DNA from: Chloroflexota bacterium
GTDB lineage: Bacteria; Chloroflexota; Ktedonobacteria; Ktedonobacterales; Ktedonobacteraceae
Assembly: GCA_005881495.1 (NCBI GenBank)
Contig: VBHI01000308.1
Location: 1-55,160 of the forward strand
DNA length: 55,160 nt
Direction of reading: 5' to 3'
Within the stretch, counting starts at the first letter, position 1, and each line of letters begins with the position of its first letter. A program made the translations under genes and the position numbers. The notes under the pieces are model-generated. The model saw nothing but the letters and a program-made list of their open reading frames with translations. It made no database searches and was not told where the DNA came from. Below are positions 1 to 55,160 of the stretch, in pieces.

Positions 1-1
1 T

Positions 2-496
2 GCGATCGTCGCGACGACCACGAGCACGGCGAATCTCGAGTGGGTGAAGCGCCTGGGTGCAGATCTGGTCATCGATTACAGGAAAGACGATTTCGAAAAA
101 ATCCTGCAGGATTACGATGTGGTTTTGAATAGTCTAGGCGCAGAGACGCTCGAAAAATCTCTCCGCGTACTCAAACCTGGGGGAAAGCTCATCTCGATCT
201 CCGGTCCACCTGATCCCGATTTTGCGCAAGACAGGGGATTGTCTTGGATCGTGAGACTGGCAATGCGCCTGTTGAGTTATCGAATTCGGAACAAAGCCAA
301 ACGTCATCACGTCAGCTATTCATTTCTTTTCATGAGAGCAAGCGGAGATCAATTACGCGAGATCGGTTCTCTCATTGAGTCTGGGATCATACGCCCAGTG
401 ATGGATCGGGTCTTTCCCTTCGAATCGACCAAAGAGGCGATGGCTTACGTCGAAACAGGACGTGCAAAGGGCAAGGTCGTCGTCAAGGTGAGATAA
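2..496 (+). CDS. Zinc-type alcohol dehydrogenase-like NADP-dependent oxidoreductase, C-terminal part (5' end outside window)
   Basis: The reading frame is open from base 2 and ends with TGA-independent stop TAA at 494-496, so the gene enters from the left edge. The visible ~164 residues are the end of the Rossmann half and the C-terminal catalytic tail of a medium-chain dehydrogenase/reductase: an 'LGADLVIDY' strand after the nucleotide-binding fold, 'VLNSLGAETLEKSLRVLKPGGK' in the usual order, and the closing 'GRAKGKVVVKV' seen in quinone-oxidoreductase-like members. Such enzymes reduce quinones or enals with NADPH in the cytosol. No zinc ligands are visible in this part, which fits the zinc-free branch. 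Family assignment is firm; substrate cannot be told. Confidence 0.85.
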   Translation, partial: AIVATTTSTANLEWVKRLGADLVIDYRKDDFEKILQDYDVVLNSLGAETLEKSLRVLKPGGKLISISGPPDPDFAQDRGLSWIVRLAMRLLSYRIRNKAKRHHVSYSFLFMRASGDQLREIGSLIESGIIRPVMDRVFPFESTKEAMAYVETGRAKGKVVVKVR

Positions 497-1060
497 ACAT
501 GGCCACGCCTGGGGTGGTGATTTGTCAGCGTTCCTGTCTTCTGGGGACACTCTCTGGTTCAAAAGGATGGGGGACATGGTATGGAACTCCGTCAGTCTTG
601 GTGATGAGGAGGAGAGGTGCCATCGACTCCTCTGGCATGTGCCAAAGAGATGATACAATGGAAAGCGGAAAACACATGGGCATCCGTTCTGGAACACCCA
701 GGAAACTCATAGAGCGTTTCGAGAACGAGAAAGCGCACAACCATGGCCACCTTTGTGAAATCACCCTGTGATGAGGGCGTGATTCGCTCTGCTTCAGGCT
801 CTTGCTTCCCGGAAGGATCGGCTGGCATTGGTTGCTCCTCTTCTCTGACCTCACGCGCGAGTGTTCCTGAGAGTGATTCTAGCCGGTATGTCAAAACAAG
901 TGACCGCCCTCGTCCAGCACAACGCTTCAGTGGCCCCGTCGCAGTCGAGCACCAGGCAGGACTCTCTCACCTCGTGGTCCGAAGAGCTCAATGTCATCTC
1001 TTGTGACCACAGATCTTGCATCGTGAAGAACAGCGCAGCCCAGGGAAAGCCTGGAGCTCT
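497..1060. other. Gene-free stretch, nothing recognised
   Basis: About 560 bases between the reductase and the next convergent gene. Short open frames on both strands have no Shine-Dalgarno sequence, no recognisable domain and unnatural composition. It may be decayed DNA from the accessory region, but I see no clear remnant. Confidence 0.4.
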
Positions 1061-1648
1061 TCAGTGGCTGCCTAATGGGATTCCTCTCTGGAACATGCCG
1101 TGCTCTGGCACTCGTGCAAAGTCGAGATTTCCTGGGTGATCGGGACACCCTTGAAAAGAGGCGACACGCACATCAGTAGGAGATTCACCGCCAGGAGCGG
1201 TGACAGGTACCGCGGTGCCCACTTCCTCGAAGGAAACATCACTCAGCCAGGCCTGTCCTGGTCCAGCTAGCAAGATCCCAAAGGCCACATAGACGCTTTC
1301 CTGGGGGACATCCAGGACCACCTCGCACTTTTGCCAGTCGGTTGTCCCCTGTATTGGCCGATTGAGCATGTTGTCGAACCCAAGGGCTTTTCCATCCTCC
1401 GGCCCATCAATGCGCATCCACAGCCCCGTCCAAATGGCAACGCGCTCCGACTTGACCACGGCAGCAAAGCGCATGCGTTTGTTGCGGTAATCATCAGCTT
1501 TGAACATTTGCGTGAGCGTTCCAAAGCCTTTGCATTCTTCTCCGATAGACTTAATGTAGCCACTGCTCTTCCCTTGGTAGGGAGTCGTTGGATCAATGCC
1601 TGCCTCATAGTTTTGAGCATGGCTGCCACTCAGAAACCAACTTTCCAT
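1061..1648 (-). CDS. Uncharacterised protein with the beta-sandwich-like domain often found fused to AraC/MerR-type regulators
   Basis: I start the gene at the ATG at 1646-1648 because AGAGGAGA lies a few bases upstream on the minus strand; a longer frame exists but its extra 41 residues look non-coding. The 195-residue product carries a compact conserved pattern: 'WFLSGSH' near the start, 'GFGTLTQMFKADDYRNKRM', 'WTGLWMRIDGPEDGKALGFDNM', 'RPIQGTTDWQKCEVVLDVP' and 'FGILLAGPGQAWL', ending in 'NLDFA'. I recall this module mostly as a C-terminal domain of transcriptional regulators; here it stands alone without an HTH. Function unknown. It lies immediately downstream of the transposase, in the same orientation. 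Confidence 0.7.
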   Translation of the reverse strand: MESWFLSGSHAQNYEAGIDPTTPYQGKSSGYIKSIGEECKGFGTLTQMFKADDYRNKRMRFAAVVKSERVAIWTGLWMRIDGPEDGKALGFDNMLNRPIQGTTDWQKCEVVLDVPQESVYVAFGILLAGPGQAWLSDVSFEEVGTAVPVTAPGGESPTDVRVASFQGCPDHPGNLDFARVPEHGMFQRGIPLGSH

Positions 1649-1765
1649 ACTGTTCTCCTCTGTTGACGAAAGGACCGGTGCTGAAACGACGCTCCTACGG
1701 CTGGGAGAGGTCTGCGTCGTTTCAAGCATATGAGCTAAGAGCATAGATGTAAAGGCAAAAACAAG

Positions 1766-1804
1766 GCTCATAGCATATCTATATCTTTCAGAAATGCTAT
1801 GAGC
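1766..1804. repeat. 11-bp perfect inverted repeat with 17-base spacer beside the transposase
   Basis: GCTCATAGCAT at 1766-1776 is the exact reverse complement of ATGCTATGAGC at 1794-1804. It sits just past the 3' end of the transposase frame (1820), so it may be a terminator without a T-run, a regulatory palindrome, or part of the element's end. Confidence 0.5.
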
Positions 1805-1819
1805 ATAGGGAGCCTCTTG

Positions 1820-3563
1820 TCAGTATGTGAGAGTGGTGACGAATTCACCGTCAATCAACAGAGTAAGCACGTTTTCACCCAGTCGCGCCAACTTCGGGAA
1901 GCGGGAGTTGTCGTGCCAGCGCGACGATCTTGCCCCGGTTCCGACGCGGTGCTGGTTCCGGGCGGCGGCGAGGATTGGCCACTTCCGTGATCTGCTGATC
2001 AGGCGCGTGCCGAACGGAATACAGCGTGAGCGCCGTGGTCTGGTACTCGATTTTGAGCGTGCTTTCGTAGACCCACACGGAGACCTCTTCTCCGGCCAGG
2101 CAATTCTCTCCAAAGAGCCGCCAGTGCTTAAATTTGACATAGCCTTGTTTATCGAGATAGCGTGTGAACTGCGTCGCATACAGCACCCGCGAAAGGACTT
2201 CGTCCGGGTAGGTGCGCCCCAAGACCCCGCGCAAGACTGCTTCAGGACTGTGCCGCCCGTCCTGGCGCTCGCGGTGGGCGAAGTGGTGCTCGCTATTGTA
2301 ATTGGTCCACCAGGTCTGGTGAGCCTGCTGAAGCTCCGGCCAGGTGCGCGCGTTGGAAAATGCGTGGTCGGCGAGCCTTCTTTGGATCGAGAACAAGGTC
2401 TCGGCGTAATTCTCCCACGGCTCCCCTGGATCAATCCGTTCCTTGCGGATACCGAGCATGTCATACAGTTGCATCGCCTGCGTGCAGGTGAAAATCGTTC
2501 CACCATCTGTTACGATGACCTCCGGGGCGCCGTAGCGACGGAGGCCATCAGCCAAGACAGACAGATAATCCCACTGGTTCTGTGTAGCAGAGATCTTTGA
2601 CGAAAGCACCATGCGCGAGAAATTCTCAAATATCGTAATGACATAGACCGGTCTGGGATCGGGCAGCAAGTGCTCTTCGATATAGCGAACGTCACAACTC
2701 CAGTACTCGTGGCGCCTGCTTGCTTTAAAGGGCATCTCCAGCTTCGGACGCGGGGAACGTGGTGGTTTTTCGAGGCCGTAGAGCTGGCGATTGGCCGCCA
2801 TGATGCGGGCGCAGGTGGCAGGGCTTAATTCGATTCCGAGGCGTTTGAGCGCCGTATGCATGCGCCACTTCCCTAAAAGCGGGTTCTTCTGGAGTTTGCG
2901 GATCTCGTTTTGGACAGCAAGCGTGACCTTGCGTGGCCCCTTTCTGGCCCTCGACTTCTCCTCTAAGCCCGCCACTCCTTCCTCAATCCAGCGCCGGAGA
3001 GTTGCGTACACGGTCGCCCGCGTGGTTTGCATATACTCAGCAATGGAGGTGATCGACCATCCCTCACTGTGAAGCCGGATCACTGCCAGCTTGCGCTCTG
3101 CCGGGTCAGGGATCAGATGCCAGGGCTGGTAGCGCCTGGCCTGAAGAGACGGCAGGGGACCAGCGGTAGCAATGTGTTTCACACTGTGGTGGGCGGGGCG
3201 TCTCCCGTGGCGAATGTAACAAATCTCGGCAATCTCGCGCCAGGACATGCTGGGGTGCTCAGCATGCAAATCAACGATGAGCTGGCGCATTTCCGGTGGC
3301 AGCGAATTCCGGGTCTCTCTCGCTCCGCCTTGCTCCCCTGACGCGAACAGGCTTGGCATCCCGTAGCGTTCAAACGCATCGGCTTTGCGGGACAGGGTGC
3401 GCTGGGGGACATCGATTTCTTTGGCTCGCTCCCCTGCGGTTTCGTGGAACAGGACGAGAGGTCTGATCGCCTCATAAAGCTCTTGCTCAGGCCACAGCGT
3501 CCATTGCTTGATACTTGCCCACTCATCGGTGCGCGCTCGGCGCTCTCTCTTCGGTCCAGGCAT
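1820..3563 (-). mobile_element. DDE (rve/IS481-like) transposase, frameshifted near the 3' end
   Basis: The main frame runs from the ATG at 3561-3563 to a TGA at 1875 and encodes about 562 residues. It has two N-terminal helix-turn-helix regions, a linker, and an integrase core: first Asp in 'WSCDVRYIE', second in 'VIVTDGGTIF', and the Glu in 'WENYAETLFSIQRRL'. This is the DDE catalytic triad of the rve fold, so it is a cut-and-paste transposase. The frame stops after 'LPEVGATG'. In the next frame the family-typical ending '(G)ENVLTLLIDGEFVTTLTY' continues to 1820; removing one G from the GGG at 1878-1880 would join them. So this is either a one-base frameshift mutation or a recoding site. 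I could not define terminal inverted repeats or a target-site duplication. AAAGG-type ribosome site lies about 11 bases before the chosen start. Confidence 0.8.
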
Positions 3564-3700
3564 CTCCCTTTGCCTTTCCGAGACAACGATGCGTGTTTCA
3601 AGCGTACCGAATCCCTCACAGGTTTGCAAGAATTCGGAGCGTTCTTAGCCCGTTTGGATACCCGACGTTTGCCAGTTTGGAGTTCCCATCTACGTATACC

Positions 3701-4465
3701 ATGTTACGAGACAGTCTCATACAGACAATTACAGCGGGGGTGTTGCGGAAGTTCTTCGAGATGCATACCCATCTTCGTCCAGCAACCAGAGCGCGCAAGC
3801 AAGCAGCAGTCGCGCGTTTTCTAACCTGGGCCGAGCAACAAGAGTTGCTGACCGCGAACCCGATGCGCAAGATCGACCGGGTGAAACTCGATCCCCCGCA
3901 GCCACGTGGCGTGGAGCGCGACCAGATCGAACGCATTTTCAAGGCCATCCCTGCCGAGCATTTGCGAGACCGACTCTTCTTCCGTTTGCTCGCGGAGACC
4001 GGTCTGCGAGTCAGCGAGGGGCTTTCCTTGTATGTGGAGGATCTTGACCTCTCACTCGACAATGAGCACCTGACCATCGTGGGGAAAGGTGGCAAGAGGC
4101 GAACGATCTTGCTCGACGATTCGCGCCTGGTGCAGCAGCTCCGGACCTATCTGAAAAGGATGGGTTACAAACATGGGCCGCTGTTTCGGGCGGAAAAGAA
4201 CGGGCGTGGAGGGCCATTGCGCTACCAGTCGATGCAGGAGCGCTGGGACCACTACTGCTCGCAGGCAGATGTCGCCTGCACGCTCCATCAATTGCGGCAT
4301 TCGCATGCGACTGAACTGATCAATGGTGGGGTGAGCTTGCCGACCATTCGCAAGCGGCTGGGGCATAAAAATCTGCAAACGACCTTACGCTATGCTGAGC
4401 AATCCGATCAAGCTACTGATGCAGAGGTACGAGTTTGGCGTCGCCACCAGAATCGAGAGAGCTAA
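3701..4465 (+). CDS. Tyrosine recombinase (site-specific integrase), N-terminally shortened
   Basis: The catalytic domain is complete: Arg in 'ETGLRVSE', the 'HQLRHSHA' box with His-x-x-Arg-x-x-His pattern, 'LGHKNLQTT' and the nucleophilic Tyr in 'TLRYAEQ'. Such enzymes cut and rejoin DNA through a 3'-phosphotyrosine. The N-terminal SAM-like core-binding domain is only about half its usual size: the first recognisable segment is 'LRKFFEMHTHLRPATRARKQ'. The chosen ATG (3701) has no Shine-Dalgarno sequence, and the frame stays open upstream to about 3515, where it overlaps the transposase start on the other strand. This suggests that the 5' part was lost when the transposon arrived. Possibly inactive; 254 residues from this start. 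Confidence 0.7.
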   Translation: MLRDSLIQTITAGVLRKFFEMHTHLRPATRARKQAAVARFLTWAEQQELLTANPMRKIDRVKLDPPQPRGVERDQIERIFKAIPAEHLRDRLFFRLLAETGLRVSEGLSLYVEDLDLSLDNEHLTIVGKGGKRRTILLDDSRLVQQLRTYLKRMGYKHGPLFRAEKNGRGGPLRYQSMQERWDHYCSQADVACTLHQLRHSHATELINGGVSLPTIRKRLGHKNLQTTLRYAEQSDQATDAEVRVWRRHQNRES

Positions 4466-4515
4466 AACGTTTCTTCACATGAAGAGGCTGAGCTAGGATA
4501 CGTGCAAAAATCGCC

Positions 4516-4823
4516 AGGTTCCCTTTCCTCGCTCCTTTCGTGAACTGCTCGCGCTGCACATGGAACAGATGCGAGCGAAAGGGGTGATCTACCTGTTCGA
4601 GTCTGTACGCAAGCACAAGTACACAGATCGGGGCGTGCGCAAAATGCTGGCCCGTTACGCGGCTCAAGCAGGGATTACGCGCTCGATGTCTCCCCACAAA
4701 TGGCGGCACTTTCTCTTTACCTGGCTCAAAAAGGAGGGTATCGATGACGCCTTGATCCAACCGTACTCTGGACATGCGACGCGCCAAGAGCTTCCGGTCT
4801 ATTCTCGGCTCTCGCCTTTCTGA
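4516..4823 (+). pseudogene. Second tyrosine recombinase, C-terminal remnant
   Basis: An open frame from about 4516 encodes '[18 protein letters not shown]', 'YLFES', '[16 protein letters not shown]', '[20 protein letters not shown]' and '[16 protein letters not shown]', which is the C-terminal half of a tyrosine recombinase including the His-x-x-Arg-His box, the Gly-His and the final Tyr. The upstream half with the first catalytic Arg is absent, and the frame is closed by a TAG near 4494. An ATG at 4560 has no ribosome site. Not expected to be active. With the previous gene it forms a small graveyard of recombinases. Confidence 0.75.
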
Positions 4824-4963
4824 CGCTCAGCCTTCTCATAATCAAGCAATGGAGCGCTTCCCGATCCAGTAGAAGAGCAGATAAACGCTTGTGCTCTTTT
4901 TTGCTGTTCATACTTGATACAGATGCCGACTGGTGACACGTCCGTGGCGCTCCCTCTACAACC

Positions 4964-4990
4964 GTGGGGAGTTCAGTTTGAACTCCCCAC
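4964..4990. terminator. Hairpin, 11-bp perfect stem
   Basis: GTGGGGAGTTC (4964-4974), loop AGTTT, GAACTCCCCAC (4980-4990). There is no T-run on either side, so it may be a weak terminator for the NmrA-like gene on the minus strand or a structured intergenic repeat. The rest of 4824-5064 shows nothing else. Confidence 0.45.
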
Positions 4991-5064
4991 AGGGATAACC
5001 TTGATATGAGACAGCCTCTCGCAAAGAGCTTGGCCGAGTCCCCGGTGAGAGCGCCGAACGGCTC

Positions 5065-5928
5065 TCAGGCCGTTGCCATTTCTCCCCGCAGCGCTTGCTG
5101 GCGTAACCAGGCTTCAAAAGTCAACAGTTGTGGATGAAGCTGACGTAAGGAGGCAATGTCTGCGCCAACCCCATCTTGCTCCAAAAATGCAGCGACCTTT
5201 CGTATGGCTTCAAGCATCGGCTCCTGTGTCTCAGGCTTTGATGGATAGGAAGCCGGGCGTCGGTATACGCGGCTCACCACTGCGGCAACCTGAGTCCAGG
5301 TCGGTTCGTCCCCGGCAATTTCCAACTCCTTTCCAAGAAAGCTCTCTGGATGATCAAAAGCAAGAGCCGCAAACGCTCCGATATCATGAGAAGCGATCAA
5401 CTGGATCTTCTTGTCTGGAGATCCAATATACGGAATGATAAACTGCCCATTCACCTGATGCAGCAGGAAATGAAAATTTTCCATAAACATCGCCGGTCGC
5501 AAGATGGTGGCGGGCAGATCCAGGGCACGAATGTGCTGCTCAATGTGCCCTTTCGCCTCGTACAGCGGGATGCCAATCGGACGACCCGCAGCGATCACCG
5601 AACTGTACACGAGATGAGCGATCCCCACGGTTTTCGCGGCATCTGCCACCATTTTCCCTTGTCGCTCTTCTTCCTCTGCATCAAACGTACTTTGCACGCT
5701 AAAGACCCCGTCCATACCCATCATCGCTTCGGTCATCGAAGCAGGATGATTCAAATCCCCCTGTACCACCTCGACGCCCTGCCCGCGCAACGTCTGTGCG
5801 GCCTCTTTGTTGGGATCGCGCACCAGCGCTCGTACCCTCCAACCGTTTGCCAATAAATGTGTGGTGACGGCGCCCCCTTGTTTTCCGGTCGCGCCGAAAA
5901 CCAAAACCGTTTTTGTCGAAGATGCCAT
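5065..5928 (-). CDS. NmrA-like NAD(P)-binding protein
   Basis: The 287-residue product opens with a Rossmann strand and the atypical SDR signature 'VLVFGATGKQGG' (residues about 8-19), then 'VRALVRDPNKEA', 'VVQGDLNHPASM', 'VYSSV' and 'YEAKGHIEQHIRALDLPATILRPAMFMENF'. This matches the NmrA/HSCARG family, which binds NADP(H) as a redox sensor or acts as a small reductase (for example NAD(P)H:quinone type) in the cytosol; the catalytic Tyr of classical SDRs is replaced by 'YEAKG', typical for the family. GGGAGG lies about 11 bases before the ATG. It follows the SnoaL-like gene on the same strand by about 120 bases and faces a WYL regulator, suggesting a small stress- or ligand-responsive unit. 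Confidence 0.85.
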   Translation of the reverse strand: MASSTKTVLVFGATGKQGGAVTTHLLANGWRVRALVRDPNKEAAQTLRGQGVEVVQGDLNHPASMTEAMMGMDGVFSVQSTFDAEEEERQGKMVADAAKTVGIAHLVYSSVIAAGRPIGIPLYEAKGHIEQHIRALDLPATILRPAMFMENFHFLLHQVNGQFIIPYIGSPDKKIQLIASHDIGAFAALAFDHPESFLGKELEIAGDEPTWTQVAAVVSRVYRRPASYPSKPETQEPMLEAIRKVAAFLEQDGVGADIASLRQLHPQLLTFEAWLRQQALRGEMATA

Positions 5929-6051
5929 AGGATAATATCCTCCCGGATTCTTGATTTTTCAATTGGTTGGTGCGCTGGACCTCAGCTGTCGTGCATATAA
6001 GGCATGTGAGTGAGGCCCAGGCTTCCTATCACGACTGACTCTCAGGCACGT

Positions 6052-6429
6052 TTAGCCGCGCTCCGATTCGCTTTGCGCACGCGCAAATACGCCAGTGTCG
6101 AAGAGTCCCTTAATCGACGTGATCTTTCCGTTATTGACCGTAAAGTATTTGGCCGAGAGAACGCTGGGAACGGGAAGCGTATGTGTGTGGTACAGCAACA
6201 GCGCAGTGGTGTCGTCACCAAAGCTTGCAATCAGCGTCGCTCCGGTGAGCATTGGTGCAAACTCCGTTTCAGACTGATGAAGTGCTGCGGCCCCATCCAG
6301 ACGACCGAATGGCGTATCACAAACAACGTCGTCTGCAACGAAGTTCATGGCTGTGCCGTGATCACGATTTCTCCACGCGTCGTAATAGGCCAGAGCGATT
6401 TGCAGCGCAGGACTGTTGGTTTGGGTCAT
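6052..6429 (-). CDS. SnoaL/NTF2-like small protein
   Basis: The 125-residue product has the compact NTF2-like layout: an N-terminal helix 'ALAYYDAWRNRDHGTAMNFVADDVVCDTP', central strands with 'LLLYHTH', and a last strand ending 'GKITSIKGLFDTGVF'. Members are cone-shaped dimers that act as isomerases, hydrolases or ligand-binding proteins, so the activity cannot be named. AAAGGA stands eight bases before the ATG. It lies upstream of the NmrA-like gene on the same strand and is divergent from the WYL regulator at 6961, which may control it. Confidence 0.75.
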   Translation of the reverse strand: MTQTNSPALQIALAYYDAWRNRDHGTAMNFVADDVVCDTPFGRLDGAAALHQSETEFAPMLTGATLIASFGDDTTALLLYHTHTLPVPSVLSAKYFTVNNGKITSIKGLFDTGVFARAQSESERG

Positions 6430-6960
6430 AGGAATGTTCCTTTCTTCTCTGCTTGATCAACCAGGTCGGGCTCTCCCCACCTGGATGTCTCCGAACTCGT
6501 GAGAGGATGAGAGTGATCAACGTTTTCGCCACTCGGTTCCTCTCCTCTCAATAACTTACTTTCTGCTACTATCTTACTATATGTGAGTGACAACGGTATG
6601 TCAGTAGCGTCACGACTTTTTTCATCCCCAAGGAAAATCTCCTCTGAAAAAAGCGGTGGCGCTGTTGCCATACCGCTTGTGGTAGAATGAAACCATCGAA
6701 AGAACCTCTTGAAGTTGAGACGGATTGGCAAGAATGCTGTGATGAATTGGCTTCTGGAGCCGGTTCGTAGCATTGAACCCTGGAGTGATCTCACGTGACT
6801 TCCCGCCTGGTTGGGCTTCCTGTTCGTCATCGACTTCAATGACAGACGAACAGGAACAAAAAGGAGAGGAGTTTGCACCATTTGAACCAAGCGTCCCTTC
6901 TTCTATGAGTGAGGAGAGAGGAGAGGTGTGTGATGGTTCTTGCCATACGTGGGTATCGTG
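6430..6960. promoter_or_regulatory. 530-bp divergent intergenic region between the SnoaL-like gene and the WYL regulator
   Basis: No convincing gene. The long minus-strand frame here has no ribosome site and odd composition. The region must carry promoters for both directions; A/T-rich stretches such as TTACTATATG near 6574-6583 are candidates, but I could not fix -35/-10 pairs. A regulator of this family often binds its own divergent promoter. Confidence 0.4.
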
Positions 6961-7896
6961 ATGAATAAAACGGATCGTCTGTTAGCGATCGTCCTGGAAC
7001 TCCAACGGAGGGGGCAGCTGCGCGCGGAGGATTTGGCAGAAACGTTTGAAAGAAGTCCGCGCACGATTTATCGGGATATCCTGGCGTTGGGCGAGGCGGG
7101 GGTTCCGATTCTTGCGGTGCCTGGTCACGGGTATTCGCTCATGGAGGGGTATTTTTTGCCTCCGCTCAGTTTTACCACGGAGGAGGCGATGATGGTGCTC
7201 CTGGGCAGTGATTCGATGGCACGCAATTTTGATGCGCAGTATCGTGCGGCGGCCGAGTCCGCCGTGCGCAAGATTGAGAGTGTGTTGCCTGAGAGACTGC
7301 GCGAGGATGTGCAGTATTTACAGAGCAATATTCGCGTCATTGGGAGGGGGACAGACGGAGAAACGAAACAGCACGAGCTGCTCCAAACACTCCGCCGAGC
7401 GTTGCTTGATCGTCATACGATCCGGTTTTGTTACCATGCCCGCCATAGCGGCGGTTCTCTTGTTCGTGAGGCTGATCCGTACGGCCTGGCGTATGTTCGC
7501 AATGCCTGGTATCTGGCCGCATACTGTCACCTCCGGCAAGAGATCCACCCCTTTCGCCTGGATCGGATGGAAAAGCTGGAAGTGTTGTCCAGCACGTTTA
7601 CCCGTCCGGCCACTTTTTGGGCAGCACTGGAGCAAAAGAATCAGGCGAGAACGATGACGGTGCGCGTGCTTTTTGACTGGGAGATAGCTCGTTGGGTTCG
7701 TGAGGAACGTTCGTACTATCTCACCGCTGAAGAGGAGACCAGCGATGGCCTGCTGGTGACCCTGACGGTTCGCCAGGAGAGCGAGATCCTGCAATGGCTT
7801 CTCAGTTGGGGGAGTCAGTGCAGGGTCGTGGAGCCCGATTCGCTTCGGGCACATCTGGCTGAAGAAGCACGGGCGATGCTCCAGAACTATACGTGA
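6961..7896 (+). CDS. YafY-type transcriptional regulator (HTH-WYL-WCX)
   Basis: The 311-residue product has an N-terminal winged HTH of the HTH_11 type ('RLLAIVLELQRRGQLRAEDLAE...SPRTIYRDILALGEAGVPI', residues about 4-50), a WYL ligand-sensing domain ('IRFCYHARHSGG' then 'VREADPYGLAYVRNAWYLAAYCH' and 'IHPFRLDRMEKLEVL'), and a C-terminal WCX extension. WYL domains sense small ligands or nucleic acid; members repress or activate neighbouring genes. I prefer the ATG at 6961 over one seven codons earlier because the alignment to the family begins at 'NKTDRLLAIV'. Divergent from the SnoaL/NmrA pair, which are its likely targets. Confidence 0.88.
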   Translation: MNKTDRLLAIVLELQRRGQLRAEDLAETFERSPRTIYRDILALGEAGVPILAVPGHGYSLMEGYFLPPLSFTTEEAMMVLLGSDSMARNFDAQYRAAAESAVRKIESVLPERLREDVQYLQSNIRVIGRGTDGETKQHELLQTLRRALLDRHTIRFCYHARHSGGSLVREADPYGLAYVRNAWYLAAYCHLRQEIHPFRLDRMEKLEVLSSTFTRPATFWAALEQKNQARTMTVRVLFDWEIARWVREERSYYLTAEEETSDGLLVTLTVRQESEILQWLLSWGSQCRVVEPDSLRAHLAEEARAMLQNYT

Positions 7897-7993
7897 GCAT
7901 CCTCTGTTTTCTCGATCACTTCTTTTTGGCTCACAGGTGACTTCACCGGGTCATCTCGCACTCCTCTTCGCACACCATGAAACGAGAAGGCGT

Positions 7994-8770
7994 ATGACGT
8001 CCAAGCACGAAAAATTCGTGTTCGAGCCGGCACTGACGGAAGGGCTGATCCTCGCGCGAAAAAATCGATTTGTGTTGTCAGTGGAAATTGCTGGGGCCAT
8101 CTCTGACTGTCACTGCCCAACCACCGGGAGCATTGGAAACATCGTCCTCTCCGATCTCCCGTGCCTGCTTTCTGCCAGTCACGGCTCGGGACGGAAAACG
8201 CCGTATACGGTTGAGGCCATCTCAGTGGATGCCCCCTCGGTTGCCCACAAATCATGGGTCGGCATCAACCAAAACGCGGCCAATCGATATGTGGAGCATG
8301 CTTTGAGAACAGGTCAGTTCGCCAACATGGTGAGGGATGCGCAGACCGTGAAGCGGGAACAGTTTCTTGGTCACTCCAAGCTCGATTTCTTGGTCGGTAA
8401 CACCTATCTTGAGGTGAAAACCCCGCTCGTTGAGATCAACGTACCCATGGGAGATCACATCGTCAAGAAGCAGGGGACGGAATTTCACTCGTTTGAGCGT
8501 TTCGTTCGTCATATGCAAGAATTGGCGGAGAGTCTCAATGGTGGGAAGAAGGCGATCTTGCTGGTGTGCTTCCTGTATGACAATCCACGATTTTCACCGC
8601 CAGGCAGGCACCGGCAGAGTGACTCTGTCCGAGAGGCGGTACTTTCCTCGATCAAGCGCGGTGTGGAGGTGTGGCAGGTGAATTTCACGATCGATCAGAC
8701 CGGTGTGGAGCTGTCAAGGTATTTTGAAATCACCCATGATTTTCTGGCGGAAGGGGAGTTGGGCCGATAA
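7994..8770 (+). CDS. sfsA: SfsA family protein (sugar fermentation stimulation)
   Basis: Start at 7994 is supported by GAGAAGG three bases upstream; an upstream in-frame start would add 19 residues of unlikely sequence. The 258-residue product shows the SfsA order: an N-terminal OB-like part with 'CHCPTTGSIGNI' (normally HCPNTGxM), 'WVGINQNAANRYVEHAL', the nuclease-like core 'SKLDFLVGNTYLEVKTPL' (Asp...Glu-x-Lys) and 'HSFERFVRHMQELAE'. SfsA binds DNA and contains a PD-(D/E)xK-like fold; in Escherichia coli it affects maltose metabolism, but its biochemical role is unsettled. Here His-Cys-Pro-Asn has become His-Cys-Pro-Thr. No partner gene is evident. Confidence 0.85.
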   Translation: MTSKHEKFVFEPALTEGLILARKNRFVLSVEIAGAISDCHCPTTGSIGNIVLSDLPCLLSASHGSGRKTPYTVEAISVDAPSVAHKSWVGINQNAANRYVEHALRTGQFANMVRDAQTVKREQFLGHSKLDFLVGNTYLEVKTPLVEINVPMGDHIVKKQGTEFHSFERFVRHMQELAESLNGGKKAILLVCFLYDNPRFSPPGRHRQSDSVREAVLSSIKRGVEVWQVNFTIDQTGVELSRYFEITHDFLAEGELGR

Positions 8771-8799
8771 CGGGCGAGCTCCGCGCACTGAGCGCCGCG

Positions 8800-9366
8800 T
8801 CACCGACAGAACCTGCGTGGCCTCGTCGGCTCGCGCAAAAGGAGAGACCTGGGAGTCGCGGCTCCCAGGTCACGAACGCGAAAGGACGCAGAGTCGAGCA
8901 CCCGCTGCCGGTCGGACGTGTCTCGGAGATTCCGGCGGCAATTGCTGGAAGCTACTCCAAGCTTTCGCGAGCCGATGCCCAACCTTCTTACGATCAAGCA
9001 ATCTGTGATCCTTCTCTGAATCAGGTAGGCTATATCGAGGATGGGATTGTCTACGGCAGAGATGGAAAGGAAGTGGGATACGTCCAGTACAACGATATCT
9101 ACCGAGGTACATCCCCAACGGCCAGCTAGTATACTCAATCGACCCAAGAGCCAGCGCCAAGCCAGAGGGTGCGGCCTTCTATAAGCTCACTCCCGGTCAG
9201 CATCTTCTGGCTATAATATAGAATCTATTGGCTTCCTCAAGCCGATGGGCAATATGTACAAAGTCTATCGATTCATCGCCCCTGGACAAGGGAAGCTAAT
9301 AGGTCTCGTTGATGGTGATGGGGACATCTACGCTGCGGGAGGCGCCGCTTGTCTCCTTCTCTTATA
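8800..9366 (+). pseudogene. Decayed stretch with beta-repeat ('GYIEDGIVYGRDGKEVGYV'-like) protein fragments
   Basis: This 750-bp region between sfsA and tkt has no intact gene. In the frame ending at the TAG 9127-9129 a segment reads 'VGYIEDGIVYGRDGKEVGYV', the rhythm (V-G-x-I-x(4)-I-Y-x-x-x-G-x-x-V-G) of short beta-repeat proteins sometimes called 4-fold beta-flower. The frame has no ATG. A second, differently phased stretch at about 9223-9366 reads 'IGFLKPMGNMYKVYRFIA...LIGLVDGDGDIYAAGG', again with the same flavour, and a piece between them reads 'GAAFYKLTPGQHLL'. I interpret these as remains of one repeat protein broken by frameshifts. Low certainty. Confidence 0.35.
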
Positions 9367-9524
9367 GACCTAAAATGAGCGTTCACATCCTTAGCGTTGT
9401 TTTTCGTTCCATTCATACTCAAGGGCCAAAGAAGAGAAGACCTACTACATTGAGCAAACAGATGAAATTCGTTATCGGCCTGGACAAACGAAACGAGCCA
9501 AACGTTTTGGGCATAGACAATCCC

Positions 9525-11591
9525 CTATGGAGCAAGTTGTGCCTTAGCTGCACTCACAATCTTCTCCGGTGTAAACCCAAACTTTTGCTGCAAATCCTTG
9601 AGCGGCGCAGAAGACCCGAAGGTGTGCATCCCAATGACGGTTCCCCTCGTGCCGACATACTGGGCCCAGCCTAGCGTCGAGGCCTGTTCCACCGCCATCC
9701 GAGCCGTCACTTCTGGCGGCAGGACCTGCTCCCGATAGTCCTGACTTTGCCGCTCAAACAGTTCCCAGCATGGCATACTCACCACCCGCGCCCTAATCCC
9801 CTCCTTTTTGAGCTGTTCGTAGGCCTGAAGGCACAGTGCCACCTCACTGCCGGTTGCCAGGAGCAACACCTCGGGTTTGCCCCCCTCTGCTTCTGCCAGG
9901 ATATAGGCTCCTTGCGCGACACCGCTGGCTGGAGCATAGACTGAGCGGTCAATGACGGGCAAGGCTTGTCGCGAGAGGACAAGAGCGGCTGGTTCATGAT
10001 GCATGCGCATGATCACGCGCCAGGCTTCCACGACTTCATTGGCATCTGCTGGACGGAACACGTTCATCCCGGGGATAGCACGCAAGGAAGCAAGTTGCTC
10101 CACGGGTTGATGCGTTGGTCCATCCTCTCCTACCCCAATCGAATCATGGGTAAAAATATAGATGACCGGGATTTCCATCAAGGCACTCAAGCGGATGGCT
10201 GCACGGGCATAATCACTAAAGATCAAGAACGTGGATCCATAGGGGCGGACCTTAGAAAGTGCTAACCCATTGAGGATGGTACCCATCCCGAACTCCCGCA
10301 CACCGAAATGGAAGTTGCGGCCAGCATAGTTATTTGCCTCAAAATCGCCAGCACCCTCGAAGGTCAGCAGCGTCTTCGTCGATGGCGCAAGATCGGCAGA
10401 GCCGCCCACCAGCCAGGGAACATTCCTGGCAATCGCGTTGAGTACTGTGCCTGATACCTCGCGCGTGGCTATCCCCTTAGGATCGGGGGCGAACGAAGGC
10501 AAGTCACGATCCCAGCCATCTGGCAATTCCCGCCACTGAATCCTGCGCAGTTGATCCGCGAGCTCTGGGTAGTGTTCCCGATAGGACTCGAACAGGGCAG
10601 ACCACTCAGTATAGAGTTGAGCACCCCGTTTGCCTATTCCTTCCTGGAAATGCTCTCGCACACCGTCAGGCACCAGGAATTTCGCGTCCTCCGGCCACCC
10701 GTAGTAATGCTTGGCGAGACGAATCTCCTCCTCTCCAAGTGGCTCACCGTGGGCCGCACTCGTATCTTGTTTATGCGGCGCTCCGTAGCCAATGTGGCTA
10801 TCCACAATGATCAAAGTAGGGCGATCCTGTGTCGTTTTAAATATCCGAAAAGCTCGCTCCAACATCTCCAGGTCATTCACATCTCCCACTCGCGTCACAT
10901 TCCAACCATAACCAATGAAGCGCGTGGCCACATCCTCACTAAAGGCCAGATTTGTCCGGCCTTCAATGGTAACGTGGTTGTTATCGTATATCCAGCAGAG
11001 GTTGGAGAGTTTGAGATGACCGGCAACCGAAGCCGCCTCGCTACTGATCCCCTCCATCAAGCACCCATCTCCGCAGATGGCGTATATGTCGTAATTAAAC
11101 ATCTCGAAGCCGGGGCGATTGAAATACGTGGTCAGCCAGTGCTCAGCAATAGCCATACCAACACTGGTTGCGATCCCCTGACCGAGCGGACCAGTGGTCG
11201 TCTCGACTCCCGAGGTCCAGCGATATTCTGGGTGCCCTGGACATTTGCTATTGAGCTGGCGAAAGTGCTTGATGTCATCAAGCTTTACAGATAATTCACC
11301 CAGGCGTTCATATTTCGCATTCACCGCTTTAACGCCTGTAAGATGAAGCATGCTATACAGCAGCATCGAAGCATGACCAATGGAGAGCACAAAGCGGTCG
11401 CGGTTCATCCAGATCGGGTTTTCAGGATCAAACCGCAGCATACGCTGCCAGAGACAGTAGACTAAGGGGGCCAGAGCCATCGGTGTACCAGGATGCCCAG
11501 AGTTGGCCGCCTGGACTGCATCCATAGACAGTGTACGAATGGTGTTGATGCAGAGCTGGTTGATAGGTGCTGCTTCTACCTGGGTACTCAT
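9525..11591 (-). CDS. tkt: Transketolase
   Basis: Full-length enzyme of 688 residues (family usually 650-690). It opens with 'SMDAVQAANSGHPGTPM' (conserved His), has the thiamine-diphosphate motif 'GDGCLMEGISSEA...NLCWIYDNNH', the 'YGAPHKQDTSAAHGEPLG' loop, the PYR-domain Glu in 'FHFGVREFGMG', 'FSDYARAAIRLSALM', and 'THDSIGVGEDGPTHQPVEQLASLRAIPG'. It transfers two-carbon ketol units between sugar phosphates in the pentose phosphate pathway or carbon fixation cycles, in the cytosol. AGGAGG lies six bases before the ATG. No pentose-phosphate partner gene is adjacent; it appears monocistronic, ending before the decayed stretch. Confidence 0.97.
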   Translation of the reverse strand: MSTQVEAAPINQLCINTIRTLSMDAVQAANSGHPGTPMALAPLVYCLWQRMLRFDPENPIWMNRDRFVLSIGHASMLLYSMLHLTGVKAVNAKYERLGELSVKLDDIKHFRQLNSKCPGHPEYRWTSGVETTTGPLGQGIATSVGMAIAEHWLTTYFNRPGFEMFNYDIYAICGDGCLMEGISSEAASVAGHLKLSNLCWIYDNNHVTIEGRTNLAFSEDVATRFIGYGWNVTRVGDVNDLEMLERAFRIFKTTQDRPTLIIVDSHIGYGAPHKQDTSAAHGEPLGEEEIRLAKHYYGWPEDAKFLVPDGVREHFQEGIGKRGAQLYTEWSALFESYREHYPELADQLRRIQWRELPDGWDRDLPSFAPDPKGIATREVSGTVLNAIARNVPWLVGGSADLAPSTKTLLTFEGAGDFEANNYAGRNFHFGVREFGMGTILNGLALSKVRPYGSTFLIFSDYARAAIRLSALMEIPVIYIFTHDSIGVGEDGPTHQPVEQLASLRAIPGMNVFRPADANEVVEAWRVIMRMHHEPAALVLSRQALPVIDRSVYAPASGVAQGAYILAEAEGGKPEVLLLATGSEVALCLQAYEQLKKEGIRARVVSMPCWELFERQSQDYREQVLPPEVTARMAVEQASTLGWAQYVGTRGTVIGMHTFGSSAPLKDLQQKFGFTPEKIVSAAKAQLAP

Positions 11592-11637
11592 GAATGTCCT
11601 CCTAATTGCCTGGTACTTTAGCGATTACTATCTTTCT

Positions 11638-12627
11638 TCATGTGTCGAGTGGTATTACGCTGTGTTCGTGGTTGTGGCCGTTTTGTTTTTCTTTCGCCGA
11701 TTCCATGCGGCAGTAGAGGCCGTCTATTTCGCAACAGGCTTCCCGGTGGTCGCCACACTCAAATTGAATGGTGGCGTGACCGATATGGTACTTTTCATTG
11801 AGCATGGTGGTAAGAGATTGCAAGATGGGCGAACTGCCACTTGGGGGAAGGTCATTGATGAGCACGTGACAGGAGAGGGCATACATGCCGCTGGCGATAC
11901 ACCAGACATGCAGGTCGTGTACGTCCTGCACGCCCTCAATATGCTGCATATCTTCGACAAGGTTGGTAAGAGAGATATCTCTGGGAACGGACTCCAGGAG
12001 AATATCAGTGGTCTCGCGCAGAATACTCCATGCTCCTACGGCGATCAGCACGGCTATAGCGACGGAGAGCAGTGGATCAACCACTGTCCAACCCGTCAGG
12101 AGGATGATGACGCCAGCTACAATAACGCCGATGGAGGCTATCACATCGCTAAAGACATGAAGGGTCGCGGCCCGTACATTGAGGCTGTGACTTTCTTTCT
12201 GTAAGCCAAAACCAATGTAGAGGTTAATGGCGATGCCAATGCCCGCCGCGAGGAACATCACAAAGGGTTGTACTGGTTCTGGATGTTGAAAACGCTGGAT
12301 GGCTTCCCAGGTAATGGCAATGGCGATGACGATGAGGGTGACGGCATTGATAAGGGCGGCAAGGATGCCCACGCGGTGGTAGCCAAAGGTCTTGCGGGCA
12401 TTGGCGGGTCTTTCAGCCTGTACTGCGGCGAACCAGGCTAAACCAAGCGCAAAAACGTCGGTGATGACATGGCCGGCATCGGAGAGCAGGGCCAGTGAAT
12501 TGGCGAAAATGCCGCCGACGAGTTCAGCGACGAGAATGATGATGGTTAAGAAGAAGGCGATGCGCAATGTCTTTTTTGCCATGCCATAGGTATGATTATG
12601 GCTGTGCCCAATATGCTGATCACTCAT
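11638..12627 (-). CDS. Cation diffusion facilitator (zinc/cobalt efflux)
   Basis: The 329-residue product begins with a His-rich tail ('MSDQHIGHSHNHTYG'), has six predicted membrane helices including 'FLTIIILVAELVGGIFANSLALLSDAGHVITDVFALGLAWFA' with the metal-site pattern His/Asp ('SDAGHVITD') in TM2 and 'LHVFSDVIASIGVIVAG' (Asp) in TM5, then a cytosolic C-terminal domain with 'VQDVHDLHVWCIASGMYALSCHVLI' and a Cys/His tail ending 'NGHNHEHS'. This is the CzcD/ZnT-type proton-coupled exporter of Zn2+ and related metals at the cytoplasmic membrane. Both His-rich ends probably help metal delivery. It is followed 46 bases later by tkt on the same strand, but a functional link is not evident. Confidence 0.93.
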   Translation of the reverse strand: MSDQHIGHSHNHTYGMAKKTLRIAFFLTIIILVAELVGGIFANSLALLSDAGHVITDVFALGLAWFAAVQAERPANARKTFGYHRVGILAALINAVTLIVIAIAITWEAIQRFQHPEPVQPFVMFLAAGIGIAINLYIGFGLQKESHSLNVRAATLHVFSDVIASIGVIVAGVIILLTGWTVVDPLLSVAIAVLIAVGAWSILRETTDILLESVPRDISLTNLVEDMQHIEGVQDVHDLHVWCIASGMYALSCHVLINDLPPSGSSPILQSLTTMLNEKYHIGHATIQFECGDHREACCEIDGLYCRMESAKEKQNGHNHEHSVIPLDT

Positions 12628-12756
12628 GCCGGCACCAGCGTTTCTCTTTTGCGTTTCTCTTTTGAAGGAGTGCAGTGGAGAGGAGCCATGTAACCTTCCT
12701 TCACATTTTCATATCTGCACATACATGTACCTATCTACCCTTATTATATCTCAGGG

Positions 12757-14841
12757 ATGGCAGTTCAACAAGTTGGTGAGCTTGCATACCTATTCATTCA
12801 CATGTTAGACTTAGGCGTGTCTACTTCATCTATTCGTACAACATATGATCCATGGTGGCAACGGCTAAGGCCTCGTCTGACAATAGTATATGTGCTTGTC
12901 GCCCTGGCACTGCTCATCATCAGTTTGATCGGACATGTTCGCCTGTTGGGCGAGGTAGGTAAAACCTTTGGCGGTTTTTTCTGGGCAATCGATACTGATG
13001 GACAGGTGGTTATTGTCTCCACGTTACCGCAAAGCGGTTCATTTGGGGCCTCAGCTAGCTCACTCACCAATACTGACCATATCATTGGGATTGTCGTCAA
13101 GAATAAAAATGGTGAGACGGTATACTCGCGGCAGCAAAACCAATTCCAGACTGGGGCCGCACCGCTGACTGATGCCTACATGCATGCCAGTCCCGGCGAT
13201 AGTATTACATATACTATCCAGCATTCGAACGATTCTACGGAGCAAGCGACGCTGCTGGCTTTGCAATTTAGCTGGGAGATGTGGTTTGAGAACTATGGCC
13301 TGGCACTGCTCGCGGGCATTAGCTGGCTGCTGGTGGGGACAATATTGTTGGCCACTGCCCAGGATTGGACCGGAGCGGTTGAAGGTATTACGCTGCTGCC
13401 GCCGGCGATGCTCTTTTTACTGTATAGCCACTGGGGCAATGTCCAGCAAGCCTATCCCGCGGATTTCGTTTTCCAACTGCTGTGGGTGCCTTCATTTGCT
13501 TTGCTTGGAGCAGCCTTTATTCATCTCAGCTTGACGTATCGACCAGAGGTGATGAGCGAGCCGCGCCGCCGCCCTCGACTGATGACAGATGGCCTGCCTT
13601 ACCTGCCACTCATCGCGCTGCTCGCCTTCGAATGGAGTTCTTTTCTCATCTTTGGCAGGGTGGCCGGGCGGCCTCATTTCCTCATTGCTCTTGGTTACGG
13701 GGTCCTCGGTGGCGTGTTGAGCCTGGTGATCGGCGTCATTTCATTGGTACGGGTCAGCCGCATATTGCCGGGGACACGCATACCTGATAACGTGCGCCGC
13801 CGCGTTAGAGACCTGCTTACGCTGTGGATTGGAGGAGTGGGACTGGGATTCTGCTTCGGTATTCTGCCCATTCTGCTGACAGGCCAACCACTATTACCAC
13901 TAGAAATCTTCTTTGCGCTGGCGTTCATCTATCCTCTGCTTCTGCTCTACGCCATTCGTTCTTTGCGCCTGATCAATCAACTACAAATTACACTGGAGCA
14001 GCGTGAAGAGGCATTGCGCGGGCAGCAGAAAACCGCGGCTGCATTACAGAGGACAAACAGTGAACTGCACCAGGCGACCTCGCTTTTGTTGCACGCCGAT
14101 GCGCACTTACGTTCTGTGCTCTCGCAGCGTATTCACGATCAGCCAAAACAGCAGGCTCTGCGTATCCGTTCCCTGCTGGGGCACTGGCAGCACAAGCTAA
14201 AAGTGGAGGCTGAACGAGATCCAGAGGGGAAGGTTGTAGTACAGCCAATTGCCGAAGCGCTGGGCAAAGTGCGTAAGATCAGCGAGGAGTTGGAAGGGGA
14301 TCTACGGGGGCTGCAATTGCTGGTCGAAGATGCGTACCAGAGACGCAGCCTGGGTTTGAAACTGCACCTGGAGAAATTGATCCGCGAGGACCTGCCCGCG
14401 CTGCATCCCGAATCCCCGCTCAAGGTGCAGCCAGACCTGTGGGCACTCGACGCATTAAGTCACGACCTGGAGCAGACCGAGGAAGGAACGAAGATAGCAG
14501 AGGCCATTTCATATACGGTGACCCAGGCGTTGCTTAACGTCTATAATCACGCGGGGGCGAGTTTTGCCACAGTGAAAACGGTACGCAAGCATGGCTACAT
14601 CGAGGTGTACATTACTGATGATGGACGTGGCTTTGACACGAGTTCGATCTCACCTGAGGAAACCAGCCTGTTTAAAGCACGGCTAAAAGCTCGTGAAGCT
14701 GGCGGTATTCTGGCGATTAAATCGATACCACGGCCACAGGTCGAACATGGTACAACGGTTATGCTGCGACTGCCCATTGCACATAGTGAGATAACGTACA
14801 CTTCCGGGCCACTGCCGGAGTCACAGTTGCATGAGATGTAG
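12757..14841 (+). CDS. ComP/NarL-type membrane sensor histidine kinase
   Basis: A 694-residue membrane kinase. Residues about 40-60 form the first helix ('LTIVYVLVALALLIISLIG'), then an extracytoplasmic PDZ-like region ('GGFFWAIDTDGQVVIV...SPGDSITYTI') and about seven further helices as in ComP. The cytoplasmic part has a coiled stretch ('LEQREEALRGQQKTAAALQRTNSEL'), a HisKA_3-like segment 'SQRIHDQPKQQALRIRSLL' with candidate phospho-acceptor His460, and a HATPase domain with N-box 'ALLNVYNHAGA', 'DDGRGFD' and 'GTTVMLRLP'. It autophosphorylates and would pass phosphate to a NarL-type regulator, but none is adjacent (orphan). A shorter start at 12802 is possible; neither start has a good ribosome site. 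A CDF gene is divergent from it. Confidence 0.85.
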   Translation: MAVQQVGELAYLFIHMLDLGVSTSSIRTTYDPWWQRLRPRLTIVYVLVALALLIISLIGHVRLLGEVGKTFGGFFWAIDTDGQVVIVSTLPQSGSFGASASSLTNTDHIIGIVVKNKNGETVYSRQQNQFQTGAAPLTDAYMHASPGDSITYTIQHSNDSTEQATLLALQFSWEMWFENYGLALLAGISWLLVGTILLATAQDWTGAVEGITLLPPAMLFLLYSHWGNVQQAYPADFVFQLLWVPSFALLGAAFIHLSLTYRPEVMSEPRRRPRLMTDGLPYLPLIALLAFEWSSFLIFGRVAGRPHFLIALGYGVLGGVLSLVIGVISLVRVSRILPGTRIPDNVRRRVRDLLTLWIGGVGLGFCFGILPILLTGQPLLPLEIFFALAFIYPLLLLYAIRSLRLINQLQITLEQREEALRGQQKTAAALQRTNSELHQATSLLLHADAHLRSVLSQRIHDQPKQQALRIRSLLGHWQHKLKVEAERDPEGKVVVQPIAEALGKVRKISEELEGDLRGLQLLVEDAYQRRSLGLKLHLEKLIREDLPALHPESPLKVQPDLWALDALSHDLEQTEEGTKIAEAISYTVTQALLNVYNHAGASFATVKTVRKHGYIEVYITDDGRGFDTSSISPEETSLFKARLKAREAGGILAIKSIPRPQVEHGTTVMLRLPIAHSEITYTSGPLPESQLHEM

Positions 14842-14851
14842 AGCCAGGTGA

Positions 14852-14880
14852 GCCTACGCCGGTCGCAGCCCGGCATAGGC
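14852..14880. terminator. Convergent hairpin between kinase and EamA gene
   Basis: GCCTACGCCGG at 14852-14862 pairs with CCGGCATAGGC at 14870-14880 with one C-A mismatch, in a 60-bp gap between two converging genes. No T-run, so a moderate terminator call. Confidence 0.45.
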
Positions 14881-14902
14881 CTCGTAGGCAAAAGCGAGCA
14901 GG

Positions 14903-15760
14903 TCACCCACCAATTGCAATAATCAGAATCCCAACAAAAATTATGCTGGCCCCGACTACGCGCAGCAACCCCAGATCTTCTCGTAGCCACCGCCAGCCCA
15001 TGAAGGCGGCGAAGACAATGCTGATTTCGCGGACGGCTCCGGCATAGCTTACCGGGGCGATGGTGTAGGACGCCAGCACGAGCATATAGGATACAAATGA
15101 GAGAATACCGACGAGGATAATATGCAGCCAGTTTGTTCCCCACTCGGAGACAATGGCATTGCGCCCGTAACGTAGCAGCACCAGCGGGGTAAAAAAGGTG
15201 GTGGCGAGGCTGATCACCAGGACGGTGTAGGGAAGAGGAGGGACGATATGTACCGCGGCCCCGTCGATAGCGGAGTAGATGGAGATACAGCAAGCGACGC
15301 CGAGTGCAAGGACTATGCCGCTGCTGCTCAGCTTCGTTGTCTTTCTTAAGGCCCACCAGGTCTTGCCGCCGACTATGACGAGACCGAGGACGAGCAGGGC
15401 CAGGCCGACAAATCCGGCTGGTCGAGGGCGCTCGCCGAGAAAGATGATGGCCCACACGACGAGAAAGGCGGGGGCGGTGCCGCGCGCCATAGGATAGACA
15501 AGTGAGAAGTCTCCATGCTCATAGGCCCGCGTGAGGGTGATGTAATAAGCTGCTTCTACCAGCGCGCTACAGATGACAAGCGGCCACACTTGCAGCGGGA
15601 AAGCGCGGGTCAGAATGAGCAGGGGTGCAAAACATACAGCGCCCACGACTAAAGCCCACCAGGTAAAGACTTGCTTTTGGCGCGCGTTTTTAACCAGCAG
15701 GTTCCAGATAGCGTGCAGTGAGGCGGCCAAAAGCAGCAAACCCAGGGCAGTCAGCGGCAT
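14903..15760 (-). CDS. EamA-type drug/metabolite transporter (10 helices)
   Basis: The 285-residue product is almost entirely hydrophobic with ten predicted helices in two repeats of five. The first repeat contains 'LLLAASLHAIWNLLVKNA' and 'YPMARGTAPAFLVVWAIIFLGERPRP', the second 'YTIAPVSYAGAVREISIVFAAFMGWRWLREDLG', both in the positions of the EamA Glu-rich turn after helix 4/9. DMT exporters move amino acids, sugars or other small metabolites across the cytoplasmic membrane; substrate cannot be read. AGGAAGAG precedes the ATG by seven bases. It lies 95 bases downstream of the ROK gene on the same strand, so co-transcription is possible. Confidence 0.88.
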   Translation of the reverse strand: MPLTALGLLLLAASLHAIWNLLVKNARQKQVFTWWALVVGAVCFAPLLILTRAFPLQVWPLVICSALVEAAYYITLTRAYEHGDFSLVYPMARGTAPAFLVVWAIIFLGERPRPAGFVGLALLVLGLVIVGGKTWWALRKTTKLSSSGIVLALGVACCISIYSAIDGAAVHIVPPLPYTVLVISLATTFFTPLVLLRYGRNAIVSEWGTNWLHIILVGILSFVSYMLVLASYTIAPVSYAGAVREISIVFAAFMGWRWLREDLGLLRVVGASIIFVGILIIAIGG

Positions 15761-15855
15761 CGTTATCTCTTCCTGTTTTCAGAACACGATGATATGCAGT
15801 AAGAGCGTACATATCCTTAAAGCATGGCGTAGCTACAAGTATAGCACGTTTTTCT

Positions 15856-16815
15856 TTAGAGGAGTGGGACAACAGAGCCGACCAGCGAGGCATCACTACC
15901 CAGGCGAGCGGGAACAACGTCGATCATAGTACATACATTGGAGGAGGTACGGGTCATCAATATACAGCGTACCTGGTCCAGTAGCAGGTCGCTGGTCCTC
16001 AGCGCGTCCCCAGCGAGGATGAGCTTATGTGGCTCGAAGATGTCGATATACCTGGTCATGGCAAGACCCAGCCAGCGTCCAACTTCACTATATACTTGCA
16101 TTGCAACGCTATCTCCTCTCTCCGCTTCCTCAGCAAGTAATTGCGGGGTGAAGTATTCGCGATTGAGCAAACGCTGTGTCAGGCTTGTCTGTTCTCCCCG
16201 CCGCAAGGCACGCTGCACCATCTTTTGCATAGCATCTATGGAGATCAGCGTATTGATACAGCCACGTTTCCCACAACTACAACGAGGGCCGCTTGACGTG
16301 ACGAGCATATGGCTGATGTGTCCAACGTACTGTTGGGCAGATTGCTCAAGCTGACCATCAATAACGACAGAGGCGCCGACGACGGCGTTGACAGCGAGAA
16401 AAAGCAGGCGGCTCACCCCCTGGCCTGCTCCAAAGCGATGCTCACCCAGTAGAGCGGCATCCACATCGACGTGTAACTGCACGGGTAGGTTATAGCGAGC
16501 CTCAAGGAAATCACAGAGGGGGAAGTCATTCAAAGAAGGGAGCGTGGGTATCAGGAGTGGACGGCGGCTGCTGTTATCGAGTGTCCCTGGCAGGCACAAT
16601 CCCAGGCCGCGAATCTTGAAACCCTGGGTGAGGGCATAGGAGAGCATGGTTTCAATGGCACGTAAAGACGGCTCAATGGTGGGAATAGCCGGGCGGCCAA
16701 GGAGCGTCCTGGCGTAAAGACGATGGCGTACATGACCACGGCGATCAACCAGGGCCACAGTCGTACCTCTGCCAGCAAGCCCCACACCGACCGCGACGCT
16801 TTTGCCTGTGCTCAT
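15856..16815 (-). CDS. ROK family protein (sugar kinase/regulator without HTH), altered active-site residues
   Basis: The ATG at 16813-16815 is preferred to an upstream GTG because AGGTG precedes it. The 319-residue product keeps the ROK zinc site: 'GHISH' followed by 'CSCGKRGC'. It also keeps 'GLGLCLPGTLD' and a late 'FEPHKLILAGDAL' (usually 'P..iviGGg'). But the N-terminal phosphate loop 'VGVGLAGRGTTVALVD' lacks the usual DxGGTK, and the catalytic patch normally written E-N-D-A-N is 'HVDVDAALLGE', keeping the Asp but not the Asn residues. No N-terminal HTH is present. So it may be a weak kinase or a ligand-binding sensor. It is divergent from the sigma factor gene; near-palindromic GAAC-N4-GTTC sites lie between them. 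Confidence 0.78.
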   Translation of the reverse strand: MSTGKSVAVGVGLAGRGTTVALVDRRGHVRHRLYARTLLGRPAIPTIEPSLRAIETMLSYALTQGFKIRGLGLCLPGTLDNSSRRPLLIPTLPSLNDFPLCDFLEARYNLPVQLHVDVDAALLGEHRFGAGQGVSRLLFLAVNAVVGASVVIDGQLEQSAQQYVGHISHMLVTSSGPRCSCGKRGCINTLISIDAMQKMVQRALRRGEQTSLTQRLLNREYFTPQLLAEEAERGDSVAMQVYSEVGRWLGLAMTRYIDIFEPHKLILAGDALRTSDLLLDQVRCILMTRTSSNVCTMIDVVPARLGSDASLVGSVVPLL

Positions 16816-17195
16816 GGATGGACACACCTGTGATTCTTGTATTTGAATAGAACAAATGTTCTTGTTTCAACAGGTTTGCTGATGTAAGCGCACGAACAAT
16901 AACAACATTTTATGTAAAATAAGTATACATGGCATTGAGAACATTTGTCAAGAGCATATGTTCAAGGTGCAAATTGAGAGATTTCTGTGATATCTCTGAG
17001 AGACTGTGAAGACTTTGTGATATTGCGCAGCATAGTTGCGACCAGATTGAGATATCTGTTTCATACTATGTTCTCATGAACGACTCACGTCAGCCAGAGT
17101 ACTACCCATGCCTCACTTGCTAATCATGCTCTTTGATGAAAAGCATAGTGATTGTGACCATGATGAGTGCCTGCATTGAAGAAGGAGAGGTGATT
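16816..17195. promoter_or_regulatory. 380-bp divergent regulatory region with repeated GAAC-N4-GTTC-like sites
   Basis: Sites: GAACAAATGTTC (16850-16861), GAACATTTGT (16939-16948), GAGCATATGTTC (16952-16963), and the inside-out form GTTCTCATGAAC (17070-17081). They resemble the Gram-positive SOS box (GAAC-N4-GTTC) but could equally be operators of the ROK protein or another regulator. No gene is seen here; short frames upstream of the sigma factor lack ribosome sites. Confidence 0.45.
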
Positions 17196-17780
17196 GTGAC
17201 GCCTGAAAAACATCCACAACAACTGCTAGCGCGCAGCTTGCAGGAAGAAGAAGAGGCATTTGCTGAAATCGTCCAGCAGCACAACGTCATGATGTTGCAA
17301 ACAGCATACGGGATTGTGAAAGATCATGATATTGCGCAAGATGTTGTGCAGGACGCACTGATCAAGGCCTGGCTGCATCTGCCGGAGTTGCGAAATTCAG
17401 GCGCATTACGTTCGTGGCTCAAGCGCATTGTGATCAATCATTGCATTAGCGTTGAGAGAAAAGAAGCACGATCGCCAAACTTCATTAGCCTTTCCCGCGA
17501 TGAGCTAGCGACAGAATTTGTGGCACAGCTAGCCAATGACTTCTATGGGGACCTGGAACGTGATTGGGACCTGGCCCGGGCCATCAAATATTTACCTGTG
17601 AAGCAACAGGTGGCCATCATGCTCCATTACTACAACGACATGACACTTCCATCAATGGCGAAGGCATTGAACCTCTCGGAAAATACCCTCAAGAAGCGCG
17701 TTCAAGCTGCATTGATCAATTTACGACGCACAATGAGAGCCGCTAATAGCGATGAAGTTGAGACGTGCAGTAATCAGTAA
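17196..17780 (+). CDS. ECF-type RNA polymerase sigma factor
   Basis: I place the start at the GTG 17196 because GAAGGAGAGG lies five bases before it; upstream ATGs lack a ribosome site. The 194-residue product has region 2 ('AFAEIVQQHNVMMLQTAYGIVKDHDIAQDVVQDALIKAWLHL', with the -10-recognition helix 'QDVVQDALIKAW') and region 4 ('AIKYLPVKQQVAIMLHYYNDMTLPSMAKALNLSENTLKKRVQAAL', the -35-binding HTH). These are the two domains of extracytoplasmic-function sigma factors. No classical anti-sigma gene follows; instead, 100 bases downstream, lies a soluble protein with a His-Cys-Cys-His cluster, then a degenerate receiver. Those two are candidate regulators of this sigma factor by position alone. 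Confidence 0.88.
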   Translation: MTPEKHPQQLLARSLQEEEEAFAEIVQQHNVMMLQTAYGIVKDHDIAQDVVQDALIKAWLHLPELRNSGALRSWLKRIVINHCISVERKEARSPNFISLSRDELATEFVAQLANDFYGDLERDWDLARAIKYLPVKQQVAIMLHYYNDMTLPSMAKALNLSENTLKKRVQAALINLRRTMRAANSDEVETCSNQ

Positions 17781-17880
17781 ACTACGAAAGTAACAGATGC
17801 TCTTGTGGCTAGCAAGTTGACGTGATACAGTAATACGAAAAGAAGATACGCGTTACGAGAATAAAGCAAGGAGCATCTTT

Positions 17881-18417
17881 GTGTCCGACAACGATAGATC
17901 AGCAAATGACGCAAGACGCAATGGGCAGAGACCCGGGAGATCACCTATTTTGGGTCAGGGGCATGGCCTCTCCGATGAAGAGGGGAGAATGATCCAGCAG
18001 ATGATTCGCGAGGAGCAGAACTCGGCGCGAGCGCTGCATATTCCAGCTGAAGACCTGGCTGCGGAGGCGACAACGCAGATGTCAGCAGAGGTGGCACAGG
18101 TCATCGAAGACAGTAGATTACGCAGAATTTTGCAGATGTTTAATCGCGACTATCTGTATGGTCAGGGGCGGTTCGACGAATACAAGGATGGGCTGATCTT
18201 AAAGTGGGGCGACGGCTATTCGCGTAAACATATCTGGGCAACAGTTGAGGACGGAAAGCTGGTATTTGAGACGAGCCATTTCAAAAAATGCGCCAAGCCC
18301 TATTGCAATGGAACGCATCATGTGTTGACGCGCGAACTGTACACGGATTTGAACGTGGTCAACGAGGAACTGGCCGACCTGTTCCGCAGGCCGGTACAGG
18401 AACGATCAGAAGATTAG
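17881..18417 (+). CDS. Unknown soluble protein with a H-x3-C-x4-C-x3-H cluster
   Basis: GTG start, with AAGGAGC eight bases upstream. The 178-residue product is polar, with no signal peptide or membrane helix. The N-terminal ~30 residues are Gly/Arg/Asn-rich and probably disordered; the middle is helical ('SDEEGRMIQQMIREEQNSARALHI...IEDSRLRRILQMFNRDYLYG'). Near the C-terminus 'SHFKKCAKPYCNGTHH' holds His133, Cys137, Cys142 and His146. The 'PYCNGTH' end resembles the second half of a CDGSH iron-sulfur motif, and the His-x3-Cys spacing resembles zinc anti-sigma (ZAS) proteins, but neither pattern is complete. It lies between a sigma factor and a receiver-like gene, same strand. Function unknown; metal binding is inference. 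Confidence 0.7.
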   Translation: MSDNDRSANDARRNGQRPGRSPILGQGHGLSDEEGRMIQQMIREEQNSARALHIPAEDLAAEATTQMSAEVAQVIEDSRLRRILQMFNRDYLYGQGRFDEYKDGLILKWGDGYSRKHIWATVEDGKLVFETSHFKKCAKPYCNGTHHVLTRELYTDLNVVNEELADLFRRPVQERSED

Positions 18418-18432
18418 GCGGGATTGTAGAGC

Positions 18433-18825
18433 GTGACAATACAGATTCTTGCACTGGAAAAAGATCTCTTCTTCTCGGTGAAAATGCGCGATACGCTGCG
18501 ACATCACGGAATGGATGTTACGGTCGTCCGCACACTTGCTGCGTTTGAGCAACGTGTCGCGGCGGAGGGAGATGAGAAGCCTGCGCTGGTGATTGTGAAT
18601 ACCGCAATCAGTGGGGTTGACTGGGAAGGAGCAATTCGCCGGGCGCGTGAGCATGGTTTGACAGTGCTGGCTTTTGGATCTCATATGGACCTGGAGGCAC
18701 GCCAGAAGGCATTGCAGGCGGGTGCACAGCGAGTTGTGGCAAACTCCAAGTTTGCCAGCGATATGCCAGGGCTTGTCCATAAAATGATTAGTGAGTCGAT
18801 CAGCTCAAAGGCTCTTGAAGAGTAG
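18433..18825 (+). CDS. Degenerate response-regulator receiver domain (pseudo-receiver)
   Basis: The 130-residue product starts with GTG 15 bases after the previous gene and has the alternating beta-alpha rhythm of a CheY domain: 'IQILALEKDLFFSVKMRDTLRHHGMDVTVV', 'PALVIVNTAISGVDW', 'LTVLAFGSHMD', 'ALQAGAQRVVANSKF'. The phospho-acceptor Asp at the end of beta-3 is replaced by Asn ('VIVNTAIS'), and the acidic pair after beta-1 is weak ('LEKD'). The Lys of beta-5 may be the one in 'NSKF'. So it should not be phosphorylated normally and may act by protein contact or by oxidative/other signals. Likely in one operon with the sigma factor. Confidence 0.72.
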   Translation: MTIQILALEKDLFFSVKMRDTLRHHGMDVTVVRTLAAFEQRVAAEGDEKPALVIVNTAISGVDWEGAIRRAREHGLTVLAFGSHMDLEARQKALQAGAQRVVANSKFASDMPGLVHKMISESISSKALEE

Positions 18826-18849
18826 GGGATCATAAATCGCAAAGCAATC

Positions 18850-18960
18850 CAGGCCGACCGTCACGTGTTCCAGGCCGAGGGCCACGTGTCCTAGGCCGAC
18901 CGCCACGTGTTCCAGGCCGACCGCCACGTGTCCTAGGCCGACCGCAAGGGTCGGCCCTAC
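18850..18960. repeat. Tandem 21-bp repeats with CACGTG cores, ending in a hairpin
   Basis: Four full 21-base units at 18850-18870, 18871-18891, 18892-18912 and 18913-18933 follow the pattern (C/T)AGGCCGACCGCCACGTGTTC with few changes; a fifth begins at 18934 and turns into the inverted repeat GGCCGACC-GCAAG-GGTCGGCC. Each full unit holds the palindrome CACGTG. It sits at the end of the sigma-factor gene run and before a convergent small gene. It could be a repeat-type terminator, a protein-binding array or a mobile repeat of the REP type. Confidence 0.8.
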
Positions 18961-19005
18961 TATACTACGATGTCCCATTCCAGGGCGGTACGCTTATGGT
19001 ACACG

Positions 19006-19206
19006 TTATGCCCGGATGCTGTGGACGAAGCGATAGATGGGTATGAGAAGAAGGCCCTGTCCCAGGGTTGGTTTTTGATAATTGAAATTGAGGCGACGGT
19101 AGGTCCAGTGTTGACGGAAAAATTCTTGACGAGTACGTAGTGAAGGTGGTGAAAGAGGTTTTAAATTGCGATAGCGGGGACGATGGGCAATACGTCTGCT
19201 GCTCAT
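19006..19206 (-). CDS. Small basic protein of unknown function (66 aa)
   Basis: AAAGGAG lies seven bases before the ATG at 19204-19206, a proper ribosome site, which is why I accept it although it has no recognised domain. The product is strongly basic and Arg/Tyr-rich ('SSRRIAHRPRYRNLKPLS', 'QHWTYRRLNFNYQKP') with a hydrophobic patch near the end ('GQGLLLIPIYRF'). A competing frame starting four bases earlier has a worse site. It lies downstream of the Fe-S carrier gene but behind a hairpin. Confidence 0.45.
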   Translation of the reverse strand: MSSRRIAHRPRYRNLKPLSPPSLRTRQEFFRQHWTYRRLNFNYQKPTLGQGLLLIPIYRFVHSIRA

Positions 19207-19260
19207 GCACGCTCCTTTAATAGCTAAACGCCACTGCTACAGAAGGTCAAAAAGAACAAC

Positions 19261-19309
19261 AAAAAAGGTCTTCTCCTCTATATATTACGTTAGGAGAGAC
19301 CTCTTTTTT
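19261..19309. terminator. Bidirectional hairpin flanked by A6 and T6
   Basis: AAAAAAGGTCTTCTCCT ... AGGAGAGACCTCTTTTTT with one bulged base. On the minus strand it follows the Fe-S carrier gene, giving a standard intrinsic terminator. Confidence 0.8.
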
Positions 19310-19356
19310 CTCACGAGTTGTGTGAGTAAAGATACCCATTCTGTCGTTTGAAAAGA

Positions 19357-19758
19357 TTAATGGCCGCAGCCGCAGCTCCTGGCGTCGCCACCACCCTCAG
19401 CCGTCTTGAAGGAATGTCCACAGCCACAGCTAGAAACGGCGTTGGGATTATTGACGGTAAACCCGGCGCCCATCAAGCTGTCAACGTAGTCAACTTCACT
19501 GCCATTTATATAGCTAAGGCTCATCTCATCCACGAGAACGTTGAAATCGCTCTGTGAGATGATAGTGTCGCCGTCCTGTGCCTCGTCAAGGGTCATGCCA
19601 TACTGGAGGCCGGAGCACCCACCGCCAGCGACGAAGATACGAAGGGCGAGGCTAGGATCGTTCTCCTGCTTCAACAGTTCGCGAACTTTTTCTGATGCCG
19701 CAGGGGTAATGGTCATGATGCTGGTCTCTACCGACGATTGCTGGCTCTGCTCGATCAT
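19357..19758 (-). CDS. A-type iron-sulfur carrier (IscA/ErpA family) with an extra C-terminal Cys motif
   Basis: The ATG at 19756-19758 follows AGAGAGG by eight bases; a longer frame upstream is a shadow of the subtilase. The 133-residue product is a HesB/IscA domain: 'MTITPAASEKVRELLK' start, first ligand Cys in 'GGGCSGLQYGM', and the paired Cys in 'SSCGCGHSF'. A-type carriers bind [2Fe-2S] or [4Fe-4S] clusters and hand them to target enzymes in the cytosol. Odd: the tail repeats the motif, ending 'DARSCGCGH', so there are two CGCGH sequences within about 23 residues. The N-terminus has a 14-residue extension before the usual Met. No isc/suf genes are nearby. Confidence 0.93.
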   Translation of the reverse strand: MIEQSQQSSVETSIMTITPAASEKVRELLKQENDPSLALRIFVAGGGCSGLQYGMTLDEAQDGDTIISQSDFNVLVDEMSLSYINGSEVDYVDSLMGAGFTVNNPNAVSSCGCGHSFKTAEGGGDARSCGCGH

Positions 19759-19873
19759 ATAATTTGCCTCTCTGTTAATAAGTAATATCTCAACCTTTTG
19801 GGACGTTTTCACGTTTCCGCTGTGAGTATTATAAACTATACAAAGGGAAGCGTCAAGGCAACAGAAGATAGAT

Positions 19874-21511
19874 TTACCCCTTGAAGCTTTGCTGGACGCG
19901 GACGATGTTGGCAAGGAGACTGGGGACTTCGGGGCTGGAGCCAAAGAGTTGTTCGTTGCGCTGATCCTGGCCTGCCGCGATACGGCTGATAATGTTGGGG
20001 GCAGACCAGCCCTGCGCGATGTAGTGGGCGCCGAGTGCGCTGATGATGGGTGTAGCAAACGAGGAACCACACCAGTCGGCCCAACCCGTTGTATTTGGCT
20101 CGTCGTTGGGAAATGTAGGGGAGATATAGAGGCCGCGCACGGCATCGGGCAATCCGTTGGCATCGGTTATTCCTATATCATCACCGCCAAAGGTGGCGAC
20201 ACCGGTATTATAGGGAGGCATATTGGCCGCGTTGGCAAAGGCAGAGGGAGCAAAACGGCTATTTACCGAGGTGACGCTAAGTGTTGTCTCGTAGCGCGCG
20301 GGAGCACGTGGGGGACGAGGCATCTTTCCCTGCTTCCTGGCATTGAACGAGTCGTTGCCGGCAGCAGCCACGATCAACGCACCCTGAGCGTAGAGGCTCT
20401 CGAAGAGCAGGCGCAGTCCCTCCTCGATATGGGTGAGGACACGCATGGCCCCTGGTAACTGCTTGCCTTGCCATTGGTGGTCAGAGAGCCAGAGATACGG
20501 CAAGCGGTTGATATCAGGCATGATCGTGAGGCTGAGGTTGATGACCAGGCTGCGAATTGAGCCTGAGACAAGTTCCTGTTCCAGGTCTGTCAGGGCCGCA
20601 AAGAGGGCGTATAGATCGCCGCCGCCAAAGTCGTTCAGGACACGGATTAAACGGATGCGAGCGCGGGGAGCTATATCGCGGATGAGCCCGGCCACAAAGA
20701 GACCATGATCGATCATGTTGTAGTAGCGTGATTCATACTGAGCATCTCGCCCGGTTTGCACATCGCTACTGACAGGATAGCGATCATACTCTATTTCGAA
20801 AGAGCCATTGGCGCTTTGGAGATTGTAGACAAGCCGTTGCAGTAGCCAGTTACGGCTATATTCAGGAAGATATGCATCACGCAGTAAATCGTCGGGATGA
20901 TGGGCGGTATCAAGTACGGCAACGAGGACTTCTGGCGCCCCATTGGGATCAAGTGGCGTTCCCTGGTCTACGAATGAGATGTACCAGCCGACGGGAGCGT
21001 CTCCCACTGCGGGGAGATCGAGTTTGGGAGCAGGCCTGGGAGGCAGTGCCGGACCGCCATTACCATAGAGAGCGGGAGCAGCAGTGACCAGCCAGTTGGG
21101 CATGGCAGAGAGCAGGTATAGGCCGACCTGCGCGAGTCGTTCAAGTTGCGCTTGTAGATGTGAGAGGGCCATGGGAGCAGGATCTTCGACGGCCGGGTCA
21201 GCATGATGAGCATGAAAGAAGATGGCAATGAGCGGCTGCGATCTATGGAGGCCGAAGACAAAGGCGCTGCGACCCACGGGCGGCATGGCGGACGAGTCCT
21301 CAAGCCAGCGACCATGAGTGCCATACAGCTCAAGAGAGATGTGATGGGGTTGTAGCATTATATTGAGCTGGCCCCGTACCTGTTCGACAAGCGTGTCTAG
21401 TTCGTCGTCGTCAGGGCGTTTCGGTAGTCGAACGATGACTACTATTTCACCAGGTATCCAGTAATATATGCTGTCGGGCGTGCCCATTAAATGAAAGGCA
21501 TAACGAGACAT
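19874..21511 (-). CDS. Subtilisin-like serine protease (S8) with N-terminal extension
   Basis: The 545-residue product has the S8 triad: Asp in 'VLVAVLDTAHH', His in 'MIDHGLFVAGLIRDIAPRARI', oxyanion Asn in 'IVAAAGNDSF', and Ser in 'WCGSSFATPIISALGAHYIA'. The first ~200 residues are an unrelated N-terminal region ('PGEIVVIVRLPKRPDDDELDTLVEQV') that may be a pro-domain or a fold for regulation. No signal peptide is visible ('MSRYAFHLMGTPDS'), so it may act in the cytosol, or be exported in an unusual way. 115 bases separate it from the Fe-S carrier downstream. Substrate unknown; in Chloroflexota such proteases without signal peptides are sometimes linked to regulated cell death, but nothing here proves it. 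Confidence 0.9.
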   Translation of the reverse strand: MSRYAFHLMGTPDSIYYWIPGEIVVIVRLPKRPDDDELDTLVEQVRGQLNIMLQPHHISLELYGTHGRWLEDSSAMPPVGRSAFVFGLHRSQPLIAIFFHAHHADPAVEDPAPMALSHLQAQLERLAQVGLYLLSAMPNWLVTAAPALYGNGGPALPPRPAPKLDLPAVGDAPVGWYISFVDQGTPLDPNGAPEVLVAVLDTAHHPDDLLRDAYLPEYSRNWLLQRLVYNLQSANGSFEIEYDRYPVSSDVQTGRDAQYESRYYNMIDHGLFVAGLIRDIAPRARIRLIRVLNDFGGGDLYALFAALTDLEQELVSGSIRSLVINLSLTIMPDINRLPYLWLSDHQWQGKQLPGAMRVLTHIEEGLRLLFESLYAQGALIVAAAGNDSFNARKQGKMPRPPRAPARYETTLSVTSVNSRFAPSAFANAANMPPYNTGVATFGGDDIGITDANGLPDAVRGLYISPTFPNDEPNTTGWADWCGSSFATPIISALGAHYIAQGWSAPNIISRIAAGQDQRNEQLFGSSPEVPSLLANIVRVQQSFKG

Positions 21512-21641
21512 CCACGTAACCCCCTTGAAGGTGATGTCATTTTGAACTTTGTATGATATCGTCTGCTTGTATGCATGCAGAAATGGCTGTAGCGAAAGTT
21601 CCTGTTCAGGGCATTATAGCCGATAAAACGGTTAGAAACAA

Positions 21642-22733
21642 TCAGTTATTTTTGTCGGTTCTCCACAGTTCTAACAGGCGCAATGTATCTGTTACTAGCT
21701 GTTCGAGGGGATCTAGCGCGACATACTCTTCAAAGGAGTGTTCGTTGACGACGCCAGTGGAGATGGTGAAGGCTCTGATAGCGGGACGGAGGCCGCTGGT
21801 ATCACTGCCTATAAAGGTTGGCTGCATGAGCAAGGTCGCCCCACGTTGGGCGAGTACGCTGCTATAGGTCTGTAGCAGTGGTTCATCAGGGCTGATCTCG
21901 TAGCCCCTGGAATGCGTGTTGAAAGTGACGGTTGCGTCTCCACCGAAACGACGCGCGGTCTGCTCAAAGACTTCCTGGATGGCTTGTTTGTACTGTTGAC
22001 GTACCTCAGGTGGCTCAAAGCTGCGCAGCTCGCCTTCGATAGAGACGGTTGCGGGGATAGCGTTGCGCGCGCTGCCGCCAAGAATATGGCCAACGTTGAT
22101 GCGTGTCTGGTCGTTGGCCAGCGAGCCATGGACATAGTTGGTGGCGCGAAAGATGTCGATGGCGTGAACAGTCTGCGCCAGGTCTTTGCCAGGATGCCCG
22201 GTGCGGCCGGTGATCTGAACATCGAAGGCCTCGTAGGCGGCGCCTTTGGAGACGACGACACCTGCTTCGAAGGCGTTATCGAAGACGATACCGTCGGCGA
22301 CGTGCCACGGTGCACTGTCAAAGCCTGATGCGCCGCAGAGACCCGCCTCTTCCTGGACGGTGAAGAGTAGGACCAGGGGTGGATGTGGCAACTGCCGCTG
22401 AACGGTGCGCCTCACAACCTCAAGGATGATGGCAATACCGGCGGCATCATCGGCGCCAAGGTTGGTGGTGCCATCGCTGTAGAGGATGCCGTTACGCAGT
22501 ATTGGCTGGTGTCCAAGGCCTGGGGGTACACGATCCATATGGGCGTTGAGCAGGAGTGGTGTGCCTTCTCCAGGAAGGGTGGTGATGAGGGTGCCGTTTG
22601 CGTCAACTTGTGCACTTAGTCCAAGGGAGGTAAGGTATTGTGTGCGGTAGGCACAGATGTTTTCTTCGTGCCCTGATGTGCTGGGGATGCGTATAAGTTC
22701 TACCAGTGTTGTGTAGAGGGTGTTTGAGTACAT
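21642..22733 (-). CDS. M20-family metallopeptidase (peptidase T-like)
   Basis: The 363-residue product has the M20 metal-site order: 'LLNAHMDRVPPG' (His, Asp), 'LGADDAAGIAIILE' (bridging Asp), 'VQEEAGLCG' (catalytic and metal Glu), 'FDNAFEAG' (Asp) and a late 'NEHSFEEYV' (His). A dimerisation lid sits in the middle ('YEAFDVQITGRTGHPGKD...NVGHILGG'). It resembles the PepT2/tripeptidase group, which cleaves N-terminal residues from small peptides with two zinc ions in the cytosol. Precise substrate unclear. Same strand as the subtilase and 130 bases upstream of it, so a proteolysis pair is possible. Confidence 0.9.
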   Translation of the reverse strand: MYSNTLYTTLVELIRIPSTSGHEENICAYRTQYLTSLGLSAQVDANGTLITTLPGEGTPLLLNAHMDRVPPGLGHQPILRNGILYSDGTTNLGADDAAGIAIILEVVRRTVQRQLPHPPLVLLFTVQEEAGLCGASGFDSAPWHVADGIVFDNAFEAGVVVSKGAAYEAFDVQITGRTGHPGKDLAQTVHAIDIFRATNYVHGSLANDQTRINVGHILGGSARNAIPATVSIEGELRSFEPPEVRQQYKQAIQEVFEQTARRFGGDATVTFNTHSRGYEISPDEPLLQTYSSVLAQRGATLLMQPTFIGSDTSGLRPAIRAFTISTGVVNEHSFEEYVALDPLEQLVTDTLRLLELWRTDKNN

Positions 22734-22813
22734 GAATTCGTTTCTCCCTGGTGCATAGACACTTTTTTCTTAGATTATAGCAGAGTGAACGGGCCTGCGG
22801 TGGCAAGCTGACA

Positions 22814-22843
22814 TTGACAATTGACCACTCATCCCGTTAGAAT
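22814..22843 (+). promoter_or_regulatory. Sigma-70-type promoter of the ECF transporter operon
   Basis: TTGACA (22814-22819), 18-base spacer, TAGAAT (22838-22843), about 50 bases before the first ATPase gene and divergent from the peptidase. Confidence 0.6.
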
Positions 22844-22895
22844 GTAAGCAAGTCAATAGCTATAGTTGATCCCAGCGAAGGATATACTACCGCCG

Positions 22896-24534
22896 ATGCC
22901 ATTACCAGGTGACAACACAGCGGATATCGTCACATCTACAACACCACCGGCGGTGTATGTAGATAAGCTCAGTTTTCGCTACCGCACACTGGACGATGAA
23001 CCCAATACTAACCGTAAATCGGCATCGCCTGCTGAGGCTCCTCTCGAAGAACCTCTCGCAATCGAAGATATTTCATTTACTCTGCCTGCCGGTGAATTGA
23101 TGTTGATTGCTGGTCCCAGCGGCTGCGGGAAAAGTACACTCCTCAAATGTCTTAATGGCCTTATTCCTAACAGCTATCATGGGGCGCTGGGCGGTGTGAT
23201 ACAGCTTGGCGGCCGCCCAATCAAGGGATTGACGCTGCGTGACCTTGCCCTACAGGTGGGTACGATGCTGCAAGACCCTGATAAGCAGATTGTTGCTAGT
23301 ACTGTTGAACAAGAGATTGCATTTGGTATGGAAAACATGAATACGCCGCGCGAAGAGATGCAGGAACGTATTGAAGGGGTGTTGCAGCTATTGCGCCTGG
23401 AAGAGTACAAGGGACAGGAGACATTTGCCCTTTCGGGAGGGCAGCGCCAACAGGTGGCAGCCGCAGGTATCATTGTAATGGAGCCTTCCATTTATTTATT
23501 CGATGAGCCATTTGCCAATCTCGATGCACGCGCGGATTGTTGAACACCGCGTTGAGGAGGCATTGCGCCTAAAACCCGACAAGGTACTACTGATGAAGGA
23601 TGGGCAGCAGGTATTCTTTGGGAATACGCAGGATTTCCTGAAGATTGCCGACCCGACACAGGTCAAATTGCCGATTGAGTCTACGCTGCGTACAGTCAGC
23701 GATACGAGGGAGGTACGCGAGCTGCTCATCAGGCCGATTACAACTGGGGCGAGTGGCGGGAGTACACAGGGGGAACCAATCCTCATCTTCGAGAATGTGC
23801 ATTATCGCTATAACTCATACTCAGAGGAAATTTTGCATGGGATTTCCAGTCAGATACGGCGGGGAGAGACTATCGCGCTGCTCGGCCCGAATGGCTCTGG
23901 CAAGACGACGATGGTGAAACAGGCGCTTGGCCTGCTGCGGCCGACCAGCGGCTCGGTCATACTCTACGGCGAAGATACACGGCGTTTAAGTGTCGCACAA
24001 ATGGCATCGCGTATCGGGTACGTTTTCCAGAGTCCAAGCGCCATGCTTTTTGCGTCAACAGTGCGCAAAGAAGTGAGTTTTGGGCCTGAGAATCTGCGTT
24101 TCCCTGCTGATCGCTTAAAAACCTCTGTAAAGCAGTCAGTGGAAGCTTTGAATGTCGCTTCATTTGAAGAGCGGTCACCCTTCTCGCTCAGTTTTGGACA
24201 ACAGAAACGGGTATCTATTGCCTCGGTACTTGCTATGCAGGGCAAGATTTTGCTACTGGATGAGCCGACGGCAGGTCAGGATTACCGCTCGTATATTTCG
24301 TTTATAGAATACATGCGTAGTTTGCCGGAACTGGATGCTTTACTCTTTATTACTCATGACCTTGACCTGGCGTTGCGTTTCACGCAGCGTGTTCTGCTTT
24401 TGAAAGAAGGCAATGTGGCGGCAGATGGCCCACCTTTAGAGGTACTTGCCGACCCGGCATTATTGGATTCATGCAATCTGCGCTCCACTTCATTGCTGCA
24501 TTTTCTACTCTCTGAACGTAACGCTGTAGCGTAG
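22896..24534 (+). pseudogene. ECF transporter double-ATPase (EcfA-EcfA fusion), first ATPase broken by a deletion/frameshift
   Basis: Two reading frames cover what should be one ~570-residue protein with two ABC ATPase domains. The first (22896 or 22866 to 23543) has Walker A 'GPSGCGKST', Q-loop 'GTMLQDPDKQIV', signature 'LSGGQRQQ' and Walker B 'IYLFDEPFANLD', then stops after 'ARADC'. In the next frame the sequence resumes at 'RIVEHRVEEALRLKPDKV', i.e. from the H-loop His onward. The D-loop to H-loop segment, some 22-25 residues, is missing, and the length change is frameshifting. The second frame (to 24534) holds the complete second ATPase: 'GPNGSGKTT', 'YVFQSPSAMLFA', 'LSFGQQKR', 'ILLLDEPTAGQD', 'FITHDLDLAL'. 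An internal ATG at 23503 could start it separately. The ATPases drive vitamin uptake together with the next two genes. Confidence 0.8.
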
Positions 24535-24619
24535 ACCCTGTAAGTTAAGAAAGGAGGCTGGATTTTTTCCTGTTCATTTCTCTTTTCGTCGGTTAGATGT
24601 CAGAAAGGACTTCCCAATC

Positions 24620-25195
24620 ATGGCAGTAACAGAAGAAGAACGCTCCCCAGCAAAAATATGGGGTATTGGTGTACGCCAGATCGTCTATATGGCTCTTGGC
24701 GCCGCGCTCTATGGTGGTTTAAGTTGGGTTACGAATATCATTCAAATACCCAGCGCGGGTAATGTCTCGTTTCGCCCAGCAATTGTCATTCCTTTATTCT
24801 TCGGGGCAGTCTTTGGTCCCTGGGTCGGCCTCGTAACTGGAGGGCTTGGCAACTTTCTCGGTGACTACATCTCTGGTTACGGTATCTACTGGAACTGGGA
24901 TGTCGGTAATGCGCTGATCGGCTTTATCGCAGGCCTGGCCGTGCTCACCACGTTTGGGCGTTACAACAATACGCGGAATATTATCGTCGCGGAAGTATTT
25001 GCGGCAATTGGCGTCGTCGTAGGTATCGGTTTTGCTGCTTATACTGACATCTGGATTTCAAAGATGAGCTTTGCGACGGCGACTATCGGTGAATTAGTGC
25101 CCGCAGCGGGTTCCGATCTCATCAATGGCCTGATCTTGCTGCCTATCCTACTCATTGCCTACAATGCGGCGATGAGGCGTTATGGACGCGGGTAG
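24620..25195 (+). CDS. ECF transporter substrate-binding membrane subunit (S component)
   Basis: The 191-residue product has about six hydrophobic helices with the S-component pattern: 'IVYMALGAALYGGLSWV' at the start (ECF S components carry small-residue A-x-x-x-A motifs in helix 1 that contact EcfT), 'FRPAIVIPLFFGAVFGPWVGLVTGGLGNFLGDYIS', 'WNWDVGNALIGFIAGL'. It captures a vitamin or similar micronutrient at the cytoplasmic membrane. Which one cannot be said; no riboswitch is visible upstream that would tell. AAAGGA precedes the ATG by about ten bases. It lies between the ATPase and EcfT genes, 85 and 82 bases apart, so it is a dedicated (group I) ECF transporter. Confidence 0.85.
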   Translation: MAVTEEERSPAKIWGIGVRQIVYMALGAALYGGLSWVTNIIQIPSAGNVSFRPAIVIPLFFGAVFGPWVGLVTGGLGNFLGDYISGYGIYWNWDVGNALIGFIAGLAVLTTFGRYNNTRNIIVAEVFAAIGVVVGIGFAAYTDIWISKMSFATATIGELVPAAGSDLINGLILLPILLIAYNAAMRRYGRG

Positions 25196-25277
25196 CGCAT
25201 ATGCTTGAGGATTGAGAAGCAGGAAAGGATGTTCTTTGCTGCTTCTCGTCTGGCCTCCCAAATGTGAGAAACATGCT

Positions 25278-26189
25278 ATGCTGATTAATTTTCCCTACAT
25301 TAAACGAGATACGCCTATTCACCGGCTGGATCCGCGAGCCAAGTTGCTATTGCTCTTCTTGTATGGCCTGGCTGCCGCACAGACCTCAAATTTCTGGTTT
25401 ATCCTGGCAGGATTCATTGGCGCGGCTTATTATTATGGTCTTGCTCGCCTCAAATGGAGCGAGACAAAGCGCGTGTGGTATTTTATTATCGCCCTCAATG
25501 TCATGCTCGTGGTTTTTAACTATTTTCTTTCCGCCGGTTCAGTGGTACAGGGCGTAGATCTGACTCATCAGCATATACTCTTTAGCATCCCCTTTATTGG
25601 CTTCAGCAGTAAGCCACCCTTCATTGTGCCAACACCCCTGATCTTTAGTGCCGAGAGCATCACGTTTATGATTACGCAGGGCTTGCGCAACTTCGGCATT
25701 GCTTTTCTGGCTATACCCATTCCCTTCACCACCAATCCCGGTCACATGGGCATAGCCTTCAAAGGCATGGGCGTGCCTGATAAATTCTCCTATGCCATCG
25801 ATCTCTCATTTCGCTTTTTGCCGTCAGTAACGCGTGATTTCGGCACGACGCTCGATGCGCAGCGCGCTCGTGGCTTTGAAATCGATAAGCTTAGTGGTGG
25901 AATATTTAGCAAGATCGCGAAACTCGCGCCGATGGTCGTCCCGGTGGTAATTGGCTCTGTTGTGGGCGCGGAAGATATTATCAATGCAATGGAGTTGCGC
26001 TGCTTCGGCGTGGGAAAACGCACCTGGCTGGTGCTGTTACACCCCCGCCCAGTAGATCGCGTGGTGATCACGCTCACCATTGTCGGGTTTTTCGCTGTTA
26101 CGCTGCTTAATATCCTGGGGAATTTCTATACCACGGGCTTTTTGCATGTTTTGCACACCCAGGGAATCCCACAGTTTTTGTTCCCGTGA
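25278..26189 (+). CDS. ecfT: ECF transporter transmembrane coupling subunit
   Basis: I start at the ATG 25278, where the family alignment begins ('MLINFPYIKRDTPIHRLDPRAKLLLLFLY'); an upstream TTG adds 22 unlikely residues. The 303-residue product has the EcfT (CbiQ) architecture: N-terminal helices with 'HRLDPRAKL', and the coupling helices with first motif 'AQRARGFE' (A-R-G) and a second, slightly altered motif 'AMELRCFG' where Arg-Gly is usual. These Ala-Arg-Gly motifs dock into the two ATPases and pass ATP-driven movement to the S component. About five to six membrane segments are visible. If the first ATPase is really lost, this EcfT would have only one proper partner. Confidence 0.92.
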   Translation: MLINFPYIKRDTPIHRLDPRAKLLLLFLYGLAAAQTSNFWFILAGFIGAAYYYGLARLKWSETKRVWYFIIALNVMLVVFNYFLSAGSVVQGVDLTHQHILFSIPFIGFSSKPPFIVPTPLIFSAESITFMITQGLRNFGIAFLAIPIPFTTNPGHMGIAFKGMGVPDKFSYAIDLSFRFLPSVTRDFGTTLDAQRARGFEIDKLSGGIFSKIAKLAPMVVPVVIGSVVGAEDIINAMELRCFGVGKRTWLVLLHPRPVDRVVITLTIVGFFAVTLLNILGNFYTTGFLHVLHTQGIPQFLFP

Positions 26190-26241
26190 TACTCCACTTA
26201 TTCCAATGCAGTAGCCCACCAACAAAACGAGGAGGATGCTC

Positions 26242-26322
26242 ATGGCGGCAGTCTGCCTCCACGATAAAGAGGAAATCGCAGCGTACGAAGAATTTTCTTT
26301 GCAGCTAAAAGGAATACGATAG
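26242..26322 (+). pseudogene. 26-residue ORF with strong ribosome site; likely stump of a GNAT acetyltransferase gene
   Basis: GAGGAGG stands seven bases before the ATG. The product starts 'MAAVCLHDKEEIAAY', which reads like the beginning of a GNAT-type acetyltransferase of this lineage (usually continuing with '..LRRNxFLxLYxIGDLD'), then diverges and stops. I infer that most of the gene has been deleted. It could also be a leader peptide for the following gene (start 26362). Confidence 0.4.
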
Positions 26323-26361
26323 GCACCCTTCTAAAAAGGGCAAGTAAAAGGAGCAAAGCCG

Positions 26362-27231
26362 GTGACGAGACGATATGGCAGCCAGAGCATGATCGCACCC
26401 TTAAAAACAGTTTTAGTGAAACGGCCAGAGGAGGCATTTGCGGTCGCAGATCCCGTTGTGTGGCACTATACCGCACGCCCAGACCTGGCGATTGCGTGGC
26501 AGGAACATGATGCACTGACGTCACTGCTGCGACAGGCCGGGGCAGAGGTAATGTACCACGATGAGCCGCAGCCCGGTCGTGCCGATGCAATCTTCGCCTT
26601 TGACCCGGCGATTGTGACCGACAAGGGCGCGATTATCCTCTCGATGGGCAAGCCACAACGGCAGGGAGAGGAGGCGGTCATGGCGCGCCATTTTAAGTCA
26701 CTGGGCGTGCCCATTCACTACACGTTGCACGGTGATGCGCGAGCTGAAGGGGGAGATTTGCTGTGGCTCGATCACGATACGCTGGCAGTGGGACAGGGCT
26801 TTCGCACCAATGCCGAAGGATTGCGCCAACTGCGCGAGGCCCTTGCGGCAATAGGCGCGTCAGCGCTGCCGGTGGAACTGCCTTACTACATGGGCCCGGA
26901 GGCCTGTTTGCACCTGCTCTCGCTGCTCAGTATCGTTGACGACCGGCTGGCGGTCGTCTATCCCCCTTTGATAGCGGTGCCGTTCTGGCAAGAGTTGAAG
27001 CGGCGAGATTTCAGGCTGATCGAAGTGTCCGAAGAGGAGTTTGCGACAATGGGAACGAACGTGCTGGCGCTGGCTCCCGGAAAATGCCTGATGTTGGAGG
27101 GGAACCCAATAACACAGAAGATGTTGGAGAGGGCGGGGTGTGAAGTGGTGACATACAGAGGTAATGAGATTTCGCTCAAAGCTGAGGGAGGGCCGACGTG
27201 TTTGACAAGGCCAATCTGGCGGGAGGAGTAG
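26362..27231 (+). CDS. Arginine deiminase-fold hydrolase (dimethylargininase/amidinotransferase-like)
   Basis: GTG start with AAAGGAG eight bases upstream. The 289-residue product has the pentein-fold features of DDAH-like enzymes: 'TVLVKRPEEAF' at the start, acidic 'FAFDPAIVTDKGAIIL', the active-site His region 'LHGDARAEGGDLLWLDHDTLAVGQGFRTN' (Glu-Gly-Gly-Asp), and the C-terminal nucleophile Cys in 'GGPTCLTRPIWR'. This class hydrolyses guanidino groups (arginine, methylarginine) or transfers amidino groups in the cytosol. The exact substrate is not set; the short length favours dimethylargininase or an arginine deiminase-like hydrolase over glycine amidinotransferase. Neighbours (ECF transporter, trxB) give no clear pathway. 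Confidence 0.85.
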   Translation: MTRRYGSQSMIAPLKTVLVKRPEEAFAVADPVVWHYTARPDLAIAWQEHDALTSLLRQAGAEVMYHDEPQPGRADAIFAFDPAIVTDKGAIILSMGKPQRQGEEAVMARHFKSLGVPIHYTLHGDARAEGGDLLWLDHDTLAVGQGFRTNAEGLRQLREALAAIGASALPVELPYYMGPEACLHLLSLLSIVDDRLAVVYPPLIAVPFWQELKRRDFRLIEVSEEEFATMGTNVLALAPGKCLMLEGNPITQKMLERAGCEVVTYRGNEISLKAEGGPTCLTRPIWREE

Positions 27232-27303
27232 GGAAATAAAATACCCCTCAATTGTGTTTTCATTAGTAAAGAATCAAGTGGACAAGCGAGGAAGACCCCC
27301 ACT

Positions 27304-28269
27304 ATGGCAAAACTATACGATGTAATTATTATTGGCTCAGGGCCAGCCGGATATACTGCCGCGATTTATGCCGCACGCGCTAACCTTGAGGTGTTGATGT
27401 TCCAGGGATACCAGGTTGGTGGTCAGTTGATGTTAACCAGCGACGTGGAAAATTATCCTGGTTTTGAAGAGGGTGTTCTTGGCCCCGAGATGATGGATAA
27501 GTTTGAGGCCCAGGCGCGCCGCTTTGGCACAGAGATGCTTTCCGAGGATGTGACGGCTGTTGATTTCAGCAAAAGGCCCTTTATGGTGACGACCGATTCA
27601 GGTGATTACCAGGGTCGAGCTATTATTATTGCGACGGGTGCCAGCGCGCAGTGGCTGGGATTGTCGAGCGAGCAGCAATTGCAGGGACGAGGTGTGAGCG
27701 CCTGTGCTACCTGCGACGGCTTCTTCTTCAAGAATAAGGACGTAGCAGTCGTTGGCGGCGGAGATACTGCCATGGAGGAAGCGCTCTTCCTGACACGCTA
27801 TGCCAACCATGTGACGGTTATTCACCGGCGCGATACGCTGCGAGCAAGCAAGATTATGCAGGAGCGCGCTTTCAAGAATCCGAAAATTAGCTTCATCTGG
27901 GATACCGAGGTGACTGAGGTTGTGGGTGAGGATGCAGTGACGAGTCTGCGACTGAGGAACTTGAAAACCGGTGAGGAGAGTGTGCTGCCCGTGCAGGGAT
28001 TTTTCCTGGCAATTGGCCACAAGCCAAATACCGATTTATTCAAGGGCTTGATCGACATGGACAAGGCCGGGTATATTGTGCCGGTTGAGCACACGATGAC
28101 CAACATTCCGGGCGTTTTTGCCGCTGGTGATGTGACCGACCATCGCTATCGCCAGGCGGTGACGGCTGCCGGCGATGGGTGCCGGGCCGCGATCGACCTT
28201 GAACACTGGCTTGAGAGCCAGGGCGTGGAAGTGGACTTCTCGAGCCAAATCTACGAACAAACAAGATAG
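27304..28269 (+). CDS. trxB: Thioredoxin-disulfide reductase
   Basis: The 321-residue flavoprotein has FAD motif 'IIGSGPAGYTAAIYAARA' (residues about 9-26), redox pair Cys134-Ala-Thr-Cys137 in 'SACATCDGFFF', NADPH motif 'VVGGGDTAMEEALFLTRYA', and the last FAD contact 'GVFAAGDVTDHRYRQAVTAAGDG'. It passes electrons from NADPH to thioredoxin in the cytosol. Length is typical. GAGGAAG precedes the ATG. No thioredoxin gene adjoins it. A strong convergent palindrome separates it from the aldolase gene. Confidence 0.97.
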   Translation: MAKLYDVIIIGSGPAGYTAAIYAARANLEVLMFQGYQVGGQLMLTSDVENYPGFEEGVLGPEMMDKFEAQARRFGTEMLSEDVTAVDFSKRPFMVTTDSGDYQGRAIIIATGASAQWLGLSSEQQLQGRGVSACATCDGFFFKNKDVAVVGGGDTAMEEALFLTRYANHVTVIHRRDTLRASKIMQERAFKNPKISFIWDTEVTEVVGEDAVTSLRLRNLKTGEESVLPVQGFFLAIGHKPNTDLFKGLIDMDKAGYIVPVEHTMTNIPGVFAAGDVTDHRYRQAVTAAGDGCRAAIDLEHWLESQGVEVDFSSQIYEQTR

Positions 28270-28273
28270 AGAT

Positions 28274-28332
28274 AGGATAGCAAAAGGGTGTCAGCCGCGC
28301 GGACCGCGCGGCTGACACCCTTTTGCTATCCT
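28274..28332. terminator. 59-bp perfect palindrome: bidirectional terminator
   Basis: 29 bases at 28274-28302 are the exact reverse complement of 28304-28332 around a single A. The core GGGTGTCAGCCGCGCGG / complement is framed by AAAA and TTTT, so each strand shows GC stem plus T4. It sits between two converging genes (trxB and aldolase). Confidence 0.9.
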
Positions 28333-28376
28333 GAAACTACGCGCCCTGGCCGCGGTCAACCTGGTCTCTCTGACTG

Positions 28377-29300
28377 TTACTGTATTGAGCCCTCGTAGAT
28401 ACCCATGATGGTATTGAGGAATTTCAGGGCGTCCTCTCTCTTACGCTGGAAAGAGTTGCGGCCTATGATGGAGCCGAAGCCACCACCATCGCGGATAGCA
28501 CGGGCCTCTGTAAAGACCTGTTCGTCGGCCGCAGCGGCGCCACCGGAGAAGATGACGATACGGCGACCATTGAAGGAGCTCTGGATGACGTGGTGCACAC
28601 GTTCAGCCAGGGTGGCTATGGGAATCTCGTATTTCTGGTAGACTTTTTGCGCCTCCACCTGCTCGACTTTCGCGCTCGGCAGTTTCACCTTGATGACATC
28701 CGCGCCTAGTTGAGCCGCAATCTGGGCAGCGTAGGCCACGACATCAATGGCGGTCTCACCCTCTTTCGTCAGGCTGCTGCCACGAGGATATGACCAGACA
28801 ACGACAGCAAGACCAGCAGCTTTGGCTTCCTCGGCCAATCCACGCAACTGCTCGTACATGGTCACGCGCTCGCTGGATCCAGGGTAGATTGTGTAGCCGA
28901 TAGCGACACAACCCAGGCGCAAAGCGTCACCCACACCAGCAGTGATCGCAGAAATAGGGTCTTTTTCGTCGTTCAGGGTATCATGGTTGTTACATTTCAA
29001 GATGAGGGGTACCTCACCACAGTAGTCAGAGACGGCTGCTTCAAGAAATCCTAGAGGGGCAGCATAAGCATTGCAGCCAGCTTCGATAGCCAGCTGAAAG
29101 TGGTAGCGTGGATCATACCCAGCAGGATTCGGAGCAAAGCTCCGGGCAGGACCATGCTCAAAGCCCTGGTCTACCGGCAAAATAACCATTTTTCCTGTGC
29201 CTGCCAGGCGGCCATGATTAAGCATACGGGCAAGGTTAGTGCGAACGCCAGGATTTTCGCTGGTGTACCAGCTTAAAATCTCTCGGATGCGGTCATTCAT
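28377..29300 (-). CDS. Class I fructose-bisphosphate aldolase (DhnA/FbaB type)
   Basis: The ATG at 29298-29300 has AAGGGG about nine bases upstream; the longer frame adds 26 unlikely residues. The 307-residue product is a Schiff-base aldolase of the archaeal/DhnA type: 'MVILPVDQGFEHGPARSFAPNP', 'LKCNNHDTLND', 'VAIGYTIYPGSSERVTMYEQL', 'VVVWSYPRGSSL', the catalytic Lys region 'GADVIKVKLPS', and the phosphate-binding 'IVIFSGGAAAADEQ' and 'GGFGSIIGRNSFQR'. It cleaves or forms fructose 1,6-bisphosphate in glycolysis/gluconeogenesis, in the cytosol. Appears monocistronic. Confidence 0.95.
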   Translation of the reverse strand: MNDRIREILSWYTSENPGVRTNLARMLNHGRLAGTGKMVILPVDQGFEHGPARSFAPNPAGYDPRYHFQLAIEAGCNAYAAPLGFLEAAVSDYCGEVPLILKCNNHDTLNDEKDPISAITAGVGDALRLGCVAIGYTIYPGSSERVTMYEQLRGLAEEAKAAGLAVVVWSYPRGSSLTKEGETAIDVVAYAAQIAAQLGADVIKVKLPSAKVEQVEAQKVYQKYEIPIATLAERVHHVIQSSFNGRRIVIFSGGAAAADEQVFTEARAIRDGGGFGSIIGRNSFQRKREDALKFLNTIMGIYEGSIQ

Positions 29301-29871
29301 TATTTTCAGCCCCTTTTCACTTGTTGATAAGCGATACCATTGACCACAGACAACATATAGCCAATCAGATTGTACCACTTACTGATCAAACCACGAATAA
29401 GCCACTTATCCAATGATAGGGCATCGACCTCACAATTCCCACACAATAGCACGGTCTCTTATTACAAAGCAATCACAGAAAAAGAGGGCCTTTTCTTACT
29501 CGAACCAATACTAACATACACTAACCCCCATTTCCGATGCGTTTACAAGTTTATTTACTTACTCATATCTCGAAGCGATAAAGGAGGAGAGGTGTAGCAT
29601 GAATGAGTATGAAGATGAGGCATTTCGTGATAACAGTACCCTTAGTGCTAAAAAAGAAAGGCTATGTGTATAAATAACAGAGACGATTCAAGATACTATA
29701 AAGGACTACACAAGTAGTTGAAACAAGCACAACCATAGTTACTCAGGCCACGTTAATACGTTTTTATACAAGAGCAGGGAGAAACCACGCCATATTTAAA
29801 AAGTGTAACACTAGTGCGCCTACTGGCAAAGCCCACCTGTCAGAATAAGGCATAATTGGAGGAACAACAAC
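29301..29871. other. 570-bp intergenic region
   Basis: Holds the promoter side of the aldolase gene, one tiny ORF with a strong ribosome site (listed separately) and A/T-rich sequence before the 176-residue hypothetical gene. Nothing else is recognised. Confidence 0.4.
29599..29673 (+). CDS. Possible 24-residue peptide behind a very strong Shine-Dalgarno
   Basis: AAGGAGGAGAGG lies at 29581-29592, six bases before the ATG. The frame encodes an acidic then basic peptide ('MNEYEDEAFRDNST...KKERLCV') and stops with TAA. No homology is recognised. The ribosome site is among the best in the window, which is why I list it; it may be a leader peptide or a small protein. Confidence 0.35.
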   Translation: MNEYEDEAFRDNSTLSAKKERLCV

Positions 29872-30402
29872 ATGGCTGGAACTAGCTTTGAGCAACTCAT
29901 GGAAGAAGTGCTCAATCAAAAACAATACAAGGAGGAGCTACTATCGGAAAACTACGAACTGCGCCGCCAGCTTGCTGGTTTGCGTGATGGACTGGGTATT
30001 GTTCTCGAGATACAGGGGCAGCGATTCTCGCTTGTTGGCGAAACTGCCGCCGGTTTTCTACTGGCAGAGCCAGAAGCACAGGAGACAATTTTCACTGAAC
30101 AGCCAACCACGATAATGCCCATCAGTGAAGCCGCGGTAGGGACAGGGACTCCTCTTGAAACGCCTACGCCAAACACCGACGATTTTGAGCTTTTGCCGTA
30201 CTCTCTCAACGAAGAGGATGAAGAAGTGCTAGCAAGGACCTCTTCAATCCTTGAGGACATGCTGGTTGACGAATCTGCCACTGCAGTCACCAGCCCAATG
30301 GCAGTTCGGCAGGGTTCTAAAACCCGGAAGCTTGCGATGATCGATGAAGAGGAAAAAGCGACGCTGCGGAAACAGCTCGTTGGCAGCTTCTTATTGGAAT
30401 AA
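29872..30402 (+). CDS. Hypothetical acidic protein with N-terminal coiled coil
   Basis: 176 residues, GGAGGAACAACAAC before the ATG gives a plausible ribosome site. Residues about 5-37 ('FEQLMEEVLNQKQYKEELLSENYELRRQLAGLRDGL') form a leucine-zipper-like coiled coil; then a short beta part ('GIVLEIQGQRFSLVGETAAGFLLAE'), a Thr/Pro/Glu-rich linker and a helical acidic tail. No signal peptide or membrane helix. I do not recognise the family; it may be a scaffold or partner-binding protein. Monocistronic, with a hairpin terminator some 320 bases downstream. Confidence 0.65.
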   Translation: MAGTSFEQLMEEVLNQKQYKEELLSENYELRRQLAGLRDGLGIVLEIQGQRFSLVGETAAGFLLAEPEAQETIFTEQPTTIMPISEAAVGTGTPLETPTPNTDDFELLPYSLNEEDEEVLARTSSILEDMLVDESATAVTSPMAVRQGSKTRKLAMIDEEEKATLRKQLVGSFLLE

Positions 30403-30719
30403 GCAGGCCGGTCTAGCTGCGTACAACTGTCATCTTAATATGTTTTGCAATTATCGTTCTATAGACAGCGAGTCGCAGCGTTGTTTGAAGCTGGCTTGGA
30501 ATCTAATCCCAGCGCATTAGCGTCATATCTCTCTGCTCATACTCATCCTTACTTCCTTTTTTGGATCAGAAGCATCTCTGCTGACTATGACAAGAAGTAT
30601 CTTGCGCTACGAGTAGTATAGGGCATGCAGCGTTTCTACAGCGTTTCGTAGAGTATGTCATGAAGAGTGATGCTCAGAGGGCTGGATACTCTCTTTTCTA
30701 AACAGGAGAGGTAGCAGAA
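30403..30719. other. Intergenic, nothing recognised
   Basis: About 320 bases without an ORF, tRNA-like TTC loop or repeats. The distance from the stop codon at 30402 to the terminator at 30720 would leave a long 3' UTR or room for a small RNA, but I see no promoter that would prove one. Confidence 0.3.
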
Positions 30720-30756
30720 GGGAGAGACGCGAGCGGTTCGCGTCTCTCCCTTTTTT
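30720..30756 (+). terminator. Strong intrinsic terminator (13-bp stem, T6)
   Basis: GGGAGAGACGCGA (30720-30732), loop GCGGT, TCGCGTCTCTCCC (30738-30750), then TTTTTT. The T-run is on the plus strand; the stem may also serve the converging zinc-ribbon gene. Confidence 0.9.
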
Positions 30757-30764
30757 GACCGGAG

Positions 30765-32099
30765 CTAAATCTGGAAAGTGGTTGTAACCTGGGTGGCAGC
30801 TGGCGTTGTATCGCTGCGTGGCAGCATAATCAGCGTAAACGACGTGGCACTCTGCGGCATAAGGAAGGTAATCGTTCCAGTGGAACCGGTAGTACCAGCA
30901 GCAATAGAGGAACTAAAGGTGTTGTCGGATGGTGGCGAAGTGGTCGTTCCCGCCTGAAGACGCGCATAATCGTTAGGAAAGACGTAGAAGCTGTTCTGCG
31001 TGGGGTTATTTGCTTTCAGCGACACTGTGATGTAGCGCATTCCGGTCGTAGCTTGCTTCCCATACGCGCTTAGGCTCGACGTCACCGTCGTCAGCGTCCA
31101 GTTGAGGCCGGCATAGGTGAATGCTGAATTTGGCCTGATCGTCTTGAGTTGGTACTTACTCACGTCCGGGCTAGCCGTCAAAAGAACGTCCATCTGGGCC
31201 TCGTTCGCGCCGCCTATGCGCAGAGTAAGTTTGCTGACATCTACATTAGTGGTCACAGGGAAATCTACCCAGTTTGAACGAGTGACATCCTGGCCAATGC
31301 CCGTACTGTCATGCTCGCTGCCAGCAGCAATACTTGTCCCATCAGACAAAAGCAAGTGGAAGTTATCGCCGTAAAACATATAAACGGAGCCGGTCGACGG
31401 GTTATGTTCTTTGATGTTGAGACGTACCACATAAGGCGAGCTTAAATTAGTGTCATTGGTAAAGCTGCTGGCTTTTTGGACATTCACAATGGTGACATCA
31501 ACACTGGCATAGGTCACAGCCGCATTGACCTGTGTGGTTGTTGTTGGAATAGCCTGCGGCGTGCCATTTGTTCCATAGCCATTGCCGGTTGTAGTAGAGT
31601 TATAGGTGGAAGTCGTACTACTCGTACTACTGGCGGCAGATACAACATACCTGTATACAAGGTAGCTTGCTCCACCACAGACGCCCACTATTAAGAGGAT
31701 GACGACAAGGACACCACAACCCAACTGGCCGAGAACGCTTTTTGAAGAATCCTTCACTGGCTGCGCGTAGGTAGGAACTGGTGCTGGTTGATAGCCCTGC
31801 TGTGATGGGTAGCTTTGTCCCTGTTGCGGTGGGAAAGCTTGTCCCTGCTGCGGTGGATAGAATGTATTAGGCGCAGGGGTTGGCTGCGCAGGTTGCGCGT
31901 AATAATGTTCGGGCGGAGGTGGCGGTACTGGAAGTTCTGTAGGCAATTCAGGGGCTTGCGGATTATTTACGCCGCTTCCCATGGCGGTTGGCTTACCAAA
32001 ATTGGGGTCCGCCGATGCTCCACAGTTCGAGCAGAAACGCTGCCCAGGGGCTAAAGGGGTACCACAATGTGGACAGGAGGGTTGTGATGACTGTGCCAT
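30765..32099 (-). CDS. Zinc-ribbon membrane protein with DUF4352-like C-terminal domains (paralogue 1)
   Basis: The ATG at 32097-32099 follows AGGAGAGAGGA. The 444-residue product starts with a double-Cys zinc ribbon ('CPHCGTPLAPGQRFCSNCG', residues about 9-27), then a Pro/Gln-rich linker with repeats such as 'YPPQQGQAFPPQQGQSYPSQQ', one membrane helix ('GVLVVILLIVGVCGGASYLVYRYVV'), a Ser/Thr linker, and two outer beta-domains (one from 'VNAAVTYASVDVTIVNVQKASSF', the other from 'FTYAGLNWTLTTVTSSLSAYG') of DUF4352-like immunoglobulin shape. Likely a single-pass protein with the ribbon in the cytosol and the beta-domains outside. Role unknown. The next gene upstream is a paralogue. Confidence 0.8.
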   Translation of the reverse strand: MAQSSQPSCPHCGTPLAPGQRFCSNCGASADPNFGKPTAMGSGVNNPQAPELPTELPVPPPPPEHYYAQPAQPTPAPNTFYPPQQGQAFPPQQGQSYPSQQGYQPAPVPTYAQPVKDSSKSVLGQLGCGVLVVILLIVGVCGGASYLVYRYVVSAASSTSSTTSTYNSTTTGNGYGTNGTPQAIPTTTTQVNAAVTYASVDVTIVNVQKASSFTNDTNLSSPYVVRLNIKEHNPSTGSVYMFYGDNFHLLLSDGTSIAAGSEHDSTGIGQDVTRSNWVDFPVTTNVDVSKLTLRIGGANEAQMDVLLTASPDVSKYQLKTIRPNSAFTYAGLNWTLTTVTSSLSAYGKQATTGMRYITVSLKANNPTQNSFYVFPNDYARLQAGTTTSPPSDNTFSSSIAAGTTGSTGTITFLMPQSATSFTLIMLPRSDTTPAATQVTTTFQI

Positions 32100-32308
32100 T
32101 TCCTCTCTCCTCTGATTCAAAGATCTAAAAGTGTCTGTTCTAAAAGTCGTACAACTGTACTGGGCACAAGTGTAACAGTTATCGAAATGAAAGTCTATAA
32201 AGTAGATCATTGGCTACATATGGCCTATGTCACAGAAAGCAGAGCAACCATTTCGATTGAGGAGATCTCAGGGCAACCGCGAGGGTTGCCCCAACAATGT
32301 ATGTGGAG

Positions 32309-33466
32309 TTACGCAAACTGAAAATCGGTGGTGGCTTGATTTGCTCCGCCTTGCGGCAAAAAGATGAGGGTGAAGGCTTTGCTGGACTGGGGCACGAGGA
32401 AAGTTATCGTGCCGGTCTGGCCTGTTTCTCCTGTATCAAATGAGACGGGCAGGTCTGTAAATTTTGGGGAAGCCGTGGTATTACCGGCTTTCAAGCGCGC
32501 GTAGTCGAAAGGAGAGCCAGTTATAGCCGTTTGCGAAAGCGTATTATCTACCCTGAGCGTCACTATGATATAGGTCGTGCCTTTGCTCGCTTGCTGTCCG
32601 GCAATACTCAGTTGCGACGTAGCTTTCACCAATGTCCAGTTCAGGCCAAGATAGAGAAATTGTCCATTTGGTTGAACGCTCTGCGGATTATATTTTCCCA
32701 GATTGGCATGTCCGTTCAGAGGGATATCCACCTGCGCTTCATTTGCCGCACCTAATCTCAATGTCAACTGGCTGATTTTGTCGTTTACTGGCACAGCAAA
32801 GTCGAGAACGCTTTTTTGTGTTGCCCCAGGAGCTATTCCGACGTGCGCTTGTACATAGACTGGCCCAACGAGCGTTTTTTCCGGCAAGAGCAAGCGCGCG
32901 ATATTAGTATAGAGCCAGCTTACCTTGACGGTTGTTTTATTCTGCTCTTGAATATTCAGGCGTACCATCCCGGTCGAGGTGGTGTTGGGATCGTTTATAA
33001 AGCTCTGCGATTGCTGGGCGGTTAGAACGGTCAGATCAACACCCGCATAGGTCACAGTGGCATTAATTTGGGAAGTAGTCACGGATGGCTGTGTCGCGGT
33101 TCCACCAGGAAAGCCTGGTAGGTGGAAGCCCAGGGCGAGGGAACCAAGATAGCTCCCTATTCCCAACAGGACAAGAAGGAGTACAAGAATAAGCACCAGG
33201 ATAGTTCTGCCAGAGGTCTTTTTTCTGGGAGGGCGTGAAGGTGTGATCGGGGCAGGCTGCACGGTAATTCTCCGCGATGGCGGCGGTTGGGCAGGCTGCT
33301 GTGAAACCGGCGAAAACTGTGACGGGGGCTGTGGGGCTGGAGTGCTTACAGGTATCTGGGGCCTGGGCGCAGGAGTCATGGATAGCCCGCAGTTGGCGCA
33401 AAAGCGTTGACCTGGTACCACTGGTGCGCTACATCTTGGGCAGAAGCGAGGGGAAACCTGCTCCAT
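32309..33466 (-). CDS. Zinc-ribbon membrane protein with DUF4352-like C-terminal domains (paralogue 2)
   Basis: The 385-residue product (ATG at 33464-33466; AAAGGAG about 12 bases upstream, slightly far) has the same plan as paralogue 1: zinc ribbon 'CPRCSAPVVPGQRFCANCG', a Pro-rich linker, a membrane helix ('TILVLILVLLLVLLGIGSYLGSLAL'), then two beta-domains with nearly the same landmarks ('INATVTYAGVDLTVLTAQQSQSFINDPN', 'FLYLGLNWTLVKATSQLSIAGQQASKGTTYIIVTLRVDN', 'GTITFLVPQSSKAFTLIFLP'). The pair arose by tandem duplication and has diverged. Two copies in a row suggest separate ligands or a heteromer. About 210 bases lie between them. Confidence 0.8.
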   Translation of the reverse strand: MEQVSPRFCPRCSAPVVPGQRFCANCGLSMTPAPRPQIPVSTPAPQPPSQFSPVSQQPAQPPPSRRITVQPAPITPSRPPRKKTSGRTILVLILVLLLVLLGIGSYLGSLALGFHLPGFPGGTATQPSVTTSQINATVTYAGVDLTVLTAQQSQSFINDPNTTSTGMVRLNIQEQNKTTVKVSWLYTNIARLLLPEKTLVGPVYVQAHVGIAPGATQKSVLDFAVPVNDKISQLTLRLGAANEAQVDIPLNGHANLGKYNPQSVQPNGQFLYLGLNWTLVKATSQLSIAGQQASKGTTYIIVTLRVDNTLSQTAITGSPFDYARLKAGNTTASPKFTDLPVSFDTGETGQTGTITFLVPQSSKAFTLIFLPQGGANQATTDFQFA

Positions 33467-33631
33467 AATTTGACTTTTCTCCTTTGATCTAGAGGGTACA
33501 TTCTCAGCGCTTACTGTGTTCATTGTAGCACAAGCACAGGCAACTGCTATGGAATAGTTCACATTCCCGGTCGCTCGTGTTCTACCTGCTATCTTGATAG
33601 CGCGCCTGGTAGAAACTCGCCAGCGTGCATG

Positions 33632-33640
33632 TGGTATAAT
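33632..33640 (+). promoter_or_regulatory. Extended -10 promoter (TGGTATAAT) before uvrB
   Basis: TG-n-TATAAT about 50 bases before the uvrB start. No good -35 box at the right distance, as expected for extended -10 promoters. Confidence 0.6.
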
Positions 33641-33688
33641 GTAGGGCAATTTGGAAAAGATATTCTACTCTTCAAGGATATAAAGGTC

Positions 33689-35683
33689 ATGCAGGAATTT
33701 AAGGTGGAAGCACCATTTCAACCAACGGGAGACCAGCCTGAAGCTATTGCGCAACTGGTTGAAGGCATCAAGAATGGCTCTAAGATGCAAACCTTGCTGG
33801 GGGTGACAGGGAGCGGCAAAACCTATACAGTAGCAAAAATTGTCGCTCAGGTACAGAAACCGACGCTGGTGCTCGCTCCGAATAAGACGCTGGCGGCGCA
33901 GCTCTACAGCGAGTTCAAAGAGTTCTTTCCCAATAACGCGGTAGAATATTTTGTATCCTACTATGACTACTATCAGCCTGAAGCCTACATACCACGCACC
34001 GACACGTACGTTGAAAAAGAGAGCATGTTGAACGAAGAGATCGAGAAGCTCCGGCTCTCGACGACACGCAGCCTCTTTGAACGGCGCGATGTACTGATTG
34101 TTGCCTCCGTCTCCTGCATATACGGCCTGGGTAGCCCTGAAGAGTATGGCGAGGTGGTTCTGACCGTGAAGGTGGGGGAAGAACGACGGCGCAATAAGAT
34201 TTTGCGCCACCTGACGGAGATCCAATACGAGCGCAACGATGCCAATTTCATTCGCGGGCGTTTCCGGGTGCGCGGCGATGTGTTGGAGATATTCCCCGCC
34301 TACGAGGATGTCGCGGTGCGCATCGAGTTTTTCGGCGATGAGATCGAGCGCATGACCGAAATTGATCCGCTGACGGGTGAAGTGCTGGGGAAACGGCAAA
34401 GGCTAGACATCTACCCGGCCAAGCACTGGGTTACCACACAGCAACGGCTCAACAGAGCTATCGAGTTGATTGAGGCAGAGTTAGAAGAGCGGCTGGCCGA
34501 GCTAGAGGCAGAGGGAAAACTCCTGGAGGCGGCGCGCTTGAAGCAGCGCACCAATTTCGATATCGAGATGTTGCGCGAGACTGGTTTCTGCTCAGGCGTC
34601 GAAAACTATTCGCGTCACCTGGCGGGACGCGGTGCAGGCGATCAGCCCTGGACGCTGATGGATTACCTTCCGGATGATTATCTGCTTGTGGTGGACGAGT
34701 CACATGTAGCGCTGCCCCAGGTACGAGGCATGTACGCCGGAGATCGCTCACGCAAACAGGTGCTGGTCGATTATGGCTTCCGGCTTCCTTCCGCGCTCGA
34801 TAACCGGCCATTGACATTTCCTGAGTTTGAGCAACAGATCAACCAGGCCCTTTTTGTCTCCGCCACCCCCGGACCGTATGAGCACGAGCATAGCCAGGCG
34901 GTTGTGCAGCAGGTTATCCGCCCGACGGGTCTGCTCGATCCGTCGATCAGCGTGCGCCCAACCAGGGGGCAGATCGATGACCTGCTGGCGGAGATCAGGA
35001 AACGGGTCGAGAAGGGACAGCGCGTGCTGGTGACGACGCTGACCAAGAAGATGGCGGAAGACCTGGCGGACTATATGCAGGAACTGAATATCAAGGTTCA
35101 CTACCTCCACTCGGAGATCGATACGATTGAGCGGGTCGAAATCCTGCGCGACCTGCGACTCGGTGTCTATGATGTGGTGGTTGGTATCAACCTGCTGCGC
35201 GAAGGACTGGACCTGCCAGAGGTCTCCCTGGTGGCAATTCTCGATGCCGACAAAGAGGGGTTCTTACGCTCAGGAAACTCGCTGATCCAGATCATCGGAC
35301 GAGCCGCCCGCCATGTGGAGGGCAGCGTGATTTTGTATGCCGATACTGTTACAAGATCGATGCAATATGCAATGGATGAAACGAACCGCCGCCGCAGGCT
35401 GCAGACGGCTTTTAACGAGCGCAACCATATCACGCCGCGCGGTATCAAGAAGGATGTGAAGTCCCTAACAGAGCGCATCAAGGCGATGAGCGGCGTCAAC
35501 ATTGAGGAGGCAGACAGGAAAGCGGTGGCAGCGGTGCTGGCGGGTATTCCCAAAGATGAAGCGCTGCGACTGATTAGAGATTTGGAGTCGCAGATGCGCG
35601 CCGCGGCTAAGCAGTTGGAGTTCGAGAAGGCGGCACAGTTGCGCGACCAGATCATCGAGATCAGGCGGTCGATGGTGGAATAG
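33689..35683 (+). CDS. uvrB: Excinuclease ABC subunit B
   Basis: Start at the ATG 33689, where family similarity begins ('[17 protein letters not shown]'); an upstream in-frame ATG adds 20 unlikely residues. The 664-residue product is complete: Walker A '[10 protein letters not shown]', the DNA-inserting beta-hairpin '[20 protein letters not shown]', UvrA-binding domain, '[15 protein letters not shown]', helicase motifs '[17 protein letters not shown]' and 'QIIGRAARH', and a C-terminal UVR domain ('[28 protein letters not shown]') that binds UvrC. It verifies damage and loads UvrC in nucleotide excision repair. uvrA and uvrC are not in the window. The DinB-like gene follows 14 bases later. 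Confidence 0.97.
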
Positions 35684-35697
35684 AAAGGTCTTGTGAG

Positions 35698-36189
35698 ATG
35701 GATAAGGCTAAGTTGCAAGAAATGATCCAGTCAGACCGGGCGCAACTGGATGAGCTGCTGGCGACGCTGAGCGCCGCGCAAATGTGCCAGGCAACGCTGG
35801 AGAATCAATGGTCCGTCAAGGATGTGCTGGCGCATATCGCTGCGTGGGAGAAGAGATGTGTGGGTTGGATCCAGGTGGGATTGCGGGGAGAGAAGCCCGA
35901 CAAACCGGAAGCAGGATATACCTGGGAAGTGGTTGATAGGTTGAACGAGAAGACGTTTCAGGAGAACCGGGAACGCCCTCTCAACGATGTGCAGGCTGCA
36001 TATCGCCAGGCACACCAGGAAATGCTGGCACAGGTACAGGCACTCTCGGAAGACGATATTACGAATCCACAGCGCTTCTCGTGGACGAATGGGCGTAATC
36101 TGGTTCCTTATATAGCGGCCAATACATATGAGCATTACCAGGAGCATGTCGAGCAGATTCGGAAGTGGATGGTGGATAAGGTAGTGTAG
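35698..36189 (+). CDS. DinB/ClbS-like four-helix-bundle protein
   Basis: 163 residues, AAAGGT eight bases before the ATG. Four long helices with the DinB-family metal ligands: His in 'SVKDVLAHIAAWEKRC' and the pair in 'EHYQEHVEQIRKW'. It resembles the DUF1706/ClbS-DfsB branch, of which ClbS protects cells from colibactin by opening a cyclopropane; others are thiol-dependent (mycothiol/bacillithiol) transferases. The exact chemistry is unknown. It starts 14 bases after uvrB, so the two are probably co-transcribed, which fits a damage-protection role. Confidence 0.82.
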   Translation: MDKAKLQEMIQSDRAQLDELLATLSAAQMCQATLENQWSVKDVLAHIAAWEKRCVGWIQVGLRGEKPDKPEAGYTWEVVDRLNEKTFQENRERPLNDVQAAYRQAHQEMLAQVQALSEDDITNPQRFSWTNGRNLVPYIAANTYEHYQEHVEQIRKWMVDKVV

Positions 36190-36219
36190 GGTCGCCCCCA
36201 CAATACTTTTTCTTTCTCA

Positions 36220-36228
36220 TGGTACAAT
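36220..36228 (+). promoter_or_regulatory. Extended -10 promoter (TGGTACAAT) before the DHS-like gene
   Basis: TG-n-TACAAT about 55 bases before the start; no clear -35 box. Confidence 0.5.
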
Positions 36229-36284
36229 ACAATGCGTTGAAACAGCGCTAAGCTGTCTGTCCCATGAGAAAGGAACATGATTTC

Positions 36285-37415
36285 ATGCATCATCACGATC
36301 ACCACCAGGATACTCCCAATGCCCATCATCACGAGCTAAGCCAGAGCGATTACCTGAGTGGAGCGCAAATTATTCCGCGGCGAGTTCATGCTAATATGAC
36401 GGTCGCGGAACTGATAGATCAGCAATTCCAGGCGTATAATAGTGCGCGATTGAATGAGGCGGCGCGCCTCTATGCCCAGGAGATGTTGGACCCTGAGAAG
36501 GATGTGACCATTGGTCTGACGATGGCAGGTGCCCTGACGCCCGCTGGCCTGGGGGGCTGCGTTATCACGTTAATGGAGCATGGCTTCGTTGATTTTATCA
36601 TCAGCACGGGCGCCAACCTCTATCATGATATGCATCACGCGCTGGCGATGACACTGCACCGGGGCGATTTCCGCCTGGACGATACGAAGCTGCAGGAAGA
36701 AGGGGTCATCCGCATCTATGACATTCTCTTCAAAGACAGCGTGCTCCTGGACACCGATGCTTTTGTACGTGAGTGCCTGAAAAGCTTGCCGAACAGGCCG
36801 ATTGCAACCTCGGAACTGCACCACCACCTGGGCACCCAGTTGCTCAAAGCCGGGGTCAATCCTGAGTATTCTTTACTGGCCCAGGCAGCACGCTGGAACG
36901 TTCCCATTTATACCTCCTCACCAGGAGACTCGTCGATTGGGATGAACGTTGCACGCAACGCCCTGGATGGCAGCCTGTTGATGCTCGATCCGCTGGCCGA
37001 TGTTAACGAGACCACTGCGATTGTTCACCATGCTACGCGCAATGGCGTCATTATTCTTGGCGGTGGCAGCCCGAAGAATTTCTATTTGCAGACGCAGCCG
37101 CAGCTCTGGGAGGTCCTCGGCATCCACAAAGGGGGGCATGACTATTTTGTGCAGATCACCGCTGATGCTCCCCATTGGGGCGGACTTTCAGGAGCAACAC
37201 CTTCGGAGGCTGTTTCATGGGGCAAGATCAAACCAGACCAATTGAGCAGCACAGTGGTAATTTACGGCGACTCGACAATTGCTCTACCGTTAATTACCGC
37301 GTACGCTGTGACAAAGGCCAGGCCGCGCCAGCGAAGAGAGCTCTTTGCCAGGCGCGAGCAGTTACTAGAAGAACTGAAACAGGCTTATGCTGCAGGAAAA
37401 GAGATACGGCCATAG
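36285..37415 (+). CDS. Deoxyhypusine synthase-family protein
   Basis: Start at 36285 because AAAGGA lies about ten bases before it; an ATG seven codons earlier has none. The 376-residue product opens with a His-rich tail ('MHHHDHHQDTPNAHHH') and then follows the DHS fold: 'GLTMAGALTPAGLGGCVITLMEHGFVDFIISTGANLYHDMH', 'TSSPGDSSIGMNVA', 'VIILGGGSPKNF', 'HDYFVQITADAPHWGGLSGATPSEAVSWGKI' with the catalytic Lys in 'SWGKI'. DHS is NAD-dependent and moves a butylamine group from spermidine; in archaea and eukaryotes to eIF5A, while bacterial homologues are thought to make homospermidine or act on other amines. No eIF5A exists in bacteria, so a small-molecule acceptor is likely. speD and speB follow, supporting a polyamine role. 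Confidence 0.88.
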   Translation: MHHHDHHQDTPNAHHHELSQSDYLSGAQIIPRRVHANMTVAELIDQQFQAYNSARLNEAARLYAQEMLDPEKDVTIGLTMAGALTPAGLGGCVITLMEHGFVDFIISTGANLYHDMHHALAMTLHRGDFRLDDTKLQEEGVIRIYDILFKDSVLLDTDAFVRECLKSLPNRPIATSELHHHLGTQLLKAGVNPEYSLLAQAARWNVPIYTSSPGDSSIGMNVARNALDGSLLMLDPLADVNETTAIVHHATRNGVIILGGGSPKNFYLQTQPQLWEVLGIHKGGHDYFVQITADAPHWGGLSGATPSEAVSWGKIKPDQLSSTVVIYGDSTIALPLITAYAVTKARPRQRRELFARREQLLEELKQAYAAGKEIRP

Positions 37416-37421
37416 CAGGCT

Positions 37422-37481
37422 TTCCACCTAATGCTCATATGTTTCCAATTTAGGTGGAATGTCTGCTTGCTTTTAGGTGGA
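37422..37481. promoter_or_regulatory. Inverted/direct repeat TTAGGTGGA downstream of the DHS-like gene
   Basis: TTCCACCTAA (37422-37431) pairs with TTAGGTGGAA (37450-37459), and a third direct copy TTAGGTGGA stands at 37473-37481. Could be the DHS terminator (no T-run) or an operator upstream of the speD promoter. Confidence 0.4.
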
Positions 37482-37531
37482 TATGCACTGGTTATTAGAT
37501 AAAAACATCGAGCACATACTTCTCATTAGCT

Positions 37532-37561
37532 TGACAACCTAATGTATAATGACATATAATG
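37532..37561 (+). promoter_or_regulatory. Near-consensus sigma-70 promoter of speD-speB
   Basis: TTGACA (37532-37537), 18-base spacer, TATAAT (37556-37561). Both hexamers are perfect. The spacer contains another TATAAT-like copy because ATAATGACAT is repeated. Confidence 0.8.
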
Positions 37562-37566
37562 ACATA

Positions 37567-37590
37567 CGGGGTCAAAAAAATGACGCCGTT
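37567..37590 (+). promoter_or_regulatory. 5'-UTR hairpin before speD
   Basis: ACGG-G-GTCA, loop of six A, TGAC-G-CCGT: eight base pairs around one G-G mismatch. It starts a few bases after the predicted transcription start, about 30 bases before the ribosome site GAGGAGG, so it may stabilise the 5' end or regulate speD. Confidence 0.45.
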
Positions 37591-37622
37591 TGTGTTACTA
37601 GAGCTAAGAGGAGGTAAAATCG

Positions 37623-38054
37623 ATGCTTGTCCATTTAATGTTGGAGCTGTACGGTTGCGACCGGGAGCTGCTGTCTAACGAGGCATTGGTACGTCGTGCC
37701 CTGGATGAATATCCGGCCCGTGTCGGTATGGAGAAAGTCAGTCCAGTTCACCTGTACCATATTGAAACATCCAATCCATTGGATGCTGGTCTTTCGGGCT
37801 TTGTCGTCATTGCCCAGAGCCACACTAGTTTGCATGCCTGGCCTGAATATGGCGAAGTCGATATCGACATCTGTTCCTGCAAAGAATTTAGCCAGGAAGA
37901 GGCCATCGCCTTTGCCAGGGAGATGTTCCAAACAGATGATGTAGAGGCGCATTTCGTGGTACGCGGCAACCGTTCCCTGCGCCCGGAGACGCCTGATCCT
38001 GTACGCTACGAGGCAGCTATAGCTGAGCGTAGTGCAAGAATGGCGGTGCGCTAA
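37623..38054 (+). CDS. speD: S-adenosylmethionine decarboxylase proenzyme, unusual Gln-Ser cleavage site
   Basis: 143 residues with GAGGAGG eight bases before the ATG. It is a class 1b (Thermotoga-type) AdoMet decarboxylase: 'LELYGCDRELL' at the start and the active patch 'GFVVIAQSHTSLHAWPEYGEVDIDICSC'. Ser66 should become the pyruvoyl group after self-cleavage; His71 and Cys86 match the catalytic His68/Cys83 of the Thermotoga enzyme. Unusual: the residue before the Ser is Gln65, where the family almost always has Glu. The enzyme supplies decarboxylated AdoMet, the aminopropyl donor for spermidine. No aminopropyltransferase (speE) is in the window. speB follows by 19 bases. Confidence 0.9.
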   Translation: MLVHLMLELYGCDRELLSNEALVRRALDEYPARVGMEKVSPVHLYHIETSNPLDAGLSGFVVIAQSHTSLHAWPEYGEVDIDICSCKEFSQEEAIAFAREMFQTDDVEAHFVVRGNRSLRPETPDPVRYEAAIAERSARMAVR

Positions 38055-38073
38055 AAAGAAGGAGTACGATCTT

Positions 38074-38949
38074 ATGACTGATTCGCCTGTAACCCAGTTT
38101 GGTGCGCCAGATGCGCCTTACTGCGACCCATCAACCGCTCGCGTAACGATTATCCCGGCCCCGCTTGAATATAGCGTGTGCTATATGAAAGGCACTGAAC
38201 TTGGGCCACAGGCGATTCTTGATGCCTCCAGCCAGGTGGAATTGTATGACGAGGAACTCGATTGCTGCCCCATCGAGGTAGGCGTCTATACACGTCCGGC
38301 ATTAGACTACCACGACATGGATCATGCCACCACGCTTCAGGCCACCGGTGACGCTGTACGTGAAGTACTTGAACGCGGACAACTCCCCTTTACGCTAGGC
38401 GGAGAACACTCCCTCTCCGCTCCTCCTATAGCTGCTGTACGAGACTATTTTCCAGACCTGACGGTTGTACACATCGATGCTCACGGCGACCTGCGCGATG
38501 AATACGAAGGAACGCCCCTCTCACATGCTTCTATTGAGAGACGGGTTGTAGATATGGGTATTCCTTTGACCGAGATTGGCATTCGCAGCTTTAGCCCTGA
38601 AGAGGCCGAATTTATGAAAACTCGCCCCAATGTGGCGGTGGTATGGGGCTACCAATTGGCAAAGGGAACGGCGGTTATTCCCTGGGATCGCCTGAGCAAA
38701 CATACGTATGTCACGATCGACCTCGACGCCCTTGATCCCAGCGAGATGCCAGCGGTGGGTACGCCTGAACCAGGCGGATTACACTGGTACCAGTTACTCG
38801 AACTCATTCGAGAAATCTGTCACCGCACTACTGTTGTCGGGATGGATGTAGTCGAACTCTGCCCGATGGAAGGGCAGACCCGCGCTGATTTTCTGGCCGC
38901 GAAGCTGGTGTATAAGATGATCGCTTATCGATACTGCGATAAAGGGTGA
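38074..38949 (+). CDS. speB: Agmatinase/ureohydrolase family protein
   Basis: Start ATG 38074 has AAGGAG about nine bases upstream. The 291-residue product has all ureohydrolase manganese motifs: 'FTLGGEHSLSAPPIAA' (His), 'VVHIDAHGDLRDEYEGTPLSHASIERR' (Asp-Ala-His-x-Asp) and 'YVTIDLDALDPSEMPAVGTPEPGGLHW' (Asp-x-Asp). It removes urea from agmatine to make putrescine, or from aminopropylagmatine to make spermidine, in the cytosol; which one cannot be told. It is in one operon with speD under the strong promoter at 37532. Confidence 0.92.
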   Translation: MTDSPVTQFGAPDAPYCDPSTARVTIIPAPLEYSVCYMKGTELGPQAILDASSQVELYDEELDCCPIEVGVYTRPALDYHDMDHATTLQATGDAVREVLERGQLPFTLGGEHSLSAPPIAAVRDYFPDLTVVHIDAHGDLRDEYEGTPLSHASIERRVVDMGIPLTEIGIRSFSPEEAEFMKTRPNVAVVWGYQLAKGTAVIPWDRLSKHTYVTIDLDALDPSEMPAVGTPEPGGLHWYQLLELIREICHRTTVVGMDVVELCPMEGQTRADFLAAKLVYKMIAYRYCDKG

Positions 38950-39082
38950 AGCCCGGTCCTTTCGGTCCTTTGGCTCTTCGGTTTGCGTTTGGCATCGCAT
39001 AAGGTATGTGGTATGGTGTAAAGGAAATTATCAAATAATCCGCTATACGCTACAAAATGACGGAGGAATCGATGGCAGCCGA

Positions 39083-40099
39083 ATGAAGTGGATGCCCATT
39101 TGCGCAATGAAAAACGATAAGGACACTGGGCACGTTCCCCAACATGGTCAGAGTAAAAGTTACAGCGCGTATGTTATACTTTGTCTATTAGCCACTCTTC
39201 TTACTGCTTGCAGCGGTTCAGGCAACACAACTTCAGCTTCTAAGAATGGCAAAAGTACCCGCGCAATGCCAACAAATAACGGGATAATCACATACAGTAC
39301 AAATCCGAACGACGTCATTGTTCGCACGTTCTATGGGGGTGGCAACTTCGGCACGTTAGCATTCAGTCCCGAAATGAGTATTTACGGGGATGGGAGGTAT
39401 ATTCTTGGGCCAGGTTTGCAAATGAGAGAGGGAAGGCTTGACACAGATTCATTGCAACAACTGTTGCATGCACTGGTTGATGCAGATGGGCTGCTCAGTT
39501 TTACTCAAACGCAATTTTATGACGTGCCAGATCAGAATGCTACTTTATTACAACTGACACTGAATAAAAAATACTATGAATTTCAGTACGGCAAATTTGG
39601 TACACTGCAGGAGAGCGCACAAGCATTGGATGAATATCACCGGTTGGATCGCGCTCTGACCACGATCAGGGAGTCGCTCAAGGGTCCAACGCATCCCTAT
39701 AGCAATGCAACGATGACCGTGCTCGTCCACCAGGATTTTAGCCCGGATCTGACACAGAACATTCCCGTTTGGCCATTAGCAGATTTTACACTGAGCCAGC
39801 TGGCGAAATTTGAATGTGGTATCATTCCACCTGACCAGGTTGGCCCGAACGGCGATACCGGTTGCCTGACCTTCACTGTGCCACGAGCTGCATATCTGCC
39901 AAACAGGCGGCAAATACAAACTATCAGGTCATTGCTCAATAATCAGCAGCAGGGAGAGTTTCTTGAGCAGGGCTTGTATTATCGCCTGGTGATGCGGCCA
40001 CTGCTCCCTGATGAGTTACCCTTGAAGACGGTTGCCATGTTGGGCAGTAATGAGTTAAGCTATAAGGGTGTTCCACTGCAAAGCGGCCCGATACCGTAG
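39083..40099 (+). CDS. Predicted lipoprotein of unknown function
   Basis: Start uncertain: ATG 39083 (GGAGG about 16 bases upstream) or 39107. The N-terminus is basic and then hydrophobic ('SYSAYVILCLLATLLTACSG') with a lipobox Leu-Thr-Ala-Cys, so the protein should be lipid-anchored outside the membrane. A Ser/Thr linker follows, then a mostly beta mature part ('VIVRTFYGGGNFGTLAFSPEMSIYGDGRYILGP', 'LQLTLNKKYYEFQYGKFG', 'VLVHQDFSPDLTQNIPVWPL'). About 338 residues. The family is not one I can name; similar lipoproteins occur in Ktedonobacteria. Monocistronic. Confidence 0.78.
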   Translation: MKWMPICAMKNDKDTGHVPQHGQSKSYSAYVILCLLATLLTACSGSGNTTSASKNGKSTRAMPTNNGIITYSTNPNDVIVRTFYGGGNFGTLAFSPEMSIYGDGRYILGPGLQMREGRLDTDSLQQLLHALVDADGLLSFTQTQFYDVPDQNATLLQLTLNKKYYEFQYGKFGTLQESAQALDEYHRLDRALTTIRESLKGPTHPYSNATMTVLVHQDFSPDLTQNIPVWPLADFTLSQLAKFECGIIPPDQVGPNGDTGCLTFTVPRAAYLPNRRQIQTIRSLLNNQQQGEFLEQGLYYRLVMRPLLPDELPLKTVAMLGSNELSYKGVPLQSGPIP

Positions 40100-40188
40100 C
40101 GGGTGCCAAAGCCATAACTATCGGGTCACGCGCTATGCAGCCAAAAGAGTAGTATTGCGCAGAATGCTCGCCTAGCACGAGTAGTTTG

Positions 40189-40197
40189 TGGTATACT
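40189..40197 (+). promoter_or_regulatory. Extended -10 promoter (TGGTATACT)
   Basis: TG-n-TATACT about 170 bases before the start of the Arg/Asn-rich protein gene; no -35 box. This would leave a long 5' UTR. Confidence 0.45.
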
Positions 40198-40365
40198 ATA
40201 GGGAGACGCAGCCCCTCTGAACATGCCAATAAAGAACATAATGCGTCAAGAATGCTGGAATTGGTGCGGAGCCACCGACGGGAAGTACCTTCGAAATCTT
40301 GCCCATATGTCCACCACTTAGATGAAATTAACTACCCTCCAAACGGGACAACCCGGAAAGGAATC

Positions 40366-41715
40366 ATGACAAGAGATTACAACAAACAGCCGCGAGACGA
40401 CGTGCGCTCGTCCTCTCGAGGTCAATCCCCAAACAGGACGGGAGAAGAGCGAACTCCACGTCCACCTCGTCCTCGTCTTAATCGCGAAACGGTAGATCGC
40501 GCCTGGGAGTCCGGAGCGCCTACTCAACACGCCGACTATCGCACACGCAGCAGTAATGGACAACCATCACGCAATAACTGGCGGAATAACCAGCCATCAG
40601 AGCATTCCTCTGCTCAAAATGGTCAAAGACCCTACAGACCATACGGACCCAATGGCAATCAACGAAGTTTCGAGCGTTCTCCCAATAACAATTTTGGTAC
40701 TCGTCCCCGATCTTACAACGCAAGCCGTGAGAGGTACGACAATCGGCGCCCCAGTGGCAATGGACCCGGAAGTCCGAGTGGATTTCAGAAGAATAGAGCT
40801 TATCCCGGCTCTCGCGATAACCAACAGCGGCAAGCTCAGGATCAACGGCCCCCATTCCGTGAAAGCGAACGTCATCGAGGCTATCAAGGTCGCGGTCCCG
40901 ATGAACCTCGTCAGCGTGATTTTAAACGCGATGATCGCTCACCCCGCAGTTTTGAGCGCAAACCTGGGAACTTCGAACGCAATGGCCGCCCGCCGCGCAA
41001 TTTTGATCCGCTAGCCCGCGATAATGAGCGCAAGCCGCGCGAATTCGAGCGGGGTGAGCGTCCACAGCGGAACAATGCTGGGGGCAATCGTCCATTGTAT
41101 CCTGCTGGTCAACGGGATACACACAATCCGCGCAGGCAAAGTCGGCCAGCGGCGCGACAAGATAGTTCTTCTCGAGAGCGACCTGGCGTCAACGGACGAG
41201 AAGGCGAACTTTTTGAGGGGGATTATGAGCGTTTTGATACCCCGAAGAGTCAGCGGAATGTCAAGCCTGAGCGACCTTCACGGGAAAGTAAAACAGGCGG
41301 TAGAACTCGTACCGAGCCAGAAGAGCGGCACGTGACGCGTTTACCTGACGGGCGTGTGCTCAAGGGTCCGCGCCCGGCACAACGCAAAAACGCTCAGTTC
41401 TGGACTGGTATTGCCAATGAGACAGAAGAGCTGGTCAAGCAGGTTGAGACGCTTGTGACGTCTGATGCGCCTTTGGGGCCTGTGGTATCAGAGTTAGCAG
41501 CCACACCTGAAGTGAAGCCGGCAATTGAAGATGCTGCTCAAGTTTCCGCTGCGGATAAAAAAAAGGAGACAAAAGCTCCACGGAAGGTGCGTTCTCGCGC
41601 TGCAAGTGCGATTGCTCGTAGCAAGAAGGAAGCGAAGAAGGAAAAGGCGGCGAAGCCGCGTTCGTCCGGCCCTAAGCCATCGCAGCATGGCTTTAAATGG
41701 CCCTCGCCCCAGTGA
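40366..41715 (+). CDS. Long intrinsically disordered Arg/Asn/Pro-rich protein, probably nucleic-acid binding
   Basis: ATG 40366 with AAAGGAA just upstream. Of 449 residues about the first 330 are low-complexity, rich in Arg, Asn, Gly, Pro, Ser and Gln ('SNGQPSRNNWRNNQPS', 'PYRPYGPNGNQRSFERSPNN') with loose repeats around 'FERKPGNFERNGRPPRNFD' and 'KPREFERGERPQRN'. A more ordered stretch follows ('HVTRLPDGRVLKGPRPAQRKNAQFWTGIANETEELVKQVETLV'), then a Lys/Ala-rich tail ('KKETKAPRKVRSRAASAIARSKKEAKKEKAAKPR'). Such composition recalls RNA-binding tails (RGG-like) and condensate-forming proteins; this is inference. No membrane helix. A 17-bp hairpin follows. Confidence 0.75.
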   Translation: MTRDYNKQPRDDVRSSSRGQSPNRTGEERTPRPPRPRLNRETVDRAWESGAPTQHADYRTRSSNGQPSRNNWRNNQPSEHSSAQNGQRPYRPYGPNGNQRSFERSPNNNFGTRPRSYNASRERYDNRRPSGNGPGSPSGFQKNRAYPGSRDNQQRQAQDQRPPFRESERHRGYQGRGPDEPRQRDFKRDDRSPRSFERKPGNFERNGRPPRNFDPLARDNERKPREFERGERPQRNNAGGNRPLYPAGQRDTHNPRRQSRPAARQDSSSRERPGVNGREGELFEGDYERFDTPKSQRNVKPERPSRESKTGGRTRTEPEERHVTRLPDGRVLKGPRPAQRKNAQFWTGIANETEELVKQVETLVTSDAPLGPVVSELAATPEVKPAIEDAAQVSAADKKKETKAPRKVRSRAASAIARSKKEAKKEKAAKPRSSGPKPSQHGFKWPSPQ

Positions 41716-41726
41716 AGAATTTCAAC

Positions 41727-41769
41727 ATATGCGCTCTCTCGCTGCTTGTGGTAGCGAGAGAGCGCATAT
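41727..41769. terminator. 17-bp perfect stem hairpin
   Basis: ATATGCGCTCTCTCGCT (41727-41743), nine-base loop, exact complement 41753-41769. No T-run directly after; follows the disordered-protein gene by 11 bases. Confidence 0.65.
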
Positions 41770-41805
41770 AATAATGTACGGACTCTTTTTATTTCGAGAA
41801 ACGTT

Positions 41806-41985
41806 ATGCATATTAGAGCGGTTTTGGGGCCTATTGCTCCTGAAGATTTAGGCATCACGCTGGGTCATGAGCATTTATTGAGCAATATTGTGCCGCGGCT
41901 GCGTCACGCAGGAGTATCTCAAGAAGAATTGGACACGATTTTTATTGAGACGCCGAAGCGATTGTTGACACTACAGGGTGACTAA
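41806..41985 (+). pseudogene. 59-residue in-frame mini-gene: phosphotriesterase-family ends joined, middle missing
   Basis: The frame begins like a phosphotriesterase ('MHIRAVLGPIAPEDLGITLGHEHLL', with the metal-binding His-x-His of strand 1 at His21/His23) and ends like one ('VPRLRHAGVSQEELDTIFIETPKRLLTL'), but the roughly 260 residues between, with the rest of the metal site, are absent. The join is in frame and the stop codon overlaps the next start (TAATG), so translation can still feed the radical SAM gene. It is most likely a deleted gene; a small translated protein that keeps coupling is possible. It has no convincing ribosome site. Confidence 0.65.
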
Positions 41986-42929
41986 TGCTTTATCCTAGCT
42001 ATCTCCATCTGTATGAAACAGGCGAGCTGGCTGAGCGCGCAGCTAGAGCCTGGGAAATCTTACGTAGTTGCACAATCTGTCCACAGAATTGTCGCTGTAA
42101 TCGCATTGCGGGGAAAACAGGGGTGTGTCGTTCAGGGACAGAGGCCATTGTTGCATCCTGGAATGTGCACCGCCGCGAAGAACCCCCGATAAGTGGGACA
42201 CGGGGGGCAGGGTCGATTTTCTTTGGCTACTGCCAGGCCCGCTGCACATATTGCCAGAATTTCTCGTTAAGCCAGGGGGGGCTTGGCCACCGCATTGGGC
42301 CAGAACGGTTGGCGGATATGATGCTCTACCTGCAAAGGAAGCGTTGTCATAACCTGGATCTTGTGACCCCCACTCATTTTGTGCCCCAGATACTGGCAGC
42401 ACTGGTTGTAGCCTGTGGCAAGGGGTTGACACTGCCCATTGTTTATAATTGTGCCGGCTATGAAAACCTGGAGACTCTCAGGCTGCTGGACGGTGTTGTC
42501 GATATATATCTCCCTGATGCCAAGTACGCCGATAATATAAACGCGCTGCGCACCTCGAAGATGCCGCACTATGTCGATCATAACCAGATTTCGCTGCGTG
42601 AAATGCTCCGGCAGGTCGGCCCGCTCCAACTCGACGAAGATGGTATCGCACGGCGTGGATTGCTCATACGGCACCTTGTGATGCCCGAGAATATAGCGGG
42701 AACGCGCGAGGTATTGCGATGGATAGCGGAAGAATTAGGTCCCGGTACACCTGTCAGCCTGATGGATCAATATTTTCCAGCCTGGAAAGCCGTGAATGAC
42801 CCGGTACTCAACCGTCGTCTCACCTGGAGCGAGTACAAGGCAGCGATCGATGCACTGGAAGAATTTCAATTGGACGCGGGTTACGTCCAGGAAGACCTGA
42901 TGGAGCTGGATACGACGTCTCTAGTGTAG
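41985..42929 (+). CDS. Radical SAM protein of the PflA-like (AmmeMemoRadiSam/YgiQ-adjacent) group
   Basis: 314 residues. N-terminal Cys cluster 'CTICPQNCRCNRIAGKTGVC', then the radical SAM triad in 'FFGYCQARCTYCQNFSLS' (C-x3-C-x2-C, about residues 82-95), and later 'LTLPIVYNCAGYENLETL', 'VDIYLPDAKYAD', 'LLIRHLVMPENIAGTREVLRWIA'. This is the 'putative pyruvate formate-lyase activating enzyme' family; it binds a [4Fe-4S] cluster and cleaves AdoMet to a radical, but the true target is unknown, since no pyruvate formate-lyase is nearby. Start ATG overlaps the stop of the phosphotriesterase mini-gene (TAATG), with AGGGTG as ribosome site. Confidence 0.88.
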   Translation: MLYPSYLHLYETGELAERAARAWEILRSCTICPQNCRCNRIAGKTGVCRSGTEAIVASWNVHRREEPPISGTRGAGSIFFGYCQARCTYCQNFSLSQGGLGHRIGPERLADMMLYLQRKRCHNLDLVTPTHFVPQILAALVVACGKGLTLPIVYNCAGYENLETLRLLDGVVDIYLPDAKYADNINALRTSKMPHYVDHNQISLREMLRQVGPLQLDEDGIARRGLLIRHLVMPENIAGTREVLRWIAEELGPGTPVSLMDQYFPAWKAVNDPVLNRRLTWSEYKAAIDALEEFQLDAGYVQEDLMELDTTSLV

Positions 42930-42950
42930 ACGTTTTGAATGGTTGAGTCG

Positions 42951-42959
42951 TGGTATAAT
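42951..42959 (+). promoter_or_regulatory. Extended -10 promoter (TGGTATAAT) before the polyprenyl synthase gene
   Basis: TG-n-TATAAT about 170 bases before the start at 43129, no -35 box; the fourth copy of this promoter type in 10 kb. Confidence 0.55.
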
Positions 42960-43128
42960 CTGATAAATACGACTCGCACGTACTGGTAAGAAGATTAAGA
43001 AGAAGACCGGCACTTGAGAGACACTGTACGCTATGTACACGGTGCTTCCGTGGGTAGGTGCATTTCTAAAAATCAAGAGAGTTATAGAGAAGAAACGCAC
43101 TTGAAGGTGCCTGAAATGGAGAACCATC

Positions 43129-44047
43129 ATGAAAGACACGGCCACTTTGAGCCGCCTATTTACCAATATCCAGGTTGACCTCGATCAGGTGGACAGCACG
43201 TTTGAGGAGAGAGCGACCTCTGGCCTCGACATCCTCAATACCGCTTCAATGCATGCGCTTGGTTCACCTGGCAAGCGACTAAGAACGGCTCTCACATTAC
43301 TTTCGGGCAAGATGAAAACGTACCGTTGTGGATAATGCGACGACCAGGCGTGGCAATCCAACCGTCAACGCGCTGTGGGGGAACAATATCGCGATTCTGC
43401 TCGGTGATTACTACTTTGCCAAGACTGCTGGCTTGATTGCCGATATTAACGACAATCGTATTGATCATCTCTTCTCGGATACTGTGGCAACGGTCTGCGA
43501 AGGCACCATTATGGAGATGATGACAGCCGGACGTATCGACCTGACCATCGAGAGTTACTATGAGAAAATCAACCACAAGACTGCCTGCCTGATTGCTGCT
43601 TGTTGCAAAGGCGGAGCGATTGTCAGCCAGGCCGCGGACGAGGAAATCGAGCTTCTCTACACATATGGTTTGAACCTGGGTATCGCATTTCAAATCATTG
43701 ATGACATCCTGGATTATACCGAAGACCAGGCGACGATTGGAAAACCTGCCGGTAATGACCTGCGCCAGGGCATGGTCACATTGCCTTTGATCTATGCATT
43801 ACAGGAGCAGCCACGCAATGGTCAGTATCAAGTGGTACATAGACTACTAAATGGCACATCGCAACGGGAGGAAGACCTTCTCTCGGTAATCAATTGGGTC
43901 AATGAAGGCCAGGGGGTAGAACGTTCACGGGTAGATGCCTATAACTTTGCGAACAAAGCGCAAGCAGCATTATATCATTTTCCCGTCTCACAAAATCGTG
44001 AAGTGTTGGATCAGTTGATCGATTTCGTGGTCGCACGCAAACACTAG
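43129..44047 (+). pseudogene. Polyprenyl diphosphate synthase broken by an internal frameshifting deletion (first Asp-rich motif lost)
   Basis: Frame 1 (43129-43335) encodes 'LDILNTASMHALGSPGKRLRTALTLLSGKMKTY' and ends after 'RCG'. Frame 2 resumes with 'VVDNATTRRGNPTVNALWGNNIAILLGDYYFAKTA' and continues to 44047 with 'GLNLGIAFQIIDDILDYTED' (second Asp-rich motif) and 'GKPAGNDLRQGMVTLPLIYAL'. Between 'KTY' and 'VDNATTRRG' a trans-isoprenyl synthase needs about 24 residues including the Asp-Asp-x-x-Asp motif that binds the allylic diphosphate; here they are gone. As written the product cannot work. The intact enzyme would make a C30-C40 prenyl chain for a quinone. GGAG precedes the ATG by eight bases. 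Confidence 0.85.
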
Positions 44048-44113
44048 CTGAAATGTGGATGTAGTGACCGCAAACGAGTATCGCAAGCCGGTTTTGAGCA
44101 GCCGAAGGACGGA

Positions 44114-44154
44114 ATGAACGAAGAGGCCGCACTGTTCGCGGCCCCTTCGTTCAT
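44114..44154. terminator. Convergent bidirectional hairpin
   Basis: ATGAACGAAG-A-GGCCGC, loop ACTGTTC, GCGGCC-C-CTTCGTTCAT: long stem with one mismatch between the prenyl synthase and the pseudokinase genes. Confidence 0.75.
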
Positions 44155-44159
44155 TTCCT

Positions 44160-45692
44160 TTACGGATAAAAACCGCGGCTGAATACAATGACGAGCACCA
44201 GGCATACTGCAATAGCACCGAGCCAGATCGCTGCACGTAGCAAGTTATTTCTTTCTTCCATGGGGGGCAGTTCCTCTGGGCGAGGGAGCAGCAGTCTCTG
44301 ATTTTCATCATCGTCGGGGGCAAGTGACTGCAGTGCCTGTGCTACGCTATCGGGTACGGGCGGCACCGGGGCTGGCTCAAATTTTTGCCCTTTTTCAGCA
44401 CTATCGGCGACGCGGCTTAAAGATTGCCCCAGATCTTGTCCAGCAGACCCGGGGACGAGTTTGCCGCTGACTGAACGCATCGCCAATAGATCCTGGCGTA
44501 GTTCGGATGGGCGCTGGTAGCGCTGGCTGGCAATAGGGCGTAATCCTCTCCCCAAAATGGCATCGAACTGCGCAGAAATGTTGGGATTCAGGCGTTGTGC
44601 CTGGGGAATACTGCCACTGACACCTGTTGGCATACTGCCGCTGACTACGTGATACGCGGTAGCCATCAACGCATAGAGATCGGAGCGTACATCGATAACA
44701 CCACGAACGAACTCGGATGCGGCATACGGAGAAAGGCGCGTTCGGTCAATGCCAGAGACAAATTGCGTTGCTCCTCCGGCAAGGACTACAGAGAAGTTGG
44801 TCAGCATGTATTGAGAACCTGTGCGTCCAACCAGAATATGTTCTGGCCGAATAAGGCCATGTATTAAGGGTGGAGATTGCTGTGCAAGTAGCTCTAATAC
44901 CTCTGTCATTTGTAAACAGCACTCGATGACATCTTGCTCCATCATAGCCCTGCCAGTACGGCGCATACGATTTAACAGGGATTCGCCTTGCATTGATTCA
45001 AAAACAAAGAAGTTTCGTCCACGGCCGCTGAAAGCGTCCCAAAGCGTTGGAATATGTGGATGCCGGCCGACGGAGGTCAGGGCCATCGCTGCGGTACGCA
45101 AGGTAGTTTGCAGGGCGACAGGGTCATTTTCGGGTAATACGAGCTCACAAATCATCACCTGAGACATGCCTCGCTGGGCGTCCTGGCCAATCCATATAGC
45201 TTCATAGGCACCTGCAAGCCAATCCTGCCGCTCATGTAGTTCAAGTACCCGATAGCGACCGCCGCGTAAAACAGTGCCAGGAGGAAGCGGCTGTGTCGCT
45301 GCACCTGACGATCTGGTATAGGGAAAAGATGGCCGCCCCGCATGTTGACCCTGGGGTTCCACGGTTAAAGGATCGGTGACTAAGCGGTTTGCCCGAGGAG
45401 CACTTTGCGAATGTTGTAAGTCTGACATAAAGGTATCGGCTGATTGTCCCGGCTTAGTTGCTGATTGTGGACGAGGAGGCACATTTCTCGAAGCCAACGA
45501 ATCAGTACGTGTCCCCGCAAATTGCGTTGATGTTTGCTCAAAATTGGGGGGCTGTGAGATATTTTTCTGCATGGGGGGAGAAGCGGCACGCCCCAGAGGT
45601 CCCGACTGACCAGGCATACGTATCACGAGTCCACAACGTGTACAAGGACTCTTATTTGCATCCCACTCATTGCCACAACGTGGACAAATCAT
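44160..45692 (-). CDS. Zinc-ribbon pseudokinase with C-terminal membrane anchor
   Basis: ATG 45690-45692 with GAGAGGGG about seven bases upstream. The 510-residue product has a zinc ribbon ('CPRCGNEWDANKSPCTRCG'), a long disordered linker, a protein-kinase fold from 'PPGTVLRGGRYRVLEL', and one helix at the end ('LLRAAIWLGAIAVCLVLVIVFSRGF'). The kinase fold lacks catalytic residues: the beta-3 Lys is replaced ('VMICELVLPE'), the HRD loop reads 'HGLIRPEHILV' without its Asp, and DFG reads 'TNFSVVL'. 'YAASEFVRGVIDVRSDLYALMATAYHVVSG' matches the APE-to-helix-F region. So it is a pseudokinase, probably a scaffold or sensor on the inner face of the membrane. Its neighbour is another zinc-ribbon protein on the same strand. 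Confidence 0.82.
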   Translation of the reverse strand: MICPRCGNEWDANKSPCTRCGLVIRMPGQSGPLGRAASPPMQKNISQPPNFEQTSTQFAGTRTDSLASRNVPPRPQSATKPGQSADTFMSDLQHSQSAPRANRLVTDPLTVEPQGQHAGRPSFPYTRSSGAATQPLPPGTVLRGGRYRVLELHERQDWLAGAYEAIWIGQDAQRGMSQVMICELVLPENDPVALQTTLRTAAMALTSVGRHPHIPTLWDAFSGRGRNFFVFESMQGESLLNRMRRTGRAMMEQDVIECCLQMTEVLELLAQQSPPLIHGLIRPEHILVGRTGSQYMLTNFSVVLAGGATQFVSGIDRTRLSPYAASEFVRGVIDVRSDLYALMATAYHVVSGSMPTGVSGSIPQAQRLNPNISAQFDAILGRGLRPIASQRYQRPSELRQDLLAMRSVSGKLVPGSAGQDLGQSLSRVADSAEKGQKFEPAPVPPVPDSVAQALQSLAPDDDENQRLLLPRPEELPPMEERNNLLRAAIWLGAIAVCLVLVIVFSRGFYP

Positions 45693-45863
45693 GATAAACC
45701 CCTCTCTACGCATGAGTAACATACGTAAAAATGAAAGCCGGGGAAAATAACCTACTTCGGAATCATGCAACGGAGTGTGAAGAGCATGCTCTTAGGCAGA
45801 GTATAGTGGAAAACGTGCATGAATGTCAATCATTTAACCGATATTACTACCAATACATGTAGC

Positions 45864-46268
45864 TCACCTCTTGAGGGTGCGTCCAATGGGTGCGAGGGCG
45901 CCAAGAAATCCTTCTAGAGCTTTTGCCAGTTCATACAGTTGTGTGGCTTCAACCACAGAGATTTCGTGGTTTGCACGGGCAACTTGATAAAGCAATTGCA
46001 CAGCGGGATGCTTTGCGGGTGACGTTGTTTCTGAAGTTGATGCGCCAAGAAGAGAGGCACGCATAGCATCGACACTGGCATTCACATTTTCAAGGTTAGC
46101 GATATCGATAAAACTCGCCGGTTTTGGTTGACCCTTTCCCCTGTCTCCTATGTGTTGTGCATCCCATCGGCGTTTTGCCTGCTTACCGGCAGCGCAATAA
46201 CAGAACTCAGGATGGGTGGAATCGGAGTTTTGCAACCCGGTGTCGTCGCAGATTGGGCAGATAGGCAT
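45864..46268 (-). CDS. Small zinc-ribbon protein of unknown function
   Basis: ATG 46266-46268 follows GAGGAGG by seven bases. The 134-residue product starts 'MPICPICDDTGLQ' and has a second Cys pair in 'EFCYCAAGKQAKRRW', forming a C-x2-C...C-x-C zinc site similar to DnaJ- or DnaC-like ribbon modules ('C..C.dtG......CxC..G'). The rest is helical ('VQLLYQVARANHEISVVEATQLYELAKALEGFLGAL'). No catalytic domain. It lies about 170 bases upstream of the pseudokinase gene, same strand. Confidence 0.65.
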   Translation of the reverse strand: MPICPICDDTGLQNSDSTHPEFCYCAAGKQAKRRWDAQHIGDRGKGQPKPASFIDIANLENVNASVDAMRASLLGASTSETTSPAKHPAVQLLYQVARANHEISVVEATQLYELAKALEGFLGALAPIGRTLKR

Positions 46269-46470
46269 AGTTGGCCTCCTCTTCATTTTGAATATAATAC
46301 ACGCTGAAAACACTATATCACATGTCAGGCAACATGATTTTGATGCCATAACGCGGGAAGGGGATGGTTTTTCCTGTTTTGGTTCGGTTCAGGAAGCTGG
46401 TGAACTATTGTAAGATATTGGTACTTTGATTTGTGATATCACACAGTTACAACTTCTCAGGAGCTGCCAG

Positions 46471-47280
46471 ATGTACCGTATGCTCGCCATCGACCTGGAT
46501 GGCACATTACTTACCCCCATGCCACACAAAAACATCACACCCCGAACACATGATGTATTATATCAAGCCGCACAATCTGGTGTAGCCATTGTCATTGCGA
46601 CAGGACAGACGGTGCAGGTGCTACGCGCCATCTGCGGAGATTTGCCCCTGTCGGCCCCACAGATCATCGAGAACGGGGCGCTGGTAGTAGATATACAGCG
46701 CGGGACAGTGCTGCATGAGAAGCTGATACCGTCTGAACACATTTTACCAACACTTGATATACTGCGAACCTTCGGACTCTATCGCGCATACCATACCTAC
46801 GAGCGCGTGTACGTCGATACCAACACGCCACGGGCGCGCAACTGGTATCGACCACCTGTGCCGCCAGTGGTGGAAATAGAGGATGTGGCGAGCCTGTATC
46901 CGAGGAAGTGCATTAAAGTTGCTGGCATCGGTGAAGAGAGTACTTTACGAGAGAAGCGCAGAGAACTTGAACGTATCTTTACCGGAAAACTCTATGTGAC
47001 GCAGTCTTCTTTTGATCTGTTGGAGTTTCTTCATCCAGCAGTCTCAAAGGTCAATGCTCTGAAGACTATCGCGATCGATTTAGGCATCGCGCCAGCAGAG
47101 ATCGTGGCAATAGGCGATAACCACAACGATATCGGCATGATCCGTTACGCCGGGCTTGGTATCGCTATGGGCAACGCACATGATGAGGTGAAGGCTGCAG
47201 CTGATTTTGTGACCTTGAGCAACACCGAAGAAGGTGTGGCTGTAGTGATTGAAAAGCTGATGCAAGACGGAGAGATATGA
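46471..47280 (+). CDS. HAD-superfamily phosphatase (Cof type)
   Basis: ATG 46471 with AGGAG eight bases upstream. 269 residues with the HAD motifs: 'MLAIDLDGTLL' (nucleophile Asp), 'VIATGQTVQVLRAI' (motif II, Thr), Lys in 'SKVNALKTIAIDLG' (motif III) and 'IVAIGDNHNDIGMIRYAGLGIAMGNA' (motif IV), plus the C2 cap between. Such Cof-type enzymes hydrolyse sugar phosphates or phosphorylated cofactors in the cytosol. It stands 98 bases before a glycosyltransferase gene of the same direction, so it may supply or remove a phosphate in that pathway. Confidence 0.9.
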   Translation: MYRMLAIDLDGTLLTPMPHKNITPRTHDVLYQAAQSGVAIVIATGQTVQVLRAICGDLPLSAPQIIENGALVVDIQRGTVLHEKLIPSEHILPTLDILRTFGLYRAYHTYERVYVDTNTPRARNWYRPPVPPVVEIEDVASLYPRKCIKVAGIGEESTLREKRRELERIFTGKLYVTQSSFDLLEFLHPAVSKVNALKTIAIDLGIAPAEIVAIGDNHNDIGMIRYAGLGIAMGNAHDEVKAAADFVTLSNTEEGVAVVIEKLMQDGEI

Positions 47281-47378
47281 TGGATTCCGCTGCTGTGTAA
47301 ATTTTGTCGGTCCAATAGCGTGTATAAGACAGTATCATTGCGCCGACTATTTTGTGTAGCTGAGGAGTTGTATCTTTT

Positions 47379-48092
47379 ATGTCAAGTGAACAAGTTGCTA
47401 TTGTCATACCGGCCCTGAATGAAGAAGAAGCCATACGCCATTTACTACCAGAAATTCCCCCCGACACTGCGACATGGATTATTGTGGCCGATAACGGGAG
47501 TACCGATAATACGGCGGAGGTGGCCCATTCTCTAGGCGCCCTCGTCTCCAGCGAGCCGATTCGTGGTTATGGACGCAATTGCCTGGCAGGCTTCAAGATG
47601 GCCTGTACGTTAGGGGCCGACATTGTTGTTTTTTTGGATGGAGATGGGAGCGATGATCCCGCCGACCTGCCCATGATGCTGGCTCCGCTCAGCGAAGGAC
47701 GCGCGGACCTGGTGGTTGGTTCGCGCGTGAGTGACCGTTCAGAGCGTGGCGCGGTCTCGCCACAGGCGCGGTTGGGTAACTGGCTTGTCAGCCGCTTGAT
47801 CCGCATATTGTATGGCGTGCGTCTCTCAGACATAGGGTCGTTTCGTGTCGTGCGCTGCTCCGCATTAGACGCGCTGAAGATGAATGAAATGACCTTTGGC
47901 TGGCCGGTTGAGATGTTGGTGAAGGCTGCACGAGCGCGGTATCGCATTGTTGAATTGCCTCATCACTACCGCCATCGCAGTCACGGCCATTCAAAAGTAG
48001 CTGGTACGATCTCTGGCAGCCTCAAGGCCGCATATTTCATGTTGCGCACAACAGTGCGCTATGCGGGAGCACGAGGTGGCACACATGCTTGA
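47379..48092 (+). CDS. Family 2 glycosyltransferase (dolichol-phosphate mannosyltransferase-like)
   Basis: 237 residues. GT-A fold with 'VAIVIPALNEEEAI' at the start, nucleotide-sugar site 'ADNGSTDNT', metal-binding 'VVFLDGDGSDDP' (about residues 85-95), 'LVVGSRV', and acceptor-side 'SDIGSFRVVRCSALD' and 'YRHRSHGHSKVAGT'. No membrane helices. It should move a sugar from a nucleotide donor to a lipid phosphate or small acceptor. The stop overlaps the next start (ATG 48085), so the two are translationally coupled. With the DUF2064 protein and a radical SAM gene it recalls gene pairs TIGR04283/TIGR04282 described in arsenosugar-like pathways. Confidence 0.88.
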   Translation: MSSEQVAIVIPALNEEEAIRHLLPEIPPDTATWIIVADNGSTDNTAEVAHSLGALVSSEPIRGYGRNCLAGFKMACTLGADIVVFLDGDGSDDPADLPMMLAPLSEGRADLVVGSRVSDRSERGAVSPQARLGNWLVSRLIRILYGVRLSDIGSFRVVRCSALDALKMNEMTFGWPVEMLVKAARARYRIVELPHHYRHRSHGHSKVAGTISGSLKAAYFMLRTTVRYAGARGGTHA

Positions 48093-48804
48093 TACGGCAC
48101 TTGTCTCTATGGCGCGCTACCCGGAGGCTGGAAAAACCAAAACACGTTTAGCTGATGCGATCGGCCATGAAGAGGCTATGGCTCTCTACCAGGCTTTTCT
48201 CACCGACCTTGCTCAGCGTTTTGCCGGTGGTGACTTTCACTTCCACTGGGCGTACACGCCAGCAGAGAAGGACTTCGCTGCCTTTATATCTACCCTTACG
48301 CCGGCGATTGCTCACTCTATGTGCTATTTCCCGCAAGAGGGACCAGACCTGGGCGCACGCCTGCTCTCTGCCTTCCAATGGACGTATGAACGAGCATTTC
48401 AAAAGACGATCGTCATCGGTTCGGACTCGCCGCACATCAGCCCGGAAATTATTGGCGATGCGCGGGCGGCACTGGACGAGGCCGATGTCGTACTGGGGCC
48501 TGCCGAGGATGGCGGGTACTATCTTCTTGCGATGCGCCAACCTCACGATGTCTTCAGCGGCATTCCAATGAGTACCAGCGTGGTAACGCAAATGACAATT
48601 GAACTGGCGCAGCGTCAAGGTCTCGCCATTCGCCTGCTGGGGCCGCTTTTTGACATTGATGAATTACCCGACCTGCTACGTTTAGCGCATTTACTGGAGG
48701 CAAATAGCTCTCTGGCACCTGCTACCGCTGCATACCTGGCTAGAAGAAGGGCATTACATGACCTTGACACCCACAGTTACGCTGCCACGTTCAATCTACA
48801 TTGA
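48085..48804 (+). CDS. DUF2064 / TIGR04282-type nucleotidyl- or glycosyltransferase
   Basis: ATG 48085 (GAGGTGG just upstream), overlapping the GT2 stop by eight bases. 239 residues: 'ALVSMARYPEAGKTKTRLADAIG' (NTP-transferase-like start with Pro-x-x-Gly-x-x-Lys-Thr-Arg), 'QEGPDLGARLLSAFQWTYERAF', 'IVIGSDSPHISPEIIGDA' (Asp-Ser-Pro) and 'VLGPAEDGGYYLLAMRQP'. The family is related to CofC/MobA-like nucleotidyltransferases and is usually paired with a GT2 enzyme, as here. Exact substrate unknown. Its 3' end overlaps the next gene by 47 bases. Confidence 0.88.
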   Translation: MLDTALVSMARYPEAGKTKTRLADAIGHEEAMALYQAFLTDLAQRFAGGDFHFHWAYTPAEKDFAAFISTLTPAIAHSMCYFPQEGPDLGARLLSAFQWTYERAFQKTIVIGSDSPHISPEIIGDARAALDEADVVLGPAEDGGYYLLAMRQPHDVFSGIPMSTSVVTQMTIELAQRQGLAIRLLGPLFDIDELPDLLRLAHLLEANSSLAPATAAYLARRRALHDLDTHSYAATFNLH

Positions 48805-49762
48805 GCCGACGAGTCGTTGTAACGAGCTCTGCCAACAATGTCCGCGAACGCTGCTTTCAAGAGAGGATGATCGTGATCTCAGCTATGAGAAATTTTGCTT
48901 CATTGTCGATCAATTTCCTGTGCTGGAGCGCGTGGTGCTACACGGCCTGGGCGAACCATTGCTCAACAAAGATCTGCCGCGTATGATCGCATATCTGAAA
49001 GAGCGGGGAACCTATGTGCTCTTTAACTCCAATGGCATTCTCCTGAACGCGAAACGCGGGCAGGCTTTGATTGACGCGGGGCTTGACGAATTGCGACTCT
49101 CCATGGATGGAGCTTCGCGCGAAACCTATACATTGGTACGAGGCGTGGACGCTTTCGACAAAATCTGGCGCAATGTTAAAGCTTTTATCGCGATGCAACG
49201 AGAGCAGGATGCGAGCAACCCTGCTCTATCGATCTGGTTTACTGCCATGCGCGAGAACTTGCATGAACTACCTCACCTGATCGACCTGGCCAGTGAGCAC
49301 GGCGTACGAGAAATCTACCTGCAACGCCTCGTCTATTTCGAACAGGGACTGGCCCATTCAAAGCAGTCCCTGTTCCGCCGCTCAAATCGCGAGGAGCTGG
49401 CACTGATCAGGCGCTGCGAGGAGGTGTGCCAGGAACGAGGGATGCTTTTTAAAGCCTCAGGATCGGCCAGCCCAACAGAGAGCATCGTGCGGGATTTTGG
49501 AGAGCGTCCCTGGTCCGGCTGCCAACGACCCTATACATTGACCTATATCACATCCAGTGGCAATGTGCTTTCCTGTTGTTTCGCGCCCTTTGGGCATAAA
49601 AGCGCAAAGGAGTACAGGGAGGAGCGCGTACTGGGCAATGTATTTCAGGAGTCAATTGCTGAAATCTGGCGTGGGGAGCGTTATGAGAGCTTCCGACGCG
49701 CCTTTGAGAGCGACCATCCTGCGCGGCACTGCGCGCAATGCGGCACGAATTGGAGCTATTAG
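48758..49762 (+). CDS. Radical SAM/SPASM-domain protein
   Basis: ATG 48758 with AGAAGGG about seven bases upstream, overlapping the previous gene by 47 bases. 334 residues: radical SAM triad in 'PTSRCNELCQQCPRT' (C-x3-C-x2-C, about residues 21-28), 'VLHGLGEPLLNKDL', 'TYVLFNSNGILL', 'DELRLSMDGASRETY', and a C-terminal SPASM-like Cys set ('SGCQRPYTLTYITSSGNVLSCCF', 'HCAQCGTNWS') for an auxiliary iron-sulfur cluster. It should start radical chemistry on a peptide or small molecule. The overlap with the GT2/DUF2064 pair shows a single pathway; the product is unknown. A 16-bp hairpin follows. Confidence 0.9.
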   Translation: MTLTPTVTLPRSIYIEPTSRCNELCQQCPRTLLSREDDRDLSYEKFCFIVDQFPVLERVVLHGLGEPLLNKDLPRMIAYLKERGTYVLFNSNGILLNAKRGQALIDAGLDELRLSMDGASRETYTLVRGVDAFDKIWRNVKAFIAMQREQDASNPALSIWFTAMRENLHELPHLIDLASEHGVREIYLQRLVYFEQGLAHSKQSLFRRSNREELALIRRCEEVCQERGMLFKASGSASPTESIVRDFGERPWSGCQRPYTLTYITSSGNVLSCCFAPFGHKSAKEYREERVLGNVFQESIAEIWRGERYESFRRAFESDHPARHCAQCGTNWSY

Positions 49763-49768
49763 ACATCC

Positions 49769-49813
49769 AGACAAGATGCGAGGGCGCTGGCCCAGTACCC
49801 TCGCATCTTGTCT
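49769..49813. terminator. 16-bp perfect stem terminator of the GT2-DUF2064-rSAM operon
   Basis: AGACAAGATGCGAGGG (49769-49784), 13-base loop, CCCTCGCATCTTGTCT (49798-49813), followed by CTTGTTA. It lies seven bases after the radical SAM stop codon. Confidence 0.8.
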
Positions 49814-49817
49814 CTTG

Positions 49818-49945
49818 TTATGCAAGAGAGGCAATCCACTCTTTTAAAACTGATACGAGTTCTCCGGGTTCTTCCATGAAAACCATGTGGCTTGAGTGCT
49901 CAAAGATGTGCAGCCGTGCGTTGTGTGGCATCAAAGAGCTCGAAA
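49818..49945 (-). pseudogene. Alpha/beta-hydrolase C-terminal remnant
   Basis: The frame ending at 49818 encodes 'LMPHNARLHIFEHSSHMVFMEEPGELVSVLKEWIASL', the last strand-turn-helix of a proline iminopeptidase-like alpha/beta hydrolase with its catalytic His in 'HSSHM'. Everything upstream (nucleophile Ser, Asp) is missing; instead, the KGG gene terminator begins at about 49952. The stump has no start of its own. Confidence 0.7.
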
Positions 49946-49951
49946 AACGAT

Positions 49952-49979
49952 AATGGCTGGCACTGAATGGCCAGCCATT
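49952..49979 (-). terminator. Intrinsic terminator of the KGG gene
   Basis: AATGGCTGGC / GCCAGCCATT stem of ten pairs, eight-base loop; on the minus strand it is followed by ATCGTTTTTCG. Confidence 0.7.
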
Positions 49980-49995
49980 TTCTCTAACCTTCGTT

Positions 49996-50193
49996 CTATG
50001 CCTGCGCGGTGTTCTTTGGGCGACGGCGGCTGATAGAACCACCCTTGCGTCCAGCAGCCTGAGCCTCTTCACTTGTCCATTTGTGTGCGGTTCCCTGGGA
50101 ATGGGCAGCTTTACCGCCCTTACTAGCAATTTCGCGTTTTTTTTCTGGACTCATTGACGCAAATCCACGGCCACGACCTTTTTGTGATTGCAC
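49996..50193 (-). CDS. KGG-repeat stress protein (YciG/Con-10-like)
   Basis: 65 residues, AAAGGAGAATG shortly before the ATG. Two characteristic motifs of the stress-induced KGG family are present: 'GFASMSPEKKREIASKGGKAAHSQG' and 'WTSEEAQAAGRKGGSISRR'. Such small, basic, hydrophilic proteins are common in spore-formers and are induced under general stress or sporulation; they are thought to bind nucleic acid or act as hydrophilic protectants, not firmly known. Its own terminator lies right behind it. The region 50194-50441 upstream shows nothing else. Confidence 0.88.
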   Translation of the reverse strand: MQSQKGRGRGFASMSPEKKREIASKGGKAAHSQGTAHKWTSEEAQAAGRKGGSISRRRPKNTAQA

Positions 50194-50441
50194 TGTTCAT
50201 TCTCCTTTTGTTTAAGTTTCAAAGCTTGTAAAGACTTGACTCAATTGTAGCGAGAAATACAGCATTAATATGCCTGAACAAGCCAGGACCTACTACACGC
50301 CTTGCGCTTTCCTCAATTACGCGTCAGTTAGTGGTAGCTGTATTCCCTACCTTAAGAATAACAGAATTAGCTCTACAAGTACAAGTGACTAATAGCAGTT
50401 TTGGATTCTCTAAGCAGATTTTAATGAAATGATGAGGTAAA

Positions 50442-50837
50442 TCAGCCATCCGCCAGAGTACCCGGTTGTGCCAGCCTTTTTGTCAAGTTTACGATCTCAT
50501 CAACAGCAAAGGGCTTCTGAAGCAGGGCGACATGCAGATCTTGTAGCTCTACAGTGTCGTGAATGGTTGCGGCAGTTGTTAAGATAATGGGAAGGGCGGC
50601 AAATAATGGATTATCACGAAGGATACGGATTACTTCAGTACCAGGCATTGAACCGGCTAAACGCCAATCTACGATAAGTAGGTCAATTGGTAGGCCCTGC
50701 TCCTGCTCCGGTTGTAATAAAGCATCCAGGCAATCTTTGGCTGTGGGGTAGATAGTGATGGCGTAGCCCTCGCCTTGAAATACAAGAGTAAGCATTTCCT
50801 GAATGGCGATGTCATCTTCGAGCAAACCTATTTTCAT
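50442..50837 (-). CDS. Single-domain response regulator (CheY-like)
   Basis: 131 residues, AAGGGGAAAAG before the ATG. A complete receiver: acidic pair in 'IGLLEDDIAIQEML', phospho-acceptor Asp in 'IDLLIVDWRLAGSMPG', Thr in 'PIILTTAATIHD' and Lys in 'VALLQKPFAVDE'. There is no output domain, so it works by protein contact, like Spo0F or CheY. No histidine kinase is adjacent; its partner is elsewhere. Contrast with the pseudo-receiver at 18433, which lacks the Asp. Confidence 0.93.
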   Translation of the reverse strand: MKIGLLEDDIAIQEMLTLVFQGEGYAITIYPTAKDCLDALLQPEQEQGLPIDLLIVDWRLAGSMPGTEVIRILRDNPLFAALPIILTTAATIHDTVELQDLHVALLQKPFAVDEIVNLTKRLAQPGTLADG

Positions 50838-51173
50838 ATCTTTTCCCCTTGATTATTTCTCTAAAAATGCTGGGAATGCAAGGATACTATAGCAAAGGCT
50901 TCAGTATTTAGCAAGCCTAGATTCCCTTTTTGGGCGATGTAACTATGTCCCTTTATGTAAAGTGATAGAACCTGTATTCGTTTTTAGAGTGATATTGGTT
51001 CGAGGAGAACTCCCAACATCGACATGAGCCTCATCATTTGATGACGCAAGGACGTTTTGCTATTGACCAGTGTAGCAGCGGGCGGTACAATGAGCAAATA
51101 CCAATGAAGATATTTTTCTAGAGAATATGCAGGAATAGCTCTCGCGAATACGCAGTAAAAGGATAGATATCGT
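50838..51173. promoter_or_regulatory. 336-bp divergent intergenic region with a promoter for the HEAT-repeat gene
   Basis: TTGACC (51063-51068), 17-base spacer, TACAAT (51086-51091) on the plus strand, about 80 bases before the start at 51174. No ORF is supported here. Confidence 0.6.
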
Positions 51174-53096
51174 ATGTCCGATACCCGCTTAGAGCAGACA
51201 AAATCTACAGAACCATCCGGCACTGGCGCAGCCGAATCTGGTGAAGTCCGCCTCGATGAAACCATTGCCTCCACTTCTGTAGTGACGCCAGTGGCAACTG
51301 CAGAGTTTGAGGCGAAGATAGGTGCTCCGCGACAGGTCCAAAGCAACAGGGGTACAGTTGAACACTTAGCAGCGCGACGACCTGTAACGCCAGTTGATAC
51401 TACTTCGGCGGAAATCAAAGAACGGCTAAGTGATTTGCAGTCCACTATTACAAGGATAGTGACGGGATTCCGTTGGGGGGGTCTTTCTCTGGAAGAATCG
51501 ACAGAGCGAATCATTCCGCTTCTCAATGTAGGTTCAATATATCAATGGCCGCCAGTGCTGGTACCCCTTATCCTGGAGATAGATCGGGCGGGAGACTTCA
51601 TTCCCGTTTGGCTGAACGTCATCGAGCAACAAGATCCAACTGATCTACCCGCAGACAGCGACCCGGCCGAGACAATGGTTGGAAGAGCAAGGCGCATTGC
51701 AATACTCATGCTGGGCAATTACAAAACCATCACCAACCCAGACGAGAGTAGACCGCTAGGTTTCTCAAAGCAGAATAAGAGTAAACGAAGCCTGAAGAGC
51801 GCCGCTAAAACACAGGACCTTGCTCCATTTCTTGGCAAGTTGTCTGGTGATCCAAATACCTCCTTGTATGCCACGCAATCACTTGTCAAGCAAGGGACGA
51901 CCTCAGCCCTGCAAGCATTGATCAGCGCGCTCAAAGATGCAGAGGGTTGGGCAAAAGTTGACGTTGTTGAAGCGTGCCTGACGCTGGAACAACCGCGCTT
52001 TTACGAAATAGTGGTGGCGAGTGGACTTGACCGGGTAACTGGCCTGGAAAGCTATGTTGCCGTACCGATCTACCGCTCTATTCCTTTGGAGGGTTACCTG
52101 CGCGAAGAGACCAATGTTGCTCCCCGCCTATCTCAACAGGTCGCGCTGATCTTTGGCCAGGTACTCCAGGAAAGTATGAAAACAAACGCAGGTACAGATG
52201 GAGATACCCTTCCTATCGTCTTTGAGCGTAACTTTGCTCCACTGGCAAGCGCGCTTTTTGAAAGTGCGCGCATTACGCCTTCCTGGCAGTATGTGCTGGC
52301 CATTCATCGCCTGGCGACACTGCTGGGCTATTACTGGAGCGAAATTGCGCGTGGTACGGTGCAGGATGCGCGCATTCTTGAGCCGGTGTACGCCTGTCTT
52401 CCTATGATGAATGATGTCGAACGCTGGATGAACGGACCCGGACGTGATGTTTTGCTGGAGACACTCAGCGGTTCTGAGGAAGAGGCTTTTATCCCGACCG
52501 TAAAAGTGCTGGGAGAGATGCGTGAACCGCGCGCTATTTCTATCCTGATCAACCAGCTTAGCAGGACAACCAGCATCAGCAACCGTGAACAGGCTATTCG
52601 ACTGGTGCACATGTGTGAGACGTTAGGGCGCTTGAATGATCGACGGGCGGTACAGCCATTGATGCAATTGATTGGGCGCGTTGTGGATGTTGAAGGGCGA
52701 GCAGCACGACCCAGGCGGCGAGATAACTTGCCCTTCGATGATAAAGATATCCCTGGGAGCATTGTCTACGCAGCGGTTATTCGAGCTTTTGGCCAGCTAA
52801 ACGACAGAGGTACGCTCGATTTCATCTGGCGCGCGGCCAAAGACTTTGATCCATTCGTTCGTATGGAGGTACTTGAAGCACTGAAACAGATAGATCCTGT
52901 CGGCGATGACGCCAGAAGCCGGCTTACCGCACACGAGGCGTTGAACGATCCACGCGATTCAGTCGTTCGTATCGCCTGCCGGGTTGTCGCGCAATATCGA
53001 GATACAACTGCCGGCACTACTCTCCAGCGTTTAACGGAGACACGGCCGGAGGTTGCGGAGGCTGCGCATGAGGCGCTGCGGCAGCTTGATCAATAA
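51174..53096 (+). CDS. HEAT-repeat protein
   Basis: AAAAGGA about 11 bases before the ATG. The 640-residue product has a disordered Thr/Glu-rich N-terminus (about residues 1-80) and then an alpha-solenoid. HEAT/PBS-lyase-type repeats can be seen at 'LAPFLGKLSGDPNTSLYATQSLVKQGTTSALQALISAL', 'AFIPTVKVLGEMREPRAISILINQL', 'LGRLNDRRAVQPLMQLIG', 'IRAFGQLNDRGTLDFIWRAAKDFDPFVRMEVLEAL' and 'DPRDSVVRIACRVVAQYRDT'. Such solenoids bind proteins or join complexes; no enzyme motif is present. No signal peptide. Monocistronic, with its own terminator. Confidence 0.82.
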   Translation: MSDTRLEQTKSTEPSGTGAAESGEVRLDETIASTSVVTPVATAEFEAKIGAPRQVQSNRGTVEHLAARRPVTPVDTTSAEIKERLSDLQSTITRIVTGFRWGGLSLEESTERIIPLLNVGSIYQWPPVLVPLILEIDRAGDFIPVWLNVIEQQDPTDLPADSDPAETMVGRARRIAILMLGNYKTITNPDESRPLGFSKQNKSKRSLKSAAKTQDLAPFLGKLSGDPNTSLYATQSLVKQGTTSALQALISALKDAEGWAKVDVVEACLTLEQPRFYEIVVASGLDRVTGLESYVAVPIYRSIPLEGYLREETNVAPRLSQQVALIFGQVLQESMKTNAGTDGDTLPIVFERNFAPLASALFESARITPSWQYVLAIHRLATLLGYYWSEIARGTVQDARILEPVYACLPMMNDVERWMNGPGRDVLLETLSGSEEEAFIPTVKVLGEMREPRAISILINQLSRTTSISNREQAIRLVHMCETLGRLNDRRAVQPLMQLIGRVVDVEGRAARPRRRDNLPFDDKDIPGSIVYAAVIRAFGQLNDRGTLDFIWRAAKDFDPFVRMEVLEALKQIDPVGDDARSRLTAHEALNDPRDSVVRIACRVVAQYRDTTAGTTLQRLTETRPEVAEAAHEALRQLDQ

Positions 53097-53103
53097 TTTA
53101 GTC

Positions 53104-53146
53104 ACAAAGAGGGGGGAGCAGGTGCCGCCTGCTCCCCCCTCTTTGT
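53104..53146. terminator. 19-bp perfect stem, bidirectional terminator
   Basis: ACAAAGAGGGGGGAGCAGG (53104-53122), loop TGCCG, exact complement 53128-53146. Lies between the converging HEAT-repeat and CocE-type genes. Confidence 0.9.
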
Positions 53147-53164
53147 TCTACCCTGGCCATTCCA

Positions 53165-54961
53165 CTAGACCGGAGGGGGAGCCGCAGTAATAATCGGGAC
53201 GATTGGCAGCTCGACATAGGAGGGATGATCACTGTCATGCAGGATAGTCTGATGGGCTACAGCGAGCTCATCATCAGCACCAATATCATGACCGGTGTTG
53301 GGGTTGCGATCCCAACGCGGGAAGTTACTGCTGGTGATATCCAGGCGAATCGCATGACCCGCCTTGAAGACATTGCTGGTTGCCCAGAGATCAATTTCAT
53401 ACTCGTAGGCTTTTCCTGGCTCGATCAGCGTTGGAGCCTCTCCCTTAGAGAAGTTGCGATAGCGAGCGCGATTGATACCGTCGGTCAGATTCTGCGCATA
53501 GCCATCGGGATAGACATCGACCAGGCGTGCCACAAAATCGGTGTCCGGCGCGCTTGATGTTGTCCAAAGGTGCACGGTTATTGGGCCTGTCACTTCAACA
53601 TCCTGCTCTAATACCGGGGTCGTATACACCAGGACATCTTCGCGGCTCTCAGTTGCACGCTGATCAAAAGGGCCGGGTCTGAATTCTGGAGACATCAAGA
53701 GGGCGCCACCGCGAGTAATCACGGGGTTAGCGGGATCATAATCGTACTGATCAGGGGATTCGGAGCCGGGGCTCTCTGTGCTTAACAGGCCATTGCCGCC
53801 TAAAGAATTGGCTTGCCCACCGCTATGCAGGTAATAACGGGTGTCAACAGCACGCGCCAGGGGCCATTCTTGTTCATCGCGCCAGACATTGGCTCCCATG
53901 ACGAAGAGCTTGATCGGAGCTTCACGCAGTATACCTGTATCGACACCCTTGAGCCAGTGATCAAACCAGCGCACCTGCAAGCTTAGAAGGTCAATCTGCA
54001 AGTCGATATAGGCAGAGGATGAGGCAAAACCGAAATTGAGTTCACCAACAGGATTCGAATAACCGGAGTGCGTCCATGGCCCGATGAGCAGTTTGCTCTG
54101 GCGAGCTTCCGGCGTACTGCCTTGCTCACGCATGATCGTAAAATTGTTAATGGTATCTTTGAGAAAGATATCGTACCAGCCGCCAATGTTGAAGCTTGGA
54201 GCGGTGACGTTCTCATGCTTACCAAGAATAGTCATCGATTTGACCTGGTCGTTTTCGCGATCTAGCTGCCTGGAGAAATTCTCAAAGTAATAATGAGCAA
54301 TGTCATGGCGCTTGAGTGGTGCGAACTCTGAAAGCGGCAGGGATGAGTAACCCTCGTGGGCAAGCGCATCCATCTCTTGCACCAGCAAATACATCTTACG
54401 CCCAAGGGATTGGGGATCGCCACGGTGACGGCGTATAAGCACATCGAGCCCCATCATGAGATTCCAACTTGCTGAGGAGCCAAGCTCTAAGGCTCCTCCA
54501 CGCGATATCACACCGTTCAAGGGGTCGTTCCACGTGACAAGAGGTATCATGGCTTTGAGAGCTGCTGGCTGGTGAACGGCTGCCGACCATTGGGTAAAGC
54601 CAAAGTAGGAGGCGCCAAAGACACCGACATTGCCATCGCTGTAATGTAATTTAGATGCCCATTCAATGGTATCGACACCGTCTAACGCCTCATTGATAAA
54701 CGGCGTCCATTCGCCCGCGGAACTCACGCGTCCACGGGTATCCTGTACGATGACGACATAGCCACGTCGCGCTACTTGAGTCGGGTCCAATATTGAGGTG
54801 GCGACAGGAAAATCTTTCCCATAAGGTAAGCGGGTGAGTAGCACAGGCCATTTTCCCTCACCTGCGGGTCTATACACGTTGGCACGCAAAATCGTGCCAT
54901 CTCTCATTTTAGCCGGGACATCAAAATCAATGGCGATTTGCTGACCCAATTGCATCGGCAT
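53165..54961 (-). CDS. CocE/NonD-family (S15-type) alpha/beta hydrolase
   Basis: GAGGAG about ten bases before the ATG. 598 residues, the usual size. N-terminal alpha/beta hydrolase domain: 'DFDVPAKMRDGTILRANVYRP', oxyanion Tyr region 'LLTRLPYGKDF', nucleophile Ser118 in 'VFGASYFGFTQW', Asp in 'NIGGWYDIF' and His in 'GPWTHSGYS'. C-terminal jelly-roll domain ('VTGPITVHLWTTSSAPDTDFVARLVDVYPDGYAQNL', 'IRLDITSSNFPRWDRNPNTG') as in cocaine esterase and X-Pro dipeptidyl peptidase. It hydrolyses an ester or acyl-amino acid bond; the substrate is not known. No signal peptide. Confidence 0.93.
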   Translation of the reverse strand: MPMQLGQQIAIDFDVPAKMRDGTILRANVYRPAGEGKWPVLLTRLPYGKDFPVATSILDPTQVARRGYVVIVQDTRGRVSSAGEWTPFINEALDGVDTIEWASKLHYSDGNVGVFGASYFGFTQWSAAVHQPAALKAMIPLVTWNDPLNGVISRGGALELGSSASWNLMMGLDVLIRRHRGDPQSLGRKMYLLVQEMDALAHEGYSSLPLSEFAPLKRHDIAHYYFENFSRQLDRENDQVKSMTILGKHENVTAPSFNIGGWYDIFLKDTINNFTIMREQGSTPEARQSKLLIGPWTHSGYSNPVGELNFGFASSSAYIDLQIDLLSLQVRWFDHWLKGVDTGILREAPIKLFVMGANVWRDEQEWPLARAVDTRYYLHSGGQANSLGGNGLLSTESPGSESPDQYDYDPANPVITRGGALLMSPEFRPGPFDQRATESREDVLVYTTPVLEQDVEVTGPITVHLWTTSSAPDTDFVARLVDVYPDGYAQNLTDGINRARYRNFSKGEAPTLIEPGKAYEYEIDLWATSNVFKAGHAIRLDITSSNFPRWDRNPNTGHDIGADDELAVAHQTILHDSDHPSYVELPIVPIITAAPPPV

Positions 54962-55064
54962 AACAGAAAGGCTCCTCTTCGTTGAAAATGATACTATTGT
55001 CTGTCATAGGATGAAGCTTTGTCTTCGAAGGTATCATACAACTTCCAGCGAAAGGTGCGCAATC

Positions 55065-55160
55065 ATGCCCCTACCTGAACTACCGCATGGAGTGCCATCG
55101 CTGCTATCGCGTCGCTTGACACCCCATGCGCGATTGGCTATACTCAGTCCATTCAGAGGT
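55065..55160 (+). CDS. Start of an unknown gene (3' end outside window)
   Basis: GAAAGGTG lies eight bases before the ATG at 55065, and the frame stays open for 32 codons to the edge ('MPLPELPHGVPSLLSRRLTPHARLAILSP'). It is divergent from the CocE-type gene. No family is recognised from this short piece. Confidence 0.5.
   Translation, partial: MPLPELPHGVPSLLSRRLTPHARLAILSPFRG

Follow-up and report, generated by a model that had tools for sequence, protein, structure and literature searches.

An operon in a Ktedonobacteraceae genome, in which overlapping genes encode a GT2 glycosyltransferase, a DUF2064 protein and a radical SAM protein (hereinafter rSAM1), raises the question of what such a combination of enzymes could make. 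The preliminary description of this DNA suggested a glycosylated small molecule or a modified peptide and set the operon apart from the arsenosugar loci, in which a radical SAM gene (TIGR04167, ArsS) likewise adjoins genes for a DUF2064 protein (TIGR04282) and a GT2 (TIGR04283). The window, that is, the whole stretch of DNA analysed here, spans 55,160 nt of contig VBHI01000308.1 (GCA_005881495.1, Chloroflexota bacterium, Ktedonobacteraceae).

Organization of the locus

The limits and families of the four open reading frames (Table 1) are confirmed by coordinates, NCBIfam and Pfam, and the overlaps given in the preliminary description, 8 bases between GT2 and DUF2064 and 47 bases between DUF2064 and rSAM1, are exact on recomputation. 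The grouping of the HAD phosphatase gene with the operon does not hold: this gene, separated from GT2 by 98 bases and assigned to TIGR00099 at 167.7 bits (cut-off 137), is present in only 3 of the 18 Ktedonobacteria-type loci, the window counted, that have at least 1.2 kb 5′ of GT2, which rules it out as an operon member. The single terminator described behind the operon survives in part. The two hairpins found there together reach −37.9 kcal/mol (z = −8.1; positions 49760-49830, 200 shuffles), but the strong hairpin lacks a U-run and was not called in a terminator scan of the sequence, so that a terminator at this position is plausible, although not of the textbook type.

Table 1. Features of the operon and its immediate surroundings in the window
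Feature	Position	Strand	Assignment
Cof-type HAD-IIB phosphatase	46471..47280	+	TIGR00099, PF08282; neighbour in this lineage, outside the conserved unit
GT2 glycosyltransferase, 237 aa	47379..48092	+	PF00535; nearest to polyprenyl/dolichyl-phosphate sugar synthases
DUF2064 protein, 239 aa, CofC/nucleotide-sugar-transferase-like	48085..48804	+	PF09837, TIGR04282
rSAM1 radical SAM protein, 334 aa	48758..49762	+	PF04055, PF13186; CX3CX2C and putative one-cluster (twitch-like) C-terminal domain
Strong hairpin 3′ of the operon, 43 nt, terminator-like, without U-run	49770..49812	+	Folding
Second, small hairpin	49813-49827		Folding

Conservation of the gene set in Chloroflexota

Altogether, 67 loci (27 + 40) were collected, of which 58 remained after removal of 9 duplicates; rSAM1 scores above 300 bits in 55 of the resulting 59 loci, the window included, and these 55 constitute the rSAM1 locus set. 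The collection includes near-identical strains (L084, L085, and L087) and many short contigs. The radical SAM genes of L024-L027 are distant (top score against the rSAM1 profile, 105 bits). Co-occurrence was assessed in 47 genomes of Ktedonobacteria and 298 genomes of Anaerolineae, one per species and of unstated completeness, the genome of the window lying outside both sets.

The operon is conserved beyond chance. The operon reported in the preliminary description is real, and of the 54 other rSAM1 loci, 15, all from Ktedonobacteria, have the same order GT2-DUF2064-rSAM1, in which DUF2064 is at most 75 bases from rSAM1 and immediately preceded by GT2. Among the Ktedonobacteria, GT2 is encoded in 25 of 26 genomes with rSAM1 vs. 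1 of 21 without it, and in the Anaerolineae in 18 of 21 vs. 19 of 277 (Fisher tests of these co-occurrences ignore ancestry). The two genes lie within 8 kb of each other in 23 of the 25 Ktedonobacteria genomes that possess both, and on different contigs in the other two; DUF2064 also co-occurs with rSAM1 in this class. A membrane glycosyltransferase, GT87, joins the set in Ktedonobacteria; its gene, located outside the window, is found either beside the trio or elsewhere (in the GT87 count, G169, at 109 bits, was left out of the 34 genomes with a match). In G016, the genome with the closest locus, the genes for GT87 and for the Mo enzyme described below are on other contigs than the trio, and in the genome of the window they are likewise expected beyond the stretch analysed.

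Conceivably, these genes might be chance neighbours with unrelated functions that are held together by genome synteny alone; indeed, two flanking genes of the window, one for a KGG protein and one for a response regulator, show synteny as well in 6 of the 58 loci compared, for no known functional reason. However, the gene set stays together in both Ktedonobacteria and Anaerolineae despite different surroundings and gene orders, and its members are mostly present or absent jointly, which makes this explanation very unlikely. Because the genes co-occur in two classes, they appear to be a working unit rather than a chance operon, and the trio is the core of a conserved, so far uncharacterised gene set of Chloroflexota.

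The radical SAM protein

The rSAM1 protein matches PF04055 (48.8 bits; cut-off 29.5) and PF13186 (55.9 bits; cut-off 21.5), and the three cysteines of the CX3CX2C motif are retained in all 53 aligned homologs. The PF13186 match bears out the earlier reading of a SPASM-like tail, but the cysteine count does not extend to a complete SPASM domain. Two auxiliary clusters of the SPASM kind need seven cysteines. Across the 53 homologs, the tail is short of this number: each homolog that covers the region has five tail cysteines, and the count is 5 or 6 in 51 homologs and 3 and 0 in the remaining two. As judged from the alignment, the five conserved cysteines fit one auxiliary cluster of a putative twitch-like domain (BtrN, MoaA type). 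The predicted structure of rSAM1 has a pLDDT of 79.6, with the end of the tail at low confidence.

None of the 25 best NCBIfam models for rSAM1 is matched above its cut-off. The top-scoring named families, TIGR04311 (149.4 bits) and TIGR04317 (143.2 bits), have cut-offs of 400 and 380 bits, and the best model for six other rSAM1 members scores 119-150 bits. A Ktedonobacteria locus for PQQ, pqqA-E, includes a SPASM-group radical SAM protein and is reported for Tengunoibacter as well (PMC13289182); rSAM1 differs from this protein of the same class by its low score against the PqqE model (76.9 bits; cut-off 381) and by this measure is not PqqE. The identity of rSAM1 to the sugar-acting radical SAM enzymes DesII, BlsE, and BtrN is 17-24 percent, and in fold searches enzymes of ribosomally synthesized peptides (RiPPs) score equally or nearly so.

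The glycosyltransferases

The solved relatives of GT2 are ArnC and dolichol-phosphate mannose synthase, followed by glucosyl-3-phosphoglycerate synthase. The model of AglJ (TIGR04182), which together with the first two provides the best matches, yields 127.9 bits, under the cut-off of 325. In seven aligned sequences, D87, D89, G90, and S91 of the DGDGS motif are invariant. From these similarities, GT2 appears to be closest to polyprenyl/dolichyl-phosphate sugar synthases. DUF2064 passes the TIGR04282 model (169.6 bits; cut-off 134) and matches the PDB structure 3cgx at 106 bits. For GT87, PF09594 scores of 45.1, 53.5, 29.5, and 30.6 bits were obtained (gathering score 25), whereas a fifth protein that was scanned (L013, 10236-11696) gave no Pfam match.

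The molybdenum enzyme

A membrane-anchored Mo enzyme of the sulfite oxidase family, encoded outside the window, also follows rSAM1 in Ktedonobacteria. Its ortholog occurs in 23 of 26 genomes with rSAM1 vs. 0 of 21 without, where an ortholog is a match above 590 bits, a threshold chosen once the scores had been seen to drop from 599.6 to 370.8 bits, and where the partial matches in G180 and G181 (351 and 355 bits), which may be orthologs, are scored as absent. A lower-scoring paralog is found in genomes that lack rSAM1. In the Anaerolineae, with every match at E 1e-50 counted, the Mo enzyme does not track rSAM1, and its role as a partner thus holds for Ktedonobacteria only and is not universal.

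With the sulfite dehydrogenases SoxC, SorA, and SorT, the Mo enzyme shares the PF00174 domain with its invariant cysteine (SoxC, 137 bits), but it is below the cut-offs of the five models listed and differs from these dehydrogenases by a membrane part at its N terminus and by an RR motif ahead of the catalytic domain. The protein is probably exported by the Tat pathway. A structure model of it (L022, 4408-5973; five sequences) was set aside at a pLDDT of 41.7.

Arsenosugars, peptides, or cofactor maturation?

Several known systems resemble this gene set in part. That the operon belongs to an arsenosugar-type pathway with an ArsS-like enzyme could be read from DUF2064, which exceeds the TIGR04282 cut-off and bears the NCBI name “arsenosugar biosynthesis glycosyltransferase.” ArsS adenosylates arsenic (PMC12159101). 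However, the 25 best NCBIfam matches of rSAM1, which reach down to 38 bits, do not include the ArsS model TIGR04167 (cut-off 300); no ArsS above the cut-off is encoded in any of the 47 Ktedonobacteria genomes; and GT2 scores 37.8 bits against TIGR04283, far from its cut-off of 182. A Pfam scan of 14 genes of the window revealed neither arsM nor arsR, and the partners of the trio are GT87 and, in Ktedonobacteria, the Mo enzyme. On these scores, the arsenosugar reading is rejected as very improbable, in agreement with the preliminary description. That view would have been overturned if rSAM1 were an ortholog of ArsS or of a maturase whose product is known; this was checked by model cut-offs rather than by a tree, and none was passed. 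Because no ArsS exceeds its cut-off in the 47 genomes, the arsenosugar label of DUF2064 should not be transferred to Ktedonobacteria. Searches of the open-licence part of PubMed Central found nothing that combines arsenosugar, glycosyltransferase, gene cluster, and radical SAM; of TIGR04282, TIGR04283, TIGR04317, TIGR04311, DUF2064, and PF09837, only TIGR04282 occurs in the papers found.

The peptide branch of the earlier proposal, in which rSAM1 would act on a ribosomal peptide ahead of its glycosylation, draws on the PF13186 match and on the fold searches, where SuiB, SkfB, and other RiPP enzymes are among the best matches and SuiB is first in the order given by Foldseek. Against it, no recurrent precursor emerged when 416 small ORFs in the vicinity of the core genes were compared across the 55 loci, a search confined to nearby ORFs that do not overlap longer ones, which extends to these loci the earlier observation that none could be spotted in the window. 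No small-ORF group exceeds three loci; every group of this size consists of L084, L085, and L087, whose sequences hardly differ in this region, and the other groups listed are pairs. One such pair is a TusA-like protein. Moreover, rSAM1 begins at the point aligned with SuiB residue 89, with hardly any sequence ahead of the radical SAM core, and has no room for an N-terminal leader-binding domain. Its scores against the models of PqqE, MftC, and further peptide maturases fall well short of the cut-offs. Peptide modification is therefore improbable.

A stronger but still unlikely competitor is that rSAM1 matures the co-occurring Mo enzyme or its pterin cofactor, the glycosyltransferases serving otherwise or decorating the Mo enzyme. 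The nearest named families, TIGR04311 (putative metalloenzyme maturase) and TIGR04317 (tungsten cofactor oxidoreductase maturase), point in this direction, as do the distribution of the Mo-enzyme ortholog and its paralog in Ktedonobacteria and the fact that, of the 120 homologs listed, two bear the TIGR04317 name in their NCBI records. However, rSAM1 and the six other members miss the cut-offs of both families widely, and the aldehyde ferredoxin oxidoreductase (PF01314) expected with TIGR04317 has no match in the 47 Ktedonobacteria genomes, although the same search was positive in 5 of 14 control genomes, which disfavours aldehyde oxidoreductase maturation by rSAM1. Furthermore, the Mo enzyme does not go with rSAM1 in the Anaerolineae, whereas GT2 tracks rSAM1 in both classes. 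In open-licence PubMed Central, nothing was found that joins “tungsten cofactor oxidoreductase” with radical SAM.

A putative glycoconjugate pathway

The glycosylated-molecule branch of the preliminary description, as opposed to the peptide branch, is strengthened because GT87 is located beside the trio or co-occurs with it. We infer, at a confidence somewhat short of even, that the gene set makes a cell-surface glycoconjugate containing a radically modified sugar, the substrate, the order of steps, the polyprenyl carrier, the location, and the product all being part of this reconstruction. In such a pathway, rSAM1, with SAM and one auxiliary cluster, would oxidise, deaminate or decarboxylate a sugar, a nucleotide-sugar or a nucleoside (cf. 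DesII, BlsE, and BtrN). DUF2064 would provide the activated (NDP-) sugar, GT2 would load it on polyprenyl phosphate, and GT87, a GT-C enzyme, would move the sugar at the outer face of the membrane. In Ktedonobacteria, the membrane-anchored, probably Tat-exported Mo enzyme could perform a final redox step outside the cell. In open-licence PubMed Central, nothing was found that joins “DUF2064” with glycosyltransferase and radical SAM, nor anything for Rv1681 with Rv1679 or with radical SAM.

A radical SAM enzyme that falls outside all named-family cut-offs is now tied to sugar transfer of the polyprenyl type and, in Ktedonobacteria, also to one specific ortholog of a Mo enzyme. More tentatively still, and with appreciable doubt, the product may be a glycolipid or glycan of the cell surface not described so far, whose unusual sugar, installed by rSAM1, would undergo polyprenyl loading, GT-C transfer, and redox or sulfur finishing. 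The finishing would be done by the exported Mo enzyme in Ktedonobacteria and, in the Anaerolineae, by DsrE, TusA-like, and DoxX-like proteins together with an Rv1681-type second radical SAM protein.

Genomic context of the radical SAM gene unit

Translation and family scans confirm the four open reading frames reported at these positions in the preliminary description (see the table of features), and the gene overlaps computed from the coordinates, 8 bases between GT2 and DUF2064 and 47 bases between DUF2064 and the radical SAM gene (rSAM1), are identical to those claimed. The HAD phosphatase gene, which lies 98 bases from GT2, is not a member of the conserved unit: of 18 comparable loci, just three carry it (the window, L001 and L018). 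The claim of a single terminator is plausible: folding yields a strong hairpin 3' of rSAM1, together with a small second one (-37.9 kcal/mol, z -8.1), but the hairpin has no U-run and is not among the terminators listed by the scan. The trio of GT2, DUF2064 and rSAM1 is almost certainly a genuine gene unit. Among 54 other rSAM1 loci, 15 show the same gene order with small gaps or overlapping ends, and every one of the 15 is a Ktedonobacteria locus.

Features of the window and of related loci (L) and genomes (G)
Feature	Location	Strand	Remarks
Cof-type HAD phosphatase	window 46471-47280	+	translation, family scans
GT2	window 47379-48092	+	translation, family scans
DUF2064 protein	window 48085-48804	+	translation, family scans
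rSAM1, radical SAM protein with PF13186 domain	window 48758-49762	+	translation, family scans
Hairpin	window 49770-49812	+	behind rSAM1; folding
KGG-motif stress protein	window 49996-50193	-	downstream of operon
Small response regulator	window 50442-50837	-	downstream of operon
Polyamine-type cluster	window 36264-38949		
Radical SAM-like protein	window 41985-42929		
Polyprenyl synthetase parts	window 43129-43335 and 43328-44047		
KGG/response regulator synteny	L012, L084, L085, L087, L092, L097		
~140-residue protein	L005 4116-4541; also L006, L008, L086, L093, L094, L095, L098		
Second radical SAM protein (rSAM2)	L002 4206-4991		Ktedonobacterales MAG; together with rSAM1
rSAM2/acyl-CoA dehydrogenase set	L013/L116, L023, L015, L016, L118, other Anaerolineae loci		together with rSAM1
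GT87 homologs without rSAM1	G067 (L144), G164 (L145), G085, G076, G125, G148		

In several Ktedonobacteria loci (e.g., L005, L006, L008, L098), the operon extends into genes for a membrane GT-C glycosyltransferase (GT87) and a membrane-anchored sulfite-oxidase-family enzyme (Mo enzyme). DUF2064 and rSAM1 are separated by this pair of genes in Ktedonosporobacter rubrisoli (L022/L096). GT87 and the Mo enzyme lie less than 2 kb apart in 16 of the 23 genomes that have both, trio-adjacent cases included; in the other seven, they are farther apart on one contig in four (2.4-2.7 kb with rSAM1 between them in two of these) and on different contigs in three. A profile search detected neither gene in the window, and in the genome of the closest locus (G016) both are on contigs other than that of the trio.

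Several further genes adjoin these loci. In eight Ktedonobacteria loci, a gene for an uncharacterised protein of ~140 residues adjoins either the trio or the GT87 and Mo-enzyme genes; its L005 copy, the one scanned, matched nothing in Pfam or NCBIfam. A DoxX-like gene adjoins GT87 in three loci (L132, L133, L137), and a ~415-residue protein, in which a glutaredoxin-type domain seems by eye to be joined to a reductase-like part, is encoded next to GT87 in L129 and next to the Mo enzyme in L132, L133 and L137. GT87 homologs (407-425 bits) also occur in six Ktedonobacteria with no rSAM1, GT2 or DUF2064 over threshold, and in L144 and L145 their neighbours look like a set of ABC transporter genes. 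Of the 58 loci compared, six also have the KGG-motif stress protein and response regulator genes downstream of the trio. Elsewhere in the window, a polyprenyl synthetase gene 2-4 kb upstream of the operon looks broken: its N-terminal (assigned by eye) and C-terminal parts are in different frames and the intervening stretch is apparently missing, which may reflect either a genuine mutation or an error in sequencing. The window also carries a polyamine-type cluster (deoxyhypusine-synthase, S-adenosylmethionine decarboxylase and arginase families) and a further radical SAM-like protein, whose PF04055 match (22.6 bits) falls short of the gathering score.

In Anaerolineae, the same genes are scattered across several kilobases, accompanied by varying sets of rSAM2, NUDIX, DoxX-like, DsrE and acyl-CoA dehydrogenase genes, with TusA-like genes at L117 and L118. 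The rSAM2/acyl-CoA dehydrogenase set resembles a gene set named by models after Mycobacterium genes: rSAM2 scores 293 (L023) and 266 bits (L002) against the Rv1681 family model (cut-off 380), and the dehydrogenase (L016) 402 bits against the Rv1679 model (cut-off 600). A search of open-licence papers found nothing on the Rv1681/Rv1679 set.

Distribution and co-occurrence

A scan of genome contigs recovered 27 loci, of which 15 are from Ktedonobacteria (73-87 percent identity), eight show 43-48 percent identity (by record name Anaerolineae or Chloroflexi, one an uncultured bacterium) and four are distant. Caldilineales, Roseiflexaceae, Kouleothrix and Anaerolineales are among the 120 matches listed in a search with a divergent member. 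rSAM1 is present in 9 of 151 genomes sampled phylum-wide and, with one genome per species, in 26 of 47 from Ktedonobacteria, the class of Tengunoibacter, and in 21 of 298 from the class of an Anaerolineae genome. Each positive genome has one match over threshold except G186, where the gene is in two pieces; it is also fragmented in L012 and L087.

When the 26 Ktedonobacteria with rSAM1 are compared with the 21 lacking it (p values ignore kinship), GT2 is found in 25/26 vs 1/21 (p 4e-11), DUF2064 in 25/26 vs 3/21 (p 5e-9), GT87 in 25/26 vs 8/21 (p 2e-5) and the Mo-enzyme ortholog, defined as a match over 590 bits, in 23/26 vs 0/21 (p 2e-10). The exceptions are few. In G093, GT2 and DUF2064 are both below threshold, but a weak match to part of DUF2064 opens its 6.9-kb rSAM1 contig; in G181, GT87 gave no match and rSAM1 is truncated by a contig end; G169 encodes GT2 and DUF2064 without rSAM1, and G179 and G187 DUF2064 without rSAM1. 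The Mo-enzyme ortholog is absent from the rSAM1-containing G174, G180 and G181, the latter two with partial matches. In Anaerolineae, again ignoring kinship, GT2 is present in 18/21 genomes with rSAM1 vs 19/277 without (p 6e-16), and the Mo enzyme in 6/21 vs 54/277 (p 0.39). Given these counts, rSAM1 is partnered by GT2 in Ktedonobacteria and Anaerolineae alike, but by the Mo enzyme in Ktedonobacteria only. DUF2064 lies beside GT2 in all six examined (L138-L143) of the 19 Anaerolineae GT2 loci without rSAM1; GT2-DUF2064 is therefore a general module joined by rSAM1.

Relation to known pathways and proposed chemistry

All parts of the gene set fall in known families; this radical SAM lineage, its link to GT87 and the Mo enzyme, and its distribution were not found in open-licence papers. 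Arsenosugar loci, as judged from model names, likewise have GT2 and DUF2064 genes alongside one for a radical SAM enzyme. The arsenosugar reading was rejected, in agreement with the preliminary description: the arsenosugar radical SAM enzyme ArsS scores over its model cut-off in 0 of 47 Ktedonobacteria and in 1 of 14 control genomes. Tungsten aldehyde oxidoreductase was sought in the same 47 genomes and found in none, the search being positive in 5 of 14 control genomes. A pqqA-E locus has been reported from Tengunoibacter (PMC13289182); by model score, its radical SAM gene is a different gene from rSAM1.

The earlier suggestion of a modified peptide fares poorly. As already noted in the preliminary description, no precursor peptide is apparent near the genes: among 416 small ORFs close to core genes in 55 loci, the largest groups span three loci, always the near-identical L084, L085 and L087, and the remaining groups listed are pairs, one TusA-like. 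The radical SAM cysteines of the window protein start at residue 21, and its structure model aligns with SuiB from about SuiB residue 89, so that there would be no room for a leader-binding domain; Anaerolineae homologs have an extension of up to ~50 residues if the first start codon is used. The strongest alternative to the sugar chemistry considered below is that rSAM1 is a maturase of the Mo enzyme. This would account for the nearest model names of rSAM1 and for the 23/26 vs 0/21 pattern in Ktedonobacteria, but it leaves unexplained both the Anaerolineae and the steady presence of GT2, and we consider it unlikely.

Within GT2, the ArnC/dolichol-phosphate mannose synthase group transfers sugars to polyprenyl phosphate, and such polyprenyl-linked donors are used on the outer face by GT-C enzymes, GT87 among them. 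CofC-like proteins act as nucleotidyl transferases, and sulfite-oxidase-family enzymes catalyze two-electron redox reactions. The L005 Mo enzyme has four hydrophobic segments (simple hydropathy window) followed by an RR motif and a catalytic domain with an invariant cysteine; it is probably exported by the Tat route. Among radical SAM enzymes, BtrN oxidizes a cyclitol, and the reaction of BlsE is the decarboxylation of a glucuronosyl nucleoside (PMC3715490). By analogy with these two enzymes and the known family activities, we tentatively propose, as the likeliest scheme, that a sugar is modified by radical chemistry, that the modified sugar would be activated and then loaded on a lipid carrier, and that the lipid-borne sugar would be transferred outside, where, in Ktedonobacteria only, the exported Mo enzyme may act.
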